From: Sulfobacillus benefaciens
GTDB lineage: Bacteria; Bacillota; Sulfobacillia; Sulfobacillales; Sulfobacillaceae
Reading direction: 5' to 3'
Assembly (NCBI GenBank): GCA_003023725.1
Contig: PXYT01000050.1
Coordinates: 1 to 34,874, forward strand
DNA length: 34,874 nt
Position 1 is the first letter of the stretch. Each line of letters begins with the position of its first letter. The notes beneath the pieces are model-generated. The model made no database searches. It was not told the origin of the DNA and was given only the letters and a program-made list of their open reading frames with translations. Positions 1-34,874 of this stretch are shown here, in pieces. The translations under genes were made by a program, and so were the position numbers.

Positions 1-448
1 TGCCCATCTCCATCCTAAAAGCGGATAACTCTACTTTAGCGGATGGGATTCATTCTGTCCAGCATTATTTTCCACGGGCGGGGTACTGAGCAGTTACTAA
101 TAAAGTGTTAGAGACAATTCATTCAGATCACAAGTCTTCGAGGGTTCGGCTGACCTTGTCGACGACGTTCGGCATCGTGGGTCCTCATAAAAGGGATTCT
201 CGATCCGGCGCAGTGTCAAATTTCAGTTGTTCCGGCAAAGTGTCTGGCATTGGGTAAGTATCATCCGTCATGCTTTTGCTGTGTAGCCCAAGGCTCGGCT
301 GCTGGCAGTGTCAGGCCATCAACAACCGAGAGGTCCCGTCCTGGCAAAGGAATAGGCAGAGCCATAATCAAACGAAATTCACCGGATCTCAATTTGCACG
401 TCCGTGATCTCAACGGTGTTTTTGGTGGCAAGAACACGGGATCCGGCC
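1..448. other. Intergenic region with possible decayed coding traces
   Basis: No gene here can be supported. On the minus strand just past the ddl stop, coding-like peptides sit in different frames: one ends at about 377 with VEITDVQIEIR and another (GTG at 452 to 261) contains MALPIPLPGRDLSVVDGL. Neither has a proper start and full length. This could be an old leftward gene broken by frameshifts, or chance. A promoter-like pair at 33-61 points leftward out of the window. Confidence 0.35.
33..61 (-). promoter_or_regulatory. Possible leftward sigma-A type promoter
   Basis: Read on the minus strand: TGGACA (61-56), a 17-base spacer, then TAAAGT (38-33). The match to consensus is 5/6 and 4/6. 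It would drive a gene lying left of the window. No experimental support, and nothing downstream can be seen. Confidence 0.35.
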
Positions 449-1486
449 TCACTCCAAGGTTTTCATGGCACGATTCACCAAGCGTCTCATTAGCTGGGGA
501 AACTCCAAACCCGCGGCTTTAGCGGCTTTCGGTAACAAGGAATTCGGGGTCATCCCAGGGATGGTATTAACTTCGAGGATAATAGGACCTTCGGGTGTAA
601 GGATAAAATCACTGCGCGAGAATCCCCGGCAACCCAGAATGTGATGAGCTCGTACGGCCAAATCCTGGATACGCCGGGAATTTTTCTGGTCAATATCCGC
701 TGGGCATATTTCATCCGATCCTTCATCGGCATATTTCGACGTAAAGTCGAAGAACTGCCCAGCACGGGGAATGATTTCGACAACAGGCAATGGCATTGTG
801 GTGTCGTCGTCATCTTCCAAAACTGCACAGGTTAACTCCCGCCCGAGTAGCTTCTTTTCCACCAACAGAGGCACATTGCCTGCTAGATGTTGTTCCAAAG
901 CCTGCTGTAATTGTTCCCGATTATCCGCCATATGAATGCCAATGCTGGACCCTCCCTCGTTCGGTTTAACCACCAAGGGATAACCGAGCCGTGTCTCGAT
1001 TTGAGGAATCAGTCGACTGATCGATTCAGTCTTGCTGGGCACAATATAGAACTCATGAGCAGTGGGAAGCCGGTGAAACTGGAAGAGTTCCTTGGAACGA
1101 TGTTTGTTCATAGCCAGGGCCGAGGCCAGTGCCCCGCTACCAGTATAGGGGATATGCAAAGCGTCTAGGACGGCCTGAATTGTACCGTCTTCCCCAAAAG
1201 TTCCGTGCAGAGCGATAAAAACGACGTCAGCATCCTCTAACAGATCTAAGCCTTGAAGTGTGGAACGGCGCGGAGGAGCCACATGCACCAGTGCGGAGGG
1301 ATGCATGGCATCGTTGGGTATGCTGCGCGTTTTTTCCCATTCGCCATTTTCATGAATGATGAGGGCATCGACATCAAACTCATTAAGACTCGTTAAGGCC
1401 TGAAAGACCACGCGGCCGCTTGCCATCGACACCGTATACTCTGACGATGGTCCCCCCATGAGAACCATGACATGCTCTTTGGGCAT
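449..1486 (-). CDS. ddl: D-alanine--D-alanine ligase
   Basis: ATP-grasp ligase that joins two D-alanines for the peptidoglycan pentapeptide, acting in the cytosol. The 345 residues are the usual Ddl length. Visible hallmarks are the N-terminal GGPSSE loop (11-16), HGTFGEDGT at about 94-102, the central VVKPNEGGSSIG nucleotide-binding loop, and the C-terminal EVNTIPGMTPNSLLPKAA with the Glu and Asn that bind magnesium. The ATG at 1486 has a strong AGGAGG about 7 bases upstream. A TATAAT box lies at 1524-1519 on the minus strand but no good -35 goes with it, so the gene may be transcribed both by readthrough and from its own weak promoter. It is the last gene of the leftward cluster. Confidence 0.95.
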   Translation of the reverse strand: MPKEHVMVLMGGPSSEYTVSMASGRVVFQALTSLNEFDVDALIIHENGEWEKTRSIPNDAMHPSALVHVAPPRRSTLQGLDLLEDADVVFIALHGTFGEDGTIQAVLDALHIPYTGSGALASALAMNKHRSKELFQFHRLPTAHEFYIVPSKTESISRLIPQIETRLGYPLVVKPNEGGSSIGIHMADNREQLQQALEQHLAGNVPLLVEKKLLGRELTCAVLEDDDDTTMPLPVVEIIPRAGQFFDFTSKYADEGSDEICPADIDQKNSRRIQDLAVRAHHILGCRGFSRSDFILTPEGPIILEVNTIPGMTPNSLLPKAAKAAGLEFPQLMRRLVNRAMKTLE

Positions 1487-1547
1487 AACAGCTCCTCCTC
1501 GTCCGAAGACTCCCCAGTATTATATTGTGCAACATGAAGACGACTCA

Positions 1548-1763
1548 CTAAAATTTCGGGTCCGCCACGTTCTGGGCAACACTCACCACACGCTTCACTG
1601 CGTGCTCAAAGGTTTTGCGGGGAATCATAATCCGATGTCCGCATTTTTGGCATTTGAGACCGAAATCAATCCCAGTTCTCGTAATAACCCACAACTTATT
1701 CCCACAAGGATGCGGTTTTTTTAATTCCACCACATCGTTCAAATGATACTGTATGGGTGCCAT
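1548..1763 (-). CDS. DUF951 family small zinc-ribbon-like protein
   Basis: A 71-residue protein of the DUF951 family, usually found near the origin in Firmicutes and of unknown function. It shows the family signature DVVELKKPHPCG near the N-terminus, then KCQKCGHRIMIPR. Cys20, Cys38 and Cys41 with His18 or His43 could bind a metal. It lies between mscS and ddl, 22 bases after mscS, and is probably cotranscribed with them. Its length and motif spacing look complete. Confidence 0.85.
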   Translation of the reverse strand: MAPIQYHLNDVVELKKPHPCGNKLWVITRTGIDFGLKCQKCGHRIMIPRKTFEHAVKRVVSVAQNVADPKF

Positions 1764-1785
1764 CCTAACCCATTCCCTTCCTGAT

Positions 1786-2544
1786 TTAGGCTAAATGTAT
1801 TGCGTGGCGATAAAAGGATTCGAGCACGCACTGTCTAATCCACTGGTCCACATCACCTCGGGAATCCGGTGTGGCCACGGCAGTTATCATCCATGACGCC
1901 GCCTGGTTGCCAAATGCGGTAATACCTACCAAATCGGTCTCTGGAACTTTAGCTCGGGCCTGTTGCACCGCCTCGTCCAAGGCCGTGCGCACCGCATGAG
2001 GATCCTCCGCCGCGGATACAGGGACAACGATTGTTACTGTTACCGAAGGCGCGTTGCGGCTTTGGTTTTGAACCTCCAAAATCAGGCGGTTCGGGATAAT
2101 AACGGTTTCCCCCGCCGATCCGGTGAGACGCGTAATACGTATTCCCACCTCCTGCACCTGCCCGGACAGACTCAAGGCAGGAAAGGTGACCGTATCACCC
2201 ACCCCAAACTGGTCTTCGTACAGGAGAAAAATTCCGGTCACTACGTCCTGAACAAGCCCTTGAGCTCCAAAACTAATTGCCAGGCCAATAATACCGGCGC
2301 CAGCTATCAATGACGCCGTCTGCACATGAAACTGAGCCAAAACCATGACCACTACGATGAAATCGGCAGTATACCGGACGACAGAGGTTAGGAGCCGGTA
2401 AAACGTGACGCGGTGCTGATTGCTGGCATTCGGCCCGCCTTCGAGCCGCTTGAACACTCGCGCAGCGATCCGGACAAAAATGCCTGCTATCACCAAAATC
2501 ACCACAGAACTAATGACAGCAGTGAGAAGTACAGACAAGTTCAT
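1786..2544 (-). CDS. MscS-family small-conductance mechanosensitive channel
   Basis: A 252-residue membrane channel that would open under hypo-osmotic stress to release solutes. The N-terminal half has hydrophobic helices at about 5-28 and 60-80. They are followed by the pore-lining segment with the Gly/Ala pattern AGAGIIGLAISFGAQGLVQD (about 96-115). The beta domain FGVGDTVTF and TRLTGSAGETVIIPN come next. It is a short MscS/YkuT-type channel. Its ATG overlaps the cvpA stop by one base, so translation is probably coupled. Confidence 0.9.
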   Translation of the reverse strand: MNLSVLLTAVISSVVILVIAGIFVRIAARVFKRLEGGPNASNQHRVTFYRLLTSVVRYTADFIVVVMVLAQFHVQTASLIAGAGIIGLAISFGAQGLVQDVVTGIFLLYEDQFGVGDTVTFPALSLSGQVQEVGIRITRLTGSAGETVIIPNRLILEVQNQSRNAPSVTVTIVVPVSAAEDPHAVRTALDEAVQQARAKVPETDLVGITAFGNQAASWMITAVATPDSRGDVDQWIRQCVLESFYRHAIHLA

Positions 2545-3110
2545 CAGAGAAATGTTCCTCCCGGTAATTTGGCAATGTGTCCAAATATTCCTGCCAGCGC
2601 CATGACGAGCTTGTCATGGCGCAAAGCCATACTAAGAGAACTGTGGCTGAGTAACGGCAAAGCCATGACGAGAGTTACCAACAGACCAACCAGTATGCCA
2701 TGCTCTGCGAGTCCTGCCACCGCACCGCCAATGTTATTCAACAACCCCGTAATACGCAAGGTTTTTATGACGCGGGTTAAGAATTGTCCTGCCAAACGCC
2801 CAAGGAATTCCACAGCTCCCACGATGAGCAAAAACACGAGAAGCGCCAACAGCACATGTACCAAATTATCGGCCTGGATAGTGTAACCGGGGACACTCGA
2901 GGCCGGGCGAGGAAGCAGACGCCGGGTCCAACGGGATATAGGCAGCACTGACATTAGGGATTGCGTCAAATAGGCCTGATATCGAATAGCTAAAAGAATT
3001 CCAACGATGTACCCAAAGAGAGTAAACAGCACGGTCACAAGACCGCGCCTGAGGCCGCTGACAGCACCAATAGCGATATACAGTAGGATAGCAATGTCAA
3101 TCCAGCGCAA
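2544..3110 (-). CDS. CvpA family membrane protein
   Basis: A 188-residue protein with four predicted membrane helices and the CvpA-like opening WIDIAILLYIAIGAVSGLRRGLV. CvpA relatives are linked to colicin V production or purine supply in other bacteria, and the molecular role is unclear. The TTG at 3110 is chosen as start because AAGGAGGA lies 7 bases before it and the hydrophobic domain begins right after. The open frame extends to 3257, but that part overlaps the upstream gene and is basic and non-membrane. Its stop overlaps the mscS start. Confidence 0.8.
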   Translation of the reverse strand: MRWIDIAILLYIAIGAVSGLRRGLVTVLFTLFGYIVGILLAIRYQAYLTQSLMSVLPISRWTRRLLPRPASSVPGYTIQADNLVHVLLALLVFLLIVGAVEFLGRLAGQFLTRVIKTLRITGLLNNIGGAVAGLAEHGILVGLLVTLVMALPLLSHSSLSMALRHDKLVMALAGIFGHIAKLPGGTFL

Positions 3111-3139
3111 TCGTTGTTCCTCCTTGTTTCGAAAGCCGA

Positions 3140-3508
3140 TTAGACCCGGTGACGGGAATATGGCCATAACCACAATATATAGGCGGTTAATAAAGCCAGC
3201 AATCCCGGGTCTACCCCGGCTCCTCCCTGAGACAGGGATAGTTTGGCAGCGATCCACGCGCCAATGCCAGTTATCCCGGCTACAAACAAGTCTTCAAGAA
3301 TGGCAATAAAGGGCCGGGGTTTCCAAAAGTAAATGCCAACTTCAACAGCTAAGTCCGCAATGACAAAGTCGCCAAAGAATCGAGCAATAAGGGGATCGGA
3401 CGTCATTGTTGCCGTCACTTGCAGCGCGATAATAGGAAGAACAATGCTTATAAGAATGCCAAAAACGCGGCCAACACGGCCAACACGTCGCGACTTGCGA
3501 TGTTTCAC
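3140..3508 (-). CDS. Small membrane protein, family not recognised
   Basis: A 122-residue protein with a basic N-terminus (KHRKSRRVGRVGR) followed by about three or four hydrophobic segments. No family is recognised. The GTG at 3508 is preferred because it overlaps the TPR gene stop as GTGA and has GGGCGAGG 6 bases upstream. The frame stays open to 3580, but the extra 24 residues would overlap the TPR gene. The translational overlap ties it to the TPR gene and CvpA in one operon. Confidence 0.65.
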   Translation of the reverse strand: MKHRKSRRVGRVGRVFGILISIVLPIIALQVTATMTSDPLIARFFGDFVIADLAVEVGIYFWKPRPFIAILEDLFVAGITGIGAWIAAKLSLSQGGAGVDPGLLALLTAYILWLWPYSRHRV

Positions 3509-4107
3509 AGTTTGCCTCGCCCTAACAGCCATATTGCCAAAACAACCCCCAAAATAATCCAAATCCATTGACGCAGCCAAAGACGGGTACGGTGCGGCGA
3601 TACCTTCTCGCCTTGTTCTTGATTAGGTATTCTCGGAGTCTGCCTCGTTCTCAGTTGCCGTGTTTCAAGTCTTTGTGATCGTTTGAGATGGGCTACAGAG
3701 GGTGCTATACGACCCATACGACGGTACGCAATAGCGAGGTTGCGGTGGGCCGGCGGATACTCCGGATCAGTTTGTAGGGCCAACGTATAATGTTTTATCG
3801 CCTCGTCAAGTTGTCCCCGTTCCAAATAGATATTTCCTAGGTTCGTCAAAGATGGCACATGACGAGCCTCTTTGGACAAAGCGAAGAGAAAATATTTTTC
3901 TGCTTTACCCAGTTGACCTGTTTCGGCATACATCACCCCTAACTTGTTATACCCTTCCGGGCGGTCGGGATACTCGTCCATAATACGGTTGAAAATTTCT
4001 GTGGCCTCCTGACGGTTACCCGATTCCCATGCTTGCGTTCCTTCGGCTAACCATAACTGGCCCTCGTGATCCCAAGTTTTTGTGCCCGTACTGTTTGAGT
4101 TATTCAC
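3505..4107 (-). CDS. TPR-repeat protein with C-terminal membrane anchor
   Basis: A 200-residue protein. Residues about 18-150 form three to four tetratricopeptide repeats, with units such as PEGYNKLGVMYAETGQLGKAEKYF and PSLTNLGNIYLERGQLDEAI. TPRs act as protein-protein scaffolds. A basic linker is followed by one hydrophobic helix (WIWIILGVVLAIWLLG, about 182-197). The likely topology is therefore tail-anchored with TPRs in the cytosol. The GTG start at 4107 overlaps the stop of the YkvI-like gene. Its partner is unknown; the neighbours are membrane proteins. Confidence 0.85.
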   Translation of the reverse strand: MNNSNSTGTKTWDHEGQLWLAEGTQAWESGNRQEATEIFNRIMDEYPDRPEGYNKLGVMYAETGQLGKAEKYFLFALSKEARHVPSLTNLGNIYLERGQLDEAIKHYTLALQTDPEYPPAHRNLAIAYRRMGRIAPSVAHLKRSQRLETRQLRTRQTPRIPNQEQGEKVSPHRTRLWLRQWIWIILGVVLAIWLLGRGKL

Positions 4108-5093
4108 GGTCTTTCATTCTCTCCCCTTGCTGAAAGGAACAATGGTAACCACAATATGACGGCTAAGGATCCCATGACAGGATAAAGATGACCGACGAGT
4201 ACGCGGAAACTCCCCTGGGGGAATATCAGTGTCAGAAGCAACGCCGGCAACAAGGATTTGCCATAACGCTGGCGAAATACAAACACGATACTTAGGCCGG
4301 TAGTCAATAGAGCCAGCCATAGACTGGCCGCATAGAAAATGCCAAAGGACGAATGGATCCGAAAAGCTGCGACCACCATCGGTAAATTCGTGAGCGGCTC
4401 GAGACCCCTGAGTATCCGGTGTTCAGTGAACAACAACGTCCCAAGGATCATAGCGCCGATAACGGAAGCGATCCAGGCTTCCCTTTGTGAACGTGTTTGG
4501 TTTCCGAGGCCCAGTAAGACCATGGCAGCCGTAAATAAATTATACGACACATAAAGGATGGCTGACAAAAGCCAAAACCAAGAATGTATCTTTTCTTGGC
4601 TCTGTAAATGGATGGGATGGACCAAGAGACTCGTCATCACGATTATCGTAACGAGACAGGGCACAACCACCAGATTGACTCTGGTTATGCCGGTAGAACT
4701 TGAATAGCTTAGCAAGAGAGTCGTGCCCAGAGTAACGAATCGTCCAGCCCAGGAGGTTACCCCAAAACCGGCCAGGGTACTTGCTCCGCCGGAAGTGCAC
4801 ACGATGAGTCCTAGAATGAGAAACGCATCGGTCATTCCTTCAAAGATTTTCGCCATTTGAGAAGGGTAGGTGTGCGCAAGAAGTGTACCAAAATTGTCCA
4901 TTCCTTCTCGACCTCTGTCAAGGGCTACCCCTCCCGCCACTGCAAAAATTGCAGTGGCTACCAGAATCCCCCATATCCCGTTAGATCCAAAACGGCTAAA
5001 GAAATACCAAACTTCCTGACCGCTTGCAAAACCGGCGCCAATCACGGTCCCAACATAGGCCAGCGCGATGCTCAGGATTACGGGAATTCGCAT
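4104..5093 (-). CDS. YkvI-like APC-superfamily membrane transporter
   Basis: A 329-residue integral membrane protein with about ten hydrophobic helices. The N-terminal helix carries GAGFASGQE (19-27), which is characteristic of YkvI-type proteins of the amino acid/sodium symporter superfamily. The substrate is unknown. The ATG at 5093 follows repeated AGGAGG sequences, a very strong ribosome binding site. It is the first gene of the leftward cluster, divergent from yyaC across 74 bases that must hold both promoters. Confidence 0.8.
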   Translation of the reverse strand: MRIPVILSIALAYVGTVIGAGFASGQEVWYFFSRFGSNGIWGILVATAIFAVAGGVALDRGREGMDNFGTLLAHTYPSQMAKIFEGMTDAFLILGLIVCTSGGASTLAGFGVTSWAGRFVTLGTTLLLSYSSSTGITRVNLVVVPCLVTIIVMTSLLVHPIHLQSQEKIHSWFWLLSAILYVSYNLFTAAMVLLGLGNQTRSQREAWIASVIGAMILGTLLFTEHRILRGLEPLTNLPMVVAAFRIHSSFGIFYAASLWLALLTTGLSIVFVFRQRYGKSLLPALLLTLIFPQGSFRVLVGHLYPVMGSLAVILWLPLFLSARGENERP

Positions 5094-5167
5094 AGATTTC
5101 CTCCTCCTCCTAGTACATCTATGCCGTGAGTTGGATAAAATAGTCTTAGAGATGTGGGGGGAGCTGT

Positions 5168-5734
5168 GTGGCGGATATTGTAGGAGTCAATCGAACGTCA
5201 GGGGGTTACCAGGAAAAGAGGGTTCCCTACGATGCACCGGACGCGGTTCTGGAACTAAGCGCCGCTCTTAAATGGCTGTGGCGTCGTGAAGGTTTGCCGG
5301 AAACGGTGCTGTGTATCGGCACAGACAGGTCCACCGGAGATGCCTTGGGGCCGGTCGTAGGGAGCACTTTGAGTCAGCGGCGACTGGGTCCTATTCGGGT
5401 GTTGGGAACTTTGGAGGACCCGGTCCACGCAGCCAATCTTGGTGATTATATACGATCTTTTCCGGCCTTGCTAACAACTCGTGTATTCGCCATTGACGCT
5501 TCTTTAGGACGGTTGCCGGACGTAGGAATGGTAACCGCGGCACTTGGCCCGTTGAAGCCGGGTGCAGGGGTTAATAAACAGTTGCCGGCGTTGGGCCGTT
5601 ATCATTTGACCGGTACAGTCAATGTGGGAGGATTCATGGAGTTCTTTGTGTTACAGAACACACGTCTTAACGTGGTAATGAAAATGGCCTCCTGTATCTC
5701 GGAGGCCTTCATTCAAAGTTTGGGTCTAAGTTAA
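5168..5734 (+). CDS. yyaC: Spore protease YyaC-like protein
   Basis: A 188-residue protein of the YyaC family, related to the germination protease GPR and found in endospore formers near the origin. The signature CIGTDRSTGDALGP spans about 49-62. AIDASLGRLPDVG and the Gly-rich TGTVNVGGFMEFF follow. The GTG start has GGGGGGAG just upstream. It is the only rightward gene among leftward neighbours. Its stop TAA (5732-5734) overlaps the stop of the opposing DUF4446 gene, leaving no room for a separate terminator. Its presence supports a spore-forming host. Confidence 0.9.
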   Translation: MADIVGVNRTSGGYQEKRVPYDAPDAVLELSAALKWLWRREGLPETVLCIGTDRSTGDALGPVVGSTLSQRRLGPIRVLGTLEDPVHAANLGDYIRSFPALLTTRVFAIDASLGRLPDVGMVTAALGPLKPGAGVNKQLPALGRYHLTGTVNVGGFMEFFVLQNTRLNVVMKMASCISEAFIQSLGLS

Positions 5735-6249
5735 GAAGAGGTTTCCGCAGGGTGGGAATCCTTGGGTAGGCGCGTGGTGGCAGCCAAGTCAATGGCACTG
5801 CGTTCCTCCTGGCTTAGAGCGTAACGACTGTCCCGTTTTATTACGGGCTTGGCGTAGAGCCGAACTTCGTTGCGTCCCCAAAGACTTGTCATCACAACTC
5901 CGTCTCCGTATTCATTTAAAAGGGCGAGAGAAAAAGATAGGTCGGCGCCGGTATCGTCGAAGGGATTAAAGCGGACTAAACCGAATTTGCTTAATGTCTG
6001 TGCTTGTTTGCTTTCCAGCAGTGACAATCGCTGGTCAAACTCGGACGCAGCTTGTTTCGCGGTGGCTGCTTCGTCATATGTTTTGGCTAAAGATTCTTCG
6101 ATGTTTATTCCTCCCCCCCGGAGTACTCGTGTTATTCGCCGCTTGACTCGGGAAGCGGACGACCATGACAGAATGGCAACAATGAGAGAAACAAGCGCGA
6201 TGATAAGACTCGAAATCATAACTACGTTCACAGGCAAACCGGATAACAT
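5731..6249 (-). CDS. DUF4446 family membrane-anchored protein
   Basis: A 172-residue protein of unknown function, commonly encoded near parB in Firmicutes. The order is an N-terminal membrane helix, a coiled-coil linker (about residues 45-85), then the conserved FGLVRFNPFDDTGADLSFSLALLN and YAKPVIKRDSRYALSQEE core. The ATG at 6249 is preferred because GGAGG lies 7 bases before it. A GTG at 6267 that overlaps the upstream stop is the alternative and would add six residues. The convergent stop overlap with yyaC is unusual. Confidence 0.88.
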   Translation of the reverse strand: MLSGLPVNVVMISSLIIALVSLIVAILSWSSASRVKRRITRVLRGGGINIEESLAKTYDEAATAKQAASEFDQRLSLLESKQAQTLSKFGLVRFNPFDDTGADLSFSLALLNEYGDGVVMTSLWGRNEVRLYAKPVIKRDSRYALSQEERSAIDLAATTRLPKDSHPAETSS

Positions 6250-6263
6250 CAGGCTTCCTCCAT

Positions 6264-6965
6264 TCACAAGAAATATAAGCCGTGGGTTTTAAGCCAAAGC
6301 AAGAGTATGGGAAATATTAAGGCCGGCAACAAATTGCCTATTTTGATAGTGCCGTTCTCGAAAACAAAATTAATGCCGATTGCGGCTATCATCAGTCCGC
6401 CGACGGCGGTAATATCGGTCAAAAGAACGCCTCTTAGGACCGGCGCTAAATCTGAGGCCAGCAAGGAGAGACTTCCTTCGTACAAAGCGGTCACGACGGA
6501 TGCAGCGATGACGCCCCAACCAGCCACCGACGTCAGGATAATCGCGGTCGTTCCGTCTAAAACTGCTTTAGTGGCTAAAATGGTGAATCTTCCCGTCAAA
6601 CCATTTTGTAAAGACCCTAAAATGGACATGGCGCCGATATTAAAAATGAGTGTTCCTGCAATAAAACCCTTAGAAAACCCAGCCGTGCCCACACGGGATT
6701 CAGCCCATCGTCCGAATTGCTCAATTCGATCTTCGATATGAAGCCATGTTCCCAGTCCCAGCCCTAATTCGAGAGACAACAGGGTATTTATCGGATCGGG
6801 AAGGGGCCAAGCCATTTTGAATCCAATAAGTATAACCACTATGCCGATTACTCGCAGCGCCTGCTGACGAAAATCCGTACTAAACCGTCTGCCGCCGACT
6901 AATCCGATTAACGAACCCAACACAATTCCCAACCCATTGATCAACGCGCCCGCAATGTGCTGCAT
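6264..6965 (-). CDS. DUF554 family membrane protein (YqgA-like)
   Basis: A 233-residue membrane protein with about six to seven helices. It opens with GALINGLGIVLGSLIGLVGG and carries FNIGAMSILGSLQNGLTG, both typical of DUF554/YqgA, a putative transporter of unknown substrate. The ATG at 6965 directly follows one copy of a 16-bp palindrome (6966-6981). The arm of that palindrome also supplies the GAGG that could serve as ribosome binding site, so a bound protein could block translation start or transcription. It follows parB on the same strand. Confidence 0.88.
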   Translation of the reverse strand: MQHIAGALINGLGIVLGSLIGLVGGRRFSTDFRQQALRVIGIVVILIGFKMAWPLPDPINTLLSLELGLGLGTWLHIEDRIEQFGRWAESRVGTAGFSKGFIAGTLIFNIGAMSILGSLQNGLTGRFTILATKAVLDGTTAIILTSVAGWGVIAASVVTALYEGSLSLLASDLAPVLRGVLLTDITAVGGLMIAAIGINFVFENGTIKIGNLLPALIFPILLLWLKTHGLYFL

Positions 6966-6981
6966 TGTTCCTCAAGGAACA
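6966..6981. promoter_or_regulatory. parS-like palindrome, copy 1
   Basis: TGTTCCTCAAGGAACA has two 7-base inverted arms around CA. An identical copy lies 55 bp away at 7021-7036. The outer TGTTCC/GGAACA matches the outer bases of many bacterial parS sites (TGTTNCACGTGAAACA), but the centre is TCAA instead of ACGT. There is no T-tract, so it is not an obvious terminator. Identity as a ParB site is inferred from similarity and position next to parB. Confidence 0.5.
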
Positions 6982-7020
6982 CTCCTCTCACTTCTCCGGC
7001 GTCACACTTTCTCCAGCTAA

Positions 7021-7036
7021 TGTTCCTCAAGGAACA
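7021..7036. promoter_or_regulatory. parS-like palindrome, copy 2
   Basis: Same 16 bases as at 6966-6981. It begins directly after the parB stop codon (TAA at 7039-7037 on the minus strand). Two perfect copies in 71 bp with an unrelated 39-bp spacer suggest selected protein-binding sites. No further copy was noticed elsewhere in the window. Confidence 0.5.
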
Positions 7037-7960
7037 TTACACGACGAAGTCCCCCGAATCAGACCGAGAGTTTTCCTCCAAAATCTCCAGGATCCGTTCC
7101 AGTTCACTGACTGTGTGATACGGAATTTCGATCCGGCCTTTGTTTAAATCCCCTTTTAACCGCACCTTCGTTCCGAATCTCCGCCGCAACTGTTCCTCCG
7201 TGACCACTAAGTGCGTGTCGGGAGAAGAGTTGACCTTTACTTTGTTCGCTCTGGCCATTTCTGCTTCGGCCTGCGCCTCCAATTGCCTGAGGGTCCACTG
7301 CTCTTTCACCGCACGCGCCGCCAGTGTCATCCTTTTGGAGGGATCCACCGATAACAAAAACTTGGCATGAGCCACAGACAGCTTCTCCTCAGCCAACCAC
7401 TCCTGGATTTCCGCCTCCAGTGTAAGTAACCGCAAGTAGTTCGCCACGTGGGACCGTGATTTTCCCACTCTTTCTCCAATTTGTTCCTGCGTCCACCCTA
7501 GTTCGTCAGTCAACTTATGGTACGCCCATGATTCCTCAATTGGATCGAGATCGCTCCGCTGCAGATTTTCGACCAGCGCGACCTCCATCGCCTCCTGATC
7601 CGACATGTTTCGAATAATCACGGGAATACGGTCCATGGCAGCCCGTTTGGCTGCACGATACCGCCTCTCCCCGGCCACCAGTTCGTATCCGTCCCCAGAC
7701 GGCGTCACCCGTACCACAATCGGTTGAATGATCCCGTGAATACGAATGGATTCAGCCAACTCATTTAACTCATCCTCGGAAAAATGGCGCCGTGGTTGAA
7801 AAGGACTGGAACGTATGGCAGTAACGGGCACCTCATTCACCCGCGCTTTCTCGTCACTATGTATCCCTTCTGGGAAATTGTCCGAAACTGCCGCCTCTCT
7901 CCGCGGATTCTCCGGTATCAGTGACGATAATCCTCGTCCAAGACCACGGTTTTTACTCAT
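7037..7960 (-). CDS. parB: Chromosome partitioning protein ParB (Spo0J type)
   Basis: A 307-residue CTPase DNA clamp that loads at parS and with ParA segregates the origin. Residues 1-15 (SKNRGLGRGLSSLI) are the ParA-stimulating N-terminal peptide. The CTP-binding motif GERRYR is at 97-102, ENLQR at 131-135 and the helix-turn-helix at about 156-176 (TQEQIGERVGKSRSHVANYL). The C-terminal dimerisation domain has RFGTKVRLKGDLNKGRIEI. It overlaps parA by 8 bases, so the two are translationally coupled. A palindrome adjoins its stop codon. Confidence 0.96.
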   Translation of the reverse strand: MSKNRGLGRGLSSLIPENPRREAAVSDNFPEGIHSDEKARVNEVPVTAIRSSPFQPRRHFSEDELNELAESIRIHGIIQPIVVRVTPSGDGYELVAGERRYRAAKRAAMDRIPVIIRNMSDQEAMEVALVENLQRSDLDPIEESWAYHKLTDELGWTQEQIGERVGKSRSHVANYLRLLTLEAEIQEWLAEEKLSVAHAKFLLSVDPSKRMTLAARAVKEQWTLRQLEAQAEAEMARANKVKVNSSPDTHLVVTEEQLRRRFGTKVRLKGDLNKGRIEIPYHTVSELERILEILEENSRSDSGDFVV

Positions 7961-8714
7961 TCGCCATTACCTCCTCTGCGAGTGCACGGTATCCTTCCGC
8001 CCCCCGTGATTTCGGATCATAACGCAATATCGGCAGTCCGTAGCTTGGGGCCTCACTAAGCCGAACAGTCCGCGGGATCACGGCCTGATAGACCTTCGAC
8101 GCGAAATGTTGCCGAACTTCCTGGGCTACCTGAGTCGACAAATTAGTTCGGCCGTCATACATGGTCAGCAAGATGCCTTCCAGTTGCAATTCAGGATTCA
8201 ACCTGGCCGTGACGAGGTCAATAGTCGACAGAAGCTGAGATAAACCCTCTAAAGCAAAAAACTCGCACTGCATAGGAATCATAACACGATCAGCAGCACA
8301 TAACGCGTTGATTGTCAACAAGCCCAGGGAGGGCGGGCAATCAATAAATACATAATCGTAACGGTCTCTTACGGGTCGCAGGGCATTTTGCAACCGAGTT
8401 TCCCGCTCCGGAACCTGTGACAATTCCACCTCCGCACCAGCCAGGTCCAGCGTCGCCGGTAAAAGATGAAGACCCACAACCGAAGTCGGCACGAGAGCCT
8501 CCATAACCGGCTCCGACTCCAACAGCACTTCATAGATCGACACATCCATGCCTTGCTTATCGACGCCGAGTCCTGTAGTGGTATTCCCTTGGGGATCAAT
8601 GTCGACAGCGAGAACGCGTTTTCCCGAATCGGCGAGATAAGAAGCCAAGTTGATCACGGTGGTTGTTTTACCAACCCCACCCTTTTGGTTGGCCACAGCG
8701 ATAATTCGGCCCAT
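7953..8714 (-). CDS. parA: Chromosome partitioning ATPase ParA (Soj type)
   Basis: A 253-residue deviant Walker ATPase that binds DNA nonspecifically as an ATP dimer and drives origin segregation. It may also modulate DnaA as Soj does. The deviant Walker A KGGVGKTT is at 11-18, VDIDPQGN follows near 38-45, and Walker B is DYVFIDCPPSLGLLT. Like chromosomal Soj it lacks an N-terminal HTH. AGGAGG lies 9 bases before the ATG. The 136 bases between it and rsmG have no strong promoter by eye. Confidence 0.96.
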   Translation of the reverse strand: MGRIIAVANQKGGVGKTTTVINLASYLADSGKRVLAVDIDPQGNTTTGLGVDKQGMDVSIYEVLLESEPVMEALVPTSVVGLHLLPATLDLAGAEVELSQVPERETRLQNALRPVRDRYDYVFIDCPPSLGLLTINALCAADRVMIPMQCEFFALEGLSQLLSTIDLVTARLNPELQLEGILLTMYDGRTNLSTQVAQEVRQHFASKVYQAVIPRTVRLSEAPSYGLPILRYDPKSRGAEGYRALAEEVMANE

Positions 8715-8850
8715 TCGCCCGTGCCTCCTATTGATTAATCGCCGAAAATCCTCACAAACAGGTCGGTAATGACAGCCCTTTTCAAATCACGTACCTGCGG
8801 CGACTTATAGCCGGAATGATAAAGATCCACTCACATTTCCGTCTGCTCAT

Positions 8851-9561
8851 CTATCCCGGCAAGCGCGTCCCTAAAAGCTTAGCCCGTCGAGGAAATTCTA
8901 ACGAAGTAGATTGCATTTTGGTTACCCGAATGATTTGCGACTCCCCGTTATCCCCATAAGGCGGCGACACCGACCCAACCTCGGCACCCAATTCTCGACA
9001 TAGATCCTGTGCTTCTTCAATTTCTGACATCACGTGAACACGCCCTCTGGGAAAAAACCCGCTCCCCCCCACCTTCATATAGGGAACCGCCAATTCCAGC
9101 GTCACTCTAAAAGATCCGACTGCACGTGCCGTCACAAGATCGGCACACTCCCGTATACCAGTCTCATTGCGGACAATTTCCTCCGCACGCCCATGAAGTA
9201 CAGAAACATTCCCCAAGTCGAGATCCTCTACCATATACTTAAGATATTCTGCCCGCTTCTCCCGGGATTCGATTAGAGTCCAGCTCGTCTCAGCTGTCAA
9301 AATCGCCAGCACCAAACCCGGAAATCCGGCACCGCTACCAATGTCAACGGCAATTTTCATTCCAGTCAGATTTACTCCCTGCAACGTTTCTATGGCATCA
9401 TACACGCCATGTATCCATAACGCCTCCCCTGTCCGAAATCCGGTAATGTTGAAGGGCGCCTTCAACACTAATTCCACCAGTTTCTCGAGTCGGGTTTCCA
9501 CTAGCCTGTCTTCTAACAACCCAACCAAGGGCCCCTTGAGCCACTGCGGTTTTTCGACCAT
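8851..9561 (-). CDS. rsmG: 16S rRNA (guanine527-N7)-methyltransferase
   Basis: A 236-residue SAM-dependent methyltransferase that modifies G527 of 16S rRNA. The SAM loop VDIGSGAGFPGLVLAI is at about 72-87, followed by LIESREKRAEYL and ARAVGSFRVTLELAVPYMK. The ATG at 9561 with GTAGGAGG upstream is the start. The frame stays open to 9804, but that part runs through the yidC terminator and is not conserved. Between yidC and rsmG many Firmicutes carry jag, mnmE and mnmG, which are absent here. Confidence 0.93.
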   Translation of the reverse strand: MVEKPQWLKGPLVGLLEDRLVETRLEKLVELVLKAPFNITGFRTGEALWIHGVYDAIETLQGVNLTGMKIAVDIGSGAGFPGLVLAILTAETSWTLIESREKRAEYLKYMVEDLDLGNVSVLHGRAEEIVRNETGIRECADLVTARAVGSFRVTLELAVPYMKVGGSGFFPRGRVHVMSEIEEAQDLCRELGAEVGSVSPPYGDNGESQIIRVTKMQSTSLEFPRRAKLLGTRLPG

Positions 9562-9593
9562 AGCTCCTCCTACCGATACTAGAATAAACCATA

Positions 9594-9629
9594 TTGCAAA
9601 GAAAATGACCGCGCCCCGCAGCGCGGTCA
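9594..9629 (-). terminator. Rho-independent terminator after yidC
   Basis: TGACCGCGC (9606-9614) and GCGCGGTCA (9621-9629) form a perfect 9-bp GC-rich stem with a six-base loop. On the minus strand it is followed by TTTTCTTT. It ends the rpmH-rnpA-yidD-yidC transcript and leaves rsmG to another promoter. Confidence 0.85.
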
Positions 9630-9641
9630 CCACATTTTTCC

Positions 9642-10319
9642 TCAGCGCGTTGCCTGTGCTCCTCCACCCTTGGCACCGTCCACGGGTTTTCGCAACAGCC
9701 ACGTCGTCTGGCCTAATTGAAATAGGTTCGACACGACATAGTACACCGACAGACCCGCGGGAAACCGGGATGCCACATAACCAAACACGATAGGCATCAT
9801 CCATAACATTAACTTCTGGCTTTGCTGCATTTCCGGTTGCTGAGGGGTCATCATCATTGTCTGCTTCTGCATGAAAAATGTGCTGACCGCGACGAGAATC
9901 GGAAGAATGTAGGTCGGATCAGGATGAGCTAAGTTTTGCCAAACCCAAAACCCATAATTATGATGGATATATTTAAACCGCTCCAACACATCAAATAATC
10001 CATACATCACTGGAATTTGAAGCAGCAAAGGCAGACATCCCGAAGCAGGATTGACCCCTTCTTCTTTGTACAGTTTGGCCAACTCGGCTTGCATAGCCTG
10101 GGGATTACCTTTATGACGCGTTTGAATTTCACGTTGCTTTGGGCCCACCTTAGCCATCTTTTGCATTGAACGCGCCTGATAAATCCCCAAAGGTAAAAGG
10201 ATCAACCGTACCAGAAGCGTTAATAGGATTATCCCCAACACATAATTATGGGTCCATCCCGTGAATACCACAAAGGTGTCACGGATTAGGCTCAAAAACC
10301 CGCCCCAAATTCCTCCCAA
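9642..10319 (-). CDS. yidC: Membrane protein insertase YidC (SpoIIIJ/OxaA type)
   Basis: A 225-residue insertase that places proteins in the membrane alone or with Sec. It contains the conserved groove arginine in TLLVRLILLP (Arg38), the coiled-coil hairpin QARSMQKMAKVGPKQREIQTRHK, and NPASGCLPLLLQIPVMYGLFDVL. C-terminal helices include FPAGLSVYYVVSNLFQLGQ. It is short and lacks a clear lipoprotein signal. The TTG start at 10319 is supported by AAGGAGG 7 bases upstream. It sits in the rpmH operon, 20 bases after yidD, and is followed by a terminator. Confidence 0.93.
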   Translation of the reverse strand: MGGIWGGFLSLIRDTFVVFTGWTHNYVLGIILLTLLVRLILLPLGIYQARSMQKMAKVGPKQREIQTRHKGNPQAMQAELAKLYKEEGVNPASGCLPLLLQIPVMYGLFDVLERFKYIHHNYGFWVWQNLAHPDPTYILPILVAVSTFFMQKQTMMMTPQQPEMQQSQKLMLWMMPIVFGYVASRFPAGLSVYYVVSNLFQLGQTTWLLRKPVDGAKGGGAQATR

Positions 10320-10339
10320 TTTATAGCCTCCTTAACAAT

Positions 10340-10549
10340 CTATGGAACCGGGTCATAGCCGCCCTCATGTAACGGGTGACAACGCAAAATTCGACGTACT
10401 GCTAAGTAGCCGCCTTTTGGAACCCCGTACTTCGCAACAGCTTCTACAGCATACTGCGAACAGGTTGGCAAATAACGACAACTTGGAGGGGTCATCGGGG
10501 AGATAAATTTCTGGTATAGGCGAATCAACCCGATCGTAAGCGTTCTCAT
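10340..10549 (-). CDS. yidD: Membrane protein insertion efficiency factor YidD
   Basis: A 69-residue protein of the YidD family, thought to aid YidC-dependent membrane insertion. The family pattern is clear: [30 protein letters not shown], then [24 protein letters not shown] at the C-terminus. Three conserved cysteines are present. An amphipathic N-terminal helix would bind the inner face of the membrane. It lies in the usual place between rnpA and yidC, with AGGAG before the ATG. Confidence 0.93.
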
Positions 10550-10577
10550 CCGTTTCTCCTGCCTTTTTGTCCCAACC

Positions 10578-10931
10578 TCAAAGGCTCTGCCGCTCCTTTT
10601 TGAGACATCCCGCCCTTAACAATAGCTTCCGCATCGACCGCACCAGAACATCCCAGTCCTCCGTTAAGACAGGTTTTTTACCCAACAGAATTAGATCACC
10701 ACAGGGAGAAATCTCCTCCGCAAAAATAGAAAACAGTGCGCGAAGTCGCCGACGAATGCGATTCCGTTTCACCGCCGAACCCGCAGACCGTTGCGTCGTG
10801 AATCCCACTCTAGGCATCACAGTCTCACAAGACAAGACGAAAAGGACCATGTTACGGTCCCCTACGGTGCGTCCCAATCGGAAAACCCGACCAAAGTCCG
10901 AACGCTTTTTAAGCCGATGAAATTGAGCCAT
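10578..10931 (-). CDS. rnpA: Ribonuclease P protein component
   Basis: A 117-residue basic protein that binds RNase P RNA and helps process tRNA 5' ends. The start [15 protein letters not shown] and the RNR motif region [15 protein letters not shown] are typical. The ATG overlaps the rpmH stop by one base (TAATG), indicating coupled translation. Length and motif order are normal for the family. Confidence 0.95.
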
Positions 10932-11065
10932 TATACCGCCAGACGCTTACGACCCTTAATTCGCCTTCTCTTAAGCACCATGCGGCCAGCCTTTGTTGAC
11001 ATGCGTTTTCTGAAACCGTGAACTTTTGCCCGGTGGCGACGATTAGGTTGATACGTGCGCTTCAC
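10931..11065 (-). CDS. rpmH: 50S ribosomal protein L34
   Basis: A 44-residue, very basic ribosomal protein. The translation opens [18 protein letters not shown] and ends GRKRLAV, the standard L34 sequence. The start is GTG at 11065, not ATG, with GGAGGTGA 6-7 bases upstream. The stop TAA overlaps the rnpA ATG. It is the first gene of the leftward operon, with a strong promoter 38 bases upstream. Confidence 0.96.
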
Positions 11066-11102
11066 AATTGTCACCTCCAGACTTTAGCGCAAATGTACTT
11101 TT

Positions 11103-11131
11103 ATTATATCGACCTCATATAGGTTGGTCAA
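11103..11131 (-). promoter_or_regulatory. Strong promoter for the rpmH operon
   Basis: On the minus strand TTGACC (11131-11126), a 17-base spacer and a perfect TATAAT (11108-11103). It is the best sigma-A type promoter by eye in the window and lies just upstream of the rpmH ribosome binding site. Confidence 0.85.
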
Positions 11132-11176
11132 CAAAGAGCCGATTAATTTAATGTACCCATTTTCTTCGTCAGTTCA

Positions 11177-11205
11177 TTGAGAGCCTTGTCCGAATTTGTT
11201 ATCAT
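11177..11205 (+). promoter_or_regulatory. Promoter for dnaA
   Basis: TTGAGA (11177-11182), a 17-base spacer, TATCAT (11200-11205). Each hexamer is 5/6 to consensus. Transcription would start near 11212, giving a leader of about 100 bases. That leader holds a CTCCGC/GCGGAG hairpin (11216-11230) and the DnaA-box palindrome. Confidence 0.65.
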
Positions 11206-11249
11206 AAACCCACTTCTCCGCGGGGCGGAGACGTTCATTATTTATAGGA

Positions 11250-11276
11250 CAGTTATCCACAAATTGTGGATAACTG
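11250..11276. promoter_or_regulatory. Inverted pair of perfect DnaA boxes upstream of dnaA
   Basis: Two 13-base arms around one central base (11263) make a perfect palindrome. It contains TTATCCACA (11253-11261) and its inverse TGTGGATAA (11265-11273). This lies in the dnaA leader, where DnaA binding could repress dnaA and could form the upstream half of a bipartite origin. Confidence 0.8.
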
Positions 11277-11314
11277 TGTGGATTTTTTGTGTACATTATA
11301 GGGGGAGTTGTTTA

Positions 11315-12706
11315 ATGCTTGAGGTCGGCTTGGAAAGCCTGTGGGCAGACACGGTTGCGCGACTCGAAAGCGAATTATCCACACCCAGCATCGAGACATG
11401 GGTGCGGCAAGTATTCCCGCTGTCTCTTGATGACGGCGTGCTGGAGCTGGCCGTCCCCAGCGACTTCGTACGCCAAATTATAGCAAGCCGTTACACTGGT
11501 TTGCTCAAGGACGTGCTAGCTAAGTCCGCCGGTCGCCCGATAGATGTCCATTTAATCCTAACACCCAAATCACCGGATGCCGTATACAATGAAAAACCGT
11601 TACCGTTACCCGTTACTGCATCTCAGAACTCCCTGCCGTCCGCAAACAGGGATCCCTCTGATGCGCCAGAATCGGAATTCCATACCCGGCTTAACCCGAA
11701 GTATATCTTCGAAGCCTTTGTCGTCGGTGTGTCCAACCGCTTCGCCCATGCCGCCTGCCAAGCCGTAGCAGAAATGCCGGCTCGCGCTTACAATCCCCTT
11801 TTTCTTTACGGGGGTGTGGGATTAGGCAAGACTCATTTGATGCACGCTATTGGGCACCATGTTCTAAGTGGTTCCCCAAAAGCCCGAGTGTTATACGTTT
11901 CATCCGAGAATTTTACCAATGAGATGATTAACGCGATTCGGGACGACAAAATGGTCCGTTTCCGTCAGCGATACCGCAACATCGACGTTCTTCTGATTGA
12001 TGATATTCAGTTTGTTGCCGGTAAAGAACGAACCCAAGAAGAGTTTTTTCATACTTTCGAGGCTCTTCATGGTGCACATAAACAAATTGTCATTTCTAGC
12101 GACCGCCCCCCCAAAGACATCCCCACCCTTGAGGAACGTCTGCGATCACGCTTTGAGTGGGGTTTGATTACTGACATTCAGCCCCCGGACTTGGAAACCC
12201 GTATTGCCATTCTGGCTAAAAAAGCCCAGTTGGAGAGCCTATATGTTCCCGACAACGTACTCCAGCTTATCGCTACACGCATCGACACAAACATCCGTGA
12301 ACTGGAAGGGGCCCTCATTCGAGTTATGGCATATGGTTCCATAACCCGCCAGCCATTAACGGCGGATTTGGCGATGGAAGCATTGAAGGACGTGATTCCC
12401 CATACCCATCCCAAACCCATAACCATCCGTCTCATTCAGCAAGAAGTAGCCAAACACTTCGAACTCCGGGTTGAGGACCTCAAAGCCAAAACTCGGACCA
12501 GAACGGTAGCCTTTCCCAGACAAGTAGCCATGTATATGGCACGGCACTTAACCGACTCCAGCCTTCCCCGCATCGGAGAGGAATTCGGCGGGCGCGACCA
12601 TACTACCGTCATACATGCCTGCGACAAGATCGAGCAAGAAATCCAAGATGATTCCCAGCTTGCACAACTAATCGACGCTTTGACAAAACGTATCAGATCT
12701 CGCTAA
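11315..12706 (+). CDS. dnaA: Chromosomal replication initiator DnaA
   Basis: A 463-residue AAA+ initiator that binds DnaA boxes and melts the origin. Domain I is at about 1-80 (TWVRQVFPLSL), followed by a variable Pro-rich linker. The AAA+ core has Walker A GGVGLGKTHL (about 164-173) and Walker B VLLIDDIQF (near 225). Domain IV carries the DNA-binding signature FGGRDHTTVIHACDKI near 422-437. The ATG at 11315 has GGGGGAG 8-9 bases upstream and starts the normal DnaA N-terminus. The open frame back to 11177 runs through promoter and DnaA boxes and is rejected. Confidence 0.97.
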   Translation: MLEVGLESLWADTVARLESELSTPSIETWVRQVFPLSLDDGVLELAVPSDFVRQIIASRYTGLLKDVLAKSAGRPIDVHLILTPKSPDAVYNEKPLPLPVTASQNSLPSANRDPSDAPESEFHTRLNPKYIFEAFVVGVSNRFAHAACQAVAEMPARAYNPLFLYGGVGLGKTHLMHAIGHHVLSGSPKARVLYVSSENFTNEMINAIRDDKMVRFRQRYRNIDVLLIDDIQFVAGKERTQEEFFHTFEALHGAHKQIVISSDRPPKDIPTLEERLRSRFEWGLITDIQPPDLETRIAILAKKAQLESLYVPDNVLQLIATRIDTNIRELEGALIRVMAYGSITRQPLTADLAMEALKDVIPHTHPKPITIRLIQQEVAKHFELRVEDLKAKTRTRTVAFPRQVAMYMARHLTDSSLPRIGEEFGGRDHTTVIHACDKIEQEIQDDSQLAQLIDALTKRIRSR

Positions 12707-12960
12707 TAAGCTGTGCATAACGTTGGGAGAAACGGGGGACTTTTTGTGGAACAATGTCAACTTATGCACAGCCTATCAATTTTTTCAGACCTTGTCCCCA
12801 CTTGTCCCCTTTTTCGTGCACGACTTATGCACCGGGACAGAAAGACGCAAAACAAATGGGCATAAGGGCCTGGAGATTTATCCACATTATCCCCAGCCCT
12901 TATTACGACTACGGATTTGATCAATAATAAAATAATAATGATCATAACTGTGGGGAAATT
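12707..12960. other. oriC: oriC: DnaA-box cluster and AT-rich unwinding region
   Basis: Between dnaA and dnaN lie 9-mers matching or near TTATNCACA: TGTGCATAA (12712-12720), TTATGCACA (12762-12770), TTATGCACC (12825-12833), TGGGCATAA (12857-12865), TTATCCACA (12878-12886) abutting TTATCCCCA (12887-12895), and TGTGGGGAA (12949-12957). About 12911-12947 is almost pure A/T and is the likely unwinding element. CTTGTCCCCA and CTTGTCCCCT form a tandem 10-bp repeat at 12791-12810. Gene polarity diverges around this block, as expected of oriC. Confidence 0.85.
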
Positions 12961-12989
12961 TCGCCACATACGAGGAGGATTAGCAGCCC

Positions 12990-14102
12990 ATGAAGTTCAG
13001 CGCTGCACAGGACCAAACAGCTACAGCCTTACAACAAGTGATTCGCGTAATTCAGCCTCAAAACACCATGGCCATTGCTACTGGAGTTCAGTTACAGGCA
13101 CAAGCAGGACGGCTCCAGCTCTCCGCAACAGACTTGTCCAACCACATGCTTGCGGAGATTCCCTGCGATGTTTCGGAGCCTGGATATGTGGTGCTACCGG
13201 CGTCAATCTTTAACGACTTTATTCACCGCCTTCCGACTGCCACCTTCGAATTGTCGACGCATTCGGAAAGTGGCCGTGTAACCATCCGCTATGGACGGAA
13301 TTCGGCCATCATAAACGGTTTTGGGCGCGAAATGCTTCCGGAGTTCCCACGCATTAGGTCAAACCCAAACCAAACTATAGAATTGCCCGCGGGAACGCTC
13401 GTGTCCTTGAGCCGCGAGCTGCTTTTCGCTTGTTCAAAAGACGATACGCGGCCGATTCTTAAGGGCATCTATGTCACCGTGGGAAACGGCAAGCTGGTGT
13501 CGGTTTCCACGGACGGCAGTCGGCTTTCCCATGCTTGGTTTCCGGTTCCGGCTTACCGTGATAGCGAGCAATCGGTTGTGATGTCGCCGAAAGTACTGTC
13601 GGAAGGTGCCCGTATTAATGGCAGTGACCCTACCACTATAAAATTCGGTTCCGGATTGATTGAATTATCTGTGCCGGGTCTGACCTTTACTGGCAGGCTT
13701 TTGGATGGGCAATACCCGGACTATGCCCGGGTTATTCCCGACGCCTACGTCACTCAGTGCCGTATGTCTCTTACGGAACTTCGCGGAGCCGTTGAACGGG
13801 TTAGCCTGATTACTTCCAAAGACCGGTCCACACCATTGCGCATTCGCGTGGAATACGGCATTGTCGAATTGTCGGCGGAAGCGGCAGAGATTGGTCAGGC
13901 GAAGGAAGTCATCGAATGTTCTACGGAGGGACAGGACCTCGATATACTCTTCAATCCCGCTTATATTTTGGACGCCATTAAGTCCCTGGACAGTGAAGAG
14001 CTCATTTTTGAATTTTCGGGGGTACAGTCTCCCGCAAAGATCCGCGGAACGGACAACTCGTCGTATTTTCACATCTTGTTGCCCTTGCGCCAGTTAGTCT
14101 GA
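12990..14102 (+). CDS. dnaN: DNA polymerase III beta sliding clamp
   Basis: A 370-residue clamp that forms a dimeric ring round DNA and tethers the replicative polymerase and repair proteins. The three-domain beta-clamp fold is implied by length and by motifs such as DDTRPILKGIYV in the second domain and the C-terminal ending SYFHILLPLRQLV, where the partner-binding pocket residues lie. CGAGGAGG precedes the ATG. The stop overlaps the recF start by one base (TGATG). Confidence 0.96.
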   Translation: MKFSAAQDQTATALQQVIRVIQPQNTMAIATGVQLQAQAGRLQLSATDLSNHMLAEIPCDVSEPGYVVLPASIFNDFIHRLPTATFELSTHSESGRVTIRYGRNSAIINGFGREMLPEFPRIRSNPNQTIELPAGTLVSLSRELLFACSKDDTRPILKGIYVTVGNGKLVSVSTDGSRLSHAWFPVPAYRDSEQSVVMSPKVLSEGARINGSDPTTIKFGSGLIELSVPGLTFTGRLLDGQYPDYARVIPDAYVTQCRMSLTELRGAVERVSLITSKDRSTPLRIRVEYGIVELSAEAAEIGQAKEVIECSTEGQDLDILFNPAYILDAIKSLDSEELIFEFSGVQSPAKIRGTDNSSYFHILLPLRQLV

Positions 14103-15178
14103 TGAAAATCGACCATCTTACGATGACATTGTTCCGCAACATCATGCACGCTCGAGTAAACTTTTCCCCGCACCTTACTCTTTTGGTTGGAGACAATGGA
14201 CAGGGAAAAACAAATACCCTAGAAGCTATCTATGTTCTTTTGACGGGAACTTCATTTCGCTCTCCTAAAGACCAGGAACAAATGATGACATTCCCGGCTG
14301 AAAATGCCGATGAATTCCCCGTCACAAGCCTGGAAGGCGTTGTGCACAGAAACGGGAACGGGATTCTAAAAATTAGTCACCGTATGAGCCGACATCCCGT
14401 AAAGAAACAGCACAACGGTCCGGTTTTACCGGTGGTTATCTTTTCCCCGGATGACGTTCAATTGTCCAAAGGGACGCCTCAGGGCCGCAGGAAATTTCTC
14501 GATTGGCTTCTCGCCCCCATGGACGTACGCTACTTACGGCTGTTTCGCCAATATCATAGGGCTTTGCTCCAACGGAACAAAGCCTTAAAGGACCCGCGTC
14601 TTCATCAAGTCGTTTCGACTTTTAATCCCCTGCTTGCTCAAGCCGGTAGTTATTTGTGGTCCAGCAGGATAAGAATCCTCGCTGAAGTGGTGCCCTTGGC
14701 TCAGAATATTTTTACCGAGCTGACCGGGCTTACACTGGATATTTCATTGGCTCCAGGAGGCACCCAAAATCCAGCCACGGATCCCGAGACGTACCAAAAA
14801 CTTTTGTCGGAGCGAGAACACGACGAGCAGTTAAGGGGGATGACGCTCATTGGACCACACCGCGATGAACTCGTTTTTTCCATCAATGGATTTTCGGCGT
14901 TAGCTTATGCTTCTCAAGGACAACACCGCAGCATCGCGTTAGCCATGAAACTTGCCAGTTTTGAAGTACTCGAACGCGAAACCGGGATGACTCCCGTAGT
15001 CTTGCTTGACGATGTCCTGTCAGAACTCGACCCGGATAAACGTTCAAAGCTTCTTCGTTTCATCGCCCAGAGCCGTCCTCAAACCATCATTACCGATACC
15101 GAGGCGCGAAACTATGAAAATCTCGACCCAATCATCTATGATATAAGTCAGGGATGCTTAACGAAACGAGAGATATGA
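14102..15178 (+). CDS. recF: DNA replication and repair protein RecF
   Basis: A 358-residue SMC-like ATPase that helps load RecA at gaps through RecOR. Walker A GDNGQGKTNTLEAIYVLLTG begins at about 30, the ABC signature is ASQGQHRSIALAMKL, and Walker B is VVLLDDVLSELD. It is coupled to dnaN at its 5' end and to the DUF721 gene at its 3' end (ATGA overlap). Length is standard. The small S4-domain gene often found between dnaN and recF in Bacillus is absent. Confidence 0.95.
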   Translation: MKIDHLTMTLFRNIMHARVNFSPHLTLLVGDNGQGKTNTLEAIYVLLTGTSFRSPKDQEQMMTFPAENADEFPVTSLEGVVHRNGNGILKISHRMSRHPVKKQHNGPVLPVVIFSPDDVQLSKGTPQGRRKFLDWLLAPMDVRYLRLFRQYHRALLQRNKALKDPRLHQVVSTFNPLLAQAGSYLWSSRIRILAEVVPLAQNIFTELTGLTLDISLAPGGTQNPATDPETYQKLLSEREHDEQLRGMTLIGPHRDELVFSINGFSALAYASQGQHRSIALAMKLASFEVLERETGMTPVVLLDDVLSELDPDKRSKLLRFIAQSRPQTIITDTEARNYENLDPIIYDISQGCLTKREI

Positions 15179-15699
15179 TGTTTAACAACGAAGACTTACA
15201 ACATATTCTTGACACACTCGTGGAAAAATATTCGTGGCAACCGGCAAAAGCCCTCTGGATTTTGGAAACAAGCTGGAAAGACATTGCCGGTGACTATGTC
15301 GCGAAAAATACGCGAGTTATCGGCTATAAACCGAAAACATTGACTTTGGCAGTGAAATCATCCTCATGGTCCCAAGATTTACAGTACTTCTTGCCACAGC
15401 TAAAAGATAACGTCAACAAATTTCTTGAAACGACATTTGTTGAACAAATTCAAACCCGAGTTCTTTGGACCGCCTTTCGTCCAGTAGCCTCCCGAGGGGG
15501 AACAGGGGAAGTTTCTGTCAGAGTAGGGCGCATCAAACCTAAAACCGACAACCTCAATATCCTTATCGACCGAGTCGAAGTTAATTACCATATAGCGGTG
15601 AAAAAATGGCTTAACGAAGGCTATCAACCTTGCAGGGCATGCGGCAGTCCAACCCTAAAGCCTTACCGTCTATGCAGTGTTTGCGAGAAAAATCGGTGA
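15175..15699 (+). CDS. DciA-like DUF721 protein with C-terminal zinc ribbon
   Basis: A 174-residue protein. The N-terminal half matches DUF721/DciA, the widespread helicase loader or partner of DnaB: residues WKDIAGDYVAKNTRVIGYKP and LTLAVKSSSWSQDLQYFLPQL are typical. The C-terminus carries CRACG and CSVC, a putative zinc ribbon not general in the family. The start ATG at 15175 overlaps the recF stop as ATGA; the next codon (15178) is also ATG. Position between recF and gyrB recalls actinobacteria. The helicase-loading role is inferred. Confidence 0.8.
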   Translation: MMFNNEDLQHILDTLVEKYSWQPAKALWILETSWKDIAGDYVAKNTRVIGYKPKTLTLAVKSSSWSQDLQYFLPQLKDNVNKFLETTFVEQIQTRVLWTAFRPVASRGGTGEVSVRVGRIKPKTDNLNILIDRVEVNYHIAVKKWLNEGYQPCRACGSPTLKPYRLCSVCEKNR

Positions 15700-15731
15700 C
15701 ACATTGTGCGAACTGAAGAGAGGAGAATCCG

Positions 15732-17971
<2,240 letters not shown>

Positions 17972-17987
17972 AGCGAGGATACGATAA

Positions 17988-20423
17988 ATGGATAATATTG
18001 GGCACGTTATGCCCATTGATATTCAGGATGAGATGAAAAAGTCTTACATCGATTATGCCATGAGCGTGATTGTCAGCCGGGCATTACCCGATGTCAGAGA
18101 CGGGTTAAAACCGGTTCACCGTCGTATTCTTTATGCGATGAATGAGTTGAGCAATACTCCGAATCATCCCTACAAGAAATCGGCGCGTATTGTTGGAGAG
18201 GTTTTGGGCCGCTATCATCCTCATGGTGATGTGGCTGTTTATGATGCCATGGTTCGCATGGCGCAGGATTTTTCTATCCGGTATCCGTTAGTTGACGGCC
18301 ACGGCAATTTTGGGTCCATGGACGGAGATTCTCCGGCGGCAATGCGTTATACCGAGGTCAGATTGTCGGCTATCGCGATGGAGATGCTCGTCGATATCGA
18401 CAAGGAAACCGTGGATTTCCTTCCGAACTTTGACGAAACCACTAACGAACCTGTGGTCTTACCGGCCAGAATTCCTAATTTGCTTATTAACGGGTCATCC
18501 GGCATTGCAGTTGGAATGGCAACAAATATTCCTCCTCACAATTTAACAGAAGTGGCCCAGGCTGCCATTCACCTGATCGACTATCCGGAAGCGTCATTGG
18601 AAGAGATCCTGAAGTTTATTCCCGGACCGGACTTTCCCACCGGTGGCATGATCATGGGCAAAGACGGTATTTACCAGGCGTATTCGACAGGACGAGGCAT
18701 TATTTCAATGCGGGGAATTGCTCAAGTGGAGGAACCGGAGTCAGGAAGATCGCGCATCATTGTGACCGAAATTCCCTATCAGGTTAACAAGGCCAGGCTT
18801 TTGGAGAAAATCGCGGATCTTGTTCATGAACACAAAATCGAGGGAATTGCGGACTTGCGCGATGAGTCGGATCGTCACGGCGTCCGTATTGTCGTTGATC
18901 TAAAACGGGATGGTGTGCCGAAGGTCATACTCAACAAACTGTTCAAATACACGCCGTTGCAACAGACGTTTGGCATTATTCTTCTGGCTCTGGTGGATAA
19001 CCGGCCCCAAGTGCTGTCGATTAAAGAGATTCTTCAGTACTTTATTTCCCACCGCAAGGACATCATTATTCGCCGCACTCAATATGATCTCAAGAAAGCG
19101 GAGGCCCGGGCTCATATTCTCGAAGGATTGCGCATTGCCTTGCAGTTTCTTGACGAAGTGATTGCCCTCATTCGGGGTTCTTCAAGCGTCGAACAAGCGC
19201 GCACCGGACTTGTTGAACGCTTCGGTCTCACCGAAATTCAGGCGAACGCTATTTTGGAGATGCGGCTCCAGCGCCTCACACAGTTGGAACGGGCCAAAAT
19301 TGAAGAGGAGTATCAGGAAATTCAGGCCTTGATTGCCCATCTTCGTGAAATTCTGGGAAATGAGCGGTTGATCTATCAAATTATCAAAGACGATTTAATT
19401 GAGATTCGCGACAAGTACGGGGACGAGCGTCGGACAAAAATTGGTCCTTCCGTTAAGGATATGAGTGACGAAGATCTCATAGCCGAAGAGGATATGGTCG
19501 TCACGTTAACTCACCGGGGATACATCAAACGCACCCCCACCTCAGTCTATCGTGCGCAGAAACGGGGAGGCCGAGGCGTGATGGGGGGCAACATCCGTGA
19601 AGACGATTTTGTCAATAATCTATTCATTGCCTCAACTCACGCTTACCTGTGCTTCTTTACGAACAAGGGACGAATATACCGGGTCAAGGTGTACGAAGTA
19701 CCCGAGGCCTCCAGGCAGGCCAAAGGCATTTCCGTCGCTAATTTAATCGCAATGGAAGCTGATGAACGCATTGCGGCAGTACAAACCTTGCCGCAATCCG
19801 TGGATGAGAACAGATACTGGGTGTTTGCCACCAAACAGGGCATTGTCAAACGGACAGCGTTGTCCGAATATAATACCTGGCGTGGTGGTGGAATTATTGC
19901 GATTAATCTCGATCCCGGCGACGAGTTAATCGGGGTTGAGCAGACCAGCGGCCAGGGAGACACCCTGCTGGCGACACGCCAAGGACAAGTCATTCGATTT
20001 CCTGAAGACGCCGTGCGGACCATGGGTCGATCCGCGCGGGGAGTGCACGGGATCCGTCTCAGAGCGGGTGACAGGGTAGTGTCGTTGGCGGTTGTCAGTG
20101 ACCAAGGCGAGCTTTTGCTGTTAACCGAAAACGGGTACGGCAAACGAACAGATATCAGCCAGTTTCGCGTGACGGGCCGAGGCGGTCAAGGTATATTAGG
20201 TCTTCGCGTTACGAACAAGACCGGTCCTTTAGTGGGAATTGTTCCTGTGAGCGGCAATGAACAGTTCATGGTGATTTCCAGCGACGGCACTCTCATCCGT
20301 ATGGATGTGTCCGGCGTGTCCAAACAAGGCCGGAACTCACATGGCGTAATGGTTATGAGGCTCGAGGAAAATAAGACGGTTGCGGCTTTTACCCGCGTAT
20401 CTGCTGATGACGAGGGCGAATAA
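17988..20423 (+). CDS. gyrA: DNA gyrase subunit A
   Basis: An 811-residue cleavage subunit of gyrase. The active-site tyrosine is Tyr121 in [11 protein letters not shown]. The GyrA box reads QKRGGRG (near residue 523), a mild variant of QRRGGRG, and supports gyrase rather than topoisomerase IV. Six beta-pinwheel blades follow. The quinolone-binding helix reads [12 protein letters not shown], with Val82 where Escherichia coli has Ser83. It is cotranscribed with gyrB. About 80 bases separate it from pdxS with no clear terminator. Confidence 0.97.
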
Positions 20424-20501
20424 AGCTATTACACTATCAATAAACGATCCAGCCAGCATTTGACTGATCGCATTGCCGTAAGGGAGGATAAGCGTAAAAA
20501 T

Positions 20502-21392
20502 ATGGAAGAAAAACAAACGGGCACGTTTAACGTCAAGGCTGGATTAGCGGAAATGCTTAAGGGTGGTGTCATTATGGATGTGACTACGCCCGAACAGGCC
20601 GTTATCGCCGAGAAGGCTGGAGCGGTAGCGGTCATGGCATTGGAACGCGTTCCCGCCGATATTCGGGCTGCCGGAGGAGTAGCCCGGATGGCTGATCCAC
20701 ACGTCGTAAAGAACATTCAACAGGCTGTGTCCATTCCAGTAATGGCTAAGGTTCGTATTGGCCATTTTGTCGAGGCTCAAGTTCTAGAAGCCTTGGAAGT
20801 CGATTACATTGATGAGAGCGAAGTCCTGACTCCGGCCGATGAACAATACCACATCGATAAGTGGGCGTTTAAAATTCCTTTCGTGTGCGGAGCCCGTGAT
20901 CTGGGCGAGGCCTTGCGCCGCATTGCGGAAGGAGCCGCAATGCTCCGGACAAAGGGCGAACCTGGGACTGGAAACGTAGTGGAGGCAGTGCGCCACTTAC
21001 GGGCAGTCAATGCTCAGGTAAGGCGTTTAGTGAATACGCCTGATGATGAATTGGCTGATTTGGCAAAGGAACTCAGAGCGCCTTTGGAAATTGTTCGCAA
21101 AGTCAAAGAGATGGGGAGGCTGCCGGTCGTTAATTTCAGCGCCGGGGGCATTGCCAGTCCTGCTGATGCAGCATTGATGATGCAGCTGGGAGCGGACGGA
21201 ATCTTTGTGGGTTCCGGAATCTTTAAATCACAAAATCCCGAGGCCTTTGCCCGTGCTATCGTTCGGGCCACTCTACATTACAATGATCCCAAGGTGATTG
21301 CTGAAGTCTCCGAAAACATTGGGGAAGCCATGCCTGGACTGGAAATGGCCACATTAACACCAGCAGACCGAATGCAGGACCGGGGGATTTAA
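20502..21392 (+). CDS. pdxS: Pyridoxal 5'-phosphate synthase subunit PdxS
   Basis: A 296-residue (beta/alpha)8 synthase that makes PLP from ribose 5-phosphate, glyceraldehyde 3-phosphate and ammonia. Catalytic lysines are Lys83 ([10 protein letters not shown]) and Lys151 ([11 protein letters not shown]); Asp26 is in place. The ATG at 20502 has GGGAGGA upstream; the frame opens at 20460 but conservation begins with the chosen start. The stop directly abuts the pdxT start codon, matching the 12:12 complex the two form. Confidence 0.97.
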
Positions 21393-21986
21393 ATGGGTGT
21401 GCGGGTTGGTGTCTTAGCCATACAAGGGGATGTTCGCGAGCACAAAAATCATTTGGCTCGTGCTGGGGCCACACCGGTCGAAGTGCGCACCTTAAATGAT
21501 CTTCGGAGTGTTCAGGCATTAATTATTCCAGGCGGAGAAAGTACTACCATTGGGATGTTAATGGCGGAGGAAGGTCTTATTGATGCAGTTCAGGCACGCG
21601 TGAACAATGAGCAATTCCCGGTTTACGGAACCTGTGCGGGATTAATTCTTCTGGCCCGCGATGTGGTGGGTTCATCGCCGGCGCGGATTGGTGTGATGGA
21701 CATCACGGCAGACCGGAATGCGTACGGCAGGCAATTGGCGTCGTTTGAAACCAAACTTCGAATCTCCGTTTTTCATGACGAACCGGAATTTCCCGCCGTC
21801 TTTATTCGGGCACCTCGGATCACACGGTACGGACCCGGGGTTACACCTTTGGCAACATATGAAGGGCACGTTGTCATGGCGGAACAGGGTTCTCTGTTGG
21901 TTTCGGCGTTTCATCCGGAAATGAGTGGCGATGCTCGGATTCATCAGTATTTTGTGGATAAGTTGAGGAAAACACTAAAAGTCTGA
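21393..21986 (+). CDS. pdxT: Pyridoxal 5'-phosphate synthase glutaminase subunit PdxT
   Basis: A 197-residue class I glutaminase that releases ammonia for PdxS. The catalytic triad is Cys81 (YGTCAGLILL), His174 and Glu176 (FHPEM). The oxyanion and substrate strand reads PGGESTTIGML. It begins with the base after the pdxS stop. A strong terminator 17 bases past its stop closes the unit and separates it from the T-box leader. Confidence 0.97.
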   Translation: MGVRVGVLAIQGDVREHKNHLARAGATPVEVRTLNDLRSVQALIIPGGESTTIGMLMAEEGLIDAVQARVNNEQFPVYGTCAGLILLARDVVGSSPARIGVMDITADRNAYGRQLASFETKLRISVFHDEPEFPAVFIRAPRITRYGPGVTPLATYEGHVVMAEQGSLLVSAFHPEMSGDARIHQYFVDKLRKTLKV

Positions 21987-22002
21987 AAGCAACTTAGCAA
22001 TT

Positions 22003-22033
22003 ATCAGAGGCTGGTAAAGCCTCTGATTTTTTG
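22003..22033 (+). terminator. Rho-independent terminator after pdxT
   Basis: ATCAGAGGCT (22003-22012), loop GGTAA, AGCCTCTGAT (22018-22027), then a run of T. Perfect 10-bp stem. It isolates pdxST from mtnA-serS. Confidence 0.92.
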
Positions 22034-22062
22034 TTGACAAGGCCGGATGAGTACGGCAAAAT
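22034..22062 (+). promoter_or_regulatory. Promoter for the T-box leader
   Basis: A perfect TTGACA (22034-22039), a 17-base spacer, then CAAAAT (22057-22062). The -10 is weak (4/6), but the spacing and place directly before the leader fit. Transcription would begin near 22069. Confidence 0.7.
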
Positions 22063-22068
22063 CGACAT

Positions 22069-22306
22069 AGAACCAAGCTTCGGGAAAAATTTTGAGGGAC
22101 AAGGAAAGAAAATGCGATACAAGACGCCTGACAGAGAGCCGACGCAGGTGAAAGTCGGCAGGCGGGTAGGTCGTCTTCCGCTTTCCTTAGGTCCGGCGAG
22201 GAGTCGGCGTATCTCTGGCGTTAACAGAGCACGAGCCGGACGCTTTAGCGTCAAGTGGGGTGGCACCGCGGGTTAAACTCGTCCCCGAATGTGGGAGGAG
22301 TTTTTT
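22069..22306 (+). promoter_or_regulatory. T-box riboswitch, probably serine-specific
   Basis: This leader senses uncharged tRNA and switches between terminator and antiterminator. The T-box core GGGTGGCACCGCGG is at 22258-22271, with TGGC at 22261-22264 to pair with GCCA, i.e. discriminator G, as in tRNA-Ser. Stem I base: GGAC and AAGGAAAG (22097-22108) pair with CTTTCCTT and GTCC (22181-22194). The distal part AGAGAGCCGAC...GTCGGC is typical. The specifier position just before the 3' strand reads TCC then G (22177-22180), a serine codon. The terminator hairpin is 22276-22302 followed by T's. serS downstream agrees with serine sensing. Confidence 0.9.
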
Positions 22307-22337
22307 ATTTGCGCAAATTTCCGAGGAGGGCAAGGGC

Positions 22338-23393
22338 ATGGATTTTGCTGGAGATGTCGTCGAGGCGATTCGTCCGGGCAATGATGTCTTGTATCTGTTG
22401 GATCAAAGGCTTCTCCCTGAACGAATCGAATATCTCAGTTGCAGGAACGGGGAAGAGGTATCCTATGCAATTCAGGTGCTGGCCGTAAGAGGAGCGCCAG
22501 CCATTGGTATCGCCGGAGCCTATGGCTTGTGGCTGGAAGCCTTACGTCTGAGGGAAGCCCCGGATTTCAACCACCAGCTGTATCAGAGTGCCAACCGCTT
22601 GGAGGCGTCCCGTCCAACTGCCGTAAACCTCTCTTGGGCCCTTCAGGAAGCGTTAAAAGCCATTGATGGACTGGTTGCAGACGAGTCAGTTTCTCAGCTC
22701 AAAACGTTTGCGGATAACCTGCTGGCTGATGACATTCGCTCTAATCGGCGGCTTGGTGACTGGGGCCTCTCTCTTTTTCCGGAACCCGTTGGGATCCTGA
22801 CGCACTGCAATACGGGCTCGTTGGCAACAGGCGGGTATGGAACGGCTCTAGGCGTCATTCGCACTTTATTTCGGGCAAAGAAATTGCGGGAAGTTTTCGT
22901 TGATGAAACCCGCCCGCTGTTGCAAGGGGCTCGGTTAACCGCCTGGGAACTTCAAGAGGATCATATTCCGGCCCGGCTCATCACTGATAGCATGGCGGGT
23001 GCAGTCATGGCCAAAGGCTGGGTTGATGGTGTAATTGTGGGGGCAGACCGTATTGCGCGAAATGGCGATACGGCGAACAAGATTGGCACTTATAGCGTGG
23101 CGGTGATCGCACATTACCACCATATTCCCTTTTATGTAGCCGCTCCGTTAAGCACCTTCGACGCTCATGCCGTGAGCGGTGCCGACATTCTGGTCGAAGA
23201 GAGGGACCCGCAAGAAGTTCGACTCATTAAGGGCCAGAGCATCGCGCCGGATGGGTTCCCGGCATACAATCCGGCATTTGACGTAACTCCGGCCGACTTG
23301 ATTTCCGCCTTTATCACAGAGAAGGGCGTTATTCAGCCTCCTTATGATATGGCTATTGCGCGCATGAAAGAACGAAGGGATGTTGCAGAGTAG
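22338..23393 (+). CDS. mtnA: S-methyl-5-thioribose-1-phosphate isomerase
   Basis: A 351-residue methionine-salvage enzyme that converts methylthioribose 1-phosphate to methylthioribulose 1-phosphate. The catalytic Cys157 is in THCNTGSLATGGYGTALG and Asp237 in VGADRIARNGDTANKIGTY. DETRPLLQGARLTAWEL is also diagnostic and distinguishes it from eIF2B-type paralogues. The ATG at 22338 has GAGGAGGGCAAGG upstream. No other salvage gene is nearby. It lies between a serine T-box and serS without a terminator, so it appears to be under serine control. Confidence 0.93.
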   Translation: MDFAGDVVEAIRPGNDVLYLLDQRLLPERIEYLSCRNGEEVSYAIQVLAVRGAPAIGIAGAYGLWLEALRLREAPDFNHQLYQSANRLEASRPTAVNLSWALQEALKAIDGLVADESVSQLKTFADNLLADDIRSNRRLGDWGLSLFPEPVGILTHCNTGSLATGGYGTALGVIRTLFRAKKLREVFVDETRPLLQGARLTAWELQEDHIPARLITDSMAGAVMAKGWVDGVIVGADRIARNGDTANKIGTYSVAVIAHYHHIPFYVAAPLSTFDAHAVSGADILVEERDPQEVRLIKGQSIAPDGFPAYNPAFDVTPADLISAFITEKGVIQPPYDMAIARMKERRDVAE

Positions 23394-23450
23394 CTTGGTA
23401 CCTGTGAATAGAGTAAACAGACTTCTCAAATGGAAAGGCAGGAGGGCATA

Positions 23451-24713
23451 ATGCTTGATATCCGGCGAATACGGCAGGACCCCGAAACCGTGGCGAGGCT
23501 TCTGGCGAAAAAGCATGTTGAGGTGGATTTAGACGTTGTCCAGCGTCTGGATGCCAAAAAACGCGAAATCACATTACACATTGAACGTCTCAAGGCTCAA
23601 CGCAATCAGGCCTCGGAGGAAGTCTCGCAGCGCAAGAAACGAGGCGAAGATGTAACGGGTCTCATTGCCGAAACCCGGTTGGTTGGTGAAAAGATTAAAG
23701 AATTAGAAGCATCTCTGGAGCCGATAGATCAGGAATTACAAGATTTTCTTTACACCGTGCCTAATACTCCTTTGCCGCAAGTACCTGAAGGAGAGTCAGC
23801 CGACGATAACCAGGAGATGCACCGGTTCGGCGAAGTGCCCAGATTTTCATTTCCTGCTAAGCCCCATTGGGAACTGGGTGAGATGCTCGAAATCATTGAT
23901 TTTGAGCGCGCCCGAAAAATTAGCGGGTCTCGGTTCAGCCTCATGCGCGGTATGGGGGCTAGGTTAAACCGGGCACTGATTAATTTCATGCTGGACCATG
24001 CCAGGGAACGCGGATATCAAGAAGTAGCCCCTCCTTATTTGGTCAATGAAGCATCCATGCTGGGCACGGGACAGTTCCCGAAATTTGCTGAGGATGCGTT
24101 TCACGTTGTGCCACACGACTATTACCTTATCCCCACAGCCGAGGTTCCTCTAACCAATCTGTTTCGCGACGAGATTATTACCGGTCCCTTTCCCTTAAAA
24201 TTTACGGCCTACACGGCTTCGTTCCGTGCGGAAGCTGGTGCTGCTGGCAGGGATACCCGGGGACTGATCCGTCAGCACCAATTTGACAAGGTTGAACTCG
24301 TGCGTTTCGAAGAACCGCAGGGTTCTGAAGCTGCCATTGAAGAAATGCTGCGGGATGCCGAAAGCGTACTGGAAGAACTGGAGCTTCCCTATCGTACGGT
24401 GATGTTGTGCGGTGGCGACATGGGCTTTGGGCAGGCGTTAACCTACGATATTGAAGTATGGATGCCTAGCTATGGGAAGTATGTGGAAATTTCATCCGTC
24501 AGTAACATGACCGATTTTCAAGCTCGGCGAGCGAATATCCGCTATCGGCCTTCTGGGGTTAAAAAAACCGAATTCGTGCATACTTTGAATGGGAGCGCGT
24601 TGGCGGTTGGACGGACTATTGCGGCCATACTGGAAAATTATCAACGACCCAACGGACATGTTAAAATTCCGGACGTGCTAAGATCGTATTTAGACGACAA
24701 AGAACTGATTTAG
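23451..24713 (+). CDS. serS: Seryl-tRNA synthetase
   Basis: A 420-residue class II synthetase that charges tRNA-Ser. The N-terminal coiled-coil arm (about 28-105) grips the long variable arm of tRNA-Ser. Motif 2 is [21 protein letters not shown] and motif 3 includes [16 protein letters not shown]. Before it, [22 protein letters not shown] replaces two common cysteines (SCSNCTD) by Val and Met. The ATG at 23451 with AGGAGGG upstream is chosen over an in-frame ATG at 23430. It is read with mtnA after the T-box, 57 bases apart. Confidence 0.96.
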
Positions 24714-24748
24714 GACTGGTTTAGGAAAGATTCAAAAATGAAAGCGGC

Positions 24749-24797
24749 GAGGCACAAGTTCTTCGAACTAAAAGACAGACATTGCCTCTTTATTTGT
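24749..24797 (+). terminator. Terminator-like hairpin after serS
   Basis: GAGGCA (24749-24754) pairs with TGCCTC (24783-24788), enclosing an inner AGTTC-TTC-GAACT hairpin (24757-24769). A T-rich run follows. It is less compact than a canonical terminator. Confidence 0.6.
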
Positions 24798-24822
24798 TCA
24801 TGTTTTTAGAGTAAACTATATT
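24794..24822 (+). promoter_or_regulatory. Promoter for the first tRNA-Ser
   Basis: TTGTTC (24794-24799), a 17-base spacer, TATATT (24817-24822), ending 8 bases before the mature tRNA. The -35 is weak but the placement suits a tRNA gene. Confidence 0.55.
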
Positions 24823-24830
24823 TTGTCCTT

Positions 24831-24914
24831 GGAGGGGTAGCGTAATTGGTAACGCAGTGGTCTTGAAAACCACCGCCTTCGGGCTTGCAGGTTCGAGTCC
24901 TGTCCCCTCCGCCA
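24831..24914 (+). tRNA. tRNA-Ser (anticodon UGA)
   Basis: An 84-base tRNA. Acceptor stem GGAGGGG/CCCCTCC, discriminator G, encoded CCA. The anticodon stem-loop is GTGGT-CTTGAAA-ACCAC with TGA. The variable arm is short but structured (CGCCTTCGGGCTT), as in class II tRNAs. The T-loop is TTCGAGT. It follows serS as in Bacillus. Confidence 0.95.
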
Positions 24915-24948
24915 TTTTTTCTGTGGAAACATATCCACATATCAGGAC

Positions 24949-24978
24949 TTGCTTAAGTGATTTCCGATATGCTATGAT
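24949..24978 (+). promoter_or_regulatory. Promoter for the second tRNA-Ser
   Basis: TTGCTT (24949-24954), an 18-base spacer, TATGAT (24973-24978), 13 bases before the tRNA. Upstream, TGTGGA (24922-24927) and TCCACA (24934-24939) form an inverted repeat after a short T-run and may end the previous tRNA transcript. Confidence 0.5.
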
Positions 24979-24991
24979 TGCTTTCGCGTGT

Positions 24992-25085
24992 GGAGGGATA
25001 CTCAAGTTGGCCGAAGAGGGCGGTTTGCTAAACCGTTAGTAGGCTCTCAAGCCTAGCGTGGGTTCGAATCCCACTCCCTCCGCCA
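24992..25085 (+). tRNA. tRNA-Ser (anticodon GCU)
   Basis: A 94-base class II tRNA. Acceptor GGAGGGA/TCCCTCC, discriminator G, encoded CCA. The anticodon loop TTGCTAA reads AGC/AGU codons. A long variable arm (TAGTAGGCTCTCAAGCCTAGC) lies before the T-arm GTGGG-TTCGAAT-CCCAC. Its discriminator G matches the TGGC of the upstream T-box, though the T-box codon UCC would need another isoacceptor. Confidence 0.96.
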
Positions 25086-25124
25086 CTTGTAAGAAATTGA
25101 TTTGGAGAGTAAACAATTGATCTT

Positions 25125-25200
<76 letters not shown>

Positions 25201-25215
25201 CCAAAAAACCTGATA

Positions 25216-25238
25216 CCGCAAGCGATTGCGGGTTTTTT
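25216..25238 (+). terminator. Terminator after tRNA-Arg
   Basis: CCGCAA (25216-25221), loop GCGA, TTGCGG (25226-25231), then G and six T's. Compact and convincing. Confidence 0.9.
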
Positions 25239-25388
25239 ATTTTGCGCGTTGGCCCTCCATTTCCCCGATCATCCACAATTCCATCCACATGAGCGGGGAT
25301 AACGGCAGAAACGACAGACCATTCTTGAGGACGCGAGTTACGCGCCAGGAGTCACCTGAATTGTCCCGGTCTGCGCATAAAGGGGTTA

Positions 25389-25429
25389 GAGTGAATGACG
25401 CTTACTCACTCCAACCCTGCATAGGTTGG
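25389..25429. repeat. Two abutting hairpins near the 3' end of the XRE relic
   Basis: GAGTGA (25389-25394) pairs with TCACTC (25406-25411); CCAACC (25411-25416) pairs with GGTTGG (25424-25429). The two stems share one base. They lie just past the leftward XRE-type gene and could act as its terminator on the minus strand, though no T-tract follows. The region 25239-25442 otherwise shows nothing recognisable and holds no integrase. Confidence 0.4.
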
Positions 25430-25442
25430 TCGAACACAGGAC

Positions 25443-26167
25443 TTAAGGGCCGGGCTTGCTCCATGCTTCGGCAGCCGCCACCAACCCTTGACGAGCCTGA
25501 AAGGGCAGCATCGGCCAGAGTTGAGCCAGGTGGTCCCACAAGATATCAGCCGGCTGAGATGATGTGGGCTCTACTGGTATGGACGTCAGGGCCTCCCATA
25601 ACGGTTGATACCATTCCGATCGGATCCAGCTCGTGTTGAATATAACGATTCGGCCGTAATCGATGCCGCCGCCGGGAGATGATGATAACGACCAGCCCGG
25701 ACATTTAACCATAATAGGCTGCCGAGAAGATCCGGAGACTTGTGGATGGTGCGAACCAAAATATCGGGCGTGGACCAGTGGAGGGCGTGGGCAGCAGCCT
25801 CGGCCCACACCGCCTCGTCGCCCGAAACCGAAACGGATAGGTGGACAAGGGTCCAATCCTGCTTGGCGGAGGAAGGCTCTCGCTCTCCGTCGGTAGGCCA
25901 GGGCGGTAAATCCGCCGTTAGAGCCGCAATCGGCAGAACGGGCACGGGGCAGGCGGCTAGCCAACTTGACAGGGTTTTTGGGGACGGTTGGCGGTCACCT
26001 CGTTCCAACCGGGCCACGTAACTCGCGTTTAAATTTAATTGACGCGATAATTCTTCTCGACCGAGACTGCGACCTAAACGCAATACAGACAAAATCGTGC
26101 CTAATGGCGCTGTGAAGGGGGCTGGGGCCCCCGAATTCCTTTTCTGATTGTCCTCTCGCTCTCGCAT
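25443..26167 (-). pseudogene. XRE-type regulator with apparent frameshift
   Basis: The N-terminal 193-codon frame (26167-25586) has an HTH at about 28-72 (SLGREELSRQLNLNASYVARLERG). It then continues in coding-like sequence to LLGSLLWLNVRAG. From there its residues look random, while the overlapping frame (stop at 25443) becomes protein-like: GIDYGRIVIFNTSWIRSEW, then ILWDHLAQLWPMLPFQARQGL. A -1 shift near 25665-25685 would join them into about 240 residues. It may be a broken repressor, a sequencing error, or a programmed shift; no classic slippery heptamer is seen. AAAGGAG lies 9 bases before the ATG. It is divergent from the xis-like gene. Confidence 0.65.
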
Positions 26168-26200
26168 AGTGTAAAACTCCTTTCTTTAATAGAGAATTTT

Positions 26201-26253
26201 ACCACGAAAGACCACGAAAGACCATTGACTTTTATCTACGAGGTCGCTACTAT
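26201..26253 (+). promoter_or_regulatory. Promoter with tandem operator-like repeats for the xis-helicase unit
   Basis: TTGACT (26225-26230), a 17-base spacer and TACTAT (26248-26253) make a good promoter for the gene at 26303. Just upstream ACCACGAAAG occurs twice in tandem (26201-26220) and ACCA begins a third unit at 26221. Direct repeats between two divergent genes, one an HTH regulator, suggest a repressor site. This is inference. Confidence 0.65.
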
Positions 26254-26302
26254 GCTTATATAGACCAATGACAACCATGGTCACGGGAGGTGAAATAAGA
26301 CC

Positions 26303-26527
26303 ATGACGACAGCAGACAGGCTTGGGGAGACGATTACGGACATTACGGGCAGCCCTCATCCGGCACTACTCACTGTGACCCAATTCGCGAAAGTACTAGG
26401 CATATCCGGCATTACAGTACGGCGGATGCTAGAGCGGGGTGACATAACAGAAGTCAAAATTCCGGGCACGATGGTCAAGCGCATCCCAATCAGCGAAGTG
26501 TACCGGATTTTGGGTGGAGACGACTAG
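26303..26527 (+). CDS. Excisionase/AlpA-like helix-turn-helix protein
   Basis: A 74-residue small DNA-binding protein. LLTVTQFAKVLGISGITVRRMLERGDI (about 25-51) is the MerR-like winged helix of the excisionase (HTH_17) family, followed by KIPGTMVKRIPISEVYRIL. Such proteins act as excisionases or, like AlpA, as activators in satellites and prophages. GGGAGGTG lies about 10 bases before the ATG. It starts a rightward unit with the helicase gene and faces a regulator across an operator-like region. No integrase partner is in the window. Confidence 0.8.
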   Translation: MTTADRLGETITDITGSPHPALLTVTQFAKVLGISGITVRRMLERGDITEVKIPGTMVKRIPISEVYRILGGDD

Positions 26528-26536
26528 ATTTAACAC

Positions 26537-26579
26537 GAGAGTGCAGCGTAGTACGCCACGGCAAACCGGCTGCACTCTC
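26537..26579 (+). repeat. Perfect 11-bp inverted repeat between xis-like and helicase genes
   Basis: GAGAGTGCAGC (26537-26547) and GCTGCACTCTC (26569-26579) with a 21-base loop. It lies 10 bases past the xis-like stop. No T-tract follows, so it could be an attenuator, an RNA stabiliser or a protein site. Confidence 0.6.
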
Positions 26580-26685
26580 ACCTTCTCACCTTAAATGGTT
26601 TGGACAGACAATTTCGCCGAACAACGGCAGGAAGGAGCTGGTTTTGATTTCAAAAAAATAATATGAGCTCCCCAGGAGGACAAAA

Positions 26686-28278
26686 ATGAGCGACATTCCA
26701 GAAAAAAACACCCCCGTGCAAGCGGAGGCGGAAGTGGGTCAGAATAGTAATTCAACTATTGATATTACAGCACACTTACGACAAAAACGCAAGCCGGCGG
26801 AGGCGGCAGAACCTTCCATGTGGACAGACGATTGGACTGCGTGGTTTGTTCGGAAGTGGTTCGCTACACTAACTCGGGCGGTGGGTGATAAAAAACTTGG
26901 TGCCAGCGACAGCACGCTTTGGGCTGGCGTGCTCTATGAAGAACTAACGTTGGGGTGGTACCATGATGATCTCTATGGTTTGCGTTCTCGCAGTGATCCG
27001 TTATTTCAGCCCGTTAAAACGGATGTGGAGCGGTTGATTCAATCGATAGCCAACGAGCTCCGTAATCACGGTGTGACTGTCGAAAAATCCGTGACTCGCG
27101 TAGGCGACGTGATGACGGCATTCCGATATGTCTTGCCTCGGCCCAATGATGGGGATTGGATCAATTGGGACCGCGAGCACTGGAATCGGCATCAAGCGAT
27201 TGTGTTTACCAACGGGATATTGGATCTGGAAACGTTGGTGCTTCGCCCGCTGACCGCAGACGACCGCGCAACCTGGCGGATCCCCTACCGCTGGATGGGT
27301 GACCAACCCTTGCCCCCGAAATCGATCAGGTTTTGGTTGACACACTTTCAAAACTTGTTCGGGAAAGACAAGGAAGCCCGGCCAAAAACGCAAGCAGTAC
27401 TGGTGCGGTCGGCGGTGGCTTTAACCCCTTGGATTCGTGGGGCGCAGTGGCAGAAAGCTCTGCTGCTGATCGGCTCGGGGCAAAACGGGAAGGGTACCTG
27501 GATCCGGCTTTGGATGCACATCCTGGGACCCCTGCTGCAATCGGTATCTCTATCGGGATACGATGACCATAACCGATTCGGGCTCTCCAATTTGCGGCCA
27601 GACACCCTTGTGGTGGTGAGCCCTGATATGGACGAAAATGTAAAACTTCGGGGCACGGAACGGTTCAAAAAGCTCACGGGGGATGATGCCATCGATTGGG
27701 AACGCAAAAATCGCGACATCATCACCACGCAGTTTCAGGCGAGGGTCTGGATGGCCGGGCCGGTGGTGCCCAAAGTCGCCGACCGCAGTCAGGGAATGTT
27801 CCGTCGACTCAGTGATACGATCATTATGTTTGATCAGAAACAACCTGAGAACGCAGGGTATGAGGATCAGATGAAAACCACGGACAACATCGAAACGTTG
27901 CTGGTGATTGCCGTCACGGCGTTGCACCGGGTAATCACCGGACAGCAGGACATGCCCGTTCCGGCATCGGCCGGCGAGGCATTACAGGAATATCGCCGCC
28001 AGATCGATCTGTGGGAGCAGTGGTTCGACCCAGACGATGGATGGCTAGAGTTGGATCCGAACGGATGGGTCGCAACCCCCCGGCTCTACCAAGTGTACCA
28101 GCACTGGTACCAGAACTGGACCGGAAAGAAGTATCCCGAGTACATGTCGCGCACAACATTCGGGAAAAAATTCACGGAACATCTCGGTCCCAGGGTGGGC
28201 CGTGGAACCAGCAGCACGAAAGGCTACGCGGGAGTTGCCGTCAAATTCGAATGGGATCGGATGTTTGATGAAGGCTGA
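26686..28278 (+). CDS. Phage/plasmid D5-type SF3 helicase (replication protein)
   Basis: A 530-residue replication protein. The middle (about 100-240) resembles the D5_N domain. The SF3 helicase has Walker A GSGQNGKGT (about 262-270), Walker B LVVVSPDMDEN and the motif RFKKLTGDDAIDWERKN. The usual Asn of motif C before the proline appears replaced: MAGPVVPKVAD, then MFRRLSDTIIMF with the arginine finger region. No primase catalytic motif is evident at the N-terminus, so it may need another primase. AGGAGG precedes the ATG. The order HTH - helicase - repeat region resembles satellite or plasmid replication modules. Confidence 0.85.
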   Translation: MSDIPEKNTPVQAEAEVGQNSNSTIDITAHLRQKRKPAEAAEPSMWTDDWTAWFVRKWFATLTRAVGDKKLGASDSTLWAGVLYEELTLGWYHDDLYGLRSRSDPLFQPVKTDVERLIQSIANELRNHGVTVEKSVTRVGDVMTAFRYVLPRPNDGDWINWDREHWNRHQAIVFTNGILDLETLVLRPLTADDRATWRIPYRWMGDQPLPPKSIRFWLTHFQNLFGKDKEARPKTQAVLVRSAVALTPWIRGAQWQKALLLIGSGQNGKGTWIRLWMHILGPLLQSVSLSGYDDHNRFGLSNLRPDTLVVVSPDMDENVKLRGTERFKKLTGDDAIDWERKNRDIITTQFQARVWMAGPVVPKVADRSQGMFRRLSDTIIMFDQKQPENAGYEDQMKTTDNIETLLVIAVTALHRVITGQQDMPVPASAGEALQEYRRQIDLWEQWFDPDDGWLELDPNGWVATPRLYQVYQHWYQNWTGKKYPEYMSRTTFGKKFTEHLGPRVGRGTSSTKGYAGVAVKFEWDRMFDEG

Positions 28279-28282
28279 TATG

Positions 28283-28310
28283 CCGGGAGCTATCTAGCTC
28301 CCGGTTAATT
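28283..28310 (+). terminator. Terminator after the helicase gene
   Basis: CCGGGAGCTA (28283-28292), loop TC, TAGCTCCCGG (28295-28304), then TTAATTTTTG. A perfect 10-bp stem starting 5 bases after the stop codon. Confidence 0.85.
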
Positions 28311-28329
28311 TTTGTACGGGCACGGATTG

Positions 28330-28706
28330 CCGGTCGGGTTGCGGACGGTTCCGGACAGGAGTGGAAAGCCGGAAACCCGCATGGCTGTAAGGCTCGGGTC
28401 AGCAGGTCAGTAAAAACGCTTTTCTCCGTAATGTTTTGCGAGATTGCCCCACACGATGACGCGTGGGAATTGTCCGATGATTGTGGGATGCGTGATCATG
28501 GGAAGGAGGGGCGGCCCAGAAAGACCCTCTTAGGGGAAGAATATAAATTTAAATTGTCGCAATTATCGTCATGTGGGGTGAATTACTAAAAACTTTAGCA
28601 GAAAAGGGAAAATACTGACCTGCTGACCCGAGCCCTTACACAGAGCCACTTTCGGACGATCATAACTGACCCGGTACCTGTCCGGAACCGTCCGCAACCC
28701 GACCGG
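28330..28706. repeat. Long interrupted inverted repeat, candidate replication origin
   Basis: Outer arms of 30 bp are perfectly inverted (28330-28359 and 28677-28706; they begin CCGGTCGGG). Inner arms of about 24 bp (28387-28410 and 28615-28639) are inverted with one extra base; the core reads CTCGGGTCAGCAGGTCAG. The segments between outer and inner arms differ (27 and 37 bp). The 204-bp centre holds GC-rich small repeats near 28450-28500 and an AT-rich stretch near 28541-28570. It lies directly after the SF3 helicase gene, where origins of such elements often lie. Function is inferred. Confidence 0.75.
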
Positions 28707-29877
28707 TAAGAGACGTTTGAGGGGTCGAAGACGGGTGTCAAGCGCGCAAAGAAGACAAATCACGGCGTGGGTCCGCGATCTCTGAGTGCATAACATTTCC
28801 GAATTTAAGAATAATAGTGCGAATCAGGAGGCCGAAGCGTTGTTTCCGGGTCTATTCCATGCGGACTGACTCATGCAGAACCCCATGACTTGGTCTCACC
28901 CGTCACACCTGTGGTAAAGAGAAGAATTCTGTACAATGAGACATAACCTTCAGCGCATTTTTCTTATTCCCCTGTTGGCGTCTTGTCGTAGCGATTGCCT
29001 GATATTGTGTCCGTGAGCTCGCTTTACTTCAAGACTTCCCAGGTTCACTCGATGTTTGCCATCACTGCCAGGGAGCCTCCCGCTATATATTGAATACTGG
29101 TGCCCAGCCCGGGGCTCAAGGAGTAAGTTTCTCGAGTTGACGCAAGCACTCCGCTGAGCCTATTCCTATATACATGGCGGAATTGCTTCACTGGCTGGGC
29201 GCGAGGATTTTGGACACCGGCAGCAACGGTCCACCGTTTCCAAACCTATGAGGGATGGTTAACGCATCCATCGGACAGGCTGTCGACCGTCGTGAGACGG
29301 AAAAAGGTCACCGCCGGCTTAGGCCATCTCAAATTTGTGGGAGAAGGCATTGTAACATCTCCTATTTGCATTAGAATTATCCTAAGTCCATAACCAAAGA
29401 CACACCATAGAGAGGCAAGAAGTGAACAGCCCGTCATTTTTGGACGGCGGGAAATATTCCTGGTCTCAGGTGGCGGATTTTTATTTTGATACTGTGTCGA
29501 GTGAACAACGCCTCATACATGGACACCATTTGACGTAAACACCCTGTACACTCGGGGTGATAGGCTAACTTAATCACTCGGCTTGAAACTGTTGAAAAGC
29601 GAGTCAAAGAGACCGGGGCAACGATTCAACCATTTATCCCAATGGGGAGGGAGCCATTGTTCTCGTCAGGATCGACTCTTGATGCCATTGATTGTTGCCG
29701 ATAACTTTTGGACAACCCTGCTCGACTGCTTTACCGCATAGGGCGAGCAGGTTGCCAAGAAGGGAGGGGATTGGTGGTTTGTTAAGCGTGTAGTCCTCTC
29801 GTGTGAAGAGGAGTTCGAAAATTTTTCGATCAAAGGGAATCATTATCACGAATTTGCTATATAATAGGGGTAAAAGT
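28707..29877. other. About 1.2 kb with no convincing gene; coding scraps
   Basis: No intact gene is supported. Short coding-like pieces on the plus strand are: 29174-29251 (MAELLHWLGARILDTGSNG...), 29422-29538 (GTG start, NSPSFLDGGKYSWSQVADF, with AGAGG upstream), and an open stretch at about 29566-29703 (RLETVEKRVKETGATIQPF). They lie in different frames and look like remains of decayed genes; no family is recognised. The end holds the toxin promoter, with a TATAAT at 29860-29865 and a poor -35. Confidence 0.5.
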
Positions 29878-30243
29878 ATGAGGCGGGCAGCTACGCAATT
29901 CTTCGTGTTGGAGGCTTTTAAAAAAGCGACGCGGAAGCTAAAGCCTCCAGGACAAGAAAAGGTCTTGATGTCTGTGAGGCAATTTCAAGAGGAATGGAAA
30001 CAGAGCGAGTACGATGCGGACCTTTCGCCAGGGTATGATCTTCAACCTCTAGAGCACCGAGCGGGACAATATCGCGTGGTTGAGATACGCGCAGGGCGTG
30101 ATTGGCGGGTGGCCCTGATGATTTGGAATGATGTCTCTCAAGCATATTGGCTTCACACTTGGCGAAAGAGTGGCCGGAGAAATCCCCAAGACTATGATAC
30201 GGCCAGAGAACGAGCGAAAAGGCTTTGGCAACGGAAGGGGTAG
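29878..30243 (+). CDS. RelE/HigB-superfamily toxin
   Basis: A 121-residue basic protein. The C-terminal half carries the HigB/Gp49-like pattern: YRVVEIRAGRDWRVALMIW, then YWLHTWRKSGRRNPQDYDTARERAKRLW. Toxins of this type cleave mRNA on ribosomes. The ATG at 29878 is chosen because AGGGGT and a TATAAT lie just upstream; the frame stays open to 29803. It is followed 5 bases later by an XRE protein, the toxin-first order of higBA. Length is slightly above the usual 90-115. Confidence 0.82.
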   Translation: MRRAATQFFVLEAFKKATRKLKPPGQEKVLMSVRQFQEEWKQSEYDADLSPGYDLQPLEHRAGQYRVVEIRAGRDWRVALMIWNDVSQAYWLHTWRKSGRRNPQDYDTARERAKRLWQRKG

Positions 30244-30248
30244 AAACG

Positions 30249-30683
30249 ATGGACGACGACATTCGTGTGAGTAGCCAATCGGTGGAAGATTTGTTACGCG
30301 ATACGTTAATGCATCACGAAGAGACTTGGCCGGATGCCTTAAAGGATCAATTTCTGATGGATACCATGATTGAACTTTTTAAGGCTCGGCGACGAGCAGG
30401 ATGGACGCAGGATCAAGTAGCCCAAGCTATAGGGACCACGCAATCTGCCATAGCACGATGGGAAAAGGATTTTGAGGGGAAAATTTCATTACACCGTCTC
30501 GCGGATTTTGCTTTGGCGTGCGGAATGGTCCCGAAGATACAGTTTGAGAGTATCGATGTGGCTAAACAGCGGATGGCGTTTTTTGACAATGTCTCGACAG
30601 ACCCTAACGTGGTAAATTTTCCAGGTCACGATTCATCGACGACCGTTTCGAACAATTTTGCTAACGTCAACTTGGCTGGATGA
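30249..30683 (+). CDS. XRE-family antitoxin with C-terminal tail
   Basis: A 144-residue HTH protein. Residues about 40-90 hold the XRE domain (RRRAGWTQDQVAQAIGTTQSAIARWEKD) after an N-terminal helical part. Beyond the HTH a 44-residue tail (101-144) contains MAFFDNVSTDPNVVNFPGH and ends in a low-complexity Asn/Val stretch. HigA-type antitoxins neutralise the toxin and repress the operon. GGAAGGGG precedes the ATG at 30249. The third gene begins 3 bases after its stop. The tail is longer than in minimal HigA proteins. Confidence 0.85.
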   Translation: MDDDIRVSSQSVEDLLRDTLMHHEETWPDALKDQFLMDTMIELFKARRRAGWTQDQVAQAIGTTQSAIARWEKDFEGKISLHRLADFALACGMVPKIQFESIDVAKQRMAFFDNVSTDPNVVNFPGHDSSTTVSNNFANVNLAG

Positions 30684-30686
30684 TCG

Positions 30687-31409
30687 ATGGACATTAAGCT
30701 CATAGCGGCCCGAAAGAGTTTAGAATTTCCCGTTGACGGATTGCGGTTAACCGCTATCTCCACACCTGACACACTAGACGCGATCCGAAACTTGGTTCGC
30801 TTTCAATGGGTTCAAATCGCCCAACCTATGGAAACTTTTGGGCTTGTGGCACCGGTAATACCTCCGGGCGTGGTTTTTAATTCGGGTAGCTGGACCGACC
30901 CCACACATGGATCCGTGTTTGTGCGTTTCCTTCATATTGAGCAGACCCGGATCGTCATGGATATTGCGGGCCCATCAGAAGTTCTGATCGGTCTCGGAGA
31001 AGCGGTGGTGAAAACTATTCGAGATGTGGCACGAGTTTTTGACGAGGGTCCAGCCCTTACTGACCCTGAGACTGAATTGCATTATTCCGAAATGACAATC
31101 CAGTTGCCCGCTCCGCTCAGCATGATTTTACCGTTACCGCTGCGTCAACTATGGTCACAGTCCATACCTGACGAGGCTAATCAGCTGCTATCGACCACCC
31201 TCTATATGGATCGCCATATGCCTGATACTCCCTATGGGGGAGACCGTTTGGCCTCCCCGATTAAAAGTCAGGGTTATCGCTTATCCTTACGGAAGGGTAT
31301 TAACCCGGCGGCCCATGTGTACTTCAGCGGAGCACCCTTGAACACAGATGCGCACCGTGCATATCTTATGAAAGTCCATGAAATCGTGCAACAGCATATG
31401 CATCCTTGA
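30687..31409 (+). CDS. Unknown 240-residue protein, third gene of the TA operon
   Basis: Not recognised. It is soluble by eye, with no signal peptide or membrane helix. The middle reads GSVFVRFLHIEQTRIVMDIAGPS, then a helix GEAVVKTIRDVARVFDEGP, then proline-rich LPAPLSMILPLPLRQLW. The start lies 3 bases past the antitoxin stop, so it is very likely cotranscribed and coupled. Three-gene toxin-antitoxin operons may carry a SecB-like chaperone, but no SecB motif is seen here. It could be an accessory, immunity or regulatory factor. Confidence 0.7.
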   Translation: MDIKLIAARKSLEFPVDGLRLTAISTPDTLDAIRNLVRFQWVQIAQPMETFGLVAPVIPPGVVFNSGSWTDPTHGSVFVRFLHIEQTRIVMDIAGPSEVLIGLGEAVVKTIRDVARVFDEGPALTDPETELHYSEMTIQLPAPLSMILPLPLRQLWSQSIPDEANQLLSTTLYMDRHMPDTPYGGDRLASPIKSQGYRLSLRKGINPAAHVYFSGAPLNTDAHRAYLMKVHEIVQQHMHP

Positions 31410-31509
31410 AAGGGGAAAGAGTAGTTGAGAGAGGCACGCACCCTCGATATTGCACAAAAGACAGAATATTCGTACGCACATACGATTTTTCCCGCGTAGG
31501 CGGGGAAAA

Positions 31510-31635
31510 AACCATGCTAACCATGCGTAGTAGTACTAAGTATCGCTACAGCCGTTACGGGGTAACGGTTTCAGCCCGCATGGTTTTGTCGAAACATAAC
31601 CATGCAAACGGCGATCATAACCATGCTAACCATGC
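31510..31635. repeat. Cluster of AACCATGC repeats (iteron- or operator-like)
   Basis: AACCATGC occurs at 31510-31517, 31519-31526, 31598-31605, 31619-31626 and 31628-31635, and inverted at 31578-31585. Two pairs have a 9-bp period; CATAACCATGC repeats at 21 bp. Between them CCGTTAC (31552-31558) and GTAACGG (31562-31568) form a hairpin. Regular phasing suggests protein binding, e.g. a plasmid iteron array or operator. Nothing else in 31410-31864 looks like a gene. Confidence 0.7.
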
Positions 31636-31864
31636 AAAAGACTCCACAGGGAAGAAGAGGCCGGTAGAGATGGTACGATCTACCGATCGAGAGATCCAGG
31701 AAACGGGCTTGCCTCTCTTCCTTCCCCTAAGGGGGGTTGTTGGCATTGTCTCATCACCAAAGTGTGCCCGAGTGACGGTAAAGTCCCCCTGCCACCGCAA
31801 GCTATCACACCGCGTGATGGCTGGCCTAATCTGTAGGCTATAGCCGAAAAGGAGATGAGCAGGG

Positions 31865-32088
31865 ATGAAGAATGACGACTTGCAGGAATATATCGATCAG
31901 CGCCGGGCCGATCCCCATTTCCAATGGGCTTGGGATGCAAGCCAATTAGAATATATGTTGACCCGGCAACTCATCGCATGGCGGCGGGCGATCAAAACAT
32001 TAGTCTCGGGAAGCTGGAGAAACTGGTGACAGCGCTGGGAGCGCGGGTGTCCCTTATTATTGAGTCGACCAAAGCCCACAAACCTTAA
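31865..32088 (+). pseudogene. HigA-like antitoxin relic with deleted HTH
   Basis: The start (31865, MKNDDLQEYIDQRRADPHF...LEYMLTRQLIAWRR) looks like the N-terminal part of a HigA/XRE antitoxin. Right after it the reading frame shifts. The other frame, from 31978, reads GDQNISLGKLEKLVTALGARVSLIIE, the typical end of an XRE antitoxin after its HTH. The middle, which should read roughly as the TQEELAxxxGTxQxxISRLE helix pair, is missing. So an internal deletion that is not a multiple of three removed the DNA-binding part. The cognate toxin is not seen. Confidence 0.75.
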
Positions 32089-32801
32089 ATCCGTCAGCGA
32101 AGCCATCTGTGGGCTGGGTCTTCCCTCCAGAAGAGCCACACCCGTATCATTTAGACCCTATAGGGGAAAAAGACCTTGGTAACGTCGGTCTTTTCATTTA
32201 CCTTGAGGCAGTCTTTGGCTCCTGGGAGAGATGGTACAGCCTACCATTCAATAGACCCAGAGATCGGGCGTTACGAGTCCCCCGGTGCCGATAAAGCTCC
32301 GCCCCAAAACCCGTCAAATCGGAGAGGCTTTTCTCCTGCGACCCGTTGCAGATTGGCAACCGGGTGCAGATTTGCACCCATCTCATGCGAGGCTTTGGCT
32401 ATGACGTGATGGCTGTTTTTACGTGGTTGACATACGTGGTACGTCACGTCTGCCACATCCGACCCCCTGGGAAAGGTCGTTTGCCTAGATAATTCAAGAA
32501 AACAAGGCCATTAAAACAACCGGCCCACCTTGATCCGCTTCCTTGAGAGGCGGGGCGGGGTTTGAGGCCTTATTCATTCTCCCTTTGGGGAGTAGCCTGA
32601 CGTGGTGGCACGGCCTCTCGGTTCATGAACTGGTCTCGGTCTACATAACGTCAGTCCTAATGGGATTGGGTTAGATCCTTGGGAATGCCGACGAGCCGCT
32701 CTTGTTGTTCGGGGTGAACTTGGCGGTTCGATGTGGTGAAAATTCCGGACTTCACGGGGTTGCGGATTGATTGCGGTCTCGGCCCACTACTTGGGAAGTC
32801 G
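32089..32801. other. Gene-poor 0.7 kb with several hairpins
   Basis: No gene is supported. Two adjacent similar hairpins lie at 32345-32360 (GTTGC/GCAAC) and 32362-32379 (GGGTGCA/TGCACCC); both carry CAGATT near the loop. ACGTG-rich repeats are at 32418-32450, and CTCCC/GGGAG forms a stem at 32579-32592. A minus-strand stretch ending near 32668 reads KSGIFTTSNRQVHPEQQERLVG from a GTG. It is coding-like but short (about 32 residues) and without a clear ribosome site. Confidence 0.45.
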
Positions 32802-33278
32802 TCACGATCCCACGGAGGGAGAGTGAGAGGAGTCGTGAATGGTTGACGGGATTTGAGCCGACGGATGGGGCGTGAGAGTTTGTTTTATTTCATCGACGAT
32901 TTCATCGGAGGTCTTGTGTTGTTTCTCATATTTTAGACCGGTGATGGCGGCAATGACGAAGAATGTTAGGGTCAGGGTCACAAAGACCCCTCGCGTGAAA
33001 GCGGGCATAGATGTGGTACACAAGGCCCCGAAGAGAGAAACAGCCATACCGGCGGCGGTCGAGGCCCAGGTTAGATTTAAGTCGCCAGCATGCCACGTGT
33101 CCAACTTATGACGCAACGTATCTTCGGGAACAACAAAATGGTTGATTTCGGGTGGGGCCCATAACACGGTGTGCATATAGTGCGAAGAAGCGGGAGACGT
33201 GGAGTCCACGGCGACCGGTTCTGCTGGATTGGACGATCCGAGTGTGATTGAGGCGTTGTCTTCCGATTTATCCGTCAT
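32802..33278 (-). CDS. Small membrane protein of unknown function
   Basis: A 158-residue protein. The Ser/Thr-rich N-terminus is followed by NHFVVPEDTLRHKLDTWHAGDLNLTW. Two hydrophobic helices then lie near 77-97 (ASTAAGMAVSLFGALC) and 104-124 (GVFVTLTLTFFVIAAITGL), with a charged C-terminal tail. The ATG at 33278 is chosen because it overlaps the end of the zinc-ribbon gene by only 11 bases; its ribosome site is weak, fitting translational coupling. The frame stays open to 33383. No family is recognised. It is probably under the operator at 33637. Confidence 0.6.
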   Translation of the reverse strand: MTDKSEDNASITLGSSNPAEPVAVDSTSPASSHYMHTVLWAPPEINHFVVPEDTLRHKLDTWHAGDLNLTWASTAAGMAVSLFGALCTTSMPAFTRGVFVTLTLTFFVIAAITGLKYEKQHKTSDEIVDEIKQTLTPHPSAQIPSTIHDSSHSPSVGS

Positions 33279-33588
33279 GAGTTTGCGAAAGAGAAGATGT
33301 TGCCGATGCGGGGGTGATTGAGGGCTTGTCATAGGGAAAATCCGGATCCAACACCCGGGCGGCAATTTGCGCCGTCCATCCACAATGTGTGCAGGTTAAC
33401 ACGACCAGCGGCAAAGTGGGTCCTCCGAGTCGCACCACATTGGGCTGAAAATCCGGGGAAAAGGCTGGGGTCATCACCCCATTAAGCAAACTAAACTGTT
33501 TATGGCCGCATAACGGACACACTGGACCTCCCGGTTGTGTTTTGTTATTGAGCTGTTGGAGAAGGCGTGACTGCCATTCCGCGTCCAT
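33268..33588 (-). CDS. Small zinc-ribbon protein
   Basis: A 106-residue protein with two CxxC knuckles, Cys24/Cys27 (CPLCG) and Cys66/Cys69 (CTHCG), spaced as in a zinc ribbon, with a conserved-looking LVVLTCTHCGWT strand. Similar small proteins occur in phages and plasmids with unknown roles. GAGGGGG lies about 11 bases before the ATG. A TATAAT at 33633-33628 (minus strand) and an operator-like site just upstream suggest regulation by the XRE protein at 33802. It overlaps the membrane protein gene. Confidence 0.7.
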   Translation of the reverse strand: MDAEWQSRLLQQLNNKTQPGGPVCPLCGHKQFSLLNGVMTPAFSPDFQPNVVRLGGPTLPLVVLTCTHCGWTAQIAARVLDPDFPYDKPSITPASATSSLSQTHDG

Positions 33589-33627
33589 ATGATAGTGTCC
33601 CCCTCTTGTTTAACTGTCTACTACCTT

Positions 33628-33650
33628 ATTATAGTGAACTTTTTAAGATA
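33628..33650 (-). promoter_or_regulatory. Promoter and operator-like site of the zinc-ribbon unit
   Basis: On the minus strand TATAAT (33633-33628) is preceded by a site which on the plus strand reads AACTTTTTAAGATA (33637-33650). It shares TTTTAAGATA with the sites at 34467 and 34557. It would lie between -35 and -10, an ideal place for repression. No good -35 is seen. Confidence 0.55.
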
Positions 33651-33801
33651 AATCCTACCACATTTATTGGTCTTTTTTCCCGCTTCGTGACAATACAAGA
33701 CGGGTGGGGTTTTAGACCCCGCGTTTCCCGACCCACGCATCCAGCCTGCCCGCTCGTTCCAAAACATCCAGCATACGAACCAGAGAACAACCGAGCGTCT
33801 G

Positions 33802-34416
33802 TTACTCCTTTTCTTTTGACGCACGCCCCAACCGACGCACGACATCCTCAACTACGTCCAAGGCGGCATCACTGGCTACAAGAAACCAGTCCACAAGGCC
33901 TTTGCGCTTGGCCCACCGGGCGGTGGCAGCTGAACCATCAATACTGACCGGATAGTGAGACAACATGGTACTCAAGCGATCCGGGATCGGCTCTATAGCG
34001 AACTGCAAGACGTCTGCAAGATATTGTTGGGCGGCCGGTGACCATTTTGAATAGTCCTTCCCAGATTCCCCGAACATTTGTGCCAGTGCGAATATTGCCT
34101 CGGCAATGTCGGTCGGGGGGTCGGCGGAGTTGCCGCGGGATGGGATGGGGACATCGAGAAAAAATTCTATGGGGAGCCCAATCACAAACGATAATTTCTT
34201 TAAATTTTCGGGACTAGGCATAATCACCCCCTGCTCCCAATGATAGTAACTGCCGATCTGAACGCCCAGGGCGTCTGCGATTTGCCGGGCATTGAGTCCT
34301 CGAGCGCGGCGGGATTGGCGGATTCGAGATCCGAATGCTTTGGCGGCCGATGTAGACGCGGCGGGCATAAGAGAGCGAATTTCGTCATTCGTTAACAATG
34401 TTAAGACCTTCTTCAC
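33802..34416 (-). CDS. XRE-family transcriptional regulator (repressor-like)
   Basis: A 204-residue protein with an HTH_3 domain at about 29-82 (RIRQSRRARGLNARQIADALGVQIGSYYHWEQG). A helical C-terminal domain follows, including DVLQFAIEPIPDRLSTML and the basic end. No peptidase (LexA-like Ser/Lys) motif is evident, so it is not a typical self-cleaving repressor. GTG at 34416 is the only start that keeps the full leader; it has a poor ribosome site, and an ATG at 34368 is the alternative. The neighbouring DNA holds four similar 14-bp sites, suggesting autoregulation and control of both flanking units. Confidence 0.78.
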   Translation of the reverse strand: MKKVLTLLTNDEIRSLMPAASTSAAKAFGSRIRQSRRARGLNARQIADALGVQIGSYYHWEQGVIMPSPENLKKLSFVIGLPIEFFLDVPIPSRGNSADPPTDIAEAIFALAQMFGESGKDYSKWSPAAQQYLADVLQFAIEPIPDRLSTMLSHYPVSIDGSAATARWAKRKGLVDWFLVASDAALDVVEDVVRRLGRASKEKE

Positions 34417-34427
34417 TGCAATCTAAC

Positions 34428-34441
34428 TATCTAATAAGATA
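34428..34441. promoter_or_regulatory. Operator-like site next to the XRE start
   Basis: TATCTAATAAGATA, an inverted repeat with 5-bp arms, 12 bases upstream of the XRE gene start. It matches TATCTTTTAAGATA at 34467 in 12 of 14 positions. It would allow autorepression. Confidence 0.6.
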
Positions 34442-34450
34442 ACATAGTGA

Positions 34451-34481
34451 TTGACACGTTGTATAGTATCTTTTAAGATAC
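34451..34481 (+). promoter_or_regulatory. Rightward promoter overlapped by a near-perfect operator
   Basis: TTGACA (34451-34456), a 17-base spacer, TAAGAT (34474-34479). The -10 is embedded in GTATCTTTTAAGATAC (34466-34481), a 7-bp inverted repeat around TT. A bound repressor would block this promoter. It would drive the gene at 34602. Confidence 0.7.
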
Positions 34482-34556
34482 TCATATGCGTGGAATCAGT
34501 AATGGCTTGAAATATTTTACTAGGGAGATATGAAAGTAGCTTTACAGATACCATAA

Positions 34557-34570
34557 CATCGTTTAAGATA
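34557..34570. promoter_or_regulatory. Third operator-like site in the divergent region
   Basis: CATCGTTTAAGATA, sharing ATC and TTTAAGATA with the site at 34467. It lies 31 bases before the start of the rightward gene, within its leader. Confidence 0.5.
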
Positions 34571-34601
34571 TATAAGAGCAAGGAGAAAAGGAGGTATGAA
34601 G

Positions 34602-34874
34602 ATGTCGTCAGGCCTTCCGGGGAAGATAGAGGAATTGTTCGAAAAGTCGAAACCGAAGACGAAGATGGGACGACCAATGAATCCGAGCGCGGAACGCTAC
34701 GCGACACTGTATGTGCGTCTTTGGCGGGCAGCACACGGGGAGAATCCGGAGGACTGGGAGGCGGGCTGGACTCACTGGTTCCCGGCGCCGGATGACATGT
34801 TGGAACGCGACATCTGCTACGTTGCAGCTGCGCTGGCTGATCATTTGTGGGCCCCGGTACCGCGACCACCGCGG
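34602..34874 (+). CDS. Unknown protein, cut by the window end
   Basis: Open to the last base (91 codons seen). It begins MSSGLPGKIEELFEKSKPK, then a basic GRPMNPSAERYATLYVRLW and a Trp-rich acidic middle (EDWEAGWTHWFPAPDDM). No family is recognised. ATG at 34602 is preferred because GGAGGT lies 6 bases before it; an in-frame ATG at 34596 abuts that site and is less likely. The basic opening may bind nucleic acid. It is driven by the operator-controlled promoter at 34451, hence probably an early gene of the element. Confidence 0.65.
   Translation, partial: MSSGLPGKIEELFEKSKPKTKMGRPMNPSAERYATLYVRLWRAAHGENPEDWEAGWTHWFPAPDDMLERDICYVAAALADHLWAPVPRPPR

Follow-up and report, generated by a model that had tools for sequence, protein, structure and literature searches.

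The interrupted inverted repeat that follows an SF3 (D5/P4-type) helicase gene in Sulfobacillus benefaciens is very probably (about 0.85) the replication origin of an element integrated at a tRNA-Arg gene, where the helicase encoded upstream would bind on two mirror-image arrays. The window, i.e., the whole stretch of 34,874 nts that was analysed, carries the gene and the repeat side by side, the gene ending at 28278 and the repeat starting at 28327. The arms of the repeat are two mirror-image iteron arrays, the position behind the helicase gene is conserved in relatives, and the same anatomy is present in annotated origins of phages. The features of the region are listed below; C151 is a contig of the same genome with a homologous copy of the repeat, and C33 is a contig of a related genome with an orthologous helicase.

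25125 to 25200, plus strand: tRNA-Arg(acg), integration site of the element (ARAGORN)
25201 to 25246, plus strand: left end of the element with its own terminator, recurring elsewhere in the genus
25586 to 26167, minus strand: HTH repressor-like gene (Pfam HTH_3)
26303 to 26527, plus strand: small HTH_17 or excisionase-like gene (Pfam HTH_17 and PHROG excisionase, both weak)
26686 to 28278, plus strand: SF3 (D5/P4 type) helicase of 530 aa, presumed initiator (Pfam, PHROG, NCBIfam and PDB matches)
28283 to 28316, plus strand: intrinsic terminator of the helicase gene, CCGGGAGCTATCTAGCTCCCGG followed by a T-rich stretch (sequence and fold)
28327 to 28359, plus strand: outer left arm, an iteron array with GGWCRG at 28332, 28343 and 28353
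28372 to 28391, plus strand: conserved 20-bp box GAAACCCGCATGGCTGTAAG between the outer and inner left arrays, identical in C151
28391 to 28412, plus strand: inner left arm, iterons at 28397 and 28405
28531 to 28600, no strand: AT-rich stretch (69% AT), presumed unwinding element
28613 to 28634, minus strand: inner right arm, minus-strand iterons at 28621 and 28629
28630 to 28652, minus strand: degenerate counterpart of the box, AAAGTGGCTCTGTGTAAGGGCTC on the minus strand, conserved in C151 and on the opposite strand in C33
28672 to 28709, minus strand: outer right arm, minus-strand iterons at 28672, 28684, 28694 and 28705
28692 to 28824, no strand: flank kept in the homologous C151 copy (68% identity)

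The protein encoded upstream of the repeat matches DUF5906 (4.5e-13) and D5_N (6.7e-4) in Pfam and phage primase families among the PHROGs (3.6e-35), while its score against TIGR01613 (104.6 bits) falls just under the cutoff of 108.7. Its sole relative in the PDB is the DNA primase 7ola (7e-13). At the C-terminus, the similarity to the winged-helix family Pox_D5 is sub-threshold, at 0.1 in the window protein and 0.013 in the C33 orthologue, and the AlphaFold model is poor (pLDDT 39), with a strand-helix-helix-strand arrangement of low confidence at this end.

Genome comparison indicates that the helicase gene belongs to a mobile element inserted at the 3′ end of the tRNA-Arg. In five congeneric genomes, the match to the serS-tRNA block ends within about 20 bp of position 25200, and the two of the five that were read past the tRNA carry different, unrelated DNA there. 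In addition, copies of the left-end stretch (25201 to 25246) follow other tRNA-like sites on numerous contigs from the genus, and one lies at C151:91-123 in the same genome, just behind a tRNA-Gln. The contig breaks off within the element; no integrase was recognised in the window, and no phage structural genes were recognised among the element genes scanned. On contig C130 of the same genome (L202), partial copies of the tRNA-Arg 3′ end lie at 2670-2699 (30 bp, 96.7%) and 5621-5662 (42 bp, 95%); these are possibly the right attachment sites of the window element or of stacked elements. Further along the element, two small overlapping genes at 29803-30683, the second with HTH_3, resemble a toxin-antitoxin pair (the toxin being assigned by eye), an exact 17-bp direct repeat, AACCATGCTAACCATGC, occupies 31510-31526 and 31619-31635, and the ORF cut off by the contig end (34557-34874) has a 48% identical homologue downstream of the C33 helicase, suggesting a conserved gene of the element family. 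Because dnaA and gyrBA are on the same contig, the chromosomal origin is only about 17 kb from the candidate origin of the element. A palindrome at 11249-11277, in which perfect DnaA boxes oppose each other where the listed dnaA ORF begins, is probably part of the chromosomal origin region, and no perfect DnaA box is present in the candidate origin of the element.

Between the end of the helicase gene and position 28709, the sequence runs through the terminator hairpin, a 33-nt arm, a spacer, a 22-nt arm, about 200 nts of unrelated sequence and the same arms inverted. The outer arms (28327-28359 and 28677-28709) are 97% complementary over 33 nts with 317 nts in between. The inner core (28391-28412 and 28613-28634) is perfect over 22 nts and is contained in a longer, imperfect pair (28391-28459 and 28566-28634; 69 nts, 72%). 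As a single strand, the repeat region folds with z = -12.4 on the plus and -11.9 on the minus strand, none of 100 dinucleotide shuffles being as good. The nested arms reported by the initial annotation are thus real, and of the AT-rich centre that it described, the AT-richness stands (69% at 28531-28600 vs 45% in the helicase gene), while the stretch is modest and lies to the right of the exact centre.

Within the repeat, GGWCRG occurs five times on the plus strand in the left half and six times on the minus strand in the right half, never in the wrong orientation, and it is spaced by 8-12 bp inside the clusters. The motif occurs 74 times in the whole 34.9-kb window, hence fewer than one occurrence is expected in 383 bp. 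Since GGWCRG was picked after the arms had been viewed, an unsupervised count of 6-mers shared by the two halves is the fairer test: the left half (plus strand) and the right half (minus strand) have 51 in common, whereas 300 shuffles gave 7.7 on average and never more than 20.

The arrangement was sought beside orthologous helicases, as the initial annotation had proposed, and both relatives with a whole helicase keep it. Among 34 genomes of the family, the orthologue is present in three others, one of which (C115) carries a truncated copy that is uninformative on repeat retention. The helicase of C33 (genome G022; 66% identity) is followed by a terminator and by opposed CAGACAGA arrays around an AT-rich centre. 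In contig C85 (genome G021; 68%), an IS-type insertion, as read by eye from the ORFs, separates the gene from a remnant of the repeat in which the left array is kept. These are the only two known orthologues with intact 3′ ends, one having an intact repeat with different iterons and the other a remnant only, which weighs against reading the repeat as an origin, as does the modest and off-centre AT-rich stretch.

Inverted arrays directly 3′ of D5/P4-type or DUF927 helicases are found in many phages of Firmicutes. In phiadh, A2 and Sfi21, the region behind the primase gene is annotated as rep_origin in the sequence records, and it is this annotation that defines their origin status here. The protein of the IMG/VR contig L101, used as a query, led to the Lactobacillus phage phiadh, in which rep_origin is annotated at the equivalent place and opposed arrays are present, while relatives of the IMG/VR contig L103 led to the Thermoanaerobacterium phage THSA-485A, with arrays laid out alike. 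The layout is also seen in R9.2, Epona, L101 and L103. Compared with shuffles, the fold z 3′ of the helicase gene is negative in 16 of 16 phages (-2.1 to -9.5). The two halves of the phiadh region share 30 6-mers, which is not above the shuffle maximum of 32, and its opposed arrays rest on longer inverted pairs. A panel of actinophage D5 primases was dropped from the comparison because there is no sizeable gap behind the gene, leaving nothing to compare. Together with the mirror-image GGWCRG arrays and the two orthologous helicases, the annotated phage origins favour the proposal, already made in the initial annotation, of a candidate origin with two oppositely oriented initiator sites.

A second recurrent component is the 20-bp box. 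It is found at the equivalent position in L101 and L103 with the same motif, in phiadh as CCCTTGTGGCTGTAAG and in C33 as CCCTTGCGGTAGTAAG; the C33 box, GAAACCCTTGCGGTAGTAAG, lies on the opposite strand relative to the gene. An exact search for AAACCCGCATGGCTGTAAG in IMG/VR retrieved three contigs; in two of them, an inverted repeat immediately follows a helicase gene and each of its halves contains the box. The protein before the box is a D5 helicase in L101 and a CHC2/DUF927/Cch-type protein in L103. Other exact 17-19-mer matches in IMG/VR (L102, L124, L125 and L126) were rejected, being inside genes or without an inverted repeat, and so were the box-like matches L104, L106 and L108, which are tRNA terminators. 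Scans for two boxes in genome and viral contigs returned mainly direct repeats in coding or satellite DNA, L101 being the only real case. One further match, in L014 (G032:C199, 2725-2749), agrees with the box in 24 of 25 bases, on a 3.8-kb contig that has few ORFs and lacks a helicase.

A profile of the box was scored on 16 phage regions left out of profile building, a weak out-of-sample test since some of them had been viewed by eye before scoring. None of 200 shuffles reaches the box score in A2, EG37K, Rg507T2 and THSA-485A (Epona, 2/200). The forms seen are CCCTTGTGGCTGTGAG and CCCTTGTGGCTGTAAG in phiadh and TCCTTGTGAGAGTAAG in A2, and the same scan of phage regions detected no box in several streptococcal phages, Sfi21 and PT1028. 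Searches by DNA similarity for the repeat or the box in the GenBank phage and plasmid collections gave nothing or chance matches in coding DNA, and box patterns with one mismatch matched across the class at the control rate. The box was not found in the literature searched, which proves little.

The homologous copy on C151 (L005:4364-4739) is 73% identical to the window repeat and also lies at a tRNA end; a nearly identical version of it is carried by genome G025. Upstream of it are an AAA_25 helicase and a 323-aa protein without a known family, so that the best match to the repeat is preceded by replication proteins of another type, which weighs against the origin reading. In the same locus, large intergenic segments are repeated between small genes (3869-7553) with up to 95% identity. 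The box, the flanks and much of the backbone are kept between the two copies and the arm sequences differ. Of the 151 comparable pairs of the window repeat, 120 form in C151, vs 54-76 when the partners are slid, and nine two-sided changes in the arms keep pairing. The initial annotation had described spacers that diverged while the arms did not. Within the window copy the spacers do differ; compared with C151, however, no stretch is more strictly conserved than the left spacer (28369-28391, CCGGAAACCCGCATGGCTGTAAG), and it is the arms that change, in step with each other. Such a concerted change is as expected if the iterons follow their initiator. An RNA helix would yield the same pattern of paired changes, hence the C151 comparison alone is not decisive.

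A structured RNA, regulatory or antisense, could therefore be transcribed from the repeat, with the nine paired changes preserving its helix, and the very stable fold on both strands agrees with this. However, a changed binding protein explains the concerted change of the arms equally well, the repeat is located behind the terminator of the helicase gene, and Rfam holds no match to any described RNA family for the repeat region. Furthermore, the orientation of the box relative to the gene is not fixed, as C33 has it on the opposite strand, and the arms consist of arrayed short direct repeats with a unit that differs from one element to another, in a kind of region that is annotated as an origin in phages. 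An RNA is thus improbable. The long imperfect hairpin and its conserved unpaired-strand motifs could also suggest a single-strand origin, an ssDNA promoter or a transfer origin that works in its folded, single-stranded form; hairpins are likewise known for ssi elements of the RSF1010 type and for sso elements of ICEs (for sso, PMC4595007). Among the element genes scanned for families, none was recognised as encoding a relaxase or rolling-circle initiator, and mirror-image iterons at near-helical spacing point to binding of double-stranded DNA, which leaves such a function a slim chance.

Regulators, too, make use of opposed arrays of short sites, and the element has several HTH genes, hence the repeat might serve to bind a regulator or a partition protein instead of being an origin. 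The placement right behind the helicase gene, which recurs in relatives and in phages whose origins are annotated, the presence of an AT-rich stretch and the precedents of SaPI and SCCmec (PMC7581432) make this very improbable. The 33-bp terminal inverted repeats could, in turn, be those of a transposon end or a MITE, the case that the initial annotation had named as fatal to its proposal. The genome holds only one other homologous locus, diverged and again beside a replication module, there are no dispersed copies, and the arms are iteron arrays rather than simple ends. The likelihood of a mobile repeat is accordingly close to nil.

If the repeat is an origin, the SF3 helicase encoded immediately upstream would bind the GGWCRG iterons, the C-terminal domain being the likeliest point of contact, and one oligomer would assemble on each of the mirror-image arrays, giving two in all. 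The two assemblies would face each other over the AT-rich stretch, melt it and depart in opposite directions, and replication would proceed once a primase of the host or of the element has laid down primers. The conserved box may be an additional element of the origin, perhaps the site of a host or priming factor. More tentatively, and at somewhat less than even odds, the box CCCKYRNGGCTGTAAG could be a functional element, not described before, that is widespread among SF3-type origins in phages and islands of Firmicutes and serves for docking or priming independently of the initiator, and such origins could be retuned to a new initiator by concerted iteron change while the box and the backbone stay.

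For a family of tRNA-integrated elements that has been little studied, this analysis supplies a candidate initiator and a candidate origin with map positions. The window and C151 copies offer a natural comparison, in which one origin backbone is combined with different iteron arrays and different replication proteins. The kind of origin is already known; the shared box and the concerted iteron change are the new points, and with the box it can be tested concretely whether phage origins of the SF3 type depend on a shared second factor in addition to the initiator.

The comparisons support the view that the candidate origin is a further example of a layout known from bacterial viruses and islands. 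The origins of phiadh and A2 (Lactobacillus) and Sfi21 (Streptococcus) likewise lie directly 3′ of a D5-type helicase/primase gene and consist of inverted arrays of short repeats with an AT-rich centre. The box is common to the window repeat, phiadh and A2, whereas Sfi21 has no matching box, and the window repeat differs from all three in its iteron sequences, its higher GC content and its location on a tRNA-integrated element. For pRN1, a stem-loop following the replication gene has been found essential, with similar stem-loops pointed out in phages (PMC4234260). The pRN1-family plasmids and phage BIP-1 thus resemble the window in having a large stem-loop behind an SF3 helicase/primase gene (PMC4234260), with the difference that the stem-loop of pRN1 is 100 bp, that iterons are not its described feature and that its host is archaeal. 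The SaPI origins and the putative origin at SCCmec cch2, compared by description, share iterons directly downstream of the gene of a self-loading initiator helicase. SaPI Rep binds such iterons directly downstream of its own gene via its C-terminal domain, and the D5_N helicase Cch2 of SCCmec was shown to bind repeats downstream of its own gene likewise in vitro, where only the direct repeats are needed and the inverted repeats are dispensable; SaPI5 Rep and Cch2 both belong to the D5/Primase_Cterm family (PMC7581432).

Follow-up and report, generated by a model that had tools for sequence, protein, structure and literature searches.

A probable repressor switch with clustered operator-like dyads in an integrative element of Sulfobacillus benefaciens

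Genes and Features of the Locus

The window, which is the whole contig of 34,874 bases analysed here, belongs to the 4.56-Mb genome of Sulfobacillus benefaciens, and its features are listed in Table 1. Homology of the serS-tRNA region stopped at 25200, the last base of tRNA-Arg, in four of seven congeners and at 25211, 25219, and 25246 in the other three. The tRNA gene was followed by a second XRE gene, an AlpA-like gene (HTH_17 4e-5, below the cut-off), and a P4-type primase gene. The end of homology near the 3' end of tRNA-Arg and the P4-type primase located the region in an integrative element. Neither an integrase nor the right end of the element was seen within the window, which stops at the contig end. 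Near that end, the XRE gene P0001 and the rightward gene P0004 are separated by a 179-bp gap (34417-34595), and the zinc-ribbon unit lies on the other side of P0001.

Table 1. Coordinates of the features in the window
Feature	Position	Strand	Description
tRNA-Arg(ACG)	25125..25200	+	left junction of the element
P4-family primase/helicase-like gene	26686..28278	+	TIGR01613 E 4.3e-30, 104.6 bits against a cut-off of 108.7; DUF5906 4.5e-13
P0003, small putative membrane protein	32802..33278	-	ATG at 33278; overlaps the end of P0002; membrane assignment by eye
P0002, zinc-ribbon-like small protein	33268..33588	-	first gene of the neighbouring unit; Pfam zinc-ribbon matches below cut-off
Weak site AACTTTTTAAGATA	33637..33650		in the zinc-ribbon promoter; 3 mismatches; doubtful operator
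P0001, XRE/Cro-CI type regulator	33802..34416	-	204 aa, GTG start assumed; N-terminal HTH at residues 27-90, helical C-terminus
O1 TATCTAATAAGATA	34428..34441		exact dyad arms (0 mismatches to TATCT-N4-AGATA); 12 bp from the repressor GTG (34416)
Promoter-like P1	34451..34479	+	TTGACA-17-TAAGAT; consensus match only; -10 inside O2
O2 TATCTTTTAAGATA	34467..34480		0 mismatches to TATCT-N4-AGATA; core of the 18-bp dyad AGTATCTTTTAAGATACT; overlaps the -10 of rightward promoter-like P1
O3 TTACTAGGGAGATA	34517..34530		2 mismatches to TATCT-N4-AGATA
O4 TAGCTTTACAGATA	34537..34550		1 mismatch to TATCT-N4-AGATA
Promoter-like P2	34541..34569	+	TTTACA-17-TAAGAT; consensus match only; -10 inside O5
O5 CATCGTTTAAGATA	34557..34570		2 mismatches to TATCT-N4-AGATA; overlaps the -10 of promoter-like P2
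P0004, rightward gene	34596..34874	+	first 93 codons; truncated where the contig stops

The Regulator P0001 and Its Homologues

P0001 matched HTH_3 (PF01381) with 40.4 bits against a cut-off of 23 (E 3.1e-10), which identified it as a regulator with a Cro/CI (XRE) HTH. Outside the HTH no Pfam match was obtained, including none to the C-terminal S24 peptidase domain of lambda-type CI and LexA-like proteins. In the AF2 model (mean pLDDT 58) the HTH helices were confident and the rest was not; the C-terminal part was discarded as too poor to use. Foldseek gave no match at E<=0.001, and the PDB search with P0001 gave matches to the HTH part only. No clear ribosome-binding site was seen by eye at the GTG.

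A single-sequence scan found no close relatives of P0001 in the genome contigs or the viral contigs. The alignment search found six loci in the genome contigs, among which L083 (G025) alone aligned along most of P0001 (residues 23-198), four loci in the viral contigs with HTH-only matches, one HTH-level match in plasmids, and none in phages. At 1e-12 the family profile matched 6 of the 154 genomes of the class, its own included. Among the five others, full-length matches came from G025 and G035 only, whose homologues were themselves rows of the profile; in G049, G068, and G095 the match covered the HTH part only. Identity to P0001 over the protein was 31% in G035 and 29% in G025. A C-terminal remnant in G009 was 71% identical over 34 residues. 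A tRNA gene adjoined the homologue (G025, G035) or the remnant (G009).

The P0001-like regulators of G025 and G035 lie in tRNA-linked elements and, as in the window, face a divergent gene across palindromes. That gene is a small AlpA/excisionase-like one by eye, unlike P0004, and the regulator is within about 130 bp of the tRNA, against a distance of 8.6 kb between P0001 and tRNA-Arg. In G035 this arrangement is followed by a gene that looks replication-like by eye and by ORFs that look integrase-like. The operator word also differs, being the 13-mer TGCTTGAAAAGCA (taken from G035) instead of TATCT-N4-AGATA. With up to 2 mismatches allowed, this 13-mer matched only twice across 17,001 bases of G035, each time within the divergent gap, and only once across 16,000 bases of G025, where the match again lay in the gap preceding the homologue. 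These matches lend support, independently of the window, to the view that regulators of this type act through dyads in the gap that separates them from the divergent gene, with operator words changing as the HTH does.

A Cluster of Operator-Like Dyads

Candidate dyads were scored at the 10 positions of TATCT-N4-AGATA, with up to 2 mismatches allowed. Five dyads (O1 to O5) were found in the 179-bp gap between P0001 and P0004, a number attained in none of 5000 dinucleotide shuffles of that gap. O3, O4, and O5 follow each other at exact 20-bp steps; none of 5000 shuffles reproduced this, in a test made after the step had been seen. The spacing from O1 to O5 was 39, 50, 20, and 20, and the array was AT-rich (32% GC). 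A repeat finder that was run blind returned an 18-nt repeat family of five copies with a spacing of 791, 39, 70, and 20.

The earlier note had listed TATCTTTTAAGATA-like sites at 33637, 34428, 34467, and 34557. All four were present, but they were unequal, with 3, 2, 0, and 2 mismatches to TATCTTTTAAGATA, respectively. With up to 3 mismatches the gap held four non-overlapping TATCTTTTAAGATA sites, and none of 2000 dinucleotide shuffles attained three; the whole window gave 10 strand-matches against 2.33 expected, and none of 100 shuffles attained 10. When the near-palindromic seed word was chosen anew for each of 400 shuffles, the best count was 2 against the 5 observed, with both gaps pooled. 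The earlier observation was confirmed, with corrections. O3 and O4 were absent from the earlier list, and 33637 had been given too much weight: the 33589-33801 gap contained one TATCTTTTAAGATA site, and 56 of 2000 dinucleotide shuffles of that gap gave one as good. The O1-O5 cluster is real, strongly non-random, and operator-like.

O2 overlaps the -10 of a rightward promoter, a call made by consensus match, and O1 lies 12 bases from the repressor start; both placements agree with the earlier description. The promoter scan returned three promoter-like sites where shuffles gave 1.5, which makes the calls of P1 and P2 only suggestive. The operators overlap rightward promoter-like sequences, and the leftward promoter of the repressor has no clear candidate, since no good -35/-10 pair was found for it and the best leftward match was 8/12.

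In the leader of P0004 (34486-34556), two tiny ORFs of 15 and 8 codons that overlap at ATGA were noticed by eye. The first starts where a transcript from P1 would begin, which may be chance.

Distribution of the Sites in the Genome

The exact dyad TATCT-N4-AGATA was found at three places in 4.56 Mb: O1 and O2, which are 39 bp apart, and one place inside gyrB. With up to 1 mismatch there were 68 places against 56 in the control, a small excess. The earlier note had proposed that a genome scan for the 14-mer would define a regulon. With up to 2 mismatches, however, TATCTTTTAAGATA gave 13 forward matches against 12 for the reversed control over the whole genome, which is no enrichment. As the exact dyads were also confined to the gap and gyrB, a genome-wide regulon was rejected. 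The switch is considered local, because two of the three exact copies in the genome sit in this gap.

The proposal that the XRE protein is the master repressor of the module fared no better. In the element part of the window there was no further site with up to 3 mismatches, and in particular none upstream of the primase gene, the AlpA-like gene, or the toxin-antitoxin-like pair; the remaining TATCTTTTAAGATA match in the window at this threshold was inside gyrB. The second XRE protein of the element, beside the tRNA, is a further point against it.

The Rightward Gene P0004

The remainder of the P0004 gene was not found on other contigs of the genome at E<=1e-5. Homologues, of about 217 aa and without a known domain, occurred in two other genomes of 154, at three loci (twice in G031, as near copies, and once in G021). 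No member of the family was found in plasmids, phages, or viral contigs. A PDB search with P0004 gave nothing convincing, and the structure model was discarded as too poor to use (mean pLDDT 49.7).

At all three loci a divergent HTH gene adjoined the P0004 homologue. The HTH proteins were not homologues of P0001 beyond the HTH fold, and their HTH_31 scores were weak, below the Pfam cut-off. As judged from these loci, the position of P0004 next to a divergent regulator is conserved and the regulator is exchanged. One of the G031 loci carried a primase gene like that of the window (68% DNA identity over 1295 bp).

The Proposed Switch

Several palindromic operator-like sites above chance in the gap between a repressor gene and a divergent gene are what a divergent switch carries, and this gap held five dyads that no shuffle attained. 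The region 34417-34595 is likely to be the control region of an autoregulated P0001 repressor/P0004 early-gene switch of the integrative element. We infer that the TATCT-N4-AGATA dyads are bound by P0001, which probably acts as a dimer or a larger oligomer. Its binding would shut off P0004 and damp its own gene, because O2 lies on the rightward -10 and O1 lies between the rightward promoter and the repressor start. O3 to O5, at steps of about two helical turns in the P0004 leader and over P2, may back up repression by side-by-side binding. If the repressor were lost or were inactivated by an inducing signal, P0004 and the genes after it, beyond the contig end, would be switched on. Position is the basis for pairing P0001 with these sites, since no close relative of P0001 was found and the operator word of its homologues is a different one.

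Exchange of the regulator ahead of a single conserved gene is well known among temperate elements. A more far-reaching reading, which we hold tentatively and consider rather doubtful, makes P0004 the fixed core of a Sulfobacillus element family with exchanged regulators and a key early protein, with the 20-bp-stepped leader sites as a second target. The immunity type would then change and the controlled gene would stay, every copy being paired with a divergent HTH protein and operators of its own. The early role of P0004 would be that of an activator or of a replication or partition adaptor.

Alternative Explanations

The earlier note had the XRE protein control two divergent units. The rightward side, P0004, agrees with the cluster, the promoter overlap, and the homologue layout, while the zinc-ribbon side met a weak site and the evidence from G002. 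On this evidence, P0001 is unlikely to govern a single regulon in which four operators serve both P0004 and the zinc-ribbon unit. The 33637 site shares the 10-mer TTTTAAGATA with O2, and a 27-bp stretch at 33611-33637 is 74% like 34424-34450. As had been stated earlier, the site also lies just beside the zinc-ribbon -10, a perfect TATAAT (33633-33628, minus strand), though the -35 there matches at only 2/6. It shows dyad pairing at 3/7 positions, however, and its three mismatches were equalled in the local shuffles described above. P0002 had matches in 8 and P0003 in 2 of the 154 genomes (own included; E<=0.001 for P0002). The congener G002 carries diverged copies of both together (85% and 81% identity, respectively) with a similar promoter; its P0002 is split over two frames, and its P0003 was matched over 95 of 158 residues. 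The homologous block corresponds to 32996-33698 of the window and does not extend to the XRE gene. At 1e-12 the search found no member of the P0001 family in G002, nor was a full-length homologue found there; an HTH-level match of 1.3e-4 lies elsewhere in that genome. G002 thus shows that the zinc-ribbon unit can occur independently of this regulator. XRE control of the unit is unproven, because the unit and its promoter exist there without a full-length XRE homologue; P0001 control is possible but not supported by these comparisons. Conservation of the promoter in G002 says little, because the whole promoter is about 80% identical. The G002 counterpart of the 33637 stretch is TATCCTAAAAGGTT, within a different palindrome, TAGGATTTATCCTA. 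This palindrome is perfect in the G002 promoter (L105 2624-2640) and has TAGGATTTATCTTA as its counterpart in the window; a palindrome of this type may be the zinc-ribbon unit's own operator.

It is quite improbable that the repeats are iterons or the centromere of a plasmid-like replicon, bound by the P0004 product or a replication protein, with repression secondary. The low GC content of the array and three half-sites at exact 20-bp steps would suit such a function, as would the actin-like (ALP/ParM) and AAA_25 genes adjacent to the P0004 homologue in G021. But the best sites are dyads that coincide with promoter-like sequence next to a gene of repressor type, the spacing from O1 to O5 is non-uniform, and the G031 homologues of P0004 have no adjacent ALP gene in the stretches examined. 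Nor are the sites likely to be mere -10-like promoter words in AT-rich intergenic DNA, an explanation to which we give very little credence. TAAGAT is the -10 of two predicted promoters, and because the word itself resembles a -10, promoter likeness could account for part of the similarity between sites. Conservation extends to the TATCT left arms, however; the best rightward -35 for O1 matches only 4/6, and five dyads did not arise in the shuffles.

Comparison With Known Systems

The P0001/P0004 switch is most likely of an ordinary, known kind, seen here in a mobile element of Sulfobacillus, a group of little-studied bacteria. SaPIs carry a primase. By analogy, the best reading is that the layout would work like SaPI Stl-str or ICEBs1 ImmR-Pxis. 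As described for SaPI1 (PMC9638917), the stl-str gap contains four near-perfect palindromic operators, two of which (operators 1 and 2) are located at the -35 sites of the two promoters. The window resembles this system in having a putative XRE repressor, candidate palindromic operators in the gap before a presumed early gene, and a chromosomal island. In the same description the SaPI1 operators overlap promoter elements of both genes; those of the window overlap promoter-like sequences of the rightward gene. The SaPI1 half-site is TGTACT with a 3-bp spacer against TATCT with a 4-bp spacer in the window. SaPI1 Stl is described as derepressed by the phage protein Sri, of which no counterpart is shown in the window.

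For ICEBs1, the account in PMC8960796 has ImmR binding at six sites within the Pxis and PimmR regulatory regions. The window shares several sites and an integrative element with this system, as well as an XRE repressor and counter-transcribed promoters, which in the window are predicted; in ICEBs1 the sites lie in both promoter regions (PMC8960796). No Pfam match to an ImmA-type metallopeptidase was found in P0002, P0003, or P0004 beside P0001. Unlike in ICEBs1, no conjugation genes were found among the scanned genes of the window, which are a subset of the ORFs within the contig ends. Foldseek of P0001 against Stl (7dlv_F) gave E 0.17, on a model of the low mean confidence given above. The switch cannot be assigned to SaPI Stl or ICEBs1 ImmR, because there is no ImmA, no S24 domain, and only this match to Stl.

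The locus offers a concrete candidate immunity-type switch for Sulfobacillus integrative elements. No account of such a switch in Sulfobacillus was found in the literature searches made, although one may still exist in print. A promoter that can be induced through a defined repressor would be of practical use in Sulfobacillus, and S. thermotolerans is called biotechnologically important in PMC6803676.

Further Features of the Element

Beside the tRNA-Arg junction, the second XRE gene faces the AlpA-like gene (25586-26302). The gap between them contains repeated GACCACGAAA words and a TGACAACCATGGTCA dyad, an operator set different from that of P0001. At 29803-30683 lies a possible toxin-antitoxin pair belonging to the element: the second gene encodes an HTH protein, and the product of the first, which has no Pfam match, looks by eye like a RelE/HigB-type toxin.

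Two fragments of the tRNA-Arg 3' part were observed on another contig of the same genome (C130, L057) at 2670-2699 and 5621-5662. The roughly 2.9 kb between them contains, as read by eye, an XRE-metallopeptidase-like gene and a PIN-like gene, and the fragments are possibly att remnants of a further or tandem insertion. A 177-bp segment of the window (25267-25443) was 92% identical to places in contig C90 of the same genome and in the congener G006, and is a dispersed repeat just inside the element.
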